DNA of 60,476 bases. Source: Pseudacidovorax intermedius. GTDB lineage: Bacteria > Pseudomonadota > Gammaproteobacteria > Burkholderiales > Burkholderiaceae_C. The stretch spans positions 1-60,476 of the forward strand of contig NZ_LDSL01000098.1 in the NCBI RefSeq assembly GCF_001476815.1, written 5' to 3'. This document shows positions 1 through 60,476 of this stretch, one piece after another. Under the pieces are notes generated by a model. It was given only the letters and a program-made list of their open reading frames with translations, was not told the origin of the DNA and ran no database searches. The translations under genes were made by a program, and so were the position numbers. Each line of letters starts with the position of its first letter. The first letter of the stretch is position 1.

Positions 1-71
1 GCCGGGTGCGCCCCTCGAGGGGGATTGGACTTCCACACGCAGTGAGGACCTCCAGACGAGGCGGTCTCTTA
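1..71 (-). repeat. Partial, diverged copy of the stop-codon-adjacent repeat
   Basis: This is a truncated copy of the roughly 115 bp repeat seen complete at 140-253, 13078-13193, 36228-36344 and 49335-49450. The window edge cuts it. The stem around GGACTTCC is present, but its partner arm reads GGACCTCC, so the hairpin is imperfect, and the terminal CCACCCCG block is mutated. On the minus strand it directly follows TGA and TAA triplets at 74-69, as the intact copies follow real stop codons. The 65 bases up to the next copy encode only a 21-codon reading frame, which may be a gene remnant or chance. Confidence 0.7.
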
Positions 72-139
72 TCAATGATCCATCGCGCTCACGCCCCGCC
101 CGGATGGCAAGAAACCGGCGCAGCAAAAGGATCGCATGT

Positions 140-253
140 CCGCGGAGCAGGCCATGCCAGTGCACCCGCGGAACCGGCTTTGCCGGGCCGCCGGGTGCGC
201 CCCTCGAGGGGGATTGGACTTCCACACGCAGTGAGGAAGTCCAAACGGGGTGG
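140..253 (-). repeat. Complete copy of the stop-codon-adjacent structured repeat
   Basis: On the minus strand it starts with CCACCCCGTTTGG seven bases after the TAG of the holin-like gene at 261-665. It contains three nested hairpins: an 8 bp stem GGACTTCC/GGAAGTCC, a CCCCTCGAGGGG palindrome and CCGGCTTTGCCGG. It ends in a GGCC...GGCC block near 140. Order and spacing match the copies at 13078, 36228 and 49335. No transposase or long open frame is associated with it. Confidence 0.9.
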
Positions 254-260
254 TCCCTTG

Positions 261-665
261 CTATAGCCAGTTGCCCGTGCCCTGCGGCATTTGAATGCGC
301 GCGGCCGGGTCGCCGCCGTCCACCAGTGTGCCGATGAGCACGCTGAGGATCGAGATGAAGATGCTCGCGAACAGCGCGGTCCAGAAGCCCGAGACGCGGA
401 AGCCCTTCACCAGCGCCGCCACCAGCAGGATCATCAGCGCGTTGATGACCAGCAGGAACAGGCCGAAGGTCAGCAGCGTGAGCGGCAGCGTCAGGAAGAT
501 CAGCAGCGGCTTGACGATGGCATTGGCCAGGCCCAGCAGCAGGGCCGACACCACCAGCGAGCCCGTGCCGTCGAACTGCAGCCCGCGGAAGATGTGGCTG
601 GCCACCCAGAGCGAGAAGGCCGTGATGGCCCAGTGGACGAGGAAGGGCGTGAGGTTCGCGAGCAT
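261..665 (-). CDS. Phage_holin_4_2-family small membrane protein
   Basis: This 134-residue protein is nearly all hydrophobic helix, with about four membrane segments. It matches the PF04020 family in helix spacing and in the central NAIVKPLL and LPLTLLTFGLFLLVINALM-type stretches. Despite the family name, these proteins are widespread chromosomal inner-membrane proteins of unknown role, and nothing nearby suggests a prophage. The start at 665 was chosen because the conserved part begins there; longer in-frame extensions are arginine-rich and look non-coding. A paralogue lies at 39104-39451. The gene is divergent from the one at 815 and is followed directly by a structured repeat. Confidence 0.85.
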   Translation of the reverse strand: MLANLTPFLVHWAITAFSLWVASHIFRGLQFDGTGSLVVSALLLGLANAIVKPLLIFLTLPLTLLTFGLFLLVINALMILLVAALVKGFRVSGFWTALFASIFISILSVLIGTLVDGGDPAARIQMPQGTGNWL

Positions 666-814
666 CGGCCGATGATAGGGGCGGCATGCCGCCGCCGCGT
701 GGCGCCCGGCCGCGCCGCGCCGGCCGCGCACAGGCCGATCCAGTGCCGGCCTACACGGCCGGCGGGCATCCGCCGCAGCATGGGCAGATCCTCTGTCCAT
801 CCAAGGAGCACGTC

Positions 815-1123
815 ATGCCACGTGGCGACAAGTCCAGCTACACCGACAAGCAGAAACGCCAGGCCGAGCACATCGAGCAGGGCTACGAGGACCGCGGCCT
901 GCCTGAGAAGGAGGCCGAGCGCCGCGCCTGGGCCACCGTGAACAAGGAGACCGGCGGCGGCAAGAAGAGCGGCTCGGGCCGCGGCCATGCGGTCAACCAT
1001 GCGCCTTCCCGCAAGGGCGGTCATGCAGGCGGCGCGGCCTCGCGCACGGCCGCCGAGCGTTCGGCCTCGGCCAGGAAGGCCGCGGCCACGCGCAAGCGCA
1101 ACGCGGAGGCGGCGAAGCATTGA
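815..1123 (+). CDS. Small basic 'plasmid stabilization'-type protein, function unknown
   Basis: This 102-residue hydrophilic protein begins PRGDKSSYTDKQKRQAEH. That pattern belongs to a small family found on proteobacterial chromosomes and often labelled plasmid stabilization protein. The first 50 residues are charged and predicted helical, with an E(K/R)EAERRAWATVNK stretch. The tail is Lys/Arg/Ala-rich and low complexity, which suggests nucleic-acid binding, but no catalytic residue is recognisable. An AAGGAG ribosome site at 802-807 supports the start. The family label is weak and is no evidence that this is a plasmid. Confidence 0.8.
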   Translation: MPRGDKSSYTDKQKRQAEHIEQGYEDRGLPEKEAERRAWATVNKETGGGKKSGSGRGHAVNHAPSRKGGHAGGAASRTAAERSASARKAAATRKRNAEAAKH

Positions 1124-1219
1124 AGCGGCGGCGTGGTCAGTGGCTTGCGCCCGGTCAAGGCGCAATGGCACATGGCGGCCTACGCTGGCAGGACCGATCA
1201 ACCTGCCGGAGAGCCGCCG

Positions 1220-1732
1220 ATGGCCGCACTGCAATGGTCCGACGCGCTGGTGCTGGATGCACCGGCCATGGACCGCACCCATGAAGAATTCGTCGTGCTG
1301 CTCGCGGCCGTGGAAGAGGCGGAAGACGCCGACCTGCTGCCGCGCTGGCAGGCCCTGATCGCCCACACGGACGCGCACTTCGCCCGCGAGGACCACTGGA
1401 TGCGCGCCAGCGGCTTCGCCACCGGCAACTGCCACAGCGTGCAGCACCAGGTGGTGCTGCACGCCATGCGCGAGGGCCTGGCCGCGGGACGCACCGGCGA
1501 GCTGGCCGTGGTGCGCGACATGGCCCGGCAATTGGGCCTGTGGTTCGTCCAGCACGCCCAATCCATGGACGCCGGCCTGGCGCTGCACCTGCGCAGCCTG
1601 GGCTTCGACATGGAAACGGGCGAGCCTCCGCCCGCGCTGATGCGGCCGGTCTGTACGCTGCAGGGCTGCGGCACCGCGGCCTGCAGCAGCGCCGATACGC
1701 TGCATCGCGCGCACGCGGCGGAAGCTGGCTGA
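1220..1732 (+). CDS. Hemerythrin-family O2/metal-binding protein
   Basis: The 170-residue protein is a bacterial hemerythrin. All seven expected diiron ligands are present with canonical spacing: H21, H53 and E57 in HxxxE, H72 and H76 in HxxxH, and H112 and D117 in HxxxxD. It should form a four-helix bundle that binds O2 or senses redox state or iron in the cytoplasm. A C-terminal tail of about 30 residues carries three cysteines (about 145, 150, 155) beyond the bundle, an unusual extra. The start at 1220 begins just before the conserved N-terminal loop; in-frame starts at 1133 and 1172 exist but add non-conserved residues. Confidence 0.88.
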   Translation: MAALQWSDALVLDAPAMDRTHEEFVVLLAAVEEAEDADLLPRWQALIAHTDAHFAREDHWMRASGFATGNCHSVQHQVVLHAMREGLAAGRTGELAVVRDMARQLGLWFVQHAQSMDAGLALHLRSLGFDMETGEPPPALMRPVCTLQGCGTAACSSADTLHRAHAAEAG

Positions 1733-1834
1733 GCCGCGGCCCGCCGACCGGGGGCGCCGCGGCGCGCCCACCTACCGCGCGAGGCGGCGCGGGCGCCGAT
1801 GGCCACCCCCACCATGCGCCTACGCTGGTGCGCC

Positions 1835-2920
1835 ATGACCGATCCCCACGCCCCCCGCACCGGCCAGGCGCCGGACAAGCTGCCGCGCGATGCCTTCAAG
1901 GTGCGCTTCATGCAGGTCTTCCAGGATCCGGCCTTCGCGCCCGAAGCCGAGGCCCTGGCCCGCATCGAGGCGGTGGCCTGGGACGCCTACCAGGACGGCC
2001 GCAAGGCCCCCGTCACCCGCCGCGCCGGCCCGGGCTATGCCGACCCGGACTACGAACTCTCGGTCGACTGGCTGGAGGCCCGCGCCCGCATCGACGCCGC
2101 CCAGGCCGCCTGGGGCAGGCCCGAGACGCGCTCGCGCGTGCTGCTCATCAACGGCTCGCCGCGCAACGACGGCACCTGCCCCGGCGAGATGGCCAAGAGT
2201 TGGCGCCTGCTGCAGCTGGCGCGCGAGGTGCTCGAAGGCCAGGGCATCGAATGCGACGTGCTGGACCTGAGCCTCGTCACGTCCGACTACGACCGCCACA
2301 TCCATCCCTGCAAGGGCTGCGCTTCCACCGCCATGCCGCTGTGCCACTGGCCGTGCAGCTGCTATCCCAACCATTCGCTGCGGCAGACCGGCGACTGGAT
2401 GAACGAGATCTACGAGCGCTGGGTGGCCGCGCACGGCGTCATGATCTTCACGCCCACCCACTGGTACCAGGCGCCCACGCCGCTCAAGGCCATGATCGAC
2501 CGGCTGGTGTGCGCCGACGGCGGCAACCCCGACCCCACCACCACCCACGGCAAGAAGGCCGTCGAGGCCAAGGCGCTGGAGCTGGACGGCGAAGGCTGGC
2601 ACTACCCCAAACACCTCGACGGCCGCGTCTACGGCGTGGTGGTGCACGGCGACGTGGCCGGCATCGAGAGCCTGCGCCGCAACCTGTGCGACTGGCTGGA
2701 CTGGATCGGCCTGCAGGACGCCGGCACGCAGGCCAAGCTCGACCGCTACATCGGCTACTACGAGCCTTATGCCACCAGCCACGAGACGCTGGACGAGGAC
2801 GAAGCCATGCAGGAAGAAGCCCGCAATGCCGCCCGCGCCGTCGCCATGGCGGTGGGCATGCTGCGCGCCGGCCGGCTCACGCCGCCCGACGCCCGCCTGC
2901 GCCGCCCGCGGCCGAAGTAA
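1835..2920 (+). CDS. Flavodoxin-fold NAD(P)H-dependent oxidoreductase (FMN_red type)
   Basis: The 361-residue protein carries an NADPH-dependent FMN reductase fold. VLLINGSPRNDG near residue 105 is the FMN-phosphate loop and a TPTHWYQAPTPLKAMIDR-like stretch is the second flavin-contact loop. A helical N-terminal extension of about 100 residues precedes the fold. A cysteine-rich segment around residues 155-180 (CKGC...CHWPCSC) could bind metal or form disulfides and is not typical of minimal family members. The physiological substrate is unknown; family members reduce quinones, azo dyes or flavins. The ATG at 1835 was chosen because residues before it are unconserved. It stands alone on the plus strand. 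Confidence 0.82.
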   Translation: MTDPHAPRTGQAPDKLPRDAFKVRFMQVFQDPAFAPEAEALARIEAVAWDAYQDGRKAPVTRRAGPGYADPDYELSVDWLEARARIDAAQAAWGRPETRSRVLLINGSPRNDGTCPGEMAKSWRLLQLAREVLEGQGIECDVLDLSLVTSDYDRHIHPCKGCASTAMPLCHWPCSCYPNHSLRQTGDWMNEIYERWVAAHGVMIFTPTHWYQAPTPLKAMIDRLVCADGGNPDPTTTHGKKAVEAKALELDGEGWHYPKHLDGRVYGVVVHGDVAGIESLRRNLCDWLDWIGLQDAGTQAKLDRYIGYYEPYATSHETLDEDEAMQEEARNAARAVAMAVGMLRAGRLTPPDARLRRPRPK

Positions 2921-3116
2921 GGCGTGGAAGTAAGGCGAGCCGAGGCGCGGACCGCCTGCGCGCCTCCTCGATGTCTGCGCAATCGCATGGCACCCTTCAC
3001 GCTTCTTTACCTCCCCACATGCGGGGTTGACGAAGGCCGCACCGGCGCTTGACCTGCGGGGCGCACAGTCGCTTCCACGCTGCCGCACCGGTGGCGGTCT
3101 TCGGAAAGGAAGCACC

Positions 3117-3647
3117 ATGAACTCCCGTCGTCACTCCCTCCTCGCGGCCGGCCTGCTGGCCTGTGCCGCCTTCACCGCCCAAGCCCAGCCGGCCCCCGGC
3201 ACGGCACCCGCCGGCGGTCCGCCACCCGCCGGCATGCAGGCCGAACGCACCGGCAAGCCCATGGACATGCAGCAACGCATGCAGCGCATGAAGGAGCGCC
3301 ATGCCAAGCGCATGGCCGATCTCCAGGCCAAGCTGCAGCTCACCCCGGCGCAGCAGCCAGCCTGGGATGCCTACGCCGCCAGCTTCGCGCCCCCGGCCAT
3401 GCCGCCCGGTCCGCGTGAGGACCTGGCCAAGCTGAGCACGCCCGAGCGGCTGGACCGCATGCAGGCCCGCCAGGCCGAGCGCCAGGCGCGCTTCGCCAGG
3501 ATGGCGGATGCCACGCGCAGCTTCTATGCGCAGTTGACGCCCACGCAGCGCCAGACCTTCGATGCCGCCACCGTGCCGCACCGCCACGGCCGCGACGGCC
3601 ACCCCGGCGGCCATGGCCCGCGTGGCGGCGACGCCCCGCGCGGCTGA
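3117..3647 (+). CDS. Spy/CpxP-like periplasmic protein with LTxxQ motifs
   Basis: This 176-residue protein has a signal peptide (about residues 1-23, ending in AQAQ) followed by a Met/Arg/Gln-rich helical region. Two LTPxQ motifs (LTPAQQ and LTPTQR) are hallmarks of the Spy/CpxP/ZraP group of periplasmic chaperones and stress sensors. The tail is rich in His and Gly, which fits metal binding. An AAAGGA ribosome site lies 6-11 bases before the ATG. A strong intrinsic terminator follows at 3690. No adjacent two-component system is present, so regulation cannot be inferred. Confidence 0.82.
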   Translation: MNSRRHSLLAAGLLACAAFTAQAQPAPGTAPAGGPPPAGMQAERTGKPMDMQQRMQRMKERHAKRMADLQAKLQLTPAQQPAWDAYAASFAPPAMPPGPREDLAKLSTPERLDRMQARQAERQARFARMADATRSFYAQLTPTQRQTFDAATVPHRHGRDGHPGGHGPRGGDAPRG

Positions 3648-3689
3648 TCGAAGCCGGGCGCGCGGCCTCCGGCCACGCGCCCGCCCATG

Positions 3690-3722
3690 AAAAAAGCCCC
3701 GGCCAGATGGCCGGGGCTTTTT
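3690..3722. terminator. Bidirectional intrinsic terminator
   Basis: A perfect 9 bp stem GCCCCGGCC/GGCCGGGGC with an AGAT loop is flanked by A5 on the left and T5 on the right. It can therefore end transcription from both the plus-strand Spy-like gene (ending 3647) and the minus-strand gene at 3751-4170. Confidence 0.93.
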
Positions 3723-3750
3723 CATCGTGGATTCGCCGCGAGGGCGCCGA

Positions 3751-4170
3751 TCACTTCGGCGTGCCGCCGGGCTGGGCGCCCTGCGGGTTGGTCGGCACGG
3801 CGGTCTTTTCGCCGGGGCCCATCGGGCGGGCGCGCATTTCGGCCTTGGTGTCGGCACGGACTTCGGCGCGGCTGTTCTGGTTGACCGACGGGGTCTTGTT
3901 GGGCTGGCCGTTCATCATGGTGCTGGCCTGGCCGCTCGGCGTGGTCGTGTTGTTCTGCATGCGGGCGTTGGCCTTGGCTTCGGCGCGCACGTTGTCGCGC
4001 TGGGCGGGCATCGTGCCCTCCGGACGCTGCGTGGGGTTGGGCACGCCGGTGGTGGTCATCGTGCTGGCCTGGCCCTGGGTGGCGGGCACCGTGGCCTGGG
4101 CCATGGCGCCGGCGCTGGCGGCCAGCAGGCCGGCGGCGAACAGGGTGGACAGCGTGGTGTTGCGGGTCAT
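3751..4170 (-). CDS. Small secreted protein, function unknown
   Basis: The 139-residue protein has a clear signal peptide (residues 1-24, ending AGAMAQ). The mature part is low complexity, rich in Thr, Asn, Gln, Ala and Pro, with two similar charged segments, RAEAKANARMQ and RAEVRADTKAEMRA, suggesting an internal duplication. I recognise no domain. The ribosome site AAGGAG lies 7 bases before the ATG. It converges on the bidirectional terminator at 3690-3722. It is probably a periplasmic or secreted disordered protein of narrow taxonomic range. Confidence 0.75.
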   Translation of the reverse strand: MTRNTTLSTLFAAGLLAASAGAMAQATVPATQGQASTMTTTGVPNPTQRPEGTMPAQRDNVRAEAKANARMQNNTTTPSGQASTMMNGQPNKTPSVNQNSRAEVRADTKAEMRARPMGPGEKTAVPTNPQGAQPGGTPK

Positions 4171-4293
4171 GGTGGTTCTCCTTCGATGTGGATCAGTGAG
4201 AGGGGTTTCGGGATGACGTCGCCATCCCGACGACGTGCTGTGCACCGTACCGGCCCGCCCCGAGCCCGCAGTGTGGGCGGCCACTGCGCCGCC

Positions 4294-4381
4294 CTGTAGG
4301 AGCCCGGTCCGCAAAGGCCGCTGCCGAAGCGAAAGTCGCTGGCGAAAAAATGGGCGCGGGGAACCGGACGCACTCCTACAG
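4294..4381. repeat. REPIN-like inverted repeat with GTAG heads
   Basis: CTGTAGGAG at 4294-4302 is repeated inverted as CTCCTACAG at 4373-4381, and the arms continue imperfectly (GGTCCG versus CGGAC). The internal 60 bases carry further short inverted segments. Two inverted copies of a GTAG-headed palindromic unit in a gap between genes is the architecture of REP doublets moved by RAYT transposases. It lies in the 243 bp gap between divergent genes 3751-4170 and 4414-5226, so it could also affect their transcripts. No RAYT gene is in the window. Confidence 0.65.
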
Positions 4382-4413
4382 TCCATTTCACGGCCCTGGC
4401 CTACAACACTGGC

Positions 4414-5226
4414 GTGTCTTCCCTGCCCCACATCCCCACCGATCCGACGCCCCCGCAACCGGCCACGGCCGCCGCCGGCTCGCGCCGGCTCAAGGTGATG
4501 ACCGTCAACACCCACAAGGGCTTCACCGCCCTGAACCGCCGCTTCATCCTGCCGGAGCTGCGCGAGGCGGTTCGCACTGTGGGTGCCGACGTCGTGTTCC
4601 TGCAGGAAGTGCTGGGCACGCACGAGCGGCATGCGCGCCGGGTGGACAACTGGCCCGAGGCGCCGCACTACGAATTCCTGGCCGACACCATGTGGCCGCA
4701 GTTCGCCTATGGACGCAACGCGGTCTATCCGCGCGGCCACCACGGCAATGCGCTGCTGTGCAAGTTCCCGATCGTCCACCACCGCAACCACGACGTGTCG
4801 GTCGCGGGGCCGGAAAAGCGCGGCCTGCTGCACTGCGTAATCCGGCCGCCGGGCCTGGCCTTCGACATCCATGCCATCTGTGCCCACCTGGGCCTGGCCG
4901 AGTCGCACCGGCAGCAGCAGCTGGAGTTGCTGTGCCACATCGTGCGCGACGAGGTGCCGGCCGATGCGCCGCTGATCGTCGCGGGCGACTTCAACGACTG
5001 GCGCAGCCGCGCCGACCGGGTGCTGGAAGACGGCGCGGGCCTCAAGGAGGTGTTCCGCACCGCCACCGGCAAGCCCGCGCGCACCTTCCCGGCCCGTTTC
5101 CCGCTGCTGCCGCTGGACCGCATCTACGTGCGCAATGCGAGTGTGTCGTCGCCCGTGGTGCTGCCGCGCACGCCCTGGTCCCACCTGTCGGACCATGCAC
5201 CGCTGGTGGCCGAGATCCATCTTTGA
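4414..5226 (+). CDS. Endonuclease/exonuclease/phosphatase-family protein, YbhP-like
   Basis: The 270-residue protein has the EEP hydrolase signature. N32 lies in the first strand motif, E65 in LQEV binds metal, HGNALL is near 110-115, GDFND is at 191-195, and SDHAPL near 259-264 carries the catalytic Asp-His. Family members cleave phosphodiesters in nucleic acids or lipids. It begins with GTG at 4414. It is the first gene of a three-gene set (EEP, cardiolipin synthase, YbhN-like) that mirrors E. coli ybhP-clsB-ybhN, so a role linked to cardiolipin metabolism is likely, though the E. coli protein's reaction is not settled. Confidence 0.87.
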
Positions 5227-5249
5227 CAACACTGCCTGAGCGAACGGCC

Positions 5250-6542
5250 ATGACTGCACCTGCCTGGCATCCCGACAACGACGTCGAACTCCTGGAGAAC
5301 GGCGAAGCCTTCTTCCCGCGCGTCTTCGAGGCCATCCGCCGCGCCGAACGCGAGGTGGTGATCGAGACCTTCATCCTGTTCGAGGACAAGGTGGGCCTGG
5401 CGCTGCACGAGGCGCTGTGCGAGGCCGGGCGCCGGGGCGTCCACATCGACCTGATGATCGACGGCTTCGGCTCGCCCGACCTGTCCGAGCGCTTTCTCGG
5501 CGAGCTGGCGGCGGCCGGCGTGAAGGTGCGCGTCTTCGACCCCGGCGAGCGCGTCTTCGGCAAGCGGCTCAACGTGTTCCGCCGCATGCACCGCAAGATC
5601 GTGGTGGTGGACGGCTGGCGCGCCTTCATCGGCGGCATCAACTATTCGGCCGACCATCTCGCCGACTTCGGGCCCGAGGCCAAGCAGGACTATGCGGTCG
5701 AGTTGCGCGGTCCCATCGTCGGCGAGCTGCACCGCTTCGTGCTGCGTGAGATCGCGCTCGGCGCGCGCAAGCCGCGCTGGTACCGCCGCCGCATGGCGCG
5801 CGTGAAGGCGCTGCAGTCCAAGCCCGCGCTGCAGACCGCGCCGCCTACCGCCACGCGGCTGCGCGGTCCGATGGCGGCGCAAGGCATCCAGGCCCTGCTG
5901 GTCACGCGCGACAACCGCCACCACACGACCGACATCGAGCGGCACTACCTCGCCGCCATCCGCAGTGCGCGCAAGCGGGTGGTGATCGCCAATGCCTACT
6001 TTTTCCCCGGCTACCGCTTCATCAAGGCGCTGCGGCAGGCGGCGCGGCGGGGGGTGGACGTGCGCCTCATCCTGCAGGGCGAGCCCGACATGCCCATCGT
6101 CAAGAAGGCGGCGAGCATGCTCTACCACCACCTGCTGCATGCCGGCGTGCGCATCTACGAATACTGCGAACGGCCGCTGCACGGCAAGGTGGCGCTGGTG
6201 GACGACGACTGGAGCACCGTGGGCTCCAGCAACCTCGATCCGCTGTCGCTGTCGCTCAACCTCGAGGCCAACGTGGTGCTGCGCGGCGCGGGCTTCAACC
6301 AGGTGCTCACCGAGCGGCTGGAGCACCTCATGCGCCACAGCTGCAAGCAGATCGCCCCCGAGGACCTGGCGGAGGAATGGAGCGGCTGGCGCCTGGTGCG
6401 CAGCTTCTTCGTCTTCCACTTCCTGCGCTGGTATCCCTCGCTGACCAGCTGGCTGCCGCGGCATGTGCCGCAGCTCAAGCCGGCGGTGCCGCCGGCCGAC
6501 GCGCCGCCGCTCGGCACCACGCGCGCCGCCGACGCCGTCTGA
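5250..6542 (+). CDS. clsB: Cardiolipin synthase ClsB
   Basis: The 430-residue protein has two phospholipase D HKD motifs, H114-x-K116-x4-D121 and H311-x-K313-x4-D318, each followed by the usual GG or SSN segment. Without the N-terminal membrane helices of ClsA-type enzymes it matches the shorter ClsB class, which joins phosphatidyl groups to phosphatidylglycerol or, in E. coli, glycerol. Position between an EEP gene (23 bases upstream) and a YbhN-like gene (5 bases downstream) reproduces the ybhP-clsB-ybhN order. It should act at the inner-membrane face. The Pro/Ala-rich C-terminal tail of about 25 residues is unconserved. Confidence 0.93.
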   Translation: MTAPAWHPDNDVELLENGEAFFPRVFEAIRRAEREVVIETFILFEDKVGLALHEALCEAGRRGVHIDLMIDGFGSPDLSERFLGELAAAGVKVRVFDPGERVFGKRLNVFRRMHRKIVVVDGWRAFIGGINYSADHLADFGPEAKQDYAVELRGPIVGELHRFVLREIALGARKPRWYRRRMARVKALQSKPALQTAPPTATRLRGPMAAQGIQALLVTRDNRHHTTDIERHYLAAIRSARKRVVIANAYFFPGYRFIKALRQAARRGVDVRLILQGEPDMPIVKKAASMLYHHLLHAGVRIYEYCERPLHGKVALVDDDWSTVGSSNLDPLSLSLNLEANVVLRGAGFNQVLTERLEHLMRHSCKQIAPEDLAEEWSGWRLVRSFFVFHFLRWYPSLTSWLPRHVPQLKPAVPPADAPPLGTTRAADAV

Positions 6543-6547
6543 GCCCC

Positions 6548-7555
6548 ATGGCCCCCGCAGCCTCGGCCCGCGCCGCGCCGTCTCCGGCCAAGGCCGCACC
6601 TGCAACCGGACTCGCCGCCAGGGCCTGGTGGCCGTGGGCGAAGCGCGTCGCGCTGTGGGTGTTCCTGTGCGGCGTGGCCTGGCTCATCGTGCGGCAGGCC
6701 CGCACCATCGAATGGGACGAGGTGCTCGATGCGCTGCGCGCGCTGCCCGTGGCGCTGGTCGCCGGCGCGGCGCTGATGGCGGCCTGCAGTTTCGCGCTCT
6801 ACACCACCTTCGACCTGCTGGGCCGGCACCTCACGGGCCACCGCTTGCGTGCGCCCACGGTGATGGGCGTGGCCTTCATCAGCTACGCCTTCAACCTCAA
6901 TTTCGGCTCGCTGGTGGGCGGCGTGGCCTTCCGCTACCGGCTCTATTCGCGGCTGGGGCTGCGCGCCTCGGACATCACGCGGGTGCTGGGCTTTTCCATG
7001 CTCACCAACTGGATCGGCTACCTGGTGGTCGCCGGCCTGGCCTTTGCGCTGTCGCCGCTCGCCCTGCCGCCGGAATGGCGCATCGACAGCGGCGGGCTGC
7101 GCATCCTGGGCCGCGTGCTGGTGGCGGTCGGCATCGCTTACCTGGCGCTGTGTGCCTTCGCCGGCGGCCGCTCGCTGTCGGTGCGCGGCCATGTGCTGGA
7201 GGTGCCCTCGCTGCGCATGGGCCTGGTGCAGATGGGCCTGTCGATGGCCAACTGGTCGCTCATGGGCGCCATCTTCTGGCTGCTGCTGCAGGGCCGCGTC
7301 GACTATCCGCAGGTGCTGGCCGTGCTGCTGGTGGCGGCCGTGGCTGGCGTCATCACGCACGTGCCGGCCGGGCTGGGCGTGCTGGAGGCGGTGTTCGTCG
7401 CCCTGCTGTCGCACCAGGTGGCACAGGGCCCGCTGCTGGGCGCCCTGCTGGCCTACCGGGCGGTGTACTACCTGCTGCCGCTGGTGGTGGCGGTGCTGCT
7501 CTACGGCGTGACCGAGTACCGCGCCCGTCACGCGCGCCATCGCGCCAAGACCTGA
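6548..7555 (+). CDS. YbhN/LPG-synthase-like polytopic membrane protein
   Basis: The 335-residue protein has about eight hydrophobic helices after a Pro/Ala-rich N-terminus. It carries the lysylphosphatidylglycerol synthase transmembrane-region pattern (PF03706/UPF0104), including FNLNFGS...GGVAFRYRLY and the HVPAGLGVLEAVF loop. There is no aminoacyl-transfer domain, so it is not a complete MprF. Proteins of this type are thought to translocate or handle lipids; the E. coli homologue's role is unproven. It is translationally close to clsB (5 bases apart) and is probably co-transcribed with it. Confidence 0.87.
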   Translation: MAPAASARAAPSPAKAAPATGLAARAWWPWAKRVALWVFLCGVAWLIVRQARTIEWDEVLDALRALPVALVAGAALMAACSFALYTTFDLLGRHLTGHRLRAPTVMGVAFISYAFNLNFGSLVGGVAFRYRLYSRLGLRASDITRVLGFSMLTNWIGYLVVAGLAFALSPLALPPEWRIDSGGLRILGRVLVAVGIAYLALCAFAGGRSLSVRGHVLEVPSLRMGLVQMGLSMANWSLMGAIFWLLLQGRVDYPQVLAVLLVAAVAGVITHVPAGLGVLEAVFVALLSHQVAQGPLLGALLAYRAVYYLLPLVVAVLLYGVTEYRARHARHRAKT

Positions 7556-7590
7556 CCGCGGGCGGGGCCATGGCAGCCCGCACCGGATGA

Positions 7591-7606
7591 CTGTATATTC
7601 ATCCAG
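7591..7606 (+). promoter_or_regulatory. LexA/SOS box overlapping the radical SAM gene start
   Basis: CTGTATATTCATCCAG fits CTG-N10-CAG with an AT-rich centre and differs by one base from my recollection of the E. coli uvrA box. Such an AT-rich run stands out in this GC-rich DNA. Its last base is the first base of the GTG start at 7606. Transcription therefore either begins at or just downstream of the box, giving a leaderless message, or comes from upstream and is blocked by repressor. Confidence 0.75.
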
Positions 7607-8889
7607 TGGACCTCAATCGCAAGCTCGCCATCCTGGCCGACGCCGCCAAGTACGACGCCTCGTGCGCCTCGTCGGGCACCGACAAGCGCGACTCGCGCGG
7701 CGGCCGCGGCATGGGCTCCACCGAGGGCATGGGCATCTGCCACAGCTATGCGCCCGACGGCCGCTGCATCTCGCTGCTGAAGATCCTGCTGACCAACTTC
7801 TGCCAGTACGACTGCCTCTACTGCATCAACCGCGAGAGCAGCAACGTGCCGCGCGCCCGCTTCTCGGTGGACGAGGTGGTGCACCTCACGCTCGACTTCT
7901 ACGCCCGCAACTGCATCGAGGGCCTGTTCCTGTCCAGCGGCATCATCCGCAGTCCCGACTACACCATGGAGCAGCTGGTGGAGGTGGCGCGGCTGCTGCG
8001 CGAGGACCACGACTTCCGCGGCTACATCCACCTCAAGACCATTCCCGACGCCGACCCGGTCCTGCTGGCCCGGGCCGGCCGCTATGCCGACCGGCTGAGC
8101 ATCAACGTCGAGCTGCCCACGTCGGCCGGCCTGCAGGCGCTGGCGCCCGAGAAGGACGCGGGGGCCATCCGCCGATCCATGGCGCGCATGGCCGTGCACA
8201 TCGGCGAGGCCAAGGGCCAGGCGGGCGACGACGCGGCCGCGGCGGCCAGGGCGGTGTCGCTGCCGGTCACCGGGCCGCGCCGCGGCAAGGCGCCGCGCTT
8301 CGCACCCGCCGGCCAGAGCACGCAGATGATCGTCGGCGCCGACGCGGCCACCGACGCCGCCATCCTCGACACCAGCGCCAACCTCTACGGGGCCTACCGG
8401 CTGCGCCGCGTCTACTACTCGGCCTTCAGCCCCATCCCCGACGCCGCGAGCCGGCTGCCGCCCGCCGCGCCACCCCTGATGCGCGAGCACCGGCTCTACC
8501 AGGCCGACTGGCTGATGCGCTTCTACGGTTTCGAGCACCACGAGATCGTGCCCGCCACGCAGCAGGGCATGCTGGCGCTGGACGTGGACCCCAAGCTGGC
8601 CTGGGCCCTCGCCCACCGCGAGCGCTTTCCGGTCGACCTCAACACCGCGCCTCAGGAACTGCTGCTGCGCGTGCCAGGCCTCGGCGTGCGCGCCGTGCAG
8701 CAGCTGATGGCCGCGCGCCGGCAGCGGCGGCTGCGGGCCGAGGACCTCAAGCGGCTGCGGGTGCCGACGGCGCGGGTGATGCCCTTCGTGCAGCTCGACG
8801 GCCATCGGCCGGCCCGCGCGCTGGAGGCGCCCGACCTGCGCGCACGCCTCACGCAGCGCGCCGAGCCGGCCCAGGCCAGCCTGTTCTGA
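7606..8889 (+). CDS. Putative DNA modification/repair radical SAM protein (TIGR03916 type)
   Basis: The 427-residue protein has the radical SAM cluster motif C66-x3-C70-x2-C73 (CQYDCLYC). It starts with the family's KLAILADAAKYDASC block. A C-terminal helix-hairpin-helix segment (NTAPQELLLRVPGLG, near residues 347-361) suggests DNA binding. The family occurs with UdgX-like and DUF4130 proteins, exactly as here with the next gene, and is presumed to repair or modify a base; the substrate is unknown. The GTG start is set by the conserved N-terminus. A LexA-type box overlaps the start, suggesting induction by DNA damage. Confidence 0.92.
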   Translation: MDLNRKLAILADAAKYDASCASSGTDKRDSRGGRGMGSTEGMGICHSYAPDGRCISLLKILLTNFCQYDCLYCINRESSNVPRARFSVDEVVHLTLDFYARNCIEGLFLSSGIIRSPDYTMEQLVEVARLLREDHDFRGYIHLKTIPDADPVLLARAGRYADRLSINVELPTSAGLQALAPEKDAGAIRRSMARMAVHIGEAKGQAGDDAAAAARAVSLPVTGPRRGKAPRFAPAGQSTQMIVGADAATDAAILDTSANLYGAYRLRRVYYSAFSPIPDAASRLPPAAPPLMREHRLYQADWLMRFYGFEHHEIVPATQQGMLALDVDPKLAWALAHRERFPVDLNTAPQELLLRVPGLGVRAVQQLMAARRQRRLRAEDLKRLRVPTARVMPFVQLDGHRPARALEAPDLRARLTQRAEPAQASLF

Positions 8890-9035
8890 GCACCGCGTGG
8901 CCCGTGACGCTCGAGCGCGCAGGGCCTGGATCACGTCCTGCAGTCTTGCACTGACCCAGGGGGCTGATTCCGGCGCGGCGGCGGCGGGTCGCCTGCCTAC
9001 AAATGACTGACAGGCGACTGCCTACCTTACAGGGC

Positions 9036-10604
9036 ATGAGTCCCCGTGTCATCACCCTGGAGAGCGAGATCGATTGGCCTGGCTTCCGGAGGGAGGCACG
9101 CGCCCTGCTCGCCGCGCTGGTGCCACCCGATGAAGTGCAGTGGCAGACGCCCGGGCAACCGGCACCAGAGCTGTGGGCCGACCAGGAGGTGGCTCGCCCG
9201 TCCGCACCCCCTGCGATGCCGACGCGGCCGCTGGGCAGCGCAGGGCCGGCGCGCCTCGTGGTGCCGCCCGCCTTTCTGACGCTGTGCGAGAAGGTGGTGC
9301 TGCACCAGGACCCGCAGCGCTTTGCGCTGCTCTACCGGCTGCTGTGGCGTCTGGTCCACGAGCGTGGCCTGCGCCAGGACCCGCTCGATCCCGACCGCCT
9401 GCGCGCCCGCCAGATGCTTCAGTCGGTGCGGCGCGACATGCACAAGATGAAGGCCTTCGTGCGCTTCCGCCCCGTCGGCCAGCCCGAAGGCGAAGCGCCC
9501 CTGTCGGTGGCCTGGTTCGAGCCGGAGCACCACATCGTCGAAGCCGTCGCGCCCTTCTTCGTGCGCCGCTTCACGCAGATGCACTGGGCCATCCTCACAC
9601 CCGAATGCTCGGTGCGCTGGATGCCCGCGCCGCCCGGCGCACCGCCGCTGGCGGGCGATGACGCCCTGCCCGGCGAACTGGAGTTCGGCCCCGGCGCGTC
9701 GCGCGAGCAGGCCCCCGGGCCGGACGAGGGCGAAGTGCTCTGGCTCACCTACTACGCCCACATCTTTAATCCCGCCCGCCTGAAGCTGTCGATGATGGCG
9801 CGCGAGATGCCGCGCAAGTACTGGTCGAACCTGCCGGAAGCAAAGCTGATCGCGCCCCTGGCCGCCCAGGCCGCGGAACGAACCGGCCGCATGGTGCAGG
9901 CCGAGCCGGCCCCCACCCGGCGCCGCCTGCCGGCGCGGCCGCCGCTACCGCCCGCGGTCTCGCCGGGCCAGGACCCGGCGCACACCCTCGAAGAACTGGC
10001 CCGCGCCACCGACCGCTGCCGCGACTGTCCCATCGGCGAACATGCAACGCAGTCCGTGTTCGGCGAAGGGCCGCTGCATCCTGCGCTCATGCTGGTGGGC
10101 GAGCAGCCGGGCGATCAGGAGGATTTGGCGGGCCATCCCTTCGTCGGTCCTGCAGGACAGCTCCTGGACCGGGCGCTGGAAGCACTGGGCTGGTCGCGCG
10201 ACGCGCTCTACCTCACCAATGCCGTGAAGCATTTCAAGTTCGAGCTTCGCGGCACACGGCGAATCCACAAAAGCCCCGGCCAGCGCGAGGTGCTGGCCTG
10301 CCAGCAATGGCTGGAGCGCGAGATCGCGGTCGTGCGTCCCCGCGCCTTCGTCGCGCTGGGCGCCACGGCGGCGCGCGCGCTCGTCGGACGCGCCGTGCCC
10401 GTGATGACCGAGCGCGGGCAGTGGCTCGCGGGGCCGGAGGGCGTGCCGGTGCTGGTGACCTTGCATCCTTCCGCGCTGCTGCGTGGCGATCCGGCGGAGC
10501 GGGAGTCGCAGTGGCAGGCCTGGCTGACCGATCTGGCGCTGGCCAGCCGCTACCTCAGCGGCGAGGACGCCGAAGAACTCAGTCGTCCGCGCGCCGCAGC
10601 GTGA
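9036..10604 (+). CDS. DUF4130-UdgX fusion, covalent uracil-DNA binding protein
   Basis: The 522-residue protein fuses two families that are often separate. The first about 260 residues are the DUF4130/TIGR03915 'SAM-linked' module. From about residue 310 it is UdgX, a family-4-like uracil-DNA glycosylase. Motif A GEQPGDQED, the distinctive loop RRIH (H at about 411) and motif B HPSALL are all visible. In characterised UdgX the loop histidine attacks the abasic sugar and stays covalently attached to DNA. CxxC near residue 328 should help hold the 4Fe-4S cluster. An in-frame ATG at 9003 is possible, but the family's N-terminus fits 9036. It follows the radical SAM partner by 146 bases. Confidence 0.92.
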   Translation: MSPRVITLESEIDWPGFRREARALLAALVPPDEVQWQTPGQPAPELWADQEVARPSAPPAMPTRPLGSAGPARLVVPPAFLTLCEKVVLHQDPQRFALLYRLLWRLVHERGLRQDPLDPDRLRARQMLQSVRRDMHKMKAFVRFRPVGQPEGEAPLSVAWFEPEHHIVEAVAPFFVRRFTQMHWAILTPECSVRWMPAPPGAPPLAGDDALPGELEFGPGASREQAPGPDEGEVLWLTYYAHIFNPARLKLSMMAREMPRKYWSNLPEAKLIAPLAAQAAERTGRMVQAEPAPTRRRLPARPPLPPAVSPGQDPAHTLEELARATDRCRDCPIGEHATQSVFGEGPLHPALMLVGEQPGDQEDLAGHPFVGPAGQLLDRALEALGWSRDALYLTNAVKHFKFELRGTRRIHKSPGQREVLACQQWLEREIAVVRPRAFVALGATAARALVGRAVPVMTERGQWLAGPEGVPVLVTLHPSALLRGDPAERESQWQAWLTDLALASRYLSGEDAEELSRPRAAA

Positions 10605-11778
10605 TGAGGGTGATTTCGGAAGGCGCGCCCAGGCGCTTCGGCGGACCCCAGTAGCCCGTTCCCCGGCTCACATACACCCACATGTCCTGCAACCGGTGCA
10701 GGCCGGCCGTGAAAGGCTGCTGCAGCGGCACGAACAGGTTCCAGGGAAAGAACTGCCCGCCGTGCGTGTGGCCGGACAGCTGCAGTTGAAAGCCCGCTTC
10801 GGCCGCCGCCGGCGCACTGCGCGGCTGGTGGGCCAGCAGGATGCGCGTGGACACCAGGGGCGGCGCATCGTGCAGGGCCTGGCGCGGGTCGCTGGCGTGG
10901 GCCGTGTCGAAATGGCCGGCGGTGTAGTCGGTCACGCCGGCCACCAGCAGCATGCTTTCCAGCACCTCCTCGTCGGTCTGCGCGCCGTGCACGCTGCGCG
11001 TCTGCAGCACCACGTGCTCGTTGAGCAGCACCTTGAGGCCCAGGCGCTTCAACTCGGCAATCCAGGCATGGGCGCCGGCGTAGTACTCGTGGTTGCCCGT
11101 GACGACGAAGGTGCCGTGCCGCGCCCGCAGGCGCGCCAGCGGCGCGACATGCTCGCGCAGCTCGGGCACGCTGCCGTCCACCAGGTCGCCGGTGATGGCG
11201 ATCATGTCCGCGCCCAGGCGGTTGACCTGGTCCACGATGCGGCCGATGTAGCCGGCGCGGATCGTGGGGCCCACGTGCAGGTCGCTCAGCTGCGCGATGG
11301 TGAAGCCCGCCAGCCGCGCAGGCAGGCCGGCGATGGGCACCTCCACCCGCCGGACCGGCGGCGTGCGCCGCGCGAAGAAGAAGCCCACCAGCGAGTCGGC
11401 CGTGGCCAGCGCCACCACGGCCAGCGCACTGGTCTGCTCCCATTGGGCGCGCACCATGCCGAAGCCGGCCAGCCGGCTCGCGGCCCAGGCCGAGAGCAGC
11501 GCGACGTCGCGCAGCACCGCCAGGACGAACAGCGACGAGAACCAGCCCATGGCCAAAAGGCCCACCCAGCGCACCGGCTTGCGCCAGCGCTCCGGCAGGG
11601 GAAAGCGCTGTACGAAGGGCAGCGGCATGGCGGCGGCCGACACCACCAGCAGCAGGGCGAACAGCGGCCACAGGGCGGTGGCAGCGGCCAGGGCCGGCAG
11701 CAGCCGCACGGCCAGGAAGACGTGCAGCAGCGTGACGAGGAAGACGAGGGGAGCGAGGCGCATGACGAAGATCAACAT
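10579..11778 (-). CDS. Membrane-anchored metallophosphoesterase (YaeI/YkuE-like)
   Basis: The 399-residue protein has four N-terminal membrane helices (within about residues 1-150), then a calcineurin-like phosphoesterase domain. Metal-binding motifs appear in order: SDLHVG, GDLVDG, GNHEYY and, near the C-terminus, GHTHGGQ. Similar proteins hydrolyse phosphoesters, including lipid A precursors such as UDP-diacylglucosamine, but the substrate here is not determinable. The start is uncertain; ATGs at 11805, 11778 and 11763 all precede the first helix. Its last 26 bases overlap the end of the convergent UdgX gene. Confidence 0.88.
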   Translation of the reverse strand: MLIFVMRLAPLVFLVTLLHVFLAVRLLPALAAATALWPLFALLLVVSAAAMPLPFVQRFPLPERWRKPVRWVGLLAMGWFSSLFVLAVLRDVALLSAWAASRLAGFGMVRAQWEQTSALAVVALATADSLVGFFFARRTPPVRRVEVPIAGLPARLAGFTIAQLSDLHVGPTIRAGYIGRIVDQVNRLGADMIAITGDLVDGSVPELREHVAPLARLRARHGTFVVTGNHEYYAGAHAWIAELKRLGLKVLLNEHVVLQTRSVHGAQTDEEVLESMLLVAGVTDYTAGHFDTAHASDPRQALHDAPPLVSTRILLAHQPRSAPAAAEAGFQLQLSGHTHGGQFFPWNLFVPLQQPFTAGLHRLQDMWVYVSRGTGYWGPPKRLGAPSEITLITLRRADD

Positions 11779-11916
11779 TTTGCTGCGCCGCAACAAAACG
11801 TGCATGTGGGGAAACCCGCTTTCGGCGTGTTCAAGCGTAAGAAGAAGCGGGAAGACGTGAAAAAAGGCCGCCGGCCGGTCAGGGCCGCGGCCTGCGCGCA
11901 GACCGGCGCCTGAGGA

Positions 11917-12426
11917 TCAGCGTGCGCTCTGGCTTTGCGCCAGGGCCTGCGGCGGGTGGGTGGCCGCCGCGATGTCGAAGTTGGAGGGCCACAGGAAGAG
12001 CATGCGCCCCGGCGCACCCAGCGCCACGTTCAGCGTCTGCGTGAGCGTCAGCGTGCCCAGCGTCGCCTGCACGTCGTAGGTGCCGGGGCCGAGGCGCGCC
12101 AGCATGTAGGGGCCGTGGGCCGTGGCGTCCAGCACCTGCTCGCCGTTGTACTTGTTGACCACGCGCACGGCCACCGGCTCGTCGAACTGGCCGCGCGGGC
12201 CGCGGGAGACGGCGAATTCCAGCGTGGCACCCCAGCGCGGCGACACCATTTCCATGAAGGCCTGCTCGTCGCGGCCGACGCCGCCGCACATGTATTCGGT
12301 GCCCTCGGGCGCCATGCGGATGTCGGGCAGCGCGGCCGGCGCGGCGGCCGCCTGGCCGCAAAGCAGGGCGCAGGCCGCGGCGGCGACGCCGGCGCGGAAG
12401 AGGGAAGGGAAGGGCCGGAAGGACAT
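11917..12426 (-). CDS. Secreted protein of unknown function
   Basis: The 169-residue protein has a signal peptide of about 29 residues ending AAAAP. The mature part looks like a small beta-rich domain: strands such as VAVRVVNKYNGEQVLDATAHGPYMLARLGPG resemble the carboxypeptidase-regulatory-like or transthyretin-like fold found in periplasmic 'DUF' proteins, though I cannot assign a family firmly. A single cysteine lies near residue 47 in EYMCGG. It is separated from the metallophosphoesterase gene by about 140 bases on the same strand. Confidence 0.75.
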   Translation of the reverse strand: MSFRPFPSLFRAGVAAAACALLCGQAAAAPAALPDIRMAPEGTEYMCGGVGRDEQAFMEMVSPRWGATLEFAVSRGPRGQFDEPVAVRVVNKYNGEQVLDATAHGPYMLARLGPGTYDVQATLGTLTLTQTLNVALGAPGRMLFLWPSNFDIAAATHPPQALAQSQSAR

Positions 12427-12748
12427 GGGCTTCAACTTCAATGGCGAGGAACGGCCCCGGAACACGCGACCCGCACTGCGGGCCGCAAAGGCGTCCGGGC
12501 CATTGTGTGCAGCAAGAATCGGGCGCGGTCTCGGGACTGCTCCGCTTGACAGGCCGGCGCCGCTGGCATGAGCGCCGCTGCCGGGGCAAGGCATGCCGCC
12601 GTGCGCCCTCCGACAAGCCCGCCCCGCACCGCCGGTGACGTGCGCACGCGCCAGGCTGGGGCATCCGGAGCGGTTGCGGGCCTACATGGGGGCATCCGCC
12701 GGATGTCTAGAACCGCAGGGAATCCTCACTTCCTTCCATGACGACGCC
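12427..12748. other. Intergenic region between divergent genes
   Basis: These 322 bases separate the minus-strand gene at 11917 and the plus-strand gene at 12749. I see no convincing RNA, repeat or conserved open frame. A TTGACA hexamer occurs near 12547 on the plus strand but without a good -10 partner at the right distance. Confidence 0.5.
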
Positions 12749-13075
12749 ATGACCCAACCCGGCTTTCCCCAGTCGCCCGACATGCCGCAGTCCGGCGCGC
12801 CCAGCGCCGACGTCGCTGCCGCGCCGGCTTCCAACGACGGCGCTCATTCCTGGGTCGCCGCGGCCAAGGCCTTCGACGCCCGCCGGCCGGACCTGCCGGG
12901 CGAGCACCTCGCAGTGCTGGGCCTGGGCGTGCTGCTGCTGCTGTCCTCGGGCCGCAGCCGCTCGCTGATCGGGCGGCTGGTCAAGGCCGCCGCCGGCGGC
13001 GCGCTGGTGGCGCGCGCGGCCAGCGGGACCGGCGGCGTGGCGAAGCTGGCGCGGGTGATCGCAAAGGTCACGTGA
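12749..13075 (+). CDS. Small hypothetical protein with one hydrophobic segment
   Basis: The 108-residue frame has a Pro/Ala-rich disordered N-terminus of about 30 residues. A hydrophobic helix lies in the middle (LAVLGLGVLLLLSSG, about residues 54-68), followed by an Arg/Ala/Gly-rich basic tail. It resembles small membrane proteins common in Comamonadaceae, but no named family is recognised. Start at 12749 is preferred; an in-frame ATG at 12686 is possible. The structured repeat begins two bases after its TGA, which supports this being a real gene 3' end. Confidence 0.6.
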   Translation: MTQPGFPQSPDMPQSGAPSADVAAAPASNDGAHSWVAAAKAFDARRPDLPGEHLAVLGLGVLLLLSSGRSRSLIGRLVKAAAGGALVARAASGTGGVAKLARVIAKVT

Positions 13076-13077
13076 GC

Positions 13078-13193
13078 CCACCCCGTTTGGACTTCCTCAC
13101 TGCGTGTGGAAGTCCAATCCCCCTCAAGGGGCGCACCCGGCGGCCCGGCAAAGCCGGTTCCGCGGGTGCACTGACGTGGCCTGCTCCGCGGCC
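13078..13193 (+). repeat. Complete copy of the stop-codon-adjacent structured repeat
   Basis: It begins CCACCCCGTTTGG two bases after the TGA of the gene at 12749-13075 and runs in the same direction. It has the GGACTTCC/GGAAGTCC hairpin, CCCCTCAAGGGG, CCGGCAAAGCCGG and the terminal GGCC...GGCC block, as in the copies at 140, 36228 and 49335. Confidence 0.92.
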
Positions 13194-13289
13194 CTCGGAT
13201 CAGGAGGATGGCGCCGCCGATGGGGCGCCAGCGAGATGCGTCACTGAGATCGACGTCGAGCGCCTCCTCAAGCGCCCGCCGCCTGCGGC

Positions 13290-15311
13290 TCAGCCCTTGG
13301 CCAGCCGGTACTGCACCGGATCGGCCGTCAGGTAGCCCACCGCGCAGGCGAAGCGGTCCTTGTAGTTGGCGCGCACCAGCGGATCCAGCGTGGGCTGCAC
13401 GATGCTGTGGATGCTCTCCCAGTCCCCCGCGTGCTGGAAGTTGCTCATGATGTAGGTCCAGCCGTTGATCTCGTCCACGGCATGCAGGCCGGTGGACTCG
13501 GCACCGGCCGGCGTGGATAGGATGCGCGACAGCTTCTTCGTGTCGACGTTGTACGCCCACAGGAAGTTGTTGACGTGGTTGCCGCTGTCCTCGCCGATGA
13601 AGAGCGTACGCATCTTCTCGGAGAACTTCAGGTTGTCGGCGCTGGAGATCTTGTCCGGGTTGGTGGTGTTGCCCAGCGCGTCGGGCGTGGCCAGGTCCTC
13701 GCCGGTCAGCATCACGCGCGAGCTCACGGCCACCCAGTCGCTGTTGATGGCGTTGCCGTCGGAATCCTTGGCGCCGCCGGCCAGCTTGTGCTCCAGGATC
13801 ACGCCGCAGCTGAGCTTCTTGGGGAAGGTCACGTTGGCGCTGGCCAGCCAGCCGGTGCCGCCGTTGACCATCGAGGTCTGCACGTTGGTCACGCCGGAAT
13901 AGGCCAGCTTGTCCTTCACGTTGACGGTGGTGCCTTCCATCTTGGTGAAGGCCATGCTGCCGCCCTTGAGCGCGGCGTAGCGGTGCGTCTCCAGGAAGGC
14001 CGCGGCCTTCTCCTTGCCGGCCTTGACCTTGATCCAGTTGGCCTTGCCGCTGTAGAAGATCTTCGTGTAGCTGGCGTCGCCCGGGTCGGTGGTCTGCACG
14101 TCCATGATGTCCGTCGGCACAAGCGCATCGGCCAGCGCCTCGATGGCCGAGCTGGTGGCCGAGCCGAGCTTGATCCACGTCAGCCTGGCGGTGCTGGTGT
14201 CGGTCAGCCGCTCGTCGTAGCGCGCCACGTAGAGCGTGCCGGAGGACAGGTCGCGCGCCTTGTCGGCCACGAACATGAACAGGCCGCCGTTGGTGGCGTC
14301 GTCGCCCATCAGGGCGGTGCGCTCGTCGGGCATCACCTGGATCAGCTCGTGCGAGATGCGGCCCAGGTTGTAGTGCTTTTTGCAGCTGCCGGTGCCGTCG
14401 GCGTTGACGCTGATCTCGGGCAGGTGGCCATAGTGGTAGGGGTTGGCCTTGGCCGGGTCGCCGTACAGGTTCTGGCTGTAGGCCTTGAACATGGTGTTGC
14501 TGGCGATGGCGAAGGCGTCCGGCTCGTACTCCTCGCTCGACAGGTGCGTGCCCCAGGGCGACAGGCTGGCGCCGCAGGTGATCCACAGGCCGTGCGAGGC
14601 CGAGGTGTCGACGTTGTGGTACTTGACCAGCGTGAGCTTGCCGGTGGCCGGGTCCTGGTCGAGCGTGAGCACCGCCATCGGCGAGGGCAGCGTGCCGTAG
14701 GCGCTGGCGCCGGCCTGGTTGCGGGTGGTGTATTCGAACTGCACCACGGCGAACACCGGGTTGCCCTTGACGCCGGCCACCTTGGCGCCCGGCACCGTCA
14801 GCAGCGAGCTGCCGTCGGCGCAGTCGGAGAAGAACTGGCGTTCCTTGCCCGCCACCGAGGTGTCGAGGATGGGCTTGTTGTTGATGTCGAAATAGCCGCC
14901 GGCCAGGATGGTGCCGCCCTTGCCGTCCGGCACCAGGTCGCCGGTGGTGAAGTAGGGCTTGTAGGCCAGGGCATAGCTGGTGCTGCTGCCGTCGCTGTAC
15001 GACACCTTCATCACCGAGCTGGTGGTCATGGTCGCCATCTCGGCCGGCTTGGCCAGCGTGGGCGCGGGCATGTTGCTGAATTCGGTCGACACGTACTGGG
15101 CGGCCGGGCTGGCCACCGGGGCCGGTGCGGCGCCCGGTGCGGGCGCGGGCGCCGGGGAGGGCGCCAGGCCGGCGAAGCTCGCGTTGCTGCTGCCGCCGCC
15201 GCAGGCGGTCAGCAGCGCGGCGCCGCCCAGCGGCAGCAGGGGCGCGGCGCCGAACAGCCGGAGGGCCTGGCGGCGCGAGGGGACGGATGGGGTGTTGTCG
15301 TGGGTATTCAT
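13290..15311 (-). CDS. PhoX-family alkaline phosphatase (DUF839)
   Basis: The 673-residue protein belongs to the PhoX/DUF839 family of Ca/Fe-dependent phosphatases that release phosphate from organic esters outside the cytoplasm. The N-terminus has a twin-arginine pair at 13-14 (SRRQALRLFG), then a lipobox-like LLTAC with C37. It may therefore be exported folded by Tat and lipid-anchored. A Pro/Ala linker follows (about 50-70). Conserved PhoX segments include CGASLSPWGTHLSSEEYEP and DERTALMGDDATNGG-type acidic loops for metal binding. A second, divergent PhoX gene lies upstream on the same strand. A candidate PHO box sits at 15405-15422, 93 bases before the start. Confidence 0.88.
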   Translation of the reverse strand: MNTHDNTPSVPSRRQALRLFGAAPLLPLGGAALLTACGGGSSNASFAGLAPSPAPAPAPGAAPAPVASPAAQYVSTEFSNMPAPTLAKPAEMATMTTSSVMKVSYSDGSSTSYALAYKPYFTTGDLVPDGKGGTILAGGYFDINNKPILDTSVAGKERQFFSDCADGSSLLTVPGAKVAGVKGNPVFAVVQFEYTTRNQAGASAYGTLPSPMAVLTLDQDPATGKLTLVKYHNVDTSASHGLWITCGASLSPWGTHLSSEEYEPDAFAIASNTMFKAYSQNLYGDPAKANPYHYGHLPEISVNADGTGSCKKHYNLGRISHELIQVMPDERTALMGDDATNGGLFMFVADKARDLSSGTLYVARYDERLTDTSTARLTWIKLGSATSSAIEALADALVPTDIMDVQTTDPGDASYTKIFYSGKANWIKVKAGKEKAAAFLETHRYAALKGGSMAFTKMEGTTVNVKDKLAYSGVTNVQTSMVNGGTGWLASANVTFPKKLSCGVILEHKLAGGAKDSDGNAINSDWVAVSSRVMLTGEDLATPDALGNTTNPDKISSADNLKFSEKMRTLFIGEDSGNHVNNFLWAYNVDTKKLSRILSTPAGAESTGLHAVDEINGWTYIMSNFQHAGDWESIHSIVQPTLDPLVRANYKDRFACAVGYLTADPVQYRLAKG

Positions 15312-15404
15312 CGTCGGGGCTCGGTGGAACGGAAAAGGACCCGGCCGGCGGCCCGCCAGGAAGGCAGGCCGCCGGCCGCGAAGCCGAGACGATGGCGTGG
15401 CCCC

Positions 15405-15422
15405 GTGACAGGGGCGTGAAAC
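15405..15422 (-). promoter_or_regulatory. Candidate PHO box upstream of phoX-like gene
   Basis: On the minus strand the site reads GTTTCAC-GCCC-CTGTCAC. This is two 7-mers at the 11-base spacing of PhoB sites; one matches CTGTCAC fully and the other at 5 of 7. It lies about 94 bases before the ATG at 15311. Confidence 0.5.
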
Positions 15423-15519
15423 GGTCAGGCGACTGGCAGGCGGCCGGACTAGGCTGGGCGGTGACCCGGTGGTCCGTCCCCGTCGCCTGTGCTGGCCCTG
15501 GATGCCCCCGGCAGGGGCC

Positions 15520-17787
15520 TCAGGTGCCGATGAAGCCGCCGTCGTTGCGCGTGATGGCGATGGTGGCCGAGCGCGGGCGGCTGCTGCCGCCGTCGGGCCA
15601 GTGGCTCGTGAACTTGCTCGGGTCGCCGATGTTGGCGACCGAGGTGTCCTCGCCGGGGTGCTGGATGTTCACGAAGATCGCGCGGCCGTCGCCCGATTCG
15701 GCGATGCCGGTGATCTCGCATTCCACCGGGCCCACCAGAAAGCGGCGCAGCGCGGCCGTGCCGGGTGCCTTGCCCACGATGGTGCCCTGCTGGCGCGTGC
15801 TGCCGTCGGCGGCGATGTTGGTGATCGTCTTCGCGCCGCCGTCGCCCACCTTGCCGGGCAGGGCGGCCAGCATCATGCAGTTGGTCACGTCCGTGTAGGC
15901 GCCGTCGTCCGTCTGCAGCCACAGCAGGCCGGGGCGGGCCTGGCTGAACCACAGGCCGTCGGGGCTGGAGAAGTCGTTGTCCGCGCCCAGCTGCGACAGG
16001 TTGATGTCGGCCGAGGCGGTCGAGCGCGCGCCGAAGAGGTACACGTCCCACTTGAAGGTGGTCGAGGTGACGTCGCCATTGGCTTCGGAGAAGCGCAGCA
16101 CGTGGCCGTTGGGGTTGCCGCGCTGGGCGGTCTGCGCCGAGCCCTTCGGGTCGTTGTAGAAGCGCGGGTTGGCGGCGTCGGTGGCGGTGATGGGACGTGC
16201 CGTGGCATTGGTGTTGGTCAGCGTCACGTACACCTCGCCCGTCACCGGGTTGACGGCCGTCCACTCCGGCCGGTCCATCCTGGTGGCGCCGGCGGCGTCG
16301 GCGGCCAGGCGGGCGTTGATCACCACGTCGGCCGCGTCGGCGAAGGCGTAGGTGCTGTTGGCGGCGGTGATGTTGTTGACGCCCAGCTTCAGCTCCAGCC
16401 AGGTGCCGGTGCCGTCGGCGGCGAACTTCGCCACGTACAGGCGGCCGTCGTCCATGTACTTGTCACCGGCGGCCAGGCCGCCGCCCACGTCGGCCGGGTC
16501 CCAGGCGCGGGTGGAGACGAACTTGTAGATGTACTCGTTGCGCGAGTCGTCGCCCATGTACCAGACCAGCGGCTTGCCGGCCACCACCGGGCCGAGGCAG
16601 GCGCCCTCGTGGCCGAAGCGGCCCAGCGCGGTGCGCTTGCGCGGCGTCGACAGGGGGTTGAAAGGGTCGATCTCCACCACCCAGCCGTAGGTGTTGGGGC
16701 CGTTGCGGAAGTCGTCCGTGGCGCTGGCGCCCAGCACTTCGGCATTCCAGCGGCCGTACAGGTTGTCGCTGGTGTCCGGCGTGACGGTGGCCCACAGCTC
16801 GCGGCCGTTGCCGGCCACGCCGTAGCGGCTGAGTGCGGTCAGCTCCTTGGCCGTGCGCTTCGCGTTGTCGGTGGCGGTGACGCGGCGGAAGTAGCCGGCC
16901 CAGTTCTCTTCGCAGGTGAGGTAGGTGCCCCAGGGCGTGGTGCCGTTGGCGCAGTTGTTGACGGTGCCGCGGGTCCTGCTGCCGTCGGTGGAATACCGGG
17001 TCTTGACGTAGTCGGTCCTGGCGGCCGGGCCCGACAGGCGCATCTCGGTCAGCGTGTGCACGCGGCGGTTGAAGCTGGAGCTGCGCTTGTAGCCCCAGGT
17101 GCTGCCGGTCTTGCCGACTTCGATCACGCTCACGCCGTGCAGGTAGAACTCGCGCAGCACTTCGCCGGGCACGGTGCGGACCTGGGCGGTGCCGCTGCCG
17201 GTGGTGGTCTGGCCGGCGGGGTGCAGGAAGGCGGGCGTGATCGCCTCGTGGTTCATCACCAGCAGGCCGCGGTCGGTGGCGCTCGGCGCCCAGGTGCCGC
17301 CGGCGCCCATGCCGAAGTAGGTCATGCCGTCATGGTGGTCGCCGGCGCGGCGGTCGTAGGTGGTGGGGTCGTCGCTGCCGTCGTTGGCATAGGCGGGCAC
17401 GTCGCTGCTGATCGGGTCGCCCAGGCGGTACATCACCGTGGCGGTGTAGCCGGCGGGCAGCACCAGCCTGTCTTCCAGGCTCTTGGCGACCGGGTTGAAG
17501 CTGAGCGTCAGCGGGGCAGGTGCCGGGGCTGCGCCGGGGGCGGGCGCCGGCGCTGGCGCGGGCAAGGGCGCCGGGCTGGCGCCGACGGCGGGCAGGAAGG
17601 TGCTGTTGCTGCCGCCGCCGCAGGCGGTGATCAGTGCCGCACCGCCGCTGGCGACGCCGAAGCCCAGCAGGCGGCGGCGGTTCATGCGTGCGGCCACCAC
17701 CTCGTCGAAGCTGGGGTTGGCGCTGGGGTTGTGGCCGACCTCGTCGGGATCGATCGAGGGCATGCCCAGAGGCTGCGAGGTGCTCAT
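15520..17787 (-). CDS. PhoX-family phosphatase, second paralogue
   Basis: The 755-residue protein belongs to the longer PhoX/DUF839 subgroup. Its N-terminus has a cytoplasmic lead, then R37-R38-R39 in MNRRRLLGFG, and a lipobox-like LITAC with C56, consistent with Tat export and a lipoprotein. Diagnostic segments include GGTWAPSATDRGLLVMNHEAI, TPWGTYLTCEENWAGYF, FGHEGACLGP and YMGDDSRNEYIYKFVS, which carry the acidic and Cys residues of the metal site. Protein identity to the neighbour at 13290 is low, so the pair is old or independently acquired. Start at 17787 was chosen over 17826 by comparison with family N-termini. A PHO-like half box lies at 17841. Confidence 0.9.
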   Translation of the reverse strand: MSTSQPLGMPSIDPDEVGHNPSANPSFDEVVAARMNRRRLLGFGVASGGAALITACGGGSNSTFLPAVGASPAPLPAPAPAPAPGAAPAPAPLTLSFNPVAKSLEDRLVLPAGYTATVMYRLGDPISSDVPAYANDGSDDPTTYDRRAGDHHDGMTYFGMGAGGTWAPSATDRGLLVMNHEAITPAFLHPAGQTTTGSGTAQVRTVPGEVLREFYLHGVSVIEVGKTGSTWGYKRSSSFNRRVHTLTEMRLSGPAARTDYVKTRYSTDGSRTRGTVNNCANGTTPWGTYLTCEENWAGYFRRVTATDNAKRTAKELTALSRYGVAGNGRELWATVTPDTSDNLYGRWNAEVLGASATDDFRNGPNTYGWVVEIDPFNPLSTPRKRTALGRFGHEGACLGPVVAGKPLVWYMGDDSRNEYIYKFVSTRAWDPADVGGGLAAGDKYMDDGRLYVAKFAADGTGTWLELKLGVNNITAANSTYAFADAADVVINARLAADAAGATRMDRPEWTAVNPVTGEVYVTLTNTNATARPITATDAANPRFYNDPKGSAQTAQRGNPNGHVLRFSEANGDVTSTTFKWDVYLFGARSTASADINLSQLGADNDFSSPDGLWFSQARPGLLWLQTDDGAYTDVTNCMMLAALPGKVGDGGAKTITNIAADGSTRQQGTIVGKAPGTAALRRFLVGPVECEITGIAESGDGRAIFVNIQHPGEDTSVANIGDPSKFTSHWPDGGSSRPRSATIAITRNDGGFIGT

Positions 17788-17840
17788 GGCGGATTCCGTG
17801 GGGCTGTTGTGAGAAACAGCGGGCACGGTATCGGCCGCAG

Positions 17841-17858
17841 ATGACAGTTCTGCGAAAG
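17841..17858 (-). promoter_or_regulatory. Weak candidate PHO box
   Basis: On the minus strand CTTTCGC-AGAA-CTGTCAT contains one perfect PHO 7-mer and one 4-of-7 match at the 11-base spacing. It lies about 54 bases upstream of the PhoX gene start at 17787. Alone it is weak; it gains support from the similar site before the other PhoX gene. Confidence 0.35.
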
Positions 17859-17946
17859 TCAGGTTCCCATCAGCATGAATCTGCTAGGCAGTTGCCGGGT
17901 GACCGTCGCGGGCGGCAGGCGCGGCGCCGCGCCCGCCATGCCGGGC

Positions 17947-19155
17947 TCAGAAGGCGCCCGACGGATCCACCCCGCGCGGCCACAGGGCCCACAGCCGCAG
18001 CGGCTGCTTCATGCGCGCGGCGAAGCGGCCGGCCTCGGCACCGGTGCCGGCGAAGAAGTCGGCCCGCACCGCGCCCAGGATGGCGCTGCCCGTGTCCTGC
18101 GCCACCACCAGCCGCGACAGTTGCGCCACCGGCCCGCTGGTGGCCAGCCACACCGGCGTGCCATAGGGAATGGAGTCGCGGTCCACCGCGATGGAGCGGC
18201 CCGCGGTCAGCGGCACGCCCTGGGCGCCGCGCGGCCCGAAGGCGGCGTCCAGCTCGGTCAGCGGCTCCTCGCGGAAGAAGACGTAGCGCGGGTTGCTCCA
18301 CAGCATCTGCTGCACCCGCTGCGGGTTCTGGCGCGCCCAGTCCTTCACGTCCTCCGGCCAGCGGCCGATGGGCGACACGCCCTGGCTGGCCAGCCACTGC
18401 TGCACGCTGCGGTAGGGCTGCTCGTTGGTGCCGGCGAAGGCCAGGCGCACGGTGCGGCGGCTGCCGTCGGCCTCGGTGATCTGCAGCCGGCCCGAGCCCT
18501 GGATGTGCAGCATCAGCGCATCGACCGGGTCGGCCAGCCAGGCGATCTCGCGCCCGCGCAGCGCGGCCTGGGCCTCGGGCAGAGTGTCGATCTGCTGGCG
18601 CGTGAACCAGGGCCGGCGCGGCACCCAGCCGGCGGGCGTCTGGTACAGCGGCACGGCGAAGGCCGAGGTGGGCGTGCGGCTGGCCTCGAACACCGGCTCG
18701 TAGTAGCTGGTGAGCAGGCCCTGCGGCTGGCCGTCCAGGGCTTCCACGCGGTAGGGCTGCAGCCGCTCCAGCAGGAAGGCGCGCTGCTCCTCCGGCGTGC
18801 CGATGGACAGGCGCCGCAGCTCCTGGCACAGCGGCGCCATGACGGCGTTCGGCCGCTGGCAGTTGGCCATCAGCACGATCCAGGCTTCGTGCATCGCATC
18901 GTCCTGCACGCCCGGCAGCTCGCTCCAGTCGGCAGGCACCCAGCGGCTTTTGGGATGGGTGAGGGGGCCGGTCAGCGGGCCCAGCGGAGGCTGCGGCGGC
19001 GGCGCCGTGGGCACGCTCACGCGCGGCGCGGTGGCAGGCGTGGGCGGCGACGAGGCGCAGCCCGCCAGCACCGCTACGATGGCCGTGGCCGCAAGGGCGG
19101 CCAGGCCGCGCCAGCGGCCGGCGCTCGGCCGCGCCGGCACCATGGCCGCGGCCAT
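17947..19155 (-). CDS. mltA: Membrane-bound lytic murein transglycosylase A
   Basis: The 402-residue lipoprotein has a lipobox LAGC with C33. It contains the MltA beta-barrel domain, with GLLTSYYEPVFEAS and HIQGSGRL motifs, followed by the C-terminal 3D domain where VVAQDTGSAI carries the catalytic Asp. It cleaves the MurNAc-GlcNAc bond of peptidoglycan, forming 1,6-anhydro ends, at the inner face of the outer membrane. The start at 19155 gives a normal lipoprotein signal; upstream in-frame codons are not conserved. The gene is divergent from a 42-codon membrane peptide gene beginning 52 bases away. Confidence 0.93.
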   Translation of the reverse strand: MAAAMVPARPSAGRWRGLAALAATAIVAVLAGCASSPPTPATAPRVSVPTAPPPQPPLGPLTGPLTHPKSRWVPADWSELPGVQDDAMHEAWIVLMANCQRPNAVMAPLCQELRRLSIGTPEEQRAFLLERLQPYRVEALDGQPQGLLTSYYEPVFEASRTPTSAFAVPLYQTPAGWVPRRPWFTRQQIDTLPEAQAALRGREIAWLADPVDALMLHIQGSGRLQITEADGSRRTVRLAFAGTNEQPYRSVQQWLASQGVSPIGRWPEDVKDWARQNPQRVQQMLWSNPRYVFFREEPLTELDAAFGPRGAQGVPLTAGRSIAVDRDSIPYGTPVWLATSGPVAQLSRLVVAQDTGSAILGAVRADFFAGTGAEAGRFAARMKQPLRLWALWPRGVDPSGAF

Positions 19156-19207
19156 GCGGGGGCCGCCAGCGGCGGAGAACTGCGAAATTTGTGGAGCATC
19201 GGGACGC

Positions 19208-19336
19208 ATGTACTTGATTTTGCTGGAGGCGCTGGCGGCCTTGGTGGTGCTGGTGCTGATTGTGTGGTGGACCATGTTCCATGGCCGCCGCAAGGGCGAA
19301 CTCCCGAAGGACGAGGACCGGGACGACGCACGCTGA
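19208..19336 (+). CDS. Small single-pass membrane protein, 42 residues
   Basis: A 43-codon frame (stop included) begins ATG TAC TTG ATT. It encodes one hydrophobic helix (about residues 3-23, ending VWWTMF) followed by a highly charged tail (RRKGE...DEDRDD). A clean helix-plus-charged-tail pattern and ordinary third-position GC bias suggest it is real rather than chance. I believe similar short proteins occur across Burkholderiales, but I cannot name a function. It diverges from mltA. No strong ribosome site is visible. Confidence 0.55.
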   Translation: MYLILLEALAALVVLVLIVWWTMFHGRRKGELPKDEDRDDAR

Positions 19337-19587
19337 TCCTGTCGGACGGCCGGCCACCGGCCTGTGGGACGTGCCGGTGAAGTCGGGGCCGCCAAGGTCT
19401 TCGGCGGTTCAAATTCGATAGCAACGAAGCGACGCTGAACAAACCTGGGAAGCGTGTTATTTGCCCCAATCCGCGCCGTTTTCAAAAGGCGCATTCGTCA
19501 CCGGACCTTCCCATAATGGCCCCAACCCGCTGCGGCGGCCGGACGTCCCGGCCGGGTGCGGGTGCCATATTCCAAGGAGAAAGAACC

Positions 19588-20256
19588 ATGCAGAAGATCT
19601 CGGGCAAGCTCGTCCTCAGCGCCGCCACCCTGGCCGTGGCCCTGACCGGTTGCGCCAACATGAGCGACACCCAGCGCACCACCGGCATGGGCGCCGGCAT
19701 CGGCGCGCTGGGCGGCGCGGCCATCGGCGCCGCCACCGGTAACAGCCGCACCGCCGCCACCGGCGCGGCCATCGGTGCCGGCGTGGGCGCCCTGGGCGGC
19801 TACCTGTGGTCGCAGCGCATGGAGCAGCAGAAGCGCCAGATGGAGCAGGCCACGCAGGGCACGGGCATCGCCGTGTCCCAGACCGCCAACAACGAGCTGA
19901 AGCTGGCCGTGCCCGCCGACGCCGGCTTCGACACCGGCCGCGCCAACATCCGCCCGACGCTGGCCCAGGTGCTGGACCAGTTCGCCACCGGCCTGCGCAA
20001 CAACCCGAACGCCGACGTGCGCATCATCGGCTACACCGACAACACCGGCACCGACGCCATCAACGACCCGCTGTCGGTGCAGCGTGCCGCCGCCACGCGC
20101 GACTACCTGACCTCGCGCGGCGTGCCCGCCCGCGCCATCCAGATCGACGGCCGCGGCTCGCGCGATCCGGTCGCCAGCAACGCCACCGAAGCCGGCCGCG
20201 CGCAGAACCGCCGCGTCGAGATCTACGTGGGCGAGCGCGCACCGTCGCGCGGCTGA
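19588..20256 (+). CDS. OmpA-family lipoprotein (YiaD-like)
   Basis: The 222-residue protein has a lipobox with C22 (ALTGC), a glycine-zipper region (about 35-75, with repeated GxGxGALGG), then an OmpA-like peptidoglycan-binding domain (about 105-215). Binding residues appear in the motifs GYTDNTGTDAIN and the C-terminal AGRAQNRRVEI. It should anchor the outer membrane to the peptidoglycan. A ribosome site (AAGGAG) lies 8-13 bases before the ATG. A CATAAT hexamer at 19512-19517 is a possible -10. It ends 80 bases before a convergent regulator gene, with hairpins between. Confidence 0.92.
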   Translation: MQKISGKLVLSAATLAVALTGCANMSDTQRTTGMGAGIGALGGAAIGAATGNSRTAATGAAIGAGVGALGGYLWSQRMEQQKRQMEQATQGTGIAVSQTANNELKLAVPADAGFDTGRANIRPTLAQVLDQFATGLRNNPNADVRIIGYTDNTGTDAINDPLSVQRAAATRDYLTSRGVPARAIQIDGRGSRDPVASNATEAGRAQNRRVEIYVGERAPSRG

Positions 20257-20302
20257 TCGCCCCATGACGGCGGCCGGGCCCGGCCGCCGACGCCACCCTT
20301 CC

Positions 20303-20337
20303 ACGCCGCCTGCCGGGTCGAACCTGCCAGGCGGCGT
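20303..20337. terminator. Hairpin between convergent genes, possible terminator
   Basis: A 10 bp perfect stem ACGCCGCCTG/CAGGCGGCGT with a 15-base loop lies between the OmpA-like gene and the convergent regulator gene. A second GC-rich palindrome near 20272-20290 precedes it. No clear U-tract follows, so termination may need Rho. Confidence 0.45.
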
Positions 20338-20972
20338 CAGCTTTCCGCGCCGCGCAGCAGGTTGGCCAGCTCCACGGCCGACTTCACTTCCATCTTGTCG
20401 AACACGCGCGCGCGGTGCACCTCCACCGTGCGCACGCTGATCGACAGTTCGTCGGCGATCAGCTTGTTGGGCAAGCCGCGCACCACGCGGCGCAGCACCT
20501 CGCGCTCGCGCTCGGTCAGTTCGGCCAGCCGCTGCTGGATGCGCTGGCGTTCGCGCCGCACATCGATGGCGGTCTGCGACAGCTGCAGCGCCTGCTCGAT
20601 GCGGTCGACCAGGGCGTTGTCCGAAAAAGGCTTCTCGCAGAAGTCGAAGGCGCCGCGCTTGACGGCCTCGACGGCCGTGGGCACGTCCGCATGGCCGGTG
20701 AGGAAGATCACCGGCATCTCCCCCAGCTGCCCGGCATCGGCCAGGCGCTCGAACAGCGCCAGGCCGCTGGTACCGGGCATGCGCACGTCCAGCAGCAGGC
20801 AGCGCGGCTGGTTGAGGAAGGCGGTGCTTTCCTCCAGCCGGGCGGTGAAGGCATCGGCACTGGCGAAATGCTCGCTGGCCAGGCGGCGCGAACGCAGCAG
20901 CCAGGCCAGGGCTTCTCGCACGCTGGCGTCGTCGTCGACGATGAAGATGAGGGCGTCGATCAGGGGTTGCAT
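20337..20972 (-). CDS. FixJ-family two-component response regulator
   Basis: The 211-residue protein has a receiver domain (about 1-125) with the acidic pair near D13-D15, phosphoacceptor D62 in LLLDVRMPG, the conserved T near 92 and K113. A LuxR/FixJ-type DNA-binding domain follows (about 148-208), with LTEREREVLRRVVRGLPNKLIADELSIS as its core. The gene overlaps the end of the sensor kinase gene by 13 bases, so the pair is translationally coupled. Target genes are unknown. Confidence 0.94.
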   Translation of the reverse strand: MQPLIDALIFIVDDDASVREALAWLLRSRRLASEHFASADAFTARLEESTAFLNQPRCLLLDVRMPGTSGLALFERLADAGQLGEMPVIFLTGHADVPTAVEAVKRGAFDFCEKPFSDNALVDRIEQALQLSQTAIDVRRERQRIQQRLAELTEREREVLRRVVRGLPNKLIADELSISVRTVEVHRARVFDKMEVKSAVELANLLRGAES

Positions 20973-23065
20973 GGCGAGGACGGAGAGGAAATCGTAGGGG
21001 CTGCCGGTGCGGCCGGCGCCGCGGCGCCCGCGGCCGGCAGCGTGAAGCGGAAGACGGTGCCGCGCGGCTGGTTGGGCGCATGTTCCAGCGCGCCGCCGTG
21101 CTGCTCGACCACGGTGCGGCACAGGCTCAGGCCGAGGCCCATGCCGTCGCGGCGGGTGGTGAAGAAGGGGGTGAACAGCCGTTCCTGCACCTCGGCGTCG
21201 ATGCCGGTGCCTTCGTCGGCCACGCTGAAGGCGACCCAGCGCCGGCTTTCGCCGCCGGCCACCACCGGCGCGGCGCTGAGCGTGAGCACGCGGCGGCGCA
21301 GCTCGGGCCGGTCCATGGCCTGCATGCCGTTGCGCGCCAGGTTCAGCAGCACCTGTTCCACCAGGGAGCGGTCGCACACCACGGCGGGCAGGCCGGCCGG
21401 CACGTGCAGCTCGATGCGCACGTCCAGCTTGCGGGCCTGCAGCTGCACCAGCGGCATCACGGCCTCGAACAGCTGGCGCGGCGTGACGGGTTCGCGCGCC
21501 CGCTCGCGCCGGCGCACGAAGTCGTGCACGCTGCGGATCACGCGGCCGGCGCGCTCGGCCTGCTCGGCGATGCGGCGCATGGCCAGGGCGAGCTGGCGCC
21601 GGTCCTCGGCTTCCTGGCCGGGCAGCGGCGGCGTCTCCAGCAGGTTGAGCGAGCCGGTGGCGTAGCTGGCGATGGCCGCCAGCGGCTGGTTGAGTTCGTG
21701 GCTCAGCAGCGAGGCCATCTCGCCCACCGTGGCCAGGCGGGCCGTGGCCTGCAGCCGCTCCTGGCTGGCGCGCGACAGTTCCTCGATGCGGCGCTGCTCG
21801 CTCAGGTCGACGATGGCGCTCATCCAGCCGGTCTGCACGCGGCGGTCGTCGATCAGCGGCGTCTCGAAGATCAGCACCGGCACGCGGGTGCCATCCTTGC
21901 GGCGGAACACCGACTCGTGGCCCTCGCGCGCGGTGATGCCGCTGGCCTGGCGCACGTGCTGCCGGTTGCGGTATTCGGCAGCCAGCTCGGGCGGCCAGTA
22001 GGGCATCTCGTCAGCATGGCCCAGCAGCTCCTCGGCCGTGAAGCCGACCATGTCGCAGAAGGCGGCGTTGACGTAGGTGACGCGGCCGTCCAGGTCGCGC
22101 GCGCGCAGGCCGGTGAGCACCGAGTCTTCCATCGCCTTGCGGAAGGCGAGCGTGTTCGACAGGTCGTGCTCCACCCGCAGCCGACGTCGGGTGTCGCGCG
22201 CCAGCAGCACCAGCACCGACACCAGCGCGATGGACATGGCCGTGACCAGGCCGGTCAGCAGGTTGGGAAAGAGGTCGGGCGCGCTGCGCCACCCGTCCAC
22301 GCGCAGCATGAGCGTCAGGCCCGGCAGCTCCAGCGCCTGCTGCGCGGTGAAGATGCGATTGCCGGCGCGCCGGGCGGTGCCGATGCTGGCCAGGCGCGTG
22401 CCGTCCAGCTCCAGCAGCGAGACTTCCTGGCCGCGGGTCATGCGCGCGTCCAGCAGTTCGGTGAGCATGCTGCGCAGCGAATAGAGGGCGATCAGGTAGC
22501 CGCCGTGGCGCGAGGGCAGGCAGACCTCCAGCACCTCCACGCCGCCGCCGCCGGGCATGGGCAGGTAGTGCGAGGGCGCGTAGGCGCCGCCGCGCTGGCG
22601 CTCGGCGGCCGTGCAGGCCTGCACCAGCTCGGGCAGGCTGGAGGGGCGCTGCTGCAGGTCCAGCGGATGGGGGCGGTAGGGCGTGTCTTCCGCCGCGAGC
22701 AGCGCCAGCGAGGCATCGCGCCGCTCGATGCGCAGCCATTCGCGGTGGTTGCGCAGCAGTTGCGCCGCCTCGGCGGGAAAGCGCTGCGCATCGGCATCGG
22801 TGGCCTGCAGGCTCTGCAGGTTGCGGGCCAGGGCGGCGCGCAGCTCGACGGTGGCGTCGGCGGTGTCGCGCTCCAGCCGCTGCTGCACCTGCTCGATCTC
22901 GTGGCGGCCGGCCAGCCAGACGACGGTGATGAGCAGGCCGGTGACCAGCACCGCCAGCATCACCCACAGGAACCAGCGCCGCCACATGGAGCGCAGCCGG
23001 CGCCAGCCCACGCGCGGCAGCACCGGCGCGTCGGGCAGGTCGGCGGGGGGCAGGGTGGCGCTCAC
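20960..23065 (-). CDS. PAS-containing sensor histidine kinase
   Basis: The 701-residue membrane kinase has a first helix near 30-52, a periplasmic sensor region to about residue 265, and a second helix near 268-290. A PAS domain (about 310-430) precedes a HisKA domain with phosphoacceptor H456 in LLSHELNQPLAA and an HATPase_c domain (N box LLNLARNGMQAM, G boxes DEGTGID and GMGLGLS). The layout resembles DctB/FixL-type kinases paired with FixJ-like regulators. It starts with GTG overlapping the TGA of the upstream amidase gene (GTGA), which implies coupled translation. The ligand is unknown. Confidence 0.92.
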   Translation of the reverse strand: MSATLPPADLPDAPVLPRVGWRRLRSMWRRWFLWVMLAVLVTGLLITVVWLAGRHEIEQVQQRLERDTADATVELRAALARNLQSLQATDADAQRFPAEAAQLLRNHREWLRIERRDASLALLAAEDTPYRPHPLDLQQRPSSLPELVQACTAAERQRGGAYAPSHYLPMPGGGGVEVLEVCLPSRHGGYLIALYSLRSMLTELLDARMTRGQEVSLLELDGTRLASIGTARRAGNRIFTAQQALELPGLTLMLRVDGWRSAPDLFPNLLTGLVTAMSIALVSVLVLLARDTRRRLRVEHDLSNTLAFRKAMEDSVLTGLRARDLDGRVTYVNAAFCDMVGFTAEELLGHADEMPYWPPELAAEYRNRQHVRQASGITAREGHESVFRRKDGTRVPVLIFETPLIDDRRVQTGWMSAIVDLSEQRRIEELSRASQERLQATARLATVGEMASLLSHELNQPLAAIASYATGSLNLLETPPLPGQEAEDRRQLALAMRRIAEQAERAGRVIRSVHDFVRRRERAREPVTPRQLFEAVMPLVQLQARKLDVRIELHVPAGLPAVVCDRSLVEQVLLNLARNGMQAMDRPELRRRVLTLSAAPVVAGGESRRWVAFSVADEGTGIDAEVQERLFTPFFTTRRDGMGLGLSLCRTVVEQHGGALEHAPNQPRGTVFRFTLPAAGAAAPAAPAAPTISSPSSPCNP

Positions 23066-23880
23066 AGCACCCGGTGGCCGAGCGCCGGCAACTGCTGGCG
23101 GCAGGCCCGCAGGCGGGCGATGTCCAGCTCGGCGAGCACCACGCCCTCGCCCTCCTCGCGGCGCTCGGCGGCGAGCTGGCCCCAGGGGTCGGCCACCAGG
23201 GTCTGGCCCCAGGTGCGGCGGCCGTTCTCGTGGCGCCCGCCCTGCGCGGGCGCGGCCACCCAGGCCAGGTTCTCGATGGCGCGGGCGCGCAGCAGCAACT
23301 CCCAGTGGGCCAGGCCGGTGGTGTGGGTGAAGGCGGCGGGCACCAGCAGCAGCTCGGCGCCCTGGGCGGCGAGCGCGCGGTACAGCTCGGGAAAGCGCAG
23401 GTCGTAGCAGACCGACAGGCCGATCTTCCAGCGGTGGCCGTCGCGCGAGGGCAGCTCGAACAGCACCGGCGTGCGGCCGGGCGCGATGACGCGCGCCTCG
23501 TCGTACTGCTCGCGGCCGTTGTCGAAGCAGAACAGGTGGATCTTGTCGTAGCGCGCCGCGCAGGCGCCGTCGGGGCTGTACACCAGGGTGGTGTTGAACA
23601 CGTGGCCGTCGTCGCCGGCGTCCATCGGCAGCGTGCCGCCGACGATCCACAGGCCGAACTCGCGGGCGCAGCCGGCCAGGAAGTCCTGCACCGGGCCCTG
23701 GCCGGGCGTCTCGCGCAGCGGCAGCTTGTCGGTGTCGCGCTGGCCCATGAGGCAGAAGTACTCGGGCAGGGCGGCCAGTTCGGCGCCGGCCCCGGCGGCC
23801 TGGGCGAGCAGGGCGCGGGCCCGGGCGAGGTTGGCCTCGCGGCCGGTGCCCGAGACCATCTGGATGGCGGCGATCTTCAT
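23062..23880 (-). CDS. Carbon-nitrogen hydrolase (nitrilase superfamily, Nit-like)
   Basis: The 272-residue cytoplasmic enzyme has the Glu-Lys-Cys catalytic triad: E40 in LPEYF, K113 in YDKIHLF and C158 in SVCYDLRFPELY. That last segment and the length place it with Nit1/Nit2-type omega-amidases, some of which act as deaminated-glutathione amidases. The ATG overlaps the TGA of the YhdP-like gene (ATGA), and its own TGA overlaps the kinase start. Members of this family often follow YhdP-like genes in betaproteobacteria. Confidence 0.92.
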   Translation of the reverse strand: MKIAAIQMVSGTGREANLARARALLAQAAGAGAELAALPEYFCLMGQRDTDKLPLRETPGQGPVQDFLAGCAREFGLWIVGGTLPMDAGDDGHVFNTTLVYSPDGACAARYDKIHLFCFDNGREQYDEARVIAPGRTPVLFELPSRDGHRWKIGLSVCYDLRFPELYRALAAQGAELLLVPAAFTHTTGLAHWELLLRARAIENLAWVAAPAQGGRHENGRRTWGQTLVADPWGQLAAERREEGEGVVLAELDIARLRACRQQLPALGHRVL

Positions 23881-26800
23881 GGTTTGGCGTCGTTGGCGGT
23901 GGCGGAGGCGCCGGCGGCCGACGCGGTGCGTGGCACCTTCACCACGCGCGGGTCGGCCCAGGTGCCGTCGATCAGGAATTCCTGCGTGGCGGCGGCCTCC
24001 AGCGGCCGGCTCAGCACCAGTTGCGCCAGGAAGGCGCCCAGCCCCACGGCCGGGTTGATGGCGGTGGCCACCAGGGCGGCGGTGCCGGCGTTGATCTCGG
24101 GCACCACCACCACGCGCAGCTGCTGCGTCTCGTGCGCGATGTCGGCCGAGCCGTCCATCACCACCACGGCGTTCACGCCCTTCATCTGCAGGTTGTGGGT
24201 GGTGGCGATGCCGTCGGCGATGCGGGCGTCGCCGCGGATGAAGTCGAAGGCGAAGCCGGCGCTGAAGACGTCGCGGAAGTCCAGCGTCAGCCGCCGCGGC
24301 AGCGCCTGCAGGTTGATCACGCCCAGCAGCTTGGCGATGCCGGGGTCGGCCTTGAGGAACTGGCCGCGGGTCATGTCCAGGTGCAGCTGCCCGCCCAGGG
24401 AGGCCAGGTCCAGGTCGAAGGGCGAGCCCTGCCAGTGCACGTCGCCGCCCAGCGTGCCCTGGCCGGCGGCCAGCACGCCCGGCATGCCGAAGCGGCCGAG
24501 CAGGGCGCCGGCGTCGTGCATGTGGAGGGTGAAGTCCAGCGCCATGCGCCGCCGGGCGCCTGCGCCGGTGGGCGGCGCCCAGCGGCCCCTGGCGTCGAGC
24601 CGGGCCTCGGGCAGGGTGAAGGCGAGCTTGTCCAGCCGCCATTCGCGCGCGCCGCCGCCGGCGGCCGGCTGGGTGGCGGCCACGATCTCGGCCCGGCCGA
24701 GGTGACGGCCCAGCAGTTCCAGGTCGTCCACGACCACGTCGAGCGCGGGCAGGTCCTCCGGCGGCGAATCGAGCAGCGATTCCACCTGCTCGCGCGACTC
24801 GCCCGGCGCGATGCGCAGGTAGGCCAGGCGGGCCTTCACCCGCGCCGGTGCACGGCTCTGGTACTCGATCGCGCCGCTCAGCTCGCGGGCCTGCACGTTG
24901 GCCTTGTAAAGGTCGCCTTTGACGGTGCCCCCCACCGTCAGGTCGTGCAGCGTGCGGCCGGCCACCTGCAGCCGGCCGGCCTGCAGGGCGAGGCGGTCGG
25001 GCAGCCAGGGCGAGGCGGCGACGGCCTGGGCGCCCGACGGCTGCGTGGCGCGCGCCGGCGCGGCGGGAGCGGCGTCCGCCGGCACCGAGGCGGCGGGCAG
25101 CGACACCTTCTGCGCGAAGGCGGCGCGCCAGGCATCCACGTCGATGTCGTCCAGCGCGATCTGCGCCAGCACGCCGCTGGCGGGCAGCGTGTCCGCGCCG
25201 GCCACCTTCTCGCCCAGGCGCAGCGCGCCGCGCAGCACCGTGGGCTGCGGCGCGCCCACGTCGCGCACGTAGGTGGCCGAGGCCACGTCGCCCAGGCGCA
25301 TGGCGATGGTCTCGGTGCGGCCCTGGCCCGCGGCCTCGGCCTGGCGCAGCGTGAGGCGCAGCGGCCGGCTGGCGTCGGCGGCCTTGGCCAGCGGCGGCGG
25401 CAGGTCCATCGCCAGGCCCTGCAGGCTGCTGTCGAATTCGAAGTCGGGCACGCCGCCGCGCAGCTGCAGGCTGGCGGTGTAGCTGCTGCCGCCCTGCAGG
25501 TGCGCGGCAAGGCTGTTGAGTTCGGGCTGGCCCTCCAGCGTCTGCAGGCCTTCGGCGGTGAACTGGCCCTGGGCCTTGAGCTGCAGCGGCTTGCCGCTCT
25601 CGCCGTAGCCGCCCTGGCCCTCGACGCGCATCGGCCCACCGGCGAGCTGGGCCTGGAGGCCGGCCAGGGAGAAGCCGCTTTCGGTGAACTGCAGGCTGCC
25701 CTTGACCTGCCGGAAGAAGGGCGAATGGGGCACCAGCCGCACGTCGTTGCCGGGCAGGGCGACGGTGGCCCGGATCTTCGTGTCCACCATGCGGGTGAGC
25801 GGCATGTCCATGGCGAAGCGGTAGTCGGCGCTGCCGCCGGCCTCGATGCCGCCCAGGAAGGAGGCCGCCTCGCCCGTCAGCGGCGCGCCCTGGCGCAGCA
25901 GGTCGGCCACCGGCCCGCGCGCCTGCAGCTGCAGCCGCAGCAGCGGCGCATGGGCCAGGTCGGGAATGGTCGCCTCGCCCTTGACCAGTTCCACCGCCGG
26001 TGCCCCCGCCAGCCGGCCGCGGGCATTGAGCACCTGCATGGTCTGGCGGTCGAACACCAGGTCGCCCGACAGGCCCGTGACGCCCGGCCAGGCGGCATGG
26101 CCGGCGGGCACGTGCGGCACGTAGTCGAACTGCACGTCGTGCACCCGCGCCGTGATGCGGAAGGCGTCCTGCGGCGCCATCGACGGCACGTGGTGCAGGT
26201 CGCCGCGGATGCGGAAGCGCACGTCGTCGGCGCGGCCCTGGCGGACGGCGTCGCGCACGTAGTGCCGTGTGTCGGCGGGAATGCCCAGCGGCAGGTAGCG
26301 GTGCACGCGCGTACCGTCGGCGCGGGTCAGCCGCGCCGTGAGGTCCAGCACGCCCGGAAAGCGGCCGGGGCCGGCGGGCGCCGGCTCGCCGGTGTGCCAG
26401 GCGATCTCGGCCGTGCCTTCGGCGTCGGCATTGGCCAGGCGCAGGTCGGGCAGCTGCAGGCGCAGCGCCTCGCCCTCGCGCTGCCAGCGCACGGTGGTCT
26501 GCAGCCGGTCGACGGGGATCTCGGGCTCCTCGAACACGCCGGGGAATTCCAGCGCCCCATCGCGCACGGCCACCTCGGCGGAGCCGCCCTGCTGGTTCAG
26601 CGTGAAGTCGGCCGTGAGGCCGCGCACGCCGGGCGAGCCCGGGTGGTGGCCGTCGGGCGTGGCGTCGCGGCCGTCGGCGGCGATGGCCAGGGCCTCGACC
26701 CGGCCGCGCACGTCGTAGCGGCTGGGCGCGTCGGCGGGGCCCTGCCAGCTGGCCTCGATGTGGTCGAGCAGGCCGCGCGGCGCGCGCAGGGCCAGCTGCT

Positions 26801-27962
26801 GGCGCACCTTCTGGCCGATGGGCAGGCGGTCGGCGATCAGCGCCATGGCGCCCAGGTCCAGACGGTCGGCCCGCAGCGCGCCGCGCTCGGGCGTGCGGCC
26901 GCTGGCGGGCTCGGTGCGCAGCCAGAAATTGCCGCCGGGCCAGCGCTGGCCGTCGCCCGTGGCGAACTGCAGGTTCTGGGTGGCGAATTCGAAGAGCGCG
27001 TCGGTGCTGCGCACGGTGATGCGGCCGGTCAGGTCGCGCAGCTGCAGCGGGTCGAGCCGGGGGCCCAGCACGGCATCCACGCGGGCGAGGGCCAGGTCGG
27101 CCGTGGCGCCCACCGCGCGGCCGTCCTCGACGTCGATCCAGGCACGCACGGCGCCCTCGCCTTCGCGGATGCGCGCGTCCAGCGTCACGTACTGGCCCAG
27201 GCGCCTGACGTCGAAGGCGGGCAGGTCGGCGTAGAGCTGGCCGCGCCAGCTGCGCCAGTCGCCGCTGCGCAGGCTGAGCAGCGGCTGGCGCAGGCGGCCG
27301 TTGATGGAGAAGCGCTCGCCCCAGCCGGCCGGCGGCGTGGCATCGAGCCGCAGGGCATGCTGCAGGCCGCGGTTGCGCGAGACGAAGCGCACGTCCGACA
27401 GCACCAGCGTGGGCGCGTCGCGGGTCTCGTCGGTCCAGCGCACGGTGCCCTGCACCACCACCACCTCGCGCTGCGAGAACAGCCATTCGGTGCCCGCGTT
27501 GTCCTCGTCCTTGCGCGCGGCGGGGTCGATGACGATGCCGGCCACGCGCAGCCGGCCCTGCGCATCGCGGCGCACCTCGAGCTCGGGCTTTTCGATGTAG
27601 AGCTGCTCGAAGCCGCGGTGCCACAGCGAGCGCGGCGACACGCTGGCCACCACGCGCGCCAGGCGCAGGCCGGCGCCGTGGCCCGGGTCCTGCAGCGTGA
27701 CGTCACGCAGCTCGATGGTCGGGAACAGGCTGCTGGAGTGCGCCTCGAGCTCGCCGATGCGAACCGGTACCCCTGCGATGCGGCTGGCTTGCGCCTCCAG
27801 CGCGCCGCGCCATTCGCCGATACGCGGCACAATCCACGCGTGTAGGACAACAACGCACAGGGCGATCAGCAGCCACGCGGCCACCACCAGGGCCAGCAGC
27901 CAGCGTGCCGCGACCGCTGCGATCCTGAGCATGCGTGGAGGTGAGGGCGTCGTGACATTCAT
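23877..27962 (-). CDS. YhdP/TIGR02099-family AsmA-like envelope protein
   Basis: The 1361-residue protein has one N-terminal membrane helix (about residues 20-45). A very long periplasmic beta-rich region with AsmA-like repeats follows, and the conserved C-terminal block near residues 1270-1310 (GxGAFLAQLVLSRPLEAAATQEFLIDG-like) is present. YhdP proteins are thought to form grooves that carry phospholipid between the inner and outer membranes. Size and layout match the family. Start choice is uncertain (27962 or 27932) because the gene faces glnE head to head with almost no spacing. It leads the operon with amidase, kinase and regulator. Confidence 0.9.
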   Translation of the reverse strand: MNVTTPSPPRMLRIAAVAARWLLALVVAAWLLIALCVVVLHAWIVPRIGEWRGALEAQASRIAGVPVRIGELEAHSSSLFPTIELRDVTLQDPGHGAGLRLARVVASVSPRSLWHRGFEQLYIEKPELEVRRDAQGRLRVAGIVIDPAARKDEDNAGTEWLFSQREVVVVQGTVRWTDETRDAPTLVLSDVRFVSRNRGLQHALRLDATPPAGWGERFSINGRLRQPLLSLRSGDWRSWRGQLYADLPAFDVRRLGQYVTLDARIREGEGAVRAWIDVEDGRAVGATADLALARVDAVLGPRLDPLQLRDLTGRITVRSTDALFEFATQNLQFATGDGQRWPGGNFWLRTEPASGRTPERGALRADRLDLGAMALIADRLPIGQKVRQQLALRAPRGLLDHIEASWQGPADAPSRYDVRGRVEALAIAADGRDATPDGHHPGSPGVRGLTADFTLNQQGGSAEVAVRDGALEFPGVFEEPEIPVDRLQTTVRWQREGEALRLQLPDLRLANADAEGTAEIAWHTGEPAPAGPGRFPGVLDLTARLTRADGTRVHRYLPLGIPADTRHYVRDAVRQGRADDVRFRIRGDLHHVPSMAPQDAFRITARVHDVQFDYVPHVPAGHAAWPGVTGLSGDLVFDRQTMQVLNARGRLAGAPAVELVKGEATIPDLAHAPLLRLQLQARGPVADLLRQGAPLTGEAASFLGGIEAGGSADYRFAMDMPLTRMVDTKIRATVALPGNDVRLVPHSPFFRQVKGSLQFTESGFSLAGLQAQLAGGPMRVEGQGGYGESGKPLQLKAQGQFTAEGLQTLEGQPELNSLAAHLQGGSSYTASLQLRGGVPDFEFDSSLQGLAMDLPPPLAKAADASRPLRLTLRQAEAAGQGRTETIAMRLGDVASATYVRDVGAPQPTVLRGALRLGEKVAGADTLPASGVLAQIALDDIDVDAWRAAFAQKVSLPAASVPADAAPAAPARATQPSGAQAVAASPWLPDRLALQAGRLQVAGRTLHDLTVGGTVKGDLYKANVQARELSGAIEYQSRAPARVKARLAYLRIAPGESREQVESLLDSPPEDLPALDVVVDDLELLGRHLGRAEIVAATQPAAGGGAREWRLDKLAFTLPEARLDARGRWAPPTGAGARRRMALDFTLHMHDAGALLGRFGMPGVLAAGQGTLGGDVHWQGSPFDLDLASLGGQLHLDMTRGQFLKADPGIAKLLGVINLQALPRRLTLDFRDVFSAGFAFDFIRGDARIADGIATTHNLQMKGVNAVVVMDGSADIAHETQQLRVVVVPEINAGTAALVATAINPAVGLGAFLAQLVLSRPLEAAATQEFLIDGTWADPRVVKVPRTASAAGASATANDAKP

Positions 27963-27987
27963 GAAGGATCGCGCTGTGTCGGAAATT

Positions 27988-30825
27988 ATGACCGGCCGCC
28001 CCTGGCCGGGTTCCAGGTCGGCCGGTGGCGAGGACGTGCCGCGGCCGGCCGATTCGGGGCCCTCCGGCAACGCCGATGCGTCGGCCGCGATGCCGCCCGC
28101 GCGCGGGCTTTCGTCGGGCTCGCGTTTCGTGCAGCGGCTGCGCCGCCGCTATGCCGACGCGCTGCCGCTGCTGCCCGCCGGCGCGCCCGCCCGCGCCACC
28201 ATGGAAGCCGCCTACGCCGCCCTCCGCGCCGCCGGCCGGCCCACCGGCGATGCCCTGCGCATCGTGCGCCAGCTGGTCATGGAGCGGCTGATCGCCCGCG
28301 ACTGCGACGAAGGCGCGCCGCTGGAGGAAGTGCTCGGCGCCGTCACCGCGCTGGCCGAATTCGCGCTCGACGTGGCCTGCCGCGACGCCTTCGACGAGCT
28401 CGATGCCGTGCATGGCGCCCCGCGCACCGCCGACGGCCAGCGCGCCCAGCTGTGGATCGTGGGCATGGGCAAGCTCGGCGCGCGCGAGCTCAACGTCTCC
28501 AGCGACATCGACCTCATCTACCTGTACGACCAGGACGGTGACACCGCCGGCGACGCCCAGGGCCGCGGCGTCATCGCCAACCAGGACTACTTCGGCCGGG
28601 CGGTCAAGCGCATCTACCAGCTGGTGGGCGACACCACCGAGCACGGCTTCGTCTTCCGCGTCGACCTGGCGCTGCGGCCCAACGGCAACTCGGGCCCCAG
28701 CGTGGTCTCGCTCGATGCGCTGGAGGAGTACTTCCAGGTCCAGGGCCGCGAATGGGAGCGCTTCGCCTGGCTCAAGAGCCGCGTGGTGGCGCCCACGGCC
28801 GCCGTCGAGTCGGGCAGTGCCCAGGCCCTGCGCGGCGTGGTGCTGCCCTTCGTCTTTCGCCGCTACCTGGACTACAGCGTGTTCGACGCGCTGCGCTCGC
28901 TGCACCGGCAGATCCGCGAGCAGGCCATGCGCCGCAGCGCCGGCCGGCCCGAGCGGGCCAACGACGTCAAGCTCTCGCGCGGCGGCATCCGGGAGATCGA
29001 ATTCATCGTCCAGCTGCTGCAGGTGGTGCGCGGCGGCCAGTTCCCGGAGCTGCGCACCCGGCCCACGCTCGACGCCCTGCAGCGCCTGGCGCGTGCCGGC
29101 CTCATGCCCCAGGCCACCGCCGACGAGCTCGACCGCGCCTACCGCTTCCTGCGCCAGGTGGAGCACCGCATCCAGTACCTGGACGACCAGCAGACCCACA
29201 TGCTGCCCGTGGCCGACGAGGACCTGCGCTGGATCGCCGCCACGCTGGGCTTTCCCGACTGCTGCGCATTCCTCGAAAAGCTGGACACCTGCCGCGAGTT
29301 CGTCGCCCAGGAATTCGACACTCTGCTCGGCGGCGAGAAGCGCTGCACCGGCGGCCAGTGCCAGCGCGGCGGCACCGGCCCGCGCACCGCGCCGCAGGAC
29401 CTGGGCGAGCTGCTCGCCAGCCTGCCCGCCCCCTTCGCCGAGCGCGTGCGCCAGTGGGCCGACAACCCGCGCATCGCCGCCCTGCGCGACGAGGCCCGCG
29501 CCCGCCTGCGCCAGCTGGTCGTGCGCACCGGCCGCTGGCTGCAGGAGGCCGAGTCCGCCCCCGCCGACGAGCGCTGCGCCCACCCGGTCGAAGGCGCGCT
29601 GCGCTGGGCCGACTGGATCGAGCCGCTGCTGCGCCGCGAAAGCTACCTGGCCCTGCTCGTCGAGCGCCCCGGCGTGCACGAACGCCTGCTGCGCCTGCTG
29701 GGCGCGGCCCGCTGGCCGGCGCGCTACCTGCTGCAGCACCCCGGCGTCATCGACGAACTCGCCAGCCCCGACATGCTGGCCGCGCGCTTCTCGGCCCTGG
29801 AATTCGAGGGCGAGCTGGAGGCCCGCCACCGCTCGCTCTCGCGCACCGGCGAGGCCGACGAAGAAGCGCTGATGAACCTGCTGCGCCGCGCCCACCATGC
29901 CGAGGTCTTCCGCATCCTGGCGCGCGACCTGGAAGGCCGGCTCACCGTCGAGCAGGTGGCCGACGACCTGAGCGCCCTGGCCGACACCGTGCTGGCCATC
30001 ACCGCCCGCTGGTGCTGGCCCCACGTGCGCAACCGCCACCGCGAGCAGCCGCGCTTCGCCGTCATCGGCTACGGCAAGCTGGGCGGCAAGGAACTGGGCT
30101 ACGGCAGCGACCTGGACATCGTCTTCGTCTACGACGACGAGGACGAGCGTGCGCCCGAGGTCTATGCCGCCTACGTGCGCAAGCTCATCAACTGGCTGAC
30201 CATCAAGACGCGCGAAGGCGACCTGTTCGAAATCGACACCGCGCTGCGGCCCAACGGCAACTCGGGCCTGCTGACCATCACCTTCGACGCCTACGAGAAA
30301 TACCAGCTCGGCCGCGGCAGCAACACCGCCTGGACCTGGGAACACCAGGCCATGACCCGCGCCCGCTTCGTGCTGGGCAGCGCCGAGCTGGGCGCGCGCT
30401 TCAACGACGTGCGCCGCGCCGTCATCGCCGCGCCGCGCGATCGCGGCGCGCTGCGCCAGGAGATCGTGACCATGCGCGAGAAGGTGCGCGCTGCCCACCC
30501 GGTGCGCGCCGGCCGCTTCGACGTCAAGCACAGCCCCGGCGGCATGGTGGACGCCGAATTCGCTGTGCAGTACCTGGTGCTCGCCTGCGCGGGCGAGGTG
30601 CCGGCCCTGCTCGACAACGTGGGCAACATCGCGCTGCTGCAGCGCGCCGAGGCGGCCGGCCTGCTGCCCGAGGGCATGGGCCGTGCGGCCGGCGATGCCT
30701 ACCGCGTGCTGCGCCGGGTGCAGCACAGCGCGCGGCTGGACGAGGCGCCGACCCAGGTCGCGCCCGACGGCCTGGCCCGCGAGCGCGCGGCCATGCTGGC
30801 GCTCTGGGGCGCGGTCTTCGGTTGA
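27988..30825 (+). CDS. glnE: Glutamine synthetase adenylyltransferase/deadenylase
   Basis: The 945-residue bifunctional enzyme adds AMP to, or removes it from, glutamine synthetase in response to PII signals. Two nucleotidyltransferase domains are visible. The N-terminal deadenylase has GMGKLGAREL...SSDIDLIYLY, and the C-terminal adenylylase has GYGKLGGKEL...GSDLDIVFVY. Each is followed by helical regulatory segments. Length matches E. coli GlnE. The first about 45 residues are Pro/Gly/Ala-rich and variable. An ATG at 27961 is also in frame but would overlap the divergent YhdP-like start. Confidence 0.96.
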   Translation: MTGRPWPGSRSAGGEDVPRPADSGPSGNADASAAMPPARGLSSGSRFVQRLRRRYADALPLLPAGAPARATMEAAYAALRAAGRPTGDALRIVRQLVMERLIARDCDEGAPLEEVLGAVTALAEFALDVACRDAFDELDAVHGAPRTADGQRAQLWIVGMGKLGARELNVSSDIDLIYLYDQDGDTAGDAQGRGVIANQDYFGRAVKRIYQLVGDTTEHGFVFRVDLALRPNGNSGPSVVSLDALEEYFQVQGREWERFAWLKSRVVAPTAAVESGSAQALRGVVLPFVFRRYLDYSVFDALRSLHRQIREQAMRRSAGRPERANDVKLSRGGIREIEFIVQLLQVVRGGQFPELRTRPTLDALQRLARAGLMPQATADELDRAYRFLRQVEHRIQYLDDQQTHMLPVADEDLRWIAATLGFPDCCAFLEKLDTCREFVAQEFDTLLGGEKRCTGGQCQRGGTGPRTAPQDLGELLASLPAPFAERVRQWADNPRIAALRDEARARLRQLVVRTGRWLQEAESAPADERCAHPVEGALRWADWIEPLLRRESYLALLVERPGVHERLLRLLGAARWPARYLLQHPGVIDELASPDMLAARFSALEFEGELEARHRSLSRTGEADEEALMNLLRRAHHAEVFRILARDLEGRLTVEQVADDLSALADTVLAITARWCWPHVRNRHREQPRFAVIGYGKLGGKELGYGSDLDIVFVYDDEDERAPEVYAAYVRKLINWLTIKTREGDLFEIDTALRPNGNSGLLTITFDAYEKYQLGRGSNTAWTWEHQAMTRARFVLGSAELGARFNDVRRAVIAAPRDRGALRQEIVTMREKVRAAHPVRAGRFDVKHSPGGMVDAEFAVQYLVLACAGEVPALLDNVGNIALLQRAEAAGLLPEGMGRAAGDAYRVLRRVQHSARLDEAPTQVAPDGLARERAAMLALWGAVFG

Positions 30826-30946
30826 GGACGGCCGCCGCGCGCTGCGCGCGGCGTTCCTGCCTCTGGCGCAGGACCGGCGCCGCATGCCGGCGCCCGTGGA
30901 CCCGTGAACCCGGCCGCCGCACGGCGTTTCATAAGATGCGGCTCGC

Positions 30947-32263
30947 ATGCACCGACCCGACACTCCCGAGATGCCGATGCCCCGCACCCCCTGCCCCTTC
31001 GTGCTGCACCGCCGCTGGACCCTCTGGACCGCCGCCTGCGCCGCCGCCGTGCTGGCCGGCTGCGCCAGCGCGCCGCGCGACGGCCCGCCGCGCAATCCGC
31101 CGCCCGGCCTGGCCCAGACGCCCGATGCCGAGCCCCGTGTCGAGGCCATCCGCGTCGACGGCGGCACCAGCCGGCCCTACACCGTCGCCGGCCGCAGCTA
31201 CGTGCCCCTGACCGACGACCGGCCGCTGGTGGAGCAGGGCTTGGCCTCCTGGTACGGCCAGGGCTTCCATGCCCGCGCCACGGCCACCGGCGAGCCCTAC
31301 GACATGTACGCCATGACGGCCGCCCACCGCACCATGCCGCTGCCCAGCTATGCGCGGGTGCGCAACCCGGCCAACGGCCGCGAGGTGATCGTGCGGGTGA
31401 ACGACCGCGGCCCCTTCCGCGACGACCGCATCATCGACCTGAGCTACACCGCCGCCCTCAGGCTCGACCTGCTGCGCGGCGTGGCGCCGGTGGAGGTGGA
31501 GCGGCTGACCAACGAATCCATCCGCACCGGCGCCTGGCGCCGGCCTTCGGACACGCGGCTGGCCGCGGCACCGGCGACCGCTGTGGCGGGCCGGCCGGTG
31601 GCGGGCGCGGCCTCTGCCGCGGCCGTGCCAATGGCCTATCCGGTGGCGACGTCGGCGGCGGCGGGGAGGTCCGGCGCCTCGGCGAGCGCCGCTGCGGTGC
31701 CCGTGCCCGTGCCCGCTGCGTGGGCGCAGCCCATCGCCTCCGGTCCGTCGGAGCGCGCCTCGGCGCCCGCGTGGCAGTTGGCGCAGGCGACCTCCGGCAC
31801 CGCCAGCGATGCGGGCCCCGGCCCGGCGCCGTCCGCACCGCCCGAGCCGCCGCCGCGCTTCCGCAGCATGGAGGTGGCACCGATCGCGCCCATGGCGCCG
31901 TTGACGCCACCGTCCACCGGGGCCTCCGGGCCATCCGCTGCGACGAGCGCGCCTGCCGGGCCGGCAAACGCCGGCGACGCGGCAGCCGCGCCCGCCGGCG
32001 CCCCGTCCACGCCGATGGCCACCCCTGCGGCCGGGGTCTGGATGCAGCTGGGTGCCTTCCGCGAACGGGAGGGGGCGCAGACCCTGCTGGCGCGTGTGGC
32101 GGCGGGCGAGCCGGCGCTGGCCGGCCGGCTGCGCATCGTCGAGGAGGGCGGCGCGCACAAGGTGCAGGCCGGGCCGTACCCGACGCGCGATGCGGCGCAG
32201 GCCGCGGTCGCCCCGCTGCGCGCCAGCCTGGGCCTCGCGCCCTTCGCCGTGGAGCGCCGCTGA
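30947..32263 (+). CDS. rlpA: RlpA-family septal ring lytic transglycosylase with SPOR domain
   Basis: The 438-residue lipoprotein has a lipobox VLAGC with C39. A double-psi beta-barrel follows (about 95-185) with SWYG...ATATGEPYDMYAMTAAHRTMPLP and the catalytic VNDRGPF. A long Ala/Pro-rich linker (about 200-360) leads to a C-terminal SPOR domain (about 364-438, GVWMQLGAFRERE), which binds denuded septal glycan. It cleaves naked glycan strands during cell separation. In-frame ATGs at 30971 and 30977 are alternative starts. The gene follows glnE by 121 bases. Confidence 0.92.
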   Translation: MHRPDTPEMPMPRTPCPFVLHRRWTLWTAACAAAVLAGCASAPRDGPPRNPPPGLAQTPDAEPRVEAIRVDGGTSRPYTVAGRSYVPLTDDRPLVEQGLASWYGQGFHARATATGEPYDMYAMTAAHRTMPLPSYARVRNPANGREVIVRVNDRGPFRDDRIIDLSYTAALRLDLLRGVAPVEVERLTNESIRTGAWRRPSDTRLAAAPATAVAGRPVAGAASAAAVPMAYPVATSAAAGRSGASASAAAVPVPVPAAWAQPIASGPSERASAPAWQLAQATSGTASDAGPGPAPSAPPEPPPRFRSMEVAPIAPMAPLTPPSTGASGPSAATSAPAGPANAGDAAAAPAGAPSTPMATPAAGVWMQLGAFREREGAQTLLARVAAGEPALAGRLRIVEEGGAHKVQAGPYPTRDAAQAAVAPLRASLGLAPFAVERR

Positions 32264-32288
32264 GCCGGGCGGCGCACCTTGGCGCGGC

Positions 32289-33149
32289 TTAAGCGCCCTG
32301 CGGCGCGGCGCCGGCCGCACCCAGCCGGGCGCCCAGCTCCTTGCGGTAGCGGTTGAGGTCCTGCACCGTCTTGAAGCTGCGGTCGAACAGCAGTCCCAGG
32401 TTGTGCAGGATGCGCTCGCCCACCTTGCCTTCCCACACGGCGTCGAAGCGGATCTGCTGGTCCAGCCAGCGCTCCAGCCACTCGGGGTCGGGCATGCGGC
32501 TCTGCACCGTGTCGCGCGGGAACAGCGCCTTGTTCACGTGCAGGTTGGTCGGGTGCAGCGCCTGGGCCGTGCGCCGGGCACTGGCCATGAGCACGCCCAC
32601 CTTGGCGAAGGCCGCGCGGGCCTCGTCGCCGCACTTTTCCAGCGCGCGGCGCATGTAGCGCAGGTAGGCGCCGCCGTGGCGCGCCTCGTCCTGCGACAGC
32701 GTGGTGTAGATGTGCTTGATGACCGGCTCGCTGTGCCACTCGGCCGCGCGGCGGTACCAGTGGTTGAGCCGGATCTCGCCGCAGAAATGCAGCATCAGCG
32801 TCTCCAGCGGCGGCGCGGGGTCGAAGTCGAAGCGCACCTGGTGCAGTTCCTCCTCGCTCGGCACGCAGTCGGGCCGGAAGCGGCGCAGGTATTCCATCAG
32901 CACCAGCGAATGCTTCTGCTCCTCGAAGAACCAGATGGACATGAAGGCACTGAAGTCGCTGTCGTGGCGGTTGTCGCGCAGGAACATCTCCGTGGCGGGC
33001 AGCGCCGCCCATTCGGTGATGGCGTTCATCTTGACGGTCTGCGCCTGTTCGTCGGACAGGCGCGTGCCGTCGAAGTCCTGCCAGGGGATGTCGGTGGCCA
33101 TGTCCCAGCGCACCGATTCGAGCTGCTTGAAGAGGTCGGGATAGAGCAT
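32289..33149 (-). CDS. Ferritin-like diiron protein (acyl-ACP desaturase-like fold)
   Basis: The 286-residue protein is mostly helical with a complete pair of carboxylate/histidine diiron motifs: E in WAALPATEMF, EExxH in FFEEQKH, E in FCGEIRLNHWYRR and DExxH in LSQDEARHGG. The order (E, ExxH, E, ExxH) is that of ferritin-like and acyl-ACP desaturase-like oxidases. The reaction is unknown; no signal peptide is seen, so it is cytoplasmic. Its upstream region carries a possible antisense-direction small RNA. Confidence 0.85.
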   Translation of the reverse strand: MLYPDLFKQLESVRWDMATDIPWQDFDGTRLSDEQAQTVKMNAITEWAALPATEMFLRDNRHDSDFSAFMSIWFFEEQKHSLVLMEYLRRFRPDCVPSEEELHQVRFDFDPAPPLETLMLHFCGEIRLNHWYRRAAEWHSEPVIKHIYTTLSQDEARHGGAYLRYMRRALEKCGDEARAAFAKVGVLMASARRTAQALHPTNLHVNKALFPRDTVQSRMPDPEWLERWLDQQIRFDAVWEGKVGERILHNLGLLFDRSFKTVQDLNRYRKELGARLGAAGAAPQGA

Positions 33150-33249
33150 GTCGGAGGCAATGTCGTTTGCGCCGATTCTGCGGTCGAAGGCGCAGGCGCC
33201 CGGCTTTGTCCTGGGCCGGCCGAGGTTACTTCTGCGGCACCGGGGCCCT

Positions 33250-33518
33250 GCTTACGCAAATTTACAGGCTCCCACGGGAACCATCGGATTCCGCCTACGC
33301 TCCCAGAACCATGAGCGCGTTGACCATGCGCTCGACGGTTTTCGATGTTGCGAGGTCTTCCGGAATCAGATCCGGTCGAAGCATCCCGGGGCGACTCTTC
33401 TCCTCCTCCCTCCCTCCCTCCTTCGTGTCGGGGTATCTCGCAGCATCTTTTTAACAAGCCTCACCGGCCTTCTACCGGTGCAAGGCATTTTCCAGGCGCG
33501 ACGAGTTCGCGCCTTTTT
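33250..33518 (+). ncRNA. Candidate small RNA in a 404 bp gene-free gap
   Basis: The gap 33150-33553 lies between two minus-strand genes, yet on the plus strand it ends in a textbook intrinsic terminator (33494-33518) preceded by a CACCGG/CCGGTG hairpin (33462-33480). A pyrimidine-rich CTCCTCCTCCCTCCCTCCC tract (about 33403-33421) could pair with ribosome-binding sites. A 47-codon frame from 33311 to 33454 is present but has no known features. No clear promoter is visible, so the 5' end given here is approximate. Confidence 0.4.
33494..33518 (+). terminator. Intrinsic terminator with no annotated plus-strand gene upstream
   Basis: An 8 bp perfect stem AGGCGCGA/TCGCGCCT with a 5-base loop is followed by TTTTT on the plus strand only. 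On the minus strand no U-tract follows, so it is not the terminator of the GST gene at 33554. Confidence 0.85.
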
Positions 33519-33553
33519 GTTTCCGGGCGCGCCGTTCCCAGGAGGCGACAGGC

Positions 33554-34168
33554 TCAAGCCGGCGCCGTGTCCTTGAAGCTGGCGCGCTGGTGCAGCTTGT
33601 CGATCAGCCTGGCCAGCGAGGGATGGGCGCTGCGCCAATCGAGTTCGGGAAAGCGGAAGGCGGTCCAGTCCAGCGCGCAACCCACCGCGATGTCCGACAG
33701 GCTCAGGTGGATGCCGCTGCAGAAGGGCTTGTCGCCCAGGCCCTTGGCCATGGCGGCGATGCCGGCCTCGACCTTGCCGCGCTGGCGGTCCATCCAGGCC
33801 TGGCTGCGCTCGCCGTCGGCGCGCTTGGGCCAGATGGCTTCCATGCGCCAGAGCACGCCGGCGTCCATCACGCCGTCGGCCAGGGCTTCCCAGGTCTTGA
33901 CCTCGGCGCGCTCGCGGCCCGAGGTGGGAATGAGCTTGCCCACGGGCGACAGCGTGTCCAGGTACTCGACGATCACGCGCGAGTCGAACATGGCGTCGCC
34001 GCCGTCCATCACCAGGCAGGGCACCTTGCCGAGCGGGTTGGACGACGCGATGGTGGTGCCGTCGGCCCACACGTCTTCCTGCACGAACTCATAGTCCAGG
34101 CGCTTCTCGGCCATGACGACGCGCACCTTCCGCACGTAGGGGCTGGACGTCGATCCGATGAGTTTCAT
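33554..34168 (-). CDS. Glutathione S-transferase family protein
   Basis: The 204-residue protein has an N-terminal thioredoxin-like GST domain (SSPYVRKVRVVMAEK, and cis-Pro in GKVPCLV) with DSRVIVEYLD contacting glutathione. An all-helical C-terminal domain has the N-capping box SLSDIAVGCALDW. Ser10/Ser11 are placed as in beta/zeta-like bacterial GSTs. The substrate is unknown. It is divergent from purB. Confidence 0.92.
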   Translation of the reverse strand: MKLIGSTSSPYVRKVRVVMAEKRLDYEFVQEDVWADGTTIASSNPLGKVPCLVMDGGDAMFDSRVIVEYLDTLSPVGKLIPTSGRERAEVKTWEALADGVMDAGVLWRMEAIWPKRADGERSQAWMDRQRGKVEAGIAAMAKGLGDKPFCSGIHLSLSDIAVGCALDWTAFRFPELDWRSAHPSLARLIDKLHQRASFKDTAPA

Positions 34169-34258
34169 GCAGGCGGAATCCTCGAAAAATGTGAACCCGA
34201 TGTCTGCGGGCGCGCGGATTCTAGAGGGAGTCGCGCCGCCCGGCCCGCCGCCGGCTCC

Positions 34259-35664
<1,406 letters not shown>

Positions 35665-35665
<1 letters not shown>

Positions 35666-36225
35666 TGGCGCTCAAGTCCACCATCTTCAAGGCCAACCTG
35701 GCCGTGGCCGACATCGACCACGGCTATTACGCCGACCATGCGCTCACCCTGGCCCGCCACCCGAGCGAGACCGACGAGCGCATGATGATCCGCCTCGCGG
35801 CCCTGGCCCTGCAGGCCCACCAGCTGCAGGTGATGTGCGGCGGCGACGGCCAGCTGGCCTTCGGTGCGGGCCTGTCCGACCCGGACGAGCCCGACGTCTG
35901 GCTGCGCGACTTCACCGGCCGCGCGCGGCTGTGGATCGAGGTGGGCCAGCCCGAGGACAAGCCGGTCGTCAAGGCCTGCGGCAAGGCCGACCAGGTGGTC
36001 GTCTATGCCTTCGCCAGTTCCGCCGAGGTCTGGTGGCGCGGCATCGAGACCAAGCTGAGCCGGCCGCAGAACCTGCAGGTCTGGCGCATTCCCGCCGCCG
36101 CCTCGCAGCAGCTGGCGAGCCTGGCCCAGCGCAGCATGCAGCTGCAGGCGACGATCCAGGAAGGCGTGCTCATGCTGGGGGACGGCGAGCGCTCCGTCGA
36201 CATCGAGCCGCAGCGGCTGAGATGA
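35665..36225 (+). CDS. yaeQ: YaeQ family protein
   Basis: The 186-residue protein matches the YaeQ family, which has a PD-(D/E)xK nuclease-like fold. MALKSTIFKANLAVADIDHGYYADH opens the domain, and the core includes DPDEPDVWLRDFTGRARLWIEVGQPE with acidic residues and K from CGKADQVVVYAF at the nuclease-like site. No nuclease activity is established for the family, whose role in stress or transcription is unclear. It is coupled to purB. The structured repeat begins two bases after its stop. Confidence 0.93.
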
Positions 36226-36227
36226 AA

Positions 36228-36344
36228 CCACCCCGTTTGGACTTCCTCACTGCGTGTGGAAGTCCCATCCCCCTCCAGGGGCGCACCCAGAGGCCTGGCG
36301 GAGCCAGTTCCTCGGGTGCCCTGGCGTGGCCTGCGCCGAGAGCC
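36228..36344 (+). repeat. Complete copy of the stop-codon-adjacent structured repeat, more diverged
   Basis: It starts CCACCCCGTTTGG two bases after the yaeQ TGA. The GGACTTCC/GGAAGTCC hairpin is intact, but the CCCC/GGGG palindrome reads CCCCTCCAGGGG and the third hairpin has become CTGGCGGAGCCAG with compensating changes on both arms. Preserved pairing with changed bases suggests that structure, not sequence, is selected. Confidence 0.88.
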
Positions 36345-36388
36345 CTCGGCGACTGCCTACGTAGAGCTGCTGGGGGGCAGTAGGGCGC

Positions 36389-36694
36389 TCAAAGCCCCGG
36401 CATCGGCGCGCCGCAGTTCCAGCACTGCTCGAAGCCGCCTTCCACGAACTCCCCGCAGCGGCAGTGCCACTGGCGCTGCGGTGGGCGCTGCAGCGCGCCC
36501 AGCAGGCGCAGGGCACGTGCGTGGTCGTCGTCATGTTCGACCCACAACTCTGGCAGACATTGGTCGGGCGGCAACTGGCCAGCGGCGGCGCCGAGGTACT
36601 CCCGTTGCACGCTCACCGACAAGCCCTGGGCTCGCAACGCATCGGCCCACAGGGTGGCCAATGCCAGATTGGGGGCCTGGGCGAGGCGGCGCAT
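36389..36694 (-). CDS. DUF2007-type protein with C-terminal zinc ribbon
   Basis: The 101-residue protein has an N-terminal alpha/beta domain of DUF2007 type (putative signal-transducing PII-like ferredoxin-fold family), beginning APNLALATLWADALRAQGLSVSV. A C-terminal zinc ribbon has CxC near 78-80 (CRC) and CxxC near 91-94 (CWNC). The function of this combination is unknown. It follows the DUF3717/DUF1289 gene by 17 bases on the same strand and is likely co-transcribed. Confidence 0.82.
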   Translation of the reverse strand: MRRLAQAPNLALATLWADALRAQGLSVSVQREYLGAAAGQLPPDQCLPELWVEHDDDHARALRLLGALQRPPQRQWHCRCGEFVEGGFEQCWNCGAPMPGL

Positions 36695-36711
36695 GGGTGG
36701 GGCGGATTCGC

Positions 36712-37191
36712 TCAGGCTGCCGGATCGCCGCCGCCCGCCGGCGCGGCGGGGTCCGACGGTGGCGACGCGTCGGGGGCAGGTGCTTCGGCCTCGCGCGCCC
36801 GCTCGGCATAGCGATTGAAGCGCCACGCCGTGTCCTGCATCGTGATGCGGCGCCAGGTCTGGCGCTTCTCGGCCGGGCTCATCGCGGGCCAGTGCTGCAC
36901 CTCGTCGAAGCTGCGGCCGCAACCCTTGCACTCGTCGTCGCCCTGGCTGGTGGAGCAGATGGCGATGCAGGGCGTGTCGGGCGTGGTCTGGTACCAAGCT
37001 TCCCACGCCGCCCAGGCGCGGGCCGGAAAGCCGAATTCGTCGGCCTCGTCTTCATGGTGGAACACCATCAGCGCATACACCTCGGCCAGCGCCCGCACTT
37101 CGGGCGCCAGGCTGATGCCGTCGGGCGAGGGCTTCTGCCGCCGCCAGTGGTTGATGGCGGCCTCGATGTCGGTGATGTGGATGCCGGCCAT
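36712..37191 (-). CDS. DUF3717-DUF1289 fusion protein
   Basis: The 159-residue protein has an N-terminal DUF3717 segment (IHITDIEAAINHWRRQKPSPDG...LAEVYALMVFH, residues 3-45). A DUF1289 module follows (about 74-115) with four cysteines in CIAIC...CKGCGRS, a probable metal site, and the usual RT(L/F)DE-like helix here reading RSFDEVQHW. The C-terminal tail is Pro/Ala-rich. Both domains are uncharacterised. It is divergent from the terC riboswitch region. Confidence 0.85.
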   Translation of the reverse strand: MAGIHITDIEAAINHWRRQKPSPDGISLAPEVRALAEVYALMVFHHEDEADEFGFPARAWAAWEAWYQTTPDTPCIAICSTSQGDDECKGCGRSFDEVQHWPAMSPAEKRQTWRRITMQDTAWRFNRYAERAREAEAPAPDASPPSDPAAPAGGGDPAA

Positions 37192-37311
37192 GCAGGAGAG
37201 AACGTGGCGCTGCGGAAGGACGAAACGCCGTCCGCATCGAATCAGGAGGGGCGCGATCTTATCGCCACGGCTGCCGCCTTGCGCCCCGCGAGGGCGCTGT
37301 GTTCCAATCGC

Positions 37312-37446
37312 GCGGTTCGAAGGGGAGTAGCTCCCGGCCCGGCCCCACGCCGGCGCTGTCGGTCCTGTCGTCAGTACGAAGCGCAAGCTTCCGGCAGTTC
37401 CGGGTCCTGCACCATGCGGTGCCGTTCCGAGCAAGACCTTTGATGA
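37312..37446 (+). ncRNA. yybP-ykoY manganese riboswitch
   Basis: The region before terC has the two conserved Mn2+-binding loops of the yybP-ykoY aptamer: GGGGAGTAG at 37322-37330 and GAGCAAGACC near 37429-37438. They are joined by stems including the GTCAGTACG segment around 37369. It is immediately followed by an AGCCCGCTTCGGGCT hairpin that may belong to the expression platform. The class binds Mn2+ and turns on export proteins, which fits the TerC-family gene 137 bases downstream. The rest of the 391 bp gap (37192-37311, 37447-37582) shows no gene. Confidence 0.9.
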
Positions 37447-37582
37447 GCCCGCTTCGGGCTGATCAAGGCCGTCCTTCGGTTCCATGGTGTCCTCCGGCAC
37501 CTTCCTCGATCAGCCCGCAGCGGGTTGTCCTTCCCGGCAGGCGCCCGCCGCCTGTCCATCGGTCACAGGTATTGAGGAATCT

Positions 37583-38308
37583 ATGGACTTTCTGACTTCT
37601 CCCGAGTTCTGGGTCGCGCTCGGGCAGATCATCATCATCGACATCCTGCTCGGCGGCGACAACGCGGTCGTGATTGCGCTGGCCTGCCGCAAGCTGCCGC
37701 CCGCGCAGCGCACCAAGGGCATCATCTGGGGCACGGCCGGCGCCATCATCCTGCGGGTGGTGCTGATCGCCTTCGCGATGACGCTGCTGAACCTGCCCTT
37801 CCTGAAGTTCGTCGGCGCGCTGCTGCTGGTGTGGATCGGCATCAAGCTGCTGGCGCCGGACGAGGAGGGCCACGGCGAAGTGGCCAGCAGCGACCGCCTG
37901 TTCGCCGCCATCAAGACCATCATCGTGGCCGACCTGGTGATGAGCGTGGACAACGTGATCGCCATTGCCGGCGCCGCGCAGAACGCGGGCGACCACTCGC
38001 TGCTGCTGGTGGTGCTGGGCCTGCTGATCTCGATCCCGATCATCGTCTGGGGCAGCCAGCTGGTCATCAAGCTGATGGAGCGCTATCCGCTGATCATCAC
38101 CGCCGGCGGCATGCTGCTGGGCTGGATCGCGGGCGGCATGCTGGTCAGCGACCCGGTCTTCGCCAACCCCGACCGCTGGCAGTGGATGCTCAAGCTGCCG
38201 CAGACCGACGCGCTCAAGTACGGCGCCCAGATCGCCGGCGCGCTGCTGGTGCTGGCGATCGGCAAGGCGGTGCTGGCCCGCCGCGCCAAGCAGGCCGCCG
38301 TTCACTGA
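37583..38308 (+). CDS. TerC-family membrane protein, likely Mn2+ exporter
   Basis: The 241-residue protein has seven membrane helices and the two acidic signature motifs of the TerC/Alx family: IDILLGGDNAVVIAL in the first helix and ADLVMSVDNVIAIAG in the fourth. The family exports Mn2+ or helps metallate exported proteins. Control by the upstream manganese riboswitch argues for manganese homeostasis rather than tellurium resistance. An upstream in-frame extension to 37484 lies in the leader and is not expected to be translated. Confidence 0.94.
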   Translation: MDFLTSPEFWVALGQIIIIDILLGGDNAVVIALACRKLPPAQRTKGIIWGTAGAIILRVVLIAFAMTLLNLPFLKFVGALLLVWIGIKLLAPDEEGHGEVASSDRLFAAIKTIIVADLVMSVDNVIAIAGAAQNAGDHSLLLVVLGLLISIPIIVWGSQLVIKLMERYPLIITAGGMLLGWIAGGMLVSDPVFANPDRWQWMLKLPQTDALKYGAQIAGALLVLAIGKAVLARRAKQAAVH

Positions 38309-38392
38309 GCGTGCGCACGGCCGGTGCGGTGAACCTTCGGTGCCGCCCGGCCTCTCTCACGAATCCGCCAACCTGGCCCAAGGAGCCCTTCG

Positions 38393-38872
38393 ATGGACAA
38401 GATCATCCTGTACGTGGACGATGCGGCCTATGCCGTGGAACACCTGGACCGACTGGCGCCCGCCGCGCCGGGGCGGCACTGGATCGTGGTGGCCTGCGCG
38501 CCGCGCATGACGCACCGCATCAGCAAGTGGGTGAGCCACAGCGCGCGCGAGAACTGGCGCGCCAAGTGGTTCGCGCGCGTGCAGGAATCGCTGGGCCCGC
38601 TGCTGGCCCGCGAGGGCGCGCAGACCACGCCCGTGCTGGCCAAGGGCCCGCTGGTGGAGCTGACGCAGCGCCTGCAGCTGGAGCACGGCGCCGCCCGCGT
38701 GGTGGACGCACGCCGTCCGCGCATCGGCGCCAGCATGGAGCCGGTGGTGTCCGCGGCTGGCAGCGACAACGGCACGCGCCGTCCGCTGGTGCCGGGCGCA
38801 GGCCGTGCGCTGCCGGGCGGCCTGGCCGGGCTGGCGGCCTTCCTGCTGCTGGCGCCGGCGCTGGCCGACTGA
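38393..38872 (+). CDS. Hypothetical protein with C-terminal hydrophobic segment
   Basis: The 159-residue protein starts KIILYVDDAAYAVEHLDRLAP, which resembles the first strand-helix of universal-stress-like or nucleotide-binding alpha/beta folds, but no ATP motif is clear. The middle is basic, and the C-terminus ends in a hydrophobic stretch (LPGGLAGLAAFLLLAPAL) that may be a tail anchor. An AAGGAG ribosome site lies before the ATG. It follows terC by 84 bases and ends before a strong terminator, so it may share the terC transcript. Confidence 0.7.
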   Translation: MDKIILYVDDAAYAVEHLDRLAPAAPGRHWIVVACAPRMTHRISKWVSHSARENWRAKWFARVQESLGPLLAREGAQTTPVLAKGPLVELTQRLQLEHGAARVVDARRPRIGASMEPVVSAAGSDNGTRRPLVPGAGRALPGGLAGLAAFLLLAPALAD

Positions 38873-38912
38873 GCGCTTGAACGACGGCGGGCGGCGGCTT
38901 CGCCCCCACCAT

Positions 38913-38947
38913 GGCGGTGCCGGGTTAGCCCGCACCGCCTTTTTTTG
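38913..38947 (+). terminator. Intrinsic terminator after the terC region
   Basis: GGCGGTGC...GCACCGCC with an inner GGG/CCC pairing is followed by T7 on the plus strand. It closes the transcript holding terC and the gene at 38393. Confidence 0.93.
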
Positions 38948-39103
38948 TCCGCGCGCAGCGTCGGCGTGGCAGCGCTGGCCTCTTTTCCTTCATTGGCGCA
39001 GGCCAGCCGCGCTGGCACCCGCAGCGGACAGCGACGCTGCGCGCCCGCCGACGGGCGGCCCCGCGACCGCCACCTGTCAGCGTCCAGCGGCTATGCTGCC
39101 GCC

Positions 39104-39451
39104 ATGCGATTGATCCTCAAATGGGTGCTCAGCGCCTTGGCGCTGCTGATGGTCACCTACCTCTACGGCGGGGTGCAAATCTCGGGTTTCGGCAGCGCGA
39201 TGATCGCCGCGGCCGTGCTCGCGCTGCTCAACGTCTTCGTGCGGCCCGTGCTGGTGCTGCTGACCTTGCCGGTCACGCTGATCACCCTCGGGCTGTTCCT
39301 CTTCGTCGTCAACGCGCTGATCTTCTGGATGGCATCGGGCCTGCTGCCGGGCTTCCACGTCGACGGCTTCTGGGCGGCGCTGTTCGGCTCGCTGCTCTAT
39401 TCGCTGTTCGGCGTGATCATCGAAGCCGCCATCGGCGCCAGCCGGCGCTGA
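39104..39451 (+). CDS. Phage_holin_4_2-family small membrane protein, paralogue of 261-665
   Basis: The 115-residue protein has about four membrane helices with NVFVRPVLVLLTLPVTLITLGLF and NALIFWMASGLLPGFHVDGFWAALFGS, matching PF04020 and the gene at 261-665 closely in spacing and sequence. Unlike that paralogue it lacks a polar C-terminal tail. Function is unknown. It converges on the M48 protease gene, with 25 bases between stops. Confidence 0.85.
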   Translation: MRLILKWVLSALALLMVTYLYGGVQISGFGSAMIAAAVLALLNVFVRPVLVLLTLPVTLITLGLFLFVVNALIFWMASGLLPGFHVDGFWAALFGSLLYSLFGVIIEAAIGASRR

Positions 39452-39476
39452 TCCGCCGCTGCTCCGCCCACCGCGC

Positions 39477-41081
39477 CTACATCGGCTTTTCTTCCATCTG
39501 CGCACGGGCAAGGCGCTCGACCTCGCGGGCGCGCACGTCCACGATCGAGGCCTCGATGTGGTCGACGCGGCCGCCTCTGGCGGTGGTGTCGCGCACGAAG
39601 TCCTGCGCGGCGCGGAAGCGGTCGCGCGCCGCGACGTAGTCGAGCTGGGCGACATGGCCCTCGGCCTCGGCGCGGATGGCGCGCAGCGTGTCGCCGTCCA
39701 CCTCGTACAGGCTGGCCAGTTCGCGCCAGACCGTGGCGTCGCGCGGGTGCACGGCCACCCAGTCGCGCAGCACCGGCGCGGCGCCGGCGGCGTTGGTGCG
39801 GACCAGTACGGCGGCCTGGGCGGCCATCAGCATTTCGCCGCGGGTCTTGGCGCGCACGTCCAGCAGGGCGGCGGCCGCGGCGGGGTTGCCGCCGGCCATC
39901 TCGATCTCGGCCGCCAGCAGCCGGGCCAGGCGCGCGGGTTCGGGGGCGGTGCCGGCCTGGGCCCGCAGCTTCTGCACCAGGCTGCGGGCGGCCGGCAGGT
40001 CGCGCAGTTCCTTGGCCGCCAGGGCGCCGGCGTAGAGCACGCCCGCGCCCGCCGCGCCCGCCGGCACGTCGTTGCGCTGGGCGGCCTGCATCCACTGGCG
40101 CAGCAGGTCGACGCCGGGGCGCCCCAGCACGCGGGCCCGGGCCGTGACCATGGCGTGCTCCGGCGTCAGCGGGATGGCCTGCGCGGGTGCGCCGTCGCGG
40201 AACTGGAAGCGCGCCTGCATCTCGGTGATGCGTTCGCTGGTCAGCGGATGGCTGCGCAGGTAGGGATAGCTGCCGTTGTCGTTCAGGCGCGAGGCGTACT
40301 GCAGTTTCTCGAACATGCTCGCCGCGCCCTGCGGCGCGAAGCCGGCCTGGCTCATCACGCCGAAGCCGATGCGGTCGGCCTCGCGCTCCATGTCGCGCGA
40401 GAAGTCCAGCTGCTTCTGCATGGCCATGGCCTGGCCGCCGACCATCATGGCCGAGCCCAGGTCGCCGCCGCTGCGGCCGCTCTTGCTCATGGCCAGGCCG
40501 CCCAGCAGCATGGCGGCCAGCATCAGCGGCATCTGGCGGCTCTGCTGCGTGAAGATGCGTGAGATGTGGCGCTGGGTGACGTGCGTGAGCTCGTGGGCCA
40601 GCACCGAGGCCAGTTCGTCGCGGCTGCCCACCAGCGCGATCAGGCCGGTGTGCACGCCGAGGTAGCCGCCGGGCAGTGCGAAGGCGTTGATGGTGCGGTC
40701 GCGGCCGATCATCACGACCCAGGCGAAACGCTCGTCCAGTTCGGGCGTGAGCTCGCCGCGCTGGCGGGCCGCGGCCAGCAGGGGTCGCCAGATGCCCTGG
40801 ACGTAGTCGGTGAGCACCGGGTCGTCGACGTAGTCGGGGTCGCGGTAGAGCTCCCGGGCGATGCGGTCGCCGAGCTCGCGCTCGGCGCCGGCGGTCATTT
40901 CGGCGCCGTCGCTCAGGCCGGGCAGCACCTGCGGCTGGGGTTGGGGCTGCGGCTGGGCCCGCACCGGCAGCGCCGCCAGCTGGGCCGCGGCCAGCAGCAT
41001 GGCGACGCCGCCGCGCAGCAGGGGCCGGCCCCGGCGGGACGGGGACACGAGGGGACGGCGCACAGCGGAAGAGGACGGCAT
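39477..41081 (-). CDS. M48-family periplasmic metalloprotease (BepA-like)
   Basis: The 534-residue protein has a signal peptide (about residues 1-43), a zinc metalloprotease domain with HELTH (HExxH, about residue 163) and the third ligand in SRDMEREADRIG, then a TPR-rich C-terminal region (about 330-530). The layout is that of BepA/YfgC, which assembles or degrades outer-membrane proteins such as LptD. Its start lies 62 bases from divergent moaC. Confidence 0.93.
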   Translation of the reverse strand: MPSSSAVRRPLVSPSRRGRPLLRGGVAMLLAAAQLAALPVRAQPQPQPQPQVLPGLSDGAEMTAGAERELGDRIARELYRDPDYVDDPVLTDYVQGIWRPLLAAARQRGELTPELDERFAWVVMIGRDRTINAFALPGGYLGVHTGLIALVGSRDELASVLAHELTHVTQRHISRIFTQQSRQMPLMLAAMLLGGLAMSKSGRSGGDLGSAMMVGGQAMAMQKQLDFSRDMEREADRIGFGVMSQAGFAPQGAASMFEKLQYASRLNDNGSYPYLRSHPLTSERITEMQARFQFRDGAPAQAIPLTPEHAMVTARARVLGRPGVDLLRQWMQAAQRNDVPAGAAGAGVLYAGALAAKELRDLPAARSLVQKLRAQAGTAPEPARLARLLAAEIEMAGGNPAAAAALLDVRAKTRGEMLMAAQAAVLVRTNAAGAAPVLRDWVAVHPRDATVWRELASLYEVDGDTLRAIRAEAEGHVAQLDYVAARDRFRAAQDFVRDTTARGGRVDHIEASIVDVRAREVERLARAQMEEKPM

Positions 41082-41143
41082 CGGTCGCGATCGGTGGCTT
41101 TTTCCGGCCCGTATGATGCGCCTCCCCCCGGATCGTTCCTGTC

Positions 41144-41635
41144 ATGTCCTCTTCGCCCCTCACCCATTTCGACGCGCACGGCCAGGCCCACATGGTGGAC
41201 GTGGCGGCCAAGCCCGCCACGCACCGCATCGCGATTGCCGAGGGGCGCATCCGCATGCAGCCGGCCACCCTGGCGCTGGTGGAATCGGGCACGGCCAAGA
41301 AGGGCGACGTGCTGGGCGTGGCCCGCATCGCCGGCATCCAGGCGGCCAAGAAGACCAGCGAGCTGATCCCGCTGTGCCATCCGCTGGCGATCACGCGCGT
41401 CGCCGTCGAGTTCACGACCGAGCCGGGCGAGGCACCGGCCGTGCACTGCCGCGCCACGGTCGAGACGGTGGGGCCGACGGGCGTGGAGATGGAGGCGCTG
41501 ACGGCGGTGCAGGTGGCGCTGCTGACCATCTACGACATGTGCAAGGCGGCCGACCGCGGCATGGTGATCGACGGCGTGCAGGTGCTGGAGAAGCACGGCG
41601 GCAAGTCGGGCTCCCACATCAATCCGCCGCGCTGA
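41144..41635 (+). CDS. moaC: Cyclic pyranopterin monophosphate synthase
   Basis: The 163-residue enzyme makes cyclic pyranopterin monophosphate from the MoaA product in molybdenum cofactor synthesis. Conserved segments are [13 protein letters not shown], the GVEMEAL motif and [13 protein letters not shown] with the catalytic Asp and Lys. Length is typical. It stands alone here, with a candidate -10 TATGAT at 41112-41117. Confidence 0.97.
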
Positions 41636-41686
41636 GCGTCGCGGCGTCGGGCTGTCCGTCTCCGGGCGGCGGGTGAAGAAGGGCGG

Positions 41687-42601
41687 TCAGCGCGCGTCGC
41701 AGCTCGCCCCGCCTTCATCCTGCCGCTTGCGCCGCAGCGCCTCGACCACCTGCCGCGCGCCCAGGCCCAGCGGCCGTTCCTTGGACCACACCACGTCCAC
41801 CCACAGGTCCAGCCGGTTGCTGAGGTTCTCGAACGGGATTTCGACCAGCGCACCGGCCGCCACGTGCGGCTGCACGAAGGGGCGCGGCAGCCAGCCCCAG
41901 CCCACGCCGGCCGTCAGCAGGCTGAGGGCGGCCAGCGCGTTGTCGGTCCGCCAGGTGTGGCGGGCGAACACGATCCGCGGGTCGCGCTGGGCCGGGTCGC
42001 GGCCGGCGACGACGATCTGGCGGGTGTCGATCAGGTGCTGCTCGCGCAGCCGGCCACCGGCGGCGACCAGCACCGGATGGTCGGCCGCCATGACGGCGAC
42101 CAGGGTTTCGGTCGCCACTTCCTGGAAGCCCTCGCGGCCGTCGATGCTGGGCCGCTCGAAGACCAGCGCCAGCTGGGCCCGGCCGCTGTGCAGCATCGCC
42201 AGGGCATCGGCCTGGGGCGCGGCCAGCACCTCCACCTCCAGCGAGGGATGCGACTGCGCCAGCGCTGCCAGCGGCTGGCTCCAGGGGCCGCTGAGCAGCT
42301 CTGGCGCGATGGCCAGCGTCAGCCGCTCCTCCAGGCCCTGGGTGAGCGCCAGCGCCTGTACCTCCAGCGCCTTGAGCTGGGCCGCCAGCAGCCTCGCCTG
42401 CGGCTCCAGCGAGCGGGCGGCGGCGGTGGGGCGGGGCTCGCGGCCGCTGCGGTCGAAGAGTTGCAGGGCCAGTTCGGCCTCCAGCTGGGCGATGCCCATG
42501 CTCACGGCCGAGGGCACGCGGCGCAACGCACGGGCCGCGGCCGAGAAGGAGCCATGGTCCAGCACGGCGAGGAAGAGGGCGACGTCGTCGCTGTGGAGCA
42601 T
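41687..42601 (-). CDS. LysR-family transcriptional regulator
   Basis: The 304-residue regulator has the N-terminal winged helix-turn-helix (DVALFLAVLDHGSFSAAARALRRVPSAVSMGIAQLE, residues 5-40) and a substrate-binding-like effector domain. It is divergent from a PACE-family efflux gene. This is the layout of AceR/AceI-type pairs, in which the regulator activates the pump in response to an amphipathic amine or biocide. Palindromes in the shared intergenic region support direct control. Confidence 0.92.
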   Translation of the reverse strand: MLHSDDVALFLAVLDHGSFSAAARALRRVPSAVSMGIAQLEAELALQLFDRSGREPRPTAAARSLEPQARLLAAQLKALEVQALALTQGLEERLTLAIAPELLSGPWSQPLAALAQSHPSLEVEVLAAPQADALAMLHSGRAQLALVFERPSIDGREGFQEVATETLVAVMAADHPVLVAAGGRLREQHLIDTRQIVVAGRDPAQRDPRIVFARHTWRTDNALAALSLLTAGVGWGWLPRPFVQPHVAAGALVEIPFENLSNRLDLWVDVVWSKERPLGLGARQVVEALRRKRQDEGGASCDAR

Positions 42602-42607
42602 GCGGAT

Positions 42608-42646
42608 CTTTCATTGAATCTGAAAGAAGCTGACTTTATGTGTCAG
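42608..42646. promoter_or_regulatory. Two palindromic candidate LysR sites
   Basis: CTTTCA-N7-TGAAAG (42608-42626) and CTGAC-N7-GTCAG (42630-42646) lie side by side in the 108 bp gap between the divergent LysR and PACE genes. This AT-rich patch is unusual for the region. A recall site plus an activation site at about 22-base centre spacing is typical of LysR regulators. Confidence 0.55.
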
Positions 42647-42709
42647 TGCGACAGAAATAAAGTGCTGCCATCGTTCACCGTGTTTCCGAGTCGAAAGAAA
42701 GAAGAAGCC

Positions 42710-43150
42710 ATGCAGGGCATCAAGCGCCGCGTCGTCTACATCACCCTCTACGAGGGCATCGCCATCGTGGTCGCCAGCCTGGGCCTGGCCTGGATGTCGG
42801 GGCAGGGCGTGGGCCATTCGGGGGTGGTGGCGGTGATGGCCTCGGCCATCGCCATCGTCTGGAACCTGCTGTTCAACAGCCTGTTCGAGCGCTGGGAGGC
42901 CCGCCAGGCCACGCGCGGCCGCAGCCTGGGGCGGCGGATCGCGCATGCCATCGGCTTCGAGGGCGGACTGGTGATGCTGCTGGTGCCGACCATCGCCTGG
43001 TGGCTGGGCATCAGCCTGTGGGACGCGCTGGTCATGGACCTGGCGCTGGTGGTGTTCTTCCTCGTCTACACCTTCGTCTTCAACTGGGTGTTCGATGCCG
43101 TGTTCGGGTTGCCGGCCTCGGCGGCAGCGCAGCCGGCCGGCGCCACCTGA
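42710..43150 (+). CDS. PACE-family efflux transporter (AceI-like)
   Basis: The 146-residue protein has four membrane helices in the tandem bacterial transmembrane pair arrangement. RRVVYITLYEGIAIVVAS (first pair) and RRIAHAIGFEGGLVMLLVPTIAWWL (second pair) each carry the essential Glu in the helix start, and the second helices have WNLLFNSLFERWE and FNWVFDAVFGLP. PACE pumps export chlorhexidine, acriflavine or polyamines using the proton gradient. A GAAAGAAGAAG ribosome-site region precedes the ATG. The divergent LysR gene is the likely regulator. Confidence 0.92.
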   Translation: MQGIKRRVVYITLYEGIAIVVASLGLAWMSGQGVGHSGVVAVMASAIAIVWNLLFNSLFERWEARQATRGRSLGRRIAHAIGFEGGLVMLLVPTIAWWLGISLWDALVMDLALVVFFLVYTFVFNWVFDAVFGLPASAAAQPAGAT

Positions 43151-43198
43151 GGCAGCCGGCCGCGCCCCGGGCTTTCCGGGTTATCCCTCGCCAGCCCC

Positions 43199-43206
43199 TA
43201 TAAAAT
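43199..43206 (+). promoter_or_regulatory. Candidate -10 of the SAH riboswitch/metH transcript
   Basis: TATAAAAT lies just upstream of the first paired base of the riboswitch aptamer (43215), so the transcript would begin with the riboswitch. No strong -35 is visible. Confidence 0.6.
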
Positions 43207-43212
43207 CCGCGC

Positions 43213-43343
43213 TCCCCGCCCAAGGAGCGTTGCAACGGCGGGCCCCGGCGCGCCGACTGGCGGATGCGCCCGAGCGGCCCGGGCCGTGAGGCTTGGCGGG
43301 ACCGGACGCCCCGCGCCAGGCGCCGGCCGCAACGACGCTCACC
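43213..43343 (+). ncRNA. S-adenosylhomocysteine (SAH) riboswitch
   Basis: The leader has the SAH aptamer features. P1 pairs CCCGCCCAAG (43215-43224) with GCTTGGCGGG (43291-43300). The core AGGAGCGTTGCAACGG lies at 43223-43238, with GTGAGGCTTGG closing it. A pseudoknot pairs GAGCGT (43226-43231) with ACGCTC (43335-43340). SAH riboswitches occur upstream of metH or ahcY in betaproteobacteria and raise expression when SAH accumulates. metH starts 28 bases after it. Confidence 0.92.
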
Positions 43344-43371
43344 TGATCCCTTGCCCCCAGGTGTGCCGTCC

Positions 43372-46104
<2,733 letters not shown>

Positions 46105-46153
46105 AGCGGAGGCTGCCATTTTTCTCCTGCTGCAGAAGCTGAGCTTCACGGCC

Positions 46154-47923
46154 GTGCACCTTGCCGGCCTGGCCTTGGTGGTGCTGTCGCTCTGGGGCGC
46201 AGGCGATGCGCTGATGCGGCGGCTGTGGGCCGGTGCGCGGGATACGCCCGGTCGCGACGATCCCTGGCTGCGCATGGCGCTGTCCGCCGCCACTGGTCTC
46301 GGCCTGGCCATCGTGGCATTGCAGGCCCTGGGCATTGCCGGCCTGCTCCGGCCACCCGCAACGCTGGCACTGTTGGCGCTTGGGCTGGCGCTGGCCTTAT
46401 GGCGCCTGCCCGCGCAGTGGCGGCTGCTGCGCGCGCTGCCGCCCGGGCCGCCGCTCGGCCGCGCCGAGCGCGTGGCGACGGTCGTCGCCATCGGCGCCTT
46501 CGTCATCAGCCTGTTCGAGCCGATGGCGCCGCCGCATGCCTTCGACGAGATGATGTACCACCTGCCCTACGCACGGCAGGTGGCCGAGAGCGGCGCACTG
46601 GGCATCCACGACTGGCTGCGCTATCCCTGGTTCCCCTACAACTACGACCTGCTCTATGCCGCCGCGCTGCCGCTGGCGGGTGACGTGTTCCCGCACCTGC
46701 TGCATGCGCTGGGCGGCTGGCTGGCAGCGGCGCTGGTCTGGCGCCTGGCCGTGACCCACACCGACCGCGTCTGCGCCGCCATCGCGCTGGCGGCGTGGCT
46801 GATGATGGGCGAGTTCTTCAACGCCCTCATCGACATGGGCGTGGCGCTGTTCGTGGTGGCGGCCTTCACCGTGCTGTGGCTGTGGTGGAGCACGCCGGCC
46901 TCGGCTGCGGGCGGTCGCCGGCCCGCGCGCTGGCTGGGCCTGGCGGCCTTCTACCTGGGTGTTGCGGCCGGCAGCAAGTACCAGGCGCTCACCTTCCTGC
47001 CGCTGGTGGCCGTGTGCGTGGTCTGGCGCGAGCGCCGGCCGGGGCCCTGGCTGCTGGCCCTGGCCTGCTTCCTGCTGCCGTGCATCTACTGGTTCGGCCG
47101 CAACTGGGCACAGACGGGCGACCCCTTCAATCCCATCGGTGCCAAGGTGTTCGGCTTCACCAACTGGAATGCGGACGACTACAAGCGCCAGGTCGACGAC
47201 GTGCGCCTGCATGCCAGCCTGCCCAACGTGATGCTGTGGCCGGCGCTGCTGGTGCCCTTCAGCCTGGCCTGGAAGACGCGGCCTGCCGTGCGGGCGGCCG
47301 CGCTGTTCGGCGCCTGGTCGCTGCTGGTGTGGCTGGCCACCTCGCGCTACCCGCGCTACATGATGGCGTCCTTTCCCCTCCTGGCGTGGCTGGGCGCCAT
47401 CGGCTGGCAGCAGCTGTGGCGGTGGACGGCCGCGGCCCTGGCGCGCCGTGGCGGCGAGCGGCTGCAGGCGCGCGTGAGCCGCGGCCTCGGCGCGGCGCTG
47501 GTCGCCGTCCTGGCGCTGGCCGGCGTGCTGCGGCTGGGCAAGCATGTGCAGCAGATCGCGCCCACGCCCGAGACGCGCGAGGCCTACCTGGCCGCCCACG
47601 TGCCCGGCTACGAGGTGCTGCGCTGGCTGCGTGCGAACCCGCAGTCCGGCCGGCTGTACCAGGTGGGGCTGAGCGACGCGATCTATTTCGCGCCCAACCC
47701 CGTGTGGGGCGACGTGTTCGGCCCCTACCGCTATGCCGACTTCCTGCTGCTGCCGCCGCCCGAGATGGCCCGCAAGTTCGTGCAGCACGGCTTCGGTACC
47801 ATCGTCGTCCAGACGGCAGTCGGGCCCTACGTCACCGGCGTGCCGGGCTTCGAGCGCCACTTCCAGCTGATGGTGCAGAAGGATGGCGTGAAGGCCTACC
47901 GCATCGTGGCCGACGCGCCCTGA
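46154..47923 (+). CDS. Polytopic membrane glycosyltransferase-like protein (GT-C type)
   Basis: The 589-residue protein has about eleven hydrophobic helices and an early periplasmic acidic loop (FDEMMYHLPYARQVAES) of the sort that holds the catalytic Asp in GT-C transferases using polyprenyl-phosphate sugars. A soluble tail of about 90 residues ends the protein. It is followed by a GT2 and a GtrA-like flippase gene, so it probably moves a sugar from undecaprenyl phosphate to an envelope glycan. The start is doubtful: GTG at 46154 lacks a ribosome site, whereas an in-frame ATT at 46118 sits 5 bases after GGAGG and adds a plausible membrane lead. Confidence 0.82.
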   Translation: MHLAGLALVVLSLWGAGDALMRRLWAGARDTPGRDDPWLRMALSAATGLGLAIVALQALGIAGLLRPPATLALLALGLALALWRLPAQWRLLRALPPGPPLGRAERVATVVAIGAFVISLFEPMAPPHAFDEMMYHLPYARQVAESGALGIHDWLRYPWFPYNYDLLYAAALPLAGDVFPHLLHALGGWLAAALVWRLAVTHTDRVCAAIALAAWLMMGEFFNALIDMGVALFVVAAFTVLWLWWSTPASAAGGRRPARWLGLAAFYLGVAAGSKYQALTFLPLVAVCVVWRERRPGPWLLALACFLLPCIYWFGRNWAQTGDPFNPIGAKVFGFTNWNADDYKRQVDDVRLHASLPNVMLWPALLVPFSLAWKTRPAVRAAALFGAWSLLVWLATSRYPRYMMASFPLLAWLGAIGWQQLWRWTAAALARRGGERLQARVSRGLGAALVAVLALAGVLRLGKHVQQIAPTPETREAYLAAHVPGYEVLRWLRANPQSGRLYQVGLSDAIYFAPNPVWGDVFGPYRYADFLLLPPPEMARKFVQHGFGTIVVQTAVGPYVTGVPGFERHFQLMVQKDGVKAYRIVADAP

Positions 47924-47973
47924 GGGCTGTCTCGCCCGCCGCCTCTTCCCCTCCAGCCCTTTCCCCATCGCCC

Positions 47974-48915
47974 ATGCGCATCGCTGCGGTCATCCCCTGC
48001 TACAACGAAGCCCTGGCCATCGCGCAGGTGATCGAGGCCTTCCGCCTGCACCTGCCGCAGGCGCAGGTGCACGTGTTCGACAACGCCTCCACCGACGGCA
48101 CGGCAGAGGTTGCGCGGGCCCACGGGGCCCGCGTGACGCTCGTGCGCCTGCGCGGCAAGGGCAATGTGGTGCGGCGCATGTTCGCGGACGTCGAGGCCGA
48201 CATCTACGTCATGGTCGACGGCGACGCCACCTACGACCTGGCGCGGCTGCCCGAAATGATCGCCCTGCTGGTGCGGGACAACCTCGACATGGTGGTCGGC
48301 GCGCGGCAGGACGACCAGCAGGACGCCCAGACCTACCGCCGCGGCCACCGCCTGGGCAACCGCATGCTCACCGGTGCCGTCGTCCAGCTCTTCGGCGGCG
48401 AGTTCAGCGACATGCTGTCCGGCCTGCGCGTGTTCTCGCGGCGCTACGTCAAGTCCTTCCCGGCGCTGTCGCAGGGCTTCGAGACCGAGACCGAACTGAC
48501 GGTGCATGCGCTGGAACTGCGCATGCCCTGGGACGAGCTGCCGGTGCGCTACCTCTCGCGGCCCGAGGGCTCGGAGAGCAAGCTGTCGACCTACCGCGAC
48601 GGCTGGCGCATCCTGGGCACCATCACCAAGCTGTTCGTGAGCGAGCGGCCGCTGCTGTTCTTCATGGTCGTGGCGGCGGTGCTGGCCTTCGCCGCCGTGG
48701 CGCTGGCCGTGCCGCTGCTCGTGACCTACCTGCAGACCGGCCTGGTGCCGCGCCTGCCCACGGCCGTGCTGGTCACCGGCCTGATGCTGGCCGCCATGCT
48801 CTCCGCCAGCTGCGGCGCCGTGCTGCGCACCGTCACGCTGGGCCGCCGCGAGGCCAAGCGCATCGCCTACCTGGCCATCCCGGGGGCGGCGCAACTGGCG
48901 CGGACCGAGGCATGA
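47974..48915 (+). CDS. GT2-family polyprenyl-phosphate glycosyltransferase
   Basis: The 313-residue protein has the GT-A fold of family 2: IPCYNEALAIAQVI at the N-terminus, nucleotide-sugar motif DNASTDGT, and metal-binding MVDGDATYD. Two C-terminal membrane helices (about 228-250 and 262-282) place it with dolichyl/undecaprenyl-phosphate glucose or mannose synthases (GtrB/DPM1-like). It should charge undecaprenyl phosphate with a sugar for the neighbouring membrane transferase. Its stop overlaps the GtrA-like start by 4 bases (ATGA). Confidence 0.93.
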   Translation: MRIAAVIPCYNEALAIAQVIEAFRLHLPQAQVHVFDNASTDGTAEVARAHGARVTLVRLRGKGNVVRRMFADVEADIYVMVDGDATYDLARLPEMIALLVRDNLDMVVGARQDDQQDAQTYRRGHRLGNRMLTGAVVQLFGGEFSDMLSGLRVFSRRYVKSFPALSQGFETETELTVHALELRMPWDELPVRYLSRPEGSESKLSTYRDGWRILGTITKLFVSERPLLFFMVVAAVLAFAAVALAVPLLVTYLQTGLVPRLPTAVLVTGLMLAAMLSASCGAVLRTVTLGRREAKRIAYLAIPGAAQLARTEA

Positions 48916-49307
48916 TCCCGGCGCCCCTGCTGCGGCGCCTGCTGAGCTTCGGCATTGCCGGCGGCATCGGCTTCGTGGTGGATGCCGGCCTGCTGTACCT
49001 GCTGGCGCCGCACCTGGGCTGGTACGCGGGGCGGGTCCTGTCCTTCTGGGGCGCGGCCACCGCCACCTGGCTGATCAACCGGCGCTTCACCTTTGCCGAC
49101 AGCGCACGGCGGCTGCCGCTGTGGCAGGAATACCTGCGCTACCTCGCGGCCATGCTGGGTGGTGCCGTCGTCAACTACGCAGCCTACGTCGCCGTGCTGC
49201 ACTCGCTCGAGGGCCCCGCCGCGCCGCTGATCGGCGTGGCCGCCGGCAGCATCGCGGGCATGGGCGTCAACTACCTGTCGGCACGCTACCTGGTGTTCAG
49301 GCGCTGA
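48912..49307 (+). CDS. GtrA-family membrane protein, putative lipid-linked sugar flippase
   Basis: The 131-residue protein has four membrane helices with the GtrA-family pattern: FGIAGGIGFVVDAGLLYLL in helix 1 and FWGAATATWLINRRFTF at helix 2. GtrA proteins are thought to flip sugar-phosphate-undecaprenol across the inner membrane. Coupling to the GT2 gene by ATGA overlap makes a complete charge, flip and transfer module with the GT-C-like gene. Confidence 0.92.
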   Translation: MIPAPLLRRLLSFGIAGGIGFVVDAGLLYLLAPHLGWYAGRVLSFWGAATATWLINRRFTFADSARRLPLWQEYLRYLAAMLGGAVVNYAAYVAVLHSLEGPAAPLIGVAAGSIAGMGVNYLSARYLVFRR

Positions 49308-49334
49308 GAACCGGCGCCGCTTTTCTGATCGAAG

Positions 49335-49450
49335 GGCCGCGGAGCAGGCCATGCCAGTGCACCCGCGGACCGGGCTTGGCCCGGCCGCCGGGTGCGCCCC
49401 TTGAGGGGGATTGGACTTCCACACGCAGTGAGGAAGTCCAAACGGGGTGG
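49335..49450 (-). repeat. Complete copy of the stop-codon-adjacent structured repeat
   Basis: Read on the minus strand it begins CCACCCCGTTTGG seven bases after the TGA of the amidohydrolase gene at 49458-50657. The three hairpins are present; the third is CCGGGCTTGGCCCGG, again different from other copies but still paired. It fills the gap between this gene and the convergent GtrA-like gene. Confidence 0.92.
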
Positions 49451-49457
49451 TTTCATT

Positions 49458-50657
49458 TCAATGCGCGCCCGACAGGACGACCGGGACCTCGGTCGCCGGC
49501 GGCGTGTTGCGGCTGCGGCCGCAGCGCACGATGCCGTCGATCATCACCATGCCCACGCCGGGCAGGTCGCCCAGCTGCACGCTCTCCAGCAGGGTGCGGC
49601 CGGGCGTGTGCTGGGCCCGGTCCAGGAAGACGAAGTCGGCCGCGTAGCCCTTGTCGATCAGGCCGCAGTTGAGCTTGCGCATGCGCGCCGTGTTGCCGGT
49701 GGCGAAGCAGAACACCAGCTCGGCCGGGATGTTGGCCAGCGAGGACAGCATGGCGATCATGCGCAGGATGCCCAGCGGCTGCACGCCCGAGCCGGCCGGG
49801 CCGTCGGTGCCCAGGATCACGCGGTGCGGGCACTTGAGCTCCAGTGCCGCACGCGCCGCCGCGATGGCCACGCGCTCGTTGCCGTTGTGGACGATCTCGA
49901 TGCCCCGCGTGCTCTTCTCGCACAGCTCGCACACGTGCGCCTCGGGCAGCGAGGTGTGGCCGCCGTTGATGTGGCCGATGATGTCGGCGTCGGCCTCCAG
50001 CACCACGTCCTTGTCGATCAGGCCCGAGCCGGGAATCGACGGGCCGCCCGTGTGGATGGTGCTCTGGATGCCGTACTTGCGGGCCCAGGCCACCATCTCC
50101 TTGGCCTCGTAGCCGGCCTTGACGCTGCCCAGGCCGACCTCGCCCAGCAGGCCGACGCCGGCCTCGGCCAGTTCCTTGAAGTCGCTCTCGACCATGCCCT
50201 TTTCGATCACCGGCGCGCCGGCCAGCACCTTCACGCCGCCGGGGCGGAAGGCGTCGAAGGCACGCTGCGCGGTGATGGCCAGGGCCTTCAGGCCCACGAT
50301 GTCCTTGGGCCGGCCGGGATAGTGCACCTCGCCGGCCGAGATCATGGTGGTCACGCCGCCGTTCATGCTGGACTCGATCCAGTTGAGCTGGCTCTGCCGC
50401 GGCGTCCAGTCGCCGGCCACGGGGTGCACATGGCTGTCGATCAGGCCCGGCGCCACGCAGGTCTGGCGTGCGTCGATGACCGTGGTGGCGCCTTCGACGT
50501 CGCAGTCCTTGTAGCGGCCGACGGCGGCGATCAGGCCGTCCTGGACGACGATGGTGTCGGCCTGCAGGATGGGCTGGTCGATGTCGCCCGAAAGCAGCAG
50601 CCCTATGTTCTGGATGACGACCTTGCCCGACTTGCCGGCGGCGGCGACTTCTGCCAT
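49458..50657 (-). CDS. Enamidase-like amidohydrolase
   Basis: The 399-residue protein is a metal-dependent amidohydrolase with HxH at H76/H78 (DSHVHP), further metal or substrate ligands in GEVGLG, HTGG and HINGG, and the catalytic Asp in LGTDGPAG. The closest match I recognise is enamidase (Ena) of Eubacterium barkeri nicotinate fermentation. They share the N-terminal VIQNIG...SGDI.QP.LQADTIVVQDGLIAA pattern, GGVTTMISAG, FPGRPKD-like YPGRPKD, the GSGVQPLGILR region and the C-terminal SRNTPPA. That enzyme opens 1,4,5,6-tetrahydro-6-oxonicotinate to 2-formylglutarate and ammonia. The start lies 55 bases inside the TetR gene and has its own GAGG ribosome site. Confidence 0.88.
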   Translation of the reverse strand: MAEVAAAGKSGKVVIQNIGLLLSGDIDQPILQADTIVVQDGLIAAVGRYKDCDVEGATTVIDARQTCVAPGLIDSHVHPVAGDWTPRQSQLNWIESSMNGGVTTMISAGEVHYPGRPKDIVGLKALAITAQRAFDAFRPGGVKVLAGAPVIEKGMVESDFKELAEAGVGLLGEVGLGSVKAGYEAKEMVAWARKYGIQSTIHTGGPSIPGSGLIDKDVVLEADADIIGHINGGHTSLPEAHVCELCEKSTRGIEIVHNGNERVAIAAARAALELKCPHRVILGTDGPAGSGVQPLGILRMIAMLSSLANIPAELVFCFATGNTARMRKLNCGLIDKGYAADFVFLDRAQHTPGRTLLESVQLGDLPGVGMVMIDGIVRCGRSRNTPPATEVPVVLSGAH

Positions 50658-51361
50658 TTTTTGGTTTCCTCGTGGGGTGGGAGAGATTCCGTGCTGTCGT
50701 CCTGCCGCACCGCGCGCAGCACCGTCTCGGTCACGAAGGCCTCCCAGTGCTGGGCGGCCTCGGGGGCCTCGAGCTGCTCGCCCAGGAAGCTGGCGAGCGT
50801 GTAGCGGTTGGACATGTAGAAGTAGCCCGTCGCCGCGATCAGCAGGTAGACGTCGCGCGCGGCCAGGTCGGGGCGGAACAGGCCCTGGGCCGCGCCGCTT
50901 TCCAGAATCGAGGCAATCACCGCCACCGCCCGCGACGAGTACTCGCGCGCCCGCAGCGACTTGGCGATGTGCCGGCCCTTGTGCAGGTTCTCGGTGTTGA
51001 GCAGGGTGACGAAGTCGGGGTTGCGCCGGTAGTAGCCCAGCACGAAGCGGATCACCTCGGTCAGCGCCTCGACCGGGCGGGCCATGTCCAGCGCCATGGC
51101 GGCCTCGGCCTCGTCCATGCGCTGGTAGATGCCCTCCAGCACGGCCACGAACAGGCCTTCCTTGCTGCCGAAGTAGTAATAGATCATCCGGTCGTACGAC
51201 TTGGCCGCGCGGGAGATCTTCTCCACGCTGCCGCCCTCGTAGCCGTACCTGGCGAACACCTTGGTGGCCGCCCGCAGGATGGCCTCGCGCGAGGCCTGCG
51301 CCTGCGCCTCGCGCACGCCGGTCTTGCGCTGCGGCTTGGCGGGCGTCTTGCGTGTGGCCAA
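50603..51361 (-). CDS. TetR-family transcriptional regulator
   Basis: The 252-residue protein has an N-terminal TetR helix-turn-helix (REAILRAATKVFARYGYEGGSVEKISRAAKSYDRMIYYYFGSKEGL, residues 25-69). A helical ligand-binding region of the TetR_C_33/RutR-like type follows. The first codon is TTG at 51361, with GAGGA 9 bases upstream; no ATG fits the conserved N-terminus. The gene overlaps the enamidase-like gene by 55 bases, so regulator and enzyme are co-expressed. It probably senses the pathway substrate or an intermediate. Confidence 0.9.
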   Translation of the reverse strand: MATRKTPAKPQRKTGVREAQAQASREAILRAATKVFARYGYEGGSVEKISRAAKSYDRMIYYYFGSKEGLFVAVLEGIYQRMDEAEAAMALDMARPVEALTEVIRFVLGYYRRNPDFVTLLNTENLHKGRHIAKSLRAREYSSRAVAVIASILESGAAQGLFRPDLAARDVYLLIAATGYFYMSNRYTLASFLGEQLEAPEAAQHWEAFVTETVLRAVRQDDSTESLPPHEETKKWQKSPPPASRARSSSRT

Positions 51362-51391
51362 GGTGTCAGGTCCTCGAAAAGATGCGGCCGA

Positions 51392-51475
51392 GCGCCGGGC
51401 CGCCCCAAGCCGGCCGCGCCGCCCCCTCGGGGGGTGGCGTTACACGCGCGCAGCGCGTGAAAAGCCGGGGGGCTG
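51392..51475 (-). repeat. Variant structured repeat after the ferredoxin reductase gene
   Basis: On the minus strand, CAGCCCCCCGGC begins immediately after the TGA at 51478-51476. A CACGCGCTGCGCGCGTG palindrome, then CCCCCCGAGGGGG, then GGCCGGC...GGGCCGCC-type pairing follow. The order (C-rich lead, short-loop hairpin, C4-6/G4-6 palindrome, GC-rich hairpin) parallels the other repeat family. I recall this sequence type as frequent between genes in Comamonadaceae. It separates fpr from the tetR gene. Confidence 0.82.
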
Positions 51476-52249
51476 TCATTTCTCTACAAAGGCGCGCTCT
51501 ACGACGTAATCGCCGGGAGTGGTGGTGTTGCCCTCGTGGAAGCCGCGCTGCTCCAGGATCAGCTTCATGTCGGCCAGCAGCATGGGGCTGCCGCACAGCA
51601 TCACGCGGTCTTCCTCGGGATTGAGCGGCGGCAGGCCCAGGTCGTCGGTGAGCTTGTTGCTGGTGATCAGGTCGGTGATGCGGCCCTGGTTGCGGAAGGG
51701 CTCGCGCGTCACGGTGGGGTAGTACAGCAGCTGCTCGCTCACCATCTCGCCCAGGAATTCGTGGTGCGGCAGGTCCTGCGTGATGGTGTCGTGGTAGGCC
51801 AGCTCGTTCACTTCGCGCACGCCGTGCACCAGGATGACCTTCTCGAACTTCTCGTAGGTCTCGGGGTCGCGGATCACGCTCAGGAAGGGCGCGACGCCGG
51901 TGCCGGTGCCGAAGAGGTACAGGCGCTTGCCGGGCAGGGTGTAGTCGATCAGCAGCGTGCCGGTGGGCTTGCGGCCGACCACGATGGTGTCGCCGACCTG
52001 GATGTGCTGCAGCCGCGAGGTGAGGGGGCCGTCGGGCACCTTGATGCTCAGGAACTCGAGGTGTTCCTCGTAGTTCGCGCTCACGATGCTGTAGGCGCGC
52101 AGCAGCGGCTTGCCGTCGACCTTCAAGCCGATCATCGTGAAGTGCCCGTTGGAAAAGCGCAGGGCAGGGTCGCGCGTGGTGGTGAAGCTGAACAGGCGGT
52201 CGGTCCAGTGGTGGACGGTCAGGACGCGTTCTTCGGCGAAGGCACTCAT
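51476..52249 (-). CDS. fpr: Ferredoxin--NADP reductase
   Basis: The 257-residue flavoprotein has an FAD-binding barrel with RAYSIVS (FAD motif) and the NADP-binding domain with GTGTGVAPFLSV and VMLCGSPML. It ends in the bacterial-type ERAFVEK tail found in Fpr of proteobacteria. It moves electrons between NADPH and ferredoxin or flavodoxin. Being divergent from the 6-hydroxynicotinate-reductase-like gene, it may feed electrons to that enzyme, although the protein is also a general housekeeping enzyme in this group. Confidence 0.94.
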   Translation of the reverse strand: MSAFAEERVLTVHHWTDRLFSFTTTRDPALRFSNGHFTMIGLKVDGKPLLRAYSIVSANYEEHLEFLSIKVPDGPLTSRLQHIQVGDTIVVGRKPTGTLLIDYTLPGKRLYLFGTGTGVAPFLSVIRDPETYEKFEKVILVHGVREVNELAYHDTITQDLPHHEFLGEMVSEQLLYYPTVTREPFRNQGRITDLITSNKLTDDLGLPPLNPEEDRVMLCGSPMLLADMKLILEQRGFHEGNTTTPGDYVVERAFVEK

Positions 52250-52420
52250 AAGCTAATAACCAAATGAAAGGGAAGCTGGCGGGTGGCACGGGGGCATGCG
52301 CGACTGGCTTGCGGCGCCACTGGCGGGTGCTGCCCATTTTCGTTCACGACGCACCAGGAGGGGGAGCCGTGCACTCTGGAAAACACCCATGCAAGCATCG
52401 CGCCGGGCCGCTAGATTCGT

Positions 52421-52444
52421 TTCATGTAGCGCTCACAACATGAA
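52421..52444. promoter_or_regulatory. Perfect 7 bp inverted repeat, candidate operator
   Basis: TTCATGT (52421-52427) and ACATGAA (52438-52444) form a perfect inverted repeat around a 10-base centre, in the 288 bp gap between divergent fpr and the hydroxynicotinate-reductase-like gene. Size and position suit a TetR-family operator; the TetR gene at 50603 is the obvious candidate. The rest of the gap holds no recognisable gene. Confidence 0.5.
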
Positions 52445-52537
52445 GATGGAGCGGATGCTACACAAACGGTGCATCGCCGCCAAGCCGATTCCGGCATGCT
52501 TGTTGCACACACAGGCCGCGTTGCACGAAAGCCCACG

Positions 52538-54166
52538 ATGACAGAACACACCAAGACCGACGGCCTGCCCGGCATCGACATGCCGGCCCTGCCCACCCTG
52601 CCCGACGGCCTGGGCCGTGCGCCCGCGCGCAACGAGCGCATGAGCGCGAGCAAGGTCGAATGCAATGCCTGCCCGGTGCTGTGCCAGATCTCCGACGGCC
52701 GCACCGGTGCCTGCGACCGCTATGCCAATCGCGACGGCGTGCTGGTGCGCACCGACCCGGTGGTCATGCTGCGGCGCGAACTGGATTCGCCCACGCCGGC
52801 GCTGGTGCCCTTTGCCCGCCCCGCTGCGGAGACGGTCGAAGAAGCCGCTGCCGATGCGCCGAAGGACGACTGGAACGGCGACCTGCTGCTGGCCGACCAG
52901 GTCTTCGTCACCGGCATCGGCAGCTCCACCACCTACCCGGACTACAAGCCCGCGCCCTTCATCGTGGCCTCCAAGGCGCAGGGCGTGGACATGGTCACGG
53001 TGGTCACCGAAGGCATCTTCAGCTACTGCAGCGTGAAGGTGAAGATCGACACCGACCGCTTCCTCGGCAGCGAGCAGGCCAACGTCCGCTACAAGGGCGA
53101 GGTGGTGGGCCACGTGACCACCGCCGAGTACGGCTCGCAGATGCTGTCGCTGGGCGGCGTGCACCACCTCACCGGCGGCAGCAAGAAGGAAGGTCGCATG
53201 ACGCTGGAGATGATGCAGCGGCTGTGCAACAAGCAGGCGGCCGAATGCACCATCGACGGCGGCGCCAGCCTGGTCATCCAGGCCGGCCGCGCGCCCATCG
53301 TCAACGGCGTGGAAGAGCAGCGCATGCGCGTGGGCTGCGGCTCGGCCACGGTGGGCATCTTCGCCAAGCAGCTGCTGGGCCTGGCCGACGAGGTGGTGGT
53401 GGTCGACGACCACATCACCGGCGTGCTCACCGAGCATCAGGCCGGCCGCTGTCTGGCCATGCTGCCTTCGGGCATCCAGATGCGCGGGCGCAAGTCCACG
53501 CCGGGGCGCTACTTCCAGGTGGCCAACCCGGGCAGCGGCTGGGGCGGCACCGACATCGCCGACCCGCTGGCCATCATCGAGGGCTGGGAGCCCGGCGTGG
53601 CCAGGCCCGGCCTCACGCTGCTGATGACCTCCACCACCGGCGAGCAGGCTGAGTGGTACGTGCTGGACGACGACCTGCGTCCCGTGCCGCAGCCCATGCC
53701 CGAGGCCGTGCGCAAGGTGGTCGAGCGCATCGGCGAGAACTGCGAGCCGTCGCTCACCACGGTGCTCTTCCTGGGCGGCGCGGGGGGCAGCCTTCGCGCG
53801 GGCGTGACGGAGAACCCGATCCTGCTCACGCGGGCCATCAAGCGCGCGCTGGTCAACGTGACCTGCGGCGGCGCACCGGCCTATGTGTGGCCGGGCGGCG
53901 GTATCACCGTCATGGCCGATGTCATGCGCATGCCCGACAACAGCTTCGGCACCGTGCCCACGCCGGCCATCATCGCGCCCATCGAGTTCAGTATGACGTT
54001 GCAGGACTACGCCGACCTGGGCGGCCACATGGAGCACGTGATGACGCTGGAGCAGGCCCTGCGCCGCGGCGCATGGCAGGACGACGGCGCGCCGCTCGCC
54101 CGCCGCTTCGTCGGCCAGGCCAGCGACAACCCCTGGCCGCTGGGCCACAAGCCCATGCTGGGCTGA
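52538..54166 (+). CDS. 6-hydroxynicotinate reductase-like iron-sulfur flavoprotein
   Basis: The 542-residue protein has an N-terminal cysteine cluster C42-x2-C45-x3-C49-x9-C59 (CNACPVLC...GACD) that should bind an Fe-S centre. A long alpha/beta region with Gly-rich stretches (TGIGSSTTYPDYKPAPF, GGVHHLTGG, LFLGGAGGSLRAGV) follows. It matches proteins annotated as 6-hydroxynicotinate reductase. The E. barkeri enzyme reduces 6-hydroxynicotinate to 1,4,5,6-tetrahydro-6-oxonicotinate and has covalent flavin and Fe-S clusters. The enamidase-like neighbour would act on that product. An in-frame GTG at 52469 is less likely. Identity of the real substrate is inferred from context. Confidence 0.8.
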   Translation: MTEHTKTDGLPGIDMPALPTLPDGLGRAPARNERMSASKVECNACPVLCQISDGRTGACDRYANRDGVLVRTDPVVMLRRELDSPTPALVPFARPAAETVEEAAADAPKDDWNGDLLLADQVFVTGIGSSTTYPDYKPAPFIVASKAQGVDMVTVVTEGIFSYCSVKVKIDTDRFLGSEQANVRYKGEVVGHVTTAEYGSQMLSLGGVHHLTGGSKKEGRMTLEMMQRLCNKQAAECTIDGGASLVIQAGRAPIVNGVEEQRMRVGCGSATVGIFAKQLLGLADEVVVVDDHITGVLTEHQAGRCLAMLPSGIQMRGRKSTPGRYFQVANPGSGWGGTDIADPLAIIEGWEPGVARPGLTLLMTSTTGEQAEWYVLDDDLRPVPQPMPEAVRKVVERIGENCEPSLTTVLFLGGAGGSLRAGVTENPILLTRAIKRALVNVTCGGAPAYVWPGGGITVMADVMRMPDNSFGTVPTPAIIAPIEFSMTLQDYADLGGHMEHVMTLEQALRRGAWQDDGAPLARRFVGQASDNPWPLGHKPMLG

Positions 54167-54187
54167 TCGATCGCGCACACGCACGGC

Positions 54188-55078
54188 ATGCCCGCCCAAC
54201 GCCAAGCCCTCGATGCCCAGCGCTGGCACTGGCACCACGGTCCCATGGACCTCGTGGTCCAGGCCGAGGGTGAGCCGCGCGCCGTGGCCGAGGCGCACGA
54301 GGCGGCCTGGGCGCGCTTCGAAGGCCTGCTCGATGAGCTGGTCGCCGAGTTGCCCGCGCTGCGCCGGCCGGTGTCGGACCATGCGGCCCTGCGTGGCCCC
54401 GTCGCGCGCCGCATGCAGGCCGCCTGCCTGCCTTTCCTGCCCGCCTTCATCACGCCGATGGCCGCCGTGGCCGGCGCGGTCGCGCAGGAGCTGATCGCCT
54501 TCTACCAACGTGCCGGCGTCACCCGCGCCTGGATCAACAACGGTGGCGACATCGCGCTGCACCTCGCGCCCGGCACCGAGGCGCGCGTCGGCCTCTATGC
54601 GGACCTCGCCCGCTTCGACCCGCGCGACGCCGAGCGCCTGCGCACCGATGGGCAGTTCAGCGTGACCGCCGCAGAGCCGGTGCGTGGTATCGCCACCAGC
54701 GGCTGGCGCGGCCGCAGCTTCTCGCTCGGCATCGCGGACAGCGTGACGATCCTCGCGGCGACCGCCGCGCAGGCCGACGCCGCGGCGTCGATGGTCGCCA
54801 ACGCCGTCGATGCAGAGCACCCCGCCATCGAGCGCCGCCCCGCCAACGACTGCAAGGACGACAGCGACCTCGGTGCGCTGCCCGTCACCGTGCAGGTGCC
54901 GCCGCTGCCCCCCACCGTGGTGCGCGATGCGGTCGAGGCGGGCCTGGGCCGCGCGAGCGAACTGCAGTCGCGAGGTCTGATCCACGCCGCCGTGATCGTG
55001 TGCCAAGGGCAATGGAGAGTGCTGTCGGCACGCAACCCAGCCCTGGCGACAGAGCGCGTTGGTTCAGTATTTGCTTAA
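54188..55078 (+). CDS. UPF0280/ApbE-superfamily protein
   Basis: The 296-residue protein belongs to UPF0280, a family structurally related to ApbE flavin transferases. AWINNGGDIALHL and GIATSGWRGRSFSLGIADSVTILAATAAQADAAAS correspond to the ApbE NxGGD and T-D metal-binding segments, with N and D residues conserved. It follows the reductase gene by 21 bases. Since the homologous reductase carries covalent flavin, this protein is a good candidate for attaching it; that is inference. No signal peptide is present, unlike periplasmic ApbE, which fits a cytoplasmic target. Confidence 0.85.
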   Translation: MPAQRQALDAQRWHWHHGPMDLVVQAEGEPRAVAEAHEAAWARFEGLLDELVAELPALRRPVSDHAALRGPVARRMQAACLPFLPAFITPMAAVAGAVAQELIAFYQRAGVTRAWINNGGDIALHLAPGTEARVGLYADLARFDPRDAERLRTDGQFSVTAAEPVRGIATSGWRGRSFSLGIADSVTILAATAAQADAAASMVANAVDAEHPAIERRPANDCKDDSDLGALPVTVQVPPLPPTVVRDAVEAGLGRASELQSRGLIHAAVIVCQGQWRVLSARNPALATERVGSVFA

Positions 55079-55102
55079 CGAATCGCATACCCCGTCCACA
55101 CG

Positions 55103-55744
55103 ATGATCGACATCCGCCGCGTCTTCACCCAGGTCGAGCAGATCCACCACGAATTCGGCCCCCGCGCCGAGCAGCCGCTGGTGCGCGGCGCCATCGGCGC
55201 CGTGCTCGCCAACCCCTTCGCCGGCCGCTACGAGCCGGACATCCTGCCCATGATGGCGCTGCTGGATCCGGTCGGCGTGGACATGGCCCAGCGCCTGCTG
55301 GCCGCCATGGACGTGCCGCGCGAGGCCATCGCCACCTACGGCAAGGGCGCCATCGTGGGCGCCGCGGGCGAGCTGGAACACGGCGCGCTGTGGCACGTGC
55401 CCGGCGGCTATGCCATGCGCGAGCTGCTGGGCTGGAAGGGCGACCGTGCGGCCTACACCGCAGGCAAAGGCGAAACCAAGAGCGGCCAGCCCGGCAATGC
55501 GCTGTCCATCGTGCCCTCCGCCAAAAAGGTCGGTCCGCCCGGTGCCGCGCTCGATGTGCCGCTGACCAACATCAACGCCAGCTACGTGCGGGGCCAGTTC
55601 GACGCCATCGAGGTGCGCGTGCCCGGCGCGCCCGCGGCCGACGAGATCGTCTTCATCCTCGCCATGACCACCGGCTACCGGGTGCATGCCCGCGTCGGCG
55701 GCCTGAAGGCCGAGGACATCAGCCAATGGAACGGCCTGCGCTGA
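55103..55744 (+). CDS. 'Amino acid synthesis' family protein (PF06684), first copy
   Basis: The 213-residue protein begins IDIRRVFTQVEQIHHEFG and contains ANPFAGRYEPDI, YGKGAIVGAAGELEHGALWHVPGGYAMRELLG and VPSAKKVGPPGAALDVPLTNINASYVRGQFDAIEVRV, the hallmarks of PF06684. The family has no established reaction. A conserved Lys in SAKK and acidic GELEH residues could form a catalytic site. It is 24 bases after the UPF0280 gene and 28 before a paralogue, so it belongs to the same operon. Confidence 0.85.
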   Translation: MIDIRRVFTQVEQIHHEFGPRAEQPLVRGAIGAVLANPFAGRYEPDILPMMALLDPVGVDMAQRLLAAMDVPREAIATYGKGAIVGAAGELEHGALWHVPGGYAMRELLGWKGDRAAYTAGKGETKSGQPGNALSIVPSAKKVGPPGAALDVPLTNINASYVRGQFDAIEVRVPGAPAADEIVFILAMTTGYRVHARVGGLKAEDISQWNGLR

Positions 55745-55772
55745 GGCGCGCACCGGACAACAAGGAGCATCC

Positions 55773-56357
55773 ATGCCAGCAGACATCCGCAAACTGATCG
55801 TCCAGGTGGACGAGACCCGCAAGGAAATGGGCCAGACCATCGACCCGCCCACGCGCCGCGCCGTCGCCATCGCCGTCATCGCCAACCCCTACGCCGGCCG
55901 CTACAGCGAGAACCTGGACGAGCTGATCGCCATCGGCGAAGAGCTGGGCGGCCTGCTCGGCCAGAAGGCCGTGAAGGCGCTGGGCATCGAGCCCGGCCAG
56001 GCGCAGAGCTACGGCAAGGCCGCCATCGTCGGCGAGGGCGGCGAGCTGGAGCATGCGGCGGCCATCCTGCATCCCAAGCTGGGCGCGCCGCTGCGCGTGG
56101 CCGTGGAGAAGGGCGCCGCGCTGGTGCCCTCGGCCAAGAAGCAGGGCACGCTGGGCACCCCCATCGACGTGCCCCTGGGCCACAAGGACGCCGCCTTCGT
56201 GCGCAGCCACTTCGACGCCGTCGAGGCCCGCGTGAGCGATGCGCCACGCGCGGGCGAGATCGTCGTCGCCGTGGCCGTCACCGACAGCGGCCGGCCGCTG
56301 CCGCGCATCGGCGGGCTGCAGGTGTCCGAGATCAAGGGCGTGGACGGTCTTCGCTGA
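55773..56357 (+). CDS. 'Amino acid synthesis' family protein (PF06684), second copy
   Basis: The 194-residue protein shares the blocks of the first copy: ANPYAGRYSENL, YGKAAIVGEGGELEHAAAILHPKLGAPLR, VPSAKKQGTLGTPIDVPLGHKDAAFVRSHFDAVEARV, GGLQVSEIKGVDGLR. It lacks the 15-20 extra residues around the lid (GYAMRELLGWKGDRAAY) of the first copy. The two may form a heteromer or act on successive substrates. An AAGGAG ribosome site precedes the ATG. Function is unknown. Confidence 0.85.
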   Translation: MPADIRKLIVQVDETRKEMGQTIDPPTRRAVAIAVIANPYAGRYSENLDELIAIGEELGGLLGQKAVKALGIEPGQAQSYGKAAIVGEGGELEHAAAILHPKLGAPLRVAVEKGAALVPSAKKQGTLGTPIDVPLGHKDAAFVRSHFDAVEARVSDAPRAGEIVVAVAVTDSGRPLPRIGGLQVSEIKGVDGLR

Positions 56358-56427
56358 ACGCGGCGCGGCTATTCTTCGCCTGCTTCATTTCTCCCGCTTT
56401 TCCATCCCTTTCGACGAGGAGTTCTCC

Positions 56428-57642
56428 ATGCAACCCTTCCGCCTCCATTTCGGTGCCGCTGCCGCGCTGGCCCTGGCCGCCGGCGCGCTGCTGCCGGCCC
56501 ACGCCCAGAACGTCATCAAGATCGGCGAGGTCAACAGCTACAAGGCCCAGCCCGCCTTCCTCGAGCCCTACAAGAAGGGCATGGAACTGGCCGTCGACGA
56601 GATCAACGCCAAGGGCGGCGTCAACGGCAAGAAGATCGAGCTGATCACCCGCGACGACAACGCCAACCCGGGCGACGCCGTGCGCATGGCCGAGGAACTG
56701 GTCTCGCGCGAGAAGGTGGACGTGCTGGCCGGTGCTTTCCTGTCCAACACCGGCTTGGCGCTGGCCGACTTCGCCAAGCAGAAGAAGTTCTTCTACCTGG
56801 CCGGCGAGCCGCTGACCGACAAGATGACCTGGCAGGGTGGCAACCAGTACACCTTCCGCCTGCGCCCCGGCACCTACATGCAGGCTGCCATGCTGGTGCC
56901 CGAGGCCGTCAAGCAGAAGAAGAAGCGCTGGGCGCTGGTCTACCCCAACTACGAATACGGCCAGTCGGCCGTGGCCGCCTTCAAGAACCTGCTGAAGGCC
57001 GCGCAGCCCGACGTGGAGTTCGTCACCGAGCAGGCCACGCCGCTGGGCAAGGTCGACGCCGGCAGCGTGGTGCAGGCCCTGGCCGATGCCAAGCCCGACG
57101 CCATCTTCAACGTGCTGTTCGGCGCCGACCTGTCGAAGTTCGTGCGCGAGGGCAACACCCGCGGCCTGTTCAAGGACCGAACCGTCGTCAGCGTGCTGAC
57201 CGGCGAGCCCGAGTACCTGGACCCGCTCAAGGACGAGGCGCCCGACGGCTGGATCGTGACCGGCTATCCGTACTACGGCGTCAAGACGCCCGAGCACAAG
57301 GCCTTCCTCGACGCTTACCAGGCCAAGTTCAAGGACTATCCGCGCCTGGGCTCGGTGGTGGGCTACAGCATGATCAAGTCGGCCGCTGCCGGCATCGCCA
57401 AGGCCGGCAGCACCGACGCCGACAAGCTGGTCGCCGCCTTCAAGGGCCTGCAGGTGGACAGCCCCTTCGGCAAGATCACCTACCGCGCCGAAGACCACCA
57501 GTCGACCATGGGCGCCTTCGTCGGCAAGACGAAGAACGAGGGCGGCAAGGGCGTGATGGTGGACTACGTCTACTACGACGGCGCCGATGCGCGTTTCCAG
57601 CCGCCCGCCGCTGAAGTGAAGAAGTCGCGCTCGGCGGACTGA
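56428..57642 (+). CDS. ABC transporter substrate-binding protein (Peripla_BP_6, LivK-like)
   Basis: The 404-residue periplasmic protein has a signal peptide (about residues 1-25, ending AHAQ). A type I periplasmic binding fold of the branched-chain amino acid group follows: IKIGEVNSYKAQPAFLEPYKKGMELAVDEINAKGGVNGKKIELI. The family also binds aromatic acids, amides and other carboxylates. Its place after the ring-degradation genes suggests it captures the pathway's N-heterocyclic substrate. A GAGGAG ribosome site precedes the start. Confidence 0.92.
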   Translation: MQPFRLHFGAAAALALAAGALLPAHAQNVIKIGEVNSYKAQPAFLEPYKKGMELAVDEINAKGGVNGKKIELITRDDNANPGDAVRMAEELVSREKVDVLAGAFLSNTGLALADFAKQKKFFYLAGEPLTDKMTWQGGNQYTFRLRPGTYMQAAMLVPEAVKQKKKRWALVYPNYEYGQSAVAAFKNLLKAAQPDVEFVTEQATPLGKVDAGSVVQALADAKPDAIFNVLFGADLSKFVREGNTRGLFKDRTVVSVLTGEPEYLDPLKDEAPDGWIVTGYPYYGVKTPEHKAFLDAYQAKFKDYPRLGSVVGYSMIKSAAAGIAKAGSTDADKLVAAFKGLQVDSPFGKITYRAEDHQSTMGAFVGKTKNEGGKGVMVDYVYYDGADARFQPPAAEVKKSRSAD

Positions 57643-57674
57643 CCGCACGCGTCCCAGAAGAAGAGAACCATGCC

Positions 57675-59630
57675 ATGAGTTTTTCCGGCCTGATCGTCCA
57701 GCTCCTGAACGGGCTGGCGTCTGCGTCCTCGCTGTTCCTGGTGGCGGCGGGCCTGTCGCTGATCTTCGGCGTGACGCGCATCGTCAACTTCGCGCATGGC
57801 TCCTTCTTCATGGTGGGCATCTACGTCGCCTACACCCTGGCCGACAAGCTGGGCGGCGCCGGTTTCTGGGTGGCGCTGCCGCTGGCGGCCATTGCCGTGG
57901 GCGTGCTCGGCGCGGTGATCGAGGTGGTGCTGCTGCGCCGCATCTACAAGGCGCCCGAGCTCTTCCAGCTGCTGGCCACCTTCGCGCTGGTGCTGGTCAT
58001 CAAGGACGCGGTGCTCTGGCTCTGGGGCCCCGACGAGCTGCTGGGCCCGCGCGCGCCGGGCCTGCGCGGCTCGGTCGAGATTCTGGGCCGGCAGTTCCCG
58101 GCTTACGACCTGTTCCTGATCGTCATCGGCCCGGTGGTGCTGGGCTTGGTGTGGCTGCTGCTGACGCGCACCCGTTTCGGCACGCTGGTGCGCGCCGCCA
58201 CGCAGGACCGCGAGATGGTCAGCGCCCTGGGCGTCAACCAGGCCTGGCTGTTCACGGCGGTGTTCGCGCTGGGCGCGCTGCTGGCCGGCCTGGGCGGCGC
58301 GCTGCAACTGCCGCGCGAGCCCGCCACGCTGGAGATGGACCTCAACACCATCGGCGCCGCCTTCGTGGTGGTGGTGGTGGGCGGCATGGGCTCGCTGCCC
58401 GGCGCCTATGTCGCGGCCCTGCTCATCGCCGAGATCAAGGCCCTGTGCATCTGGCTGGGCGTTGTCGAGATCGCGGGCATCGCCATCTCCTTTTCCAAGC
58501 TCACCTTGGTGGTCGACTTCCTGGTCATGGCCGCCGTGCTGGTCTGGCGGCCCTGGGGCCTGATGGGCCGGCCGCAGGCGCCGAGCCGCTATGTGGGAAT
58601 GCAGGAAGAGCCGTTGCGCCGCGCGGGCGGCTCCTACGTCGCGGCCGTGGGCGTGCTGGCCCTGGTGCTGGCGGCGATGCCGGTGCTGACGGCCAGCTCG
58701 CCCTACACGACGGTACTGCTGATCGACCTGCTGATCGCCGCGCTCTTCGCAGCCAGCCTGCACTTCATCATGGGGCCGGCGGGCATGCATTCCTTCGGCC
58801 ATGCGGCGTACTTCGGCCTGGGCGCTTACGGGGCTGCGCTGCTGGCGCGCGCCGCCGGCCTGCCGATGGAACTGACGCTGGTGCTGGCGCCGGTGGTGGC
58901 GGGCCTCGGCGCCCTGGTCTACGGCTGGTTCGCCGTGCGGCTGTCGGGCGTGTACCTGGCCATGCTGACGCTGGCCTTCGCCCAGATCACCTGGGCCATC
59001 GTCTACCAGTGGGACAGCTTCACCGGCGGCAGCAACGGCCTGACGGGCGTGTGGCCGTCGGAGTGGCTCAATGACAAACGCAACTACTACTGGCTCACGC
59101 TGGTGCTGGTGGGTGGCGGCCTGTGGTGGCTGCGCCGCGTGCTGTTCTCGCCCTTCGGCTATGCGCTGCGTGCGGGCCGCGACTCGGTGCTGCGCGCCGA
59201 CGCCATCGGCATCGACGTCAAGCGCATGCAGTGGGCGGGCTTCGTGGTGGCCGGCGCGGTGGCGGGCCTGGCGGGCGGGCTGTTCGCGTATTCCAAGGGC
59301 AGCATCTCGCCGGAGACGCTGGCGGTGGGCCGCTCGGTGGACGGCCTGGTGATGGTGCTGCTGGGCGGCATCCAGACCCTGGCCGGCCCGGTGGTGGGCG
59401 CCTTCACCTTCACCTGGCTGCACGACATGGTGGCCCGCAACACCGACTACTGGCGCGCCATGCTGGGCGCCATCATCCTGATCCTGGTGCTGCTGTTCCC
59501 GCAGGGCATCGCCGGCTCGATCAAGCAACTGGCCGACAAGTGGCGCGAGCGGCGCGACGACGAAGCGGCCGATGAGGCGGCCCAGGCGCCGATGCAGGCC
59601 GCCGCCGCGGCGGGGGAGCGTGCGCGATGA
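57675..59630 (+). CDS. Fused LivH-LivM-type ABC permease
   Basis: The 651-residue protein joins the two permeases of a branched-chain-type importer. Residues 1 to about 295 are LivH-like (LNGLASASSLFLVAAGLSLIFGVTRIVNFAHGSFFMVG). About 320-620 is LivM-like (GPAGMHSFGHAAYFGLGAYGAALLA and RMQWAGFVVAGAVAGLAGGLFAY). Both EAA-like cytoplasmic loops are present. Such fusions occur in proteobacterial transporters for non-amino-acid substrates. A polar, Ala-rich tail ends the protein. Confidence 0.93.
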   Translation: MSFSGLIVQLLNGLASASSLFLVAAGLSLIFGVTRIVNFAHGSFFMVGIYVAYTLADKLGGAGFWVALPLAAIAVGVLGAVIEVVLLRRIYKAPELFQLLATFALVLVIKDAVLWLWGPDELLGPRAPGLRGSVEILGRQFPAYDLFLIVIGPVVLGLVWLLLTRTRFGTLVRAATQDREMVSALGVNQAWLFTAVFALGALLAGLGGALQLPREPATLEMDLNTIGAAFVVVVVGGMGSLPGAYVAALLIAEIKALCIWLGVVEIAGIAISFSKLTLVVDFLVMAAVLVWRPWGLMGRPQAPSRYVGMQEEPLRRAGGSYVAAVGVLALVLAAMPVLTASSPYTTVLLIDLLIAALFAASLHFIMGPAGMHSFGHAAYFGLGAYGAALLARAAGLPMELTLVLAPVVAGLGALVYGWFAVRLSGVYLAMLTLAFAQITWAIVYQWDSFTGGSNGLTGVWPSEWLNDKRNYYWLTLVLVGGGLWWLRRVLFSPFGYALRAGRDSVLRADAIGIDVKRMQWAGFVVAGAVAGLAGGLFAYSKGSISPETLAVGRSVDGLVMVLLGGIQTLAGPVVGAFTFTWLHDMVARNTDYWRAMLGAIILILVLLFPQGIAGSIKQLADKWRERRDDEAADEAAQAPMQAAAAAGERAR

Positions 59631-59679
59631 GCCGCCGGTCCTGCTGCGTCGTCTTCTTCATCCGCCTGGAGGTGCTCTG

Positions 59680-60444
59680 ATGTCCCTGCTGCATGTCCAG
59701 AACCTGGGCAAGTCCTTCGGCGGCGTGAAGGCCGTCGACGGCATCAGCTTCACGCTGGCCAAGGGCGAGCTGCTGGCGCTGATCGGCCCCAACGGCGCCG
59801 GCAAGTCCACCACCTTCAACATGGTCAACGGCCAGCTCAAGGCCGACCAGGGCTCCATCACGCTGGACGGCACCGAGCTGGTCGGCAAGAAGCCGCGCGA
59901 GATCTGGCGCCTGGGGGTGGGCCGCACCTTCCAGATCGCCGAGACCTTCTCGTCGCTGACGGTGGTGGAGAACGTGCAGATGGCGCTGCTGTCGCACGAC
60001 GCGAAGCTGTTCGCGATGTGGCGGCGGGCGTCCGACCACAAGCGCGACGAGGCGCTGGCGCTGCTCGAGCAGGTGGGCATGAAGTCGCAGGCCGACCGGC
60101 CCTGCAGCGTGCTGGCCTATGGCGACGTCAAGCGCGTGGAGCTGGCGATTGCGATGGCCAACGACCCCAAGCTGCTGCTGATGGACGAGCCCACGGCCGG
60201 CATGGCGCCGAAGGAACGCAATTCGCTGATGGCGCTGACCAAGCAGCTGGTGATCGACCGCGGCATGGCGGTGCTGTTCACCGAGCACAGCATGGACGTG
60301 GTGTTCGCGTATGCCGACCGCATGATCGTGCTGGCGCGCGGGCGGCTGATCGCCGAGGGCAAGCCGCTGGAGATCCGGGACCATCCGAAGGTGCAGGAGG
60401 TGTACTTCGGGTCTGGCAAGACGTTCGAGAAGAAGGCTGCATGA
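59680..60444 (+). CDS. LivG-type ABC transporter ATP-binding protein
   Basis: The 254-residue ATPase has Walker A GPNGAGKST (about residues 36-44), a Q-loop in RTFQIAETF, the signature segment LAYGDVKRVELAIA (a variant of the usual LSYGxQRxxExA), Walker B LLLMDEPTAGM and switch H in TEHSMD. It is 49 bases after the fused permease, with GGAGGTG upstream of the ATG. The LivF-type second ATPase expected for this importer would lie just past the window end. Confidence 0.95.
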   Translation: MSLLHVQNLGKSFGGVKAVDGISFTLAKGELLALIGPNGAGKSTTFNMVNGQLKADQGSITLDGTELVGKKPREIWRLGVGRTFQIAETFSSLTVVENVQMALLSHDAKLFAMWRRASDHKRDEALALLEQVGMKSQADRPCSVLAYGDVKRVELAIAMANDPKLLLMDEPTAGMAPKERNSLMALTKQLVIDRGMAVLFTEHSMDVVFAYADRMIVLARGRLIAEGKPLEIRDHPKVQEVYFGSGKTFEKKAA

Positions 60445-60476
60445 ATTGCTTGGTGGCTTCTGTTCGGGGCGCGCCC

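Follow-up and report, generated by a model that had tools for sequence, protein, structure and literature searches.

Which compound do the genes at the end of this stretch of Pseudacidovorax intermedius DNA break down, and by which route? The locus in question (49458..60444) closes the window, that is, the whole stretch analysed: the complete contig C294, 60,476 bp long, from a genome of 5.5 Mb assembled into 295 contigs. The original prediction read it as a reductive N-heteroaromatic ring-degradation locus. The genes make it highly probable that the locus is part of a reductive nicotinate (and nicotinamide) catabolic cluster, whose reactions and substrate we infer.

Gene content of the locus and its probable continuation on a second contig

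Annotation covers the genes of the locus, with a rough gene call for positions 1-49,400 of the window; every gene named in the original prediction lies where it had been put:

49458..50657, minus strand: enamidase-like amidohydrolase (Ena), match to PDB 2vun
50603..51361, minus strand: TetR-type regulator (PF17938, PF00440)
51476..52249, minus strand: ferredoxin-NADP reductase (FNR, Fpr-type; PF00970, PF00175; NF008178 at E=2.9e-44, below cut-off)
52538..54166, plus strand: 6-hydroxynicotinate reductase-like protein (HNR), by orthologue annotation, with an N-terminal CxxCxxxC...C motif
54188..55078, plus strand: UPF0280 protein (NF003322, 393 bits; ApbE-like modelled fold)
55103..55744, plus strand: PF06684 protein AAS1 (213 bits; AAS1 clade)
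55773..56357, plus strand: PF06684 protein AAS2 (235 bits; AAS2 clade)
56428..57642, plus strand: substrate-binding protein of an ABC importer (SBP; PF13458)
57675..59630, plus strand: fused LivH-LivM permease (LivHM; PF02653 in two stretches)
59680..60444, plus strand: LivG ATPase (PF00005)

From HNR to LivG the gaps between neighbouring genes measure 21, 24, 28, 70, 32 and 49 bp, an operon-like spacing, and Ena, TetR and FNR diverge from HNR, 288 bp upstream of it. FNR is the likely electron supply for HNR. The latter is about 57-98% identical to its orthologues, which many plasmid records annotate as 6-hydroxynicotinate reductase, and returned no significant match in Pfam, NCBIfam or PDB; its predicted model is of low confidence (pLDDT 65.6, pTM 0.54), and a fold search with it yielded no usable match. 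Ena aligns with the 2vun enamidase over nearly its full length (residues 11-391, E=7.7e-107) and shares with it HxH, GEVGLG, HTGG, HINGG and the Asp after [TN], residues that we take to be metal ligands. We propose that it would open the reduced lactam 1,4,5,6-tetrahydro-6-oxonicotinate. In E. barkeri nicotinate fermentation, according to Alhapel et al. in 2006, 6-hydroxynicotinate reductase reportedly acts before enamidase, and the same work is said to have detected genes of this type in nine Proteobacteria and, in the reductase of E. barkeri, a covalently bound flavin. The gene content of this E. barkeri-type route, reductase then enamidase, is present in a betaproteobacterium, as had been predicted. 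No gene of the hydroxymethylglutarate branch was found among the genes of the locus.

The locus also holds no molybdenum hydroxylase, as the original prediction had noted, and a variant pathway or a different substrate had been suggested there from the PF06684 pair and the importer. The absence is true of these genes and untrue of the genome: contig C294 stops 32 bp past LivG, inside the cluster, so that the hydroxylase is only seemingly missing, an effect of the assembly. At the end of another contig of the same genome (C52, 45,364 bp) lie livF, pncA, nicA and nicB. The livF match, the best in this genome (82%), starts 168 bp from the contig end; nicA and an isochorismatase-family protein (PncA) sit between livF and nicB, which matches in two pieces (72 and 76%) within one open frame. 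PncA passes the NCBIfam nicotinamidase cut-off (183 against 174 bits) and has a start that looks twin-arginine-like by eye, and NicB carries MoCoBD and cytochrome c domains, the latter a difference from E. barkeri.

One contig of Pseudacidovorax sp. NFM-22, a strain with an HNR 98% identical to that of the window, matches the ends of both C294 and C52 (94.4% and 92.8% identity), with order and orientation kept. The ends do not overlap, the first 217 bp of C52 have no match in NFM-22, and no gene was recognised in the roughly 0.8 kb between them, where open reading frames of up to 259 aa are listed. The joining of the two contigs, and hence the linkage of hnr and ena to nicAB in this strain, is inferred from synteny, and livF would lie beyond the contig end, collinear with NFM-22, where the original prediction had looked for it. 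On a Comamonadaceae plasmid the gene order is unbroken, livG being followed by livF, a (2Fe-2S) protein and a molybdopterin oxidoreductase; pncA is absent from the genes listed for this syntenic cluster.

Since the genome has nicA, nicB and a nicotinamidase gene, and so does possess the hydroxylase, nicotinate or nicotinamide is the most likely substrate. A Liv-type importer would take up nicotinate, and a probably exported nicotinamidase would supply it from nicotinamide; NicAB, a molybdenum hydroxylase with cytochrome c domains, would convert it to 6-hydroxynicotinate, which HNR, drawing NADPH electrons through the Fpr-type reductase, would reduce to tetrahydro-oxonicotinate (THON). The enamidase would then open the lactam to 2-formylglutarate and ammonia, draining to glutarate, with UPF0280 maturing HNR specifically and the PF06684 proteins acting on the aminomethylene- or formyl-dicarboxylate product of ring opening.

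That the cluster degrades another hydroxylated pyridine or a pyrimidine, nicAB serving another purpose, seems very improbable to us. The TetR protein has as its top NCBIfam match RutR, a pyrimidine regulator, though far below the RutR cut-off, and in one genome (G123) that set of Ena, AAS1 and AAS2 lies next to a nucleoside hydrolase and a Bmp-type transporter, with HNR absent (a second, G194, has a like set), so that the Ena/PF06684 module can serve another route. Against this, nicotinamidase and nicotinate-dehydrogenase-type genes adjoin livF both in this genome and in its relatives, and a similar cluster occurs in bacteria that, in the accessible part of PMC3511419, are reported to use nicotinate. 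In that text, strain SG-6C degrades 6-chloronicotinate via 6-hydroxynicotinate and has, in a conserved cluster of this kind, a homologue of the E. barkeri reductase with 42% identity, while Azorhizobium caulinodans uses a route over THON and glutarate.

The combination is therefore not undescribed, as had been thought possible: a cluster of the same kind, with a transporter and two unknown genes, was reported in 2012 for Azorhizobium and Bradyrhizobiaceae (PMC3511419, as excerpted). The two have in common an ABC transporter, conserved unknown genes, the genes of the three initial steps and, as predicted for the window, the THON-to-glutarate route; of its marks we find here genes for a nicotinate hydroxylase linked by synteny, an HNR homologue, an ABC transporter and conserved unknown proteins. 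The cluster here differs in its TetR regulator, where MarR is annotated at the alphaproteobacterial loci compared, in having a nicotinamidase and a LivHM fusion, and in carrying a pair of PF06684 genes, nine loci (L056-L062, L064, L065) having AAS2 alone. The locus belongs to an already described kind of cluster and is ordinary as a system.

Conservation of the cluster and apparent exchange of the lactam opener

The grouping is not chance, being kept across 80 betaproteobacterial loci (80 kept of 591 confirmed). Although contig ends or the 10 kb flank truncate many of them, HNR is present in 80, UPF0280 in 79, AAS2 in 76, AAS1 in 73, LivHM in 72, TetR in 70, Ena in 68, LivG in 66, SBP and LivF in 64 each, NicA in 63, FNR in 61, NicB in 56 and PncA in 33. 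The co-occurrence of Ena, UPF0280 and PF06684 genes with HNR, on which the original prediction had staked its reading, is thus borne out. In a more diverse set of 37 loci (6 from plasmids, 31 from genomes), the gene that directly follows HNR, in the same orientation, is UPF0280 in all 37, PF06684 is found in 36, in Ena and HyuAB loci alike (the exception being L055), and a NicAB- or XdhM/L-type molybdenum hydroxylase in 35, with none within the flanks of L038 and L054. No aldehyde dehydrogenase family was among the families common to four or more loci.

In several of the 37 loci, HyuAB is present and Ena absent within the fetched stretch. For one plasmid locus (L036) the nearest NCBIfam models of HyuA and HyuB are those of caprolactamase CapA and CapB (NF050156, 2e-144; NF050157, 4.5e-92), which PMC8453981, in the portion available, describes as an ATP-dependent lactam opener. 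CapAB is kin to the HyuAB of these other loci, and HyuAB is not among the genes of the window locus. Identity with caprolactamase itself was rejected for the L036 pair, whose scores of 482 and 309 bits fall short of the cut-offs, both 1000.

At the level of genomes, among the 31 with HNR other than the window's own, Ena (at least 61% identity) occurs in 17 and close HyuA in 16 (at least 60%, the next matches reaching at most 44%, a threshold set after this gap was seen), with both in two and neither in none. On an HNR tree of 46 rows, with plasmid and betaproteobacterial rows labelled by locus, the opener label needs three changes, all forced by supported branches. From the genes, enamidase appears to have been exchanged for a caprolactamase-like HyuAB. 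In the two genomes with both openers, a second locus holds Ena, with AAS1 and AAS2 next to it; one such locus (L192) also has a nucleoside hydrolase and a Bmp-type transporter.

UPF0280 as a companion of the reductase

UPF0280 (393 bits to NF003322, above the curated cut-off of 290) is present in 32 of 398 Pseudomonadota genomes, precisely those that have HNR, and it is probably a maturation factor specific to that enzyme. Its predicted model has the ApbE fold, which brings up the reading that it is an ApbE-type flavin transferase attaching FMN to HNR via the usual motif. We consider this unlikely, since the ApbE target motif, D-x-x-[ST]-G-A-[ST] (PMC12052999), is found in 0 of 115 HNRs, the protein scores 18.5 bits against Pfam ApbE (cut-off 25.6), and a single weak hhalign alignment suggests that in UPF0280 the H-x-x-DP segment, where ApbE has its base His, is shortened and contains no His. 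Moreover, a statement quoted in the consulted part of PMC5764234 has the homology of COG2122 to ApbE seemingly stop short of the flavin-binding region.

By analogy with its COG2122 kin in homocysteine synthesis, UPF0280 might help HNR with its Fe-S or persulfide chemistry instead of flavinylating it, a possibility that we entertain tentatively. Seven Cys are invariant in the 115 HNRs, and in Desulfovibrio, according to the same part of PMC5764234, COG2122 is required alongside both DUF39 and a NIL/ferredoxin protein; a function involving persulfide was put forward there. A search of two HNRs against Pfam at E up to 10 speaks against it in giving no DUF39 match, a search in which the HMMER filters drop many weak matches. 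A specific maturation of HNR remains our preferred account of UPF0280.

Two PF06684 proteins and the chemistry of ring opening

AAS1 and AAS2 score 213 and 235 bits against a PF06684 gathering score of 27, and in a tree of 73 rows each falls on one side of a supported branch (100/97). A further PF06684 paralogue of this genome, on contig C3, lies outside both sides, and another, on C220, falls within the AAS1 side, as does an extra copy from L152; the AAS1 of that locus is, alone among the 80 loci, a different paralogue (42%). AAS2 tracks the enamidase: considering the 29 genomes with one opener, it is at the HNR locus in 15/15 Ena genomes and 1/14 HyuAB genomes (Fisher p 2e-7 by genome and 0.0014 by genus, kinship being otherwise left in), and AAS1 in 6/15 and 13/14, respectively. 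A strict rule is contradicted by two of the four plasmid HyuAB loci, which have both copies (L036, L040; L037 and L038 have AAS1 only), and by L055, with HyuA and neither AAS1 nor AAS2.

The two copies also differ in conserved residues. Within 75 betaproteobacterial AAS1 rows, the His of RSH is replaced by Gln in 26 (L035, L049, L050, L080-L101, L130) and the His at the GHKD position by Asn in 29, and both replacements are found in the window. AAS2 retains both His in 96/96 rows and in the window, where all sampled motif residues are kept. With two conserved His replaced in the one and retained in the other, AAS1 may be a non-catalytic partner in the window's group.

PF06684 is found in 59 of the 398 genomes, including 31 of the 32 with HNR. 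Outside HNR loci we looked at 20 places (18 of the 28 non-HNR genomes and the two paralogues of this genome): an aldehyde dehydrogenase and an alpha/beta hydrolase are present at 14 (weakly at L207; neighbour families at L196 were assigned by Pfam), of which 12 have a luciferase-like monooxygenase and 12 a flavin reductase, and six places depart from this pattern. The trigonelline gene set resembles such a neighbourhood of aldehyde dehydrogenase, hydrolase, monooxygenase and flavin reductase, and the breakdown of trigonelline and of nicotinate shares an aminomethylene or formyl dicarboxylate. Because this type of dicarboxylate is common to both routes, we suggest that PF06684 proteins probably act on the aminomethylene- or formyl-dicarboxylate released by ring opening. 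The trigonelline (tgn) clusters are like the window locus in having PF06684 (TgnF, as cited in PMC7913881) beside ring-degradation genes, and the tgn-like loci differ in their alpha/beta hydrolase and aldehyde dehydrogenase, mostly with luciferase-like monooxygenase and flavin reductase, none of which is in the window locus.

TgnF is said, second hand in PMC7913881, to stimulate succinate-semialdehyde oxidation; the authors of that paper tried and failed to see such an effect for the PF06684 protein HcdD, which would suit a pair unrelated to ring-opening products, with a regulatory or structural function, for example as partner of the importer. An earlier STRING-based reading, in the available part of PMC2954203, likewise linked PF06684 with the metabolism and transport of branched-chain amino acids. 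We judge such a regulatory or structural function improbable, given the retention of PF06684 whichever opener is present and its company of aldehyde dehydrogenase and alpha/beta hydrolase elsewhere; a LivHM-like gene is labelled, from a rough gene call, at two of the 20 other places (L203, L208).

More tentatively still, and with some doubt that all parts hold together, UPF0280 would be an ApbE-fold maturase obligatory for HNR with a site and mechanism other than those of ApbE, and PF06684 an enzyme class processing aminomethylene- and formyl-dicarboxylates from pyridine-ring opening in nicotinate and trigonelline breakdown, with subfamilies matched to interchangeable openers (AAS2 to enamidase, AAS1 to HyuAB) and an AAS1 decayed to a non-catalytic partner in the Variovorax/Pseudacidovorax group. 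If this is true, UPF0280 and PF06684, two families without known chemistry, would each gain one.

The locus illustrates how a known pathway can pass for a new one when a contig ends inside its cluster. Its genes narrow UPF0280, paired one-to-one with just one reductase across the Pseudomonadota sampled, to a testable role, and likewise PF06684, tied to ring-breakdown clusters; the apparent swap between enamidase and ATP-dependent lactamase lets two ways of opening the reduced nicotinate ring be compared as they occur in nature.

The reductase-like protein and the end of contig C52

HNR, the 6-hydroxynicotinate reductase-like protein (window 52538-54166, plus strand), gave no significant match in Pfam or NCBIfam, and a search by sequence for a solved structure of a relative found none. 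The protein is widespread, with 591 confirmed stretches. Its copy in genome G016 consists of two overlapping matches in different frames (L079, about 9200-10770), possibly reflecting a frameshift or a sequencing error.

On C52, the contig of the P. intermedius genome taken as the continuation of the cluster, the first 217 bp (the last 217 bases of the fetched stretch L048), livF start included, have no match in Pseudacidovorax sp. NFM-22. Since the N-terminus of livF on C52 is unlike that of NFM-22 livF, this contig end may represent misassembly or recombination.

Other families and PF06684 paralogues

A family of about 460-490 aa occurs near loci of the HyuAB type (caprolactamase-like):

L036 4917-6380, family member
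L037 14906-16279, family member
L078 12039-13415, family member

These proteins are 35-55% identical and by eye appear membrane-like; the L036 and L037 members had no match in Pfam.

Two more PF06684 paralogues of the P. intermedius genome lie in other gene sets. The one on C3 (L160) is surrounded by aldehyde dehydrogenase, flavin monooxygenase and VOC-like ORFs, as judged by eye, and that on C220 (L161) neighbours an Amidohydro_3 protein (Pfam) and ABC transporter ORFs (by eye).

Enamidase-like sets lacking the reductase

The enamidase-like Ena and both PF06684 proteins, AAS1 and AAS2, also occur together where HNR is absent:

L192 2996-11318, Ena-AAS1-AAS2
L193 2348-11737, Ena-AAS1-AAS2

Both genomes carry HyuA and an HNR locus without Ena. 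At L192, the set has as neighbours a nucleoside hydrolase of the inosine-uridine type and a transporter of the Bmp type (both by Pfam), and L193 has similar neighbours by eye; a riboside route is possible for these two sets.
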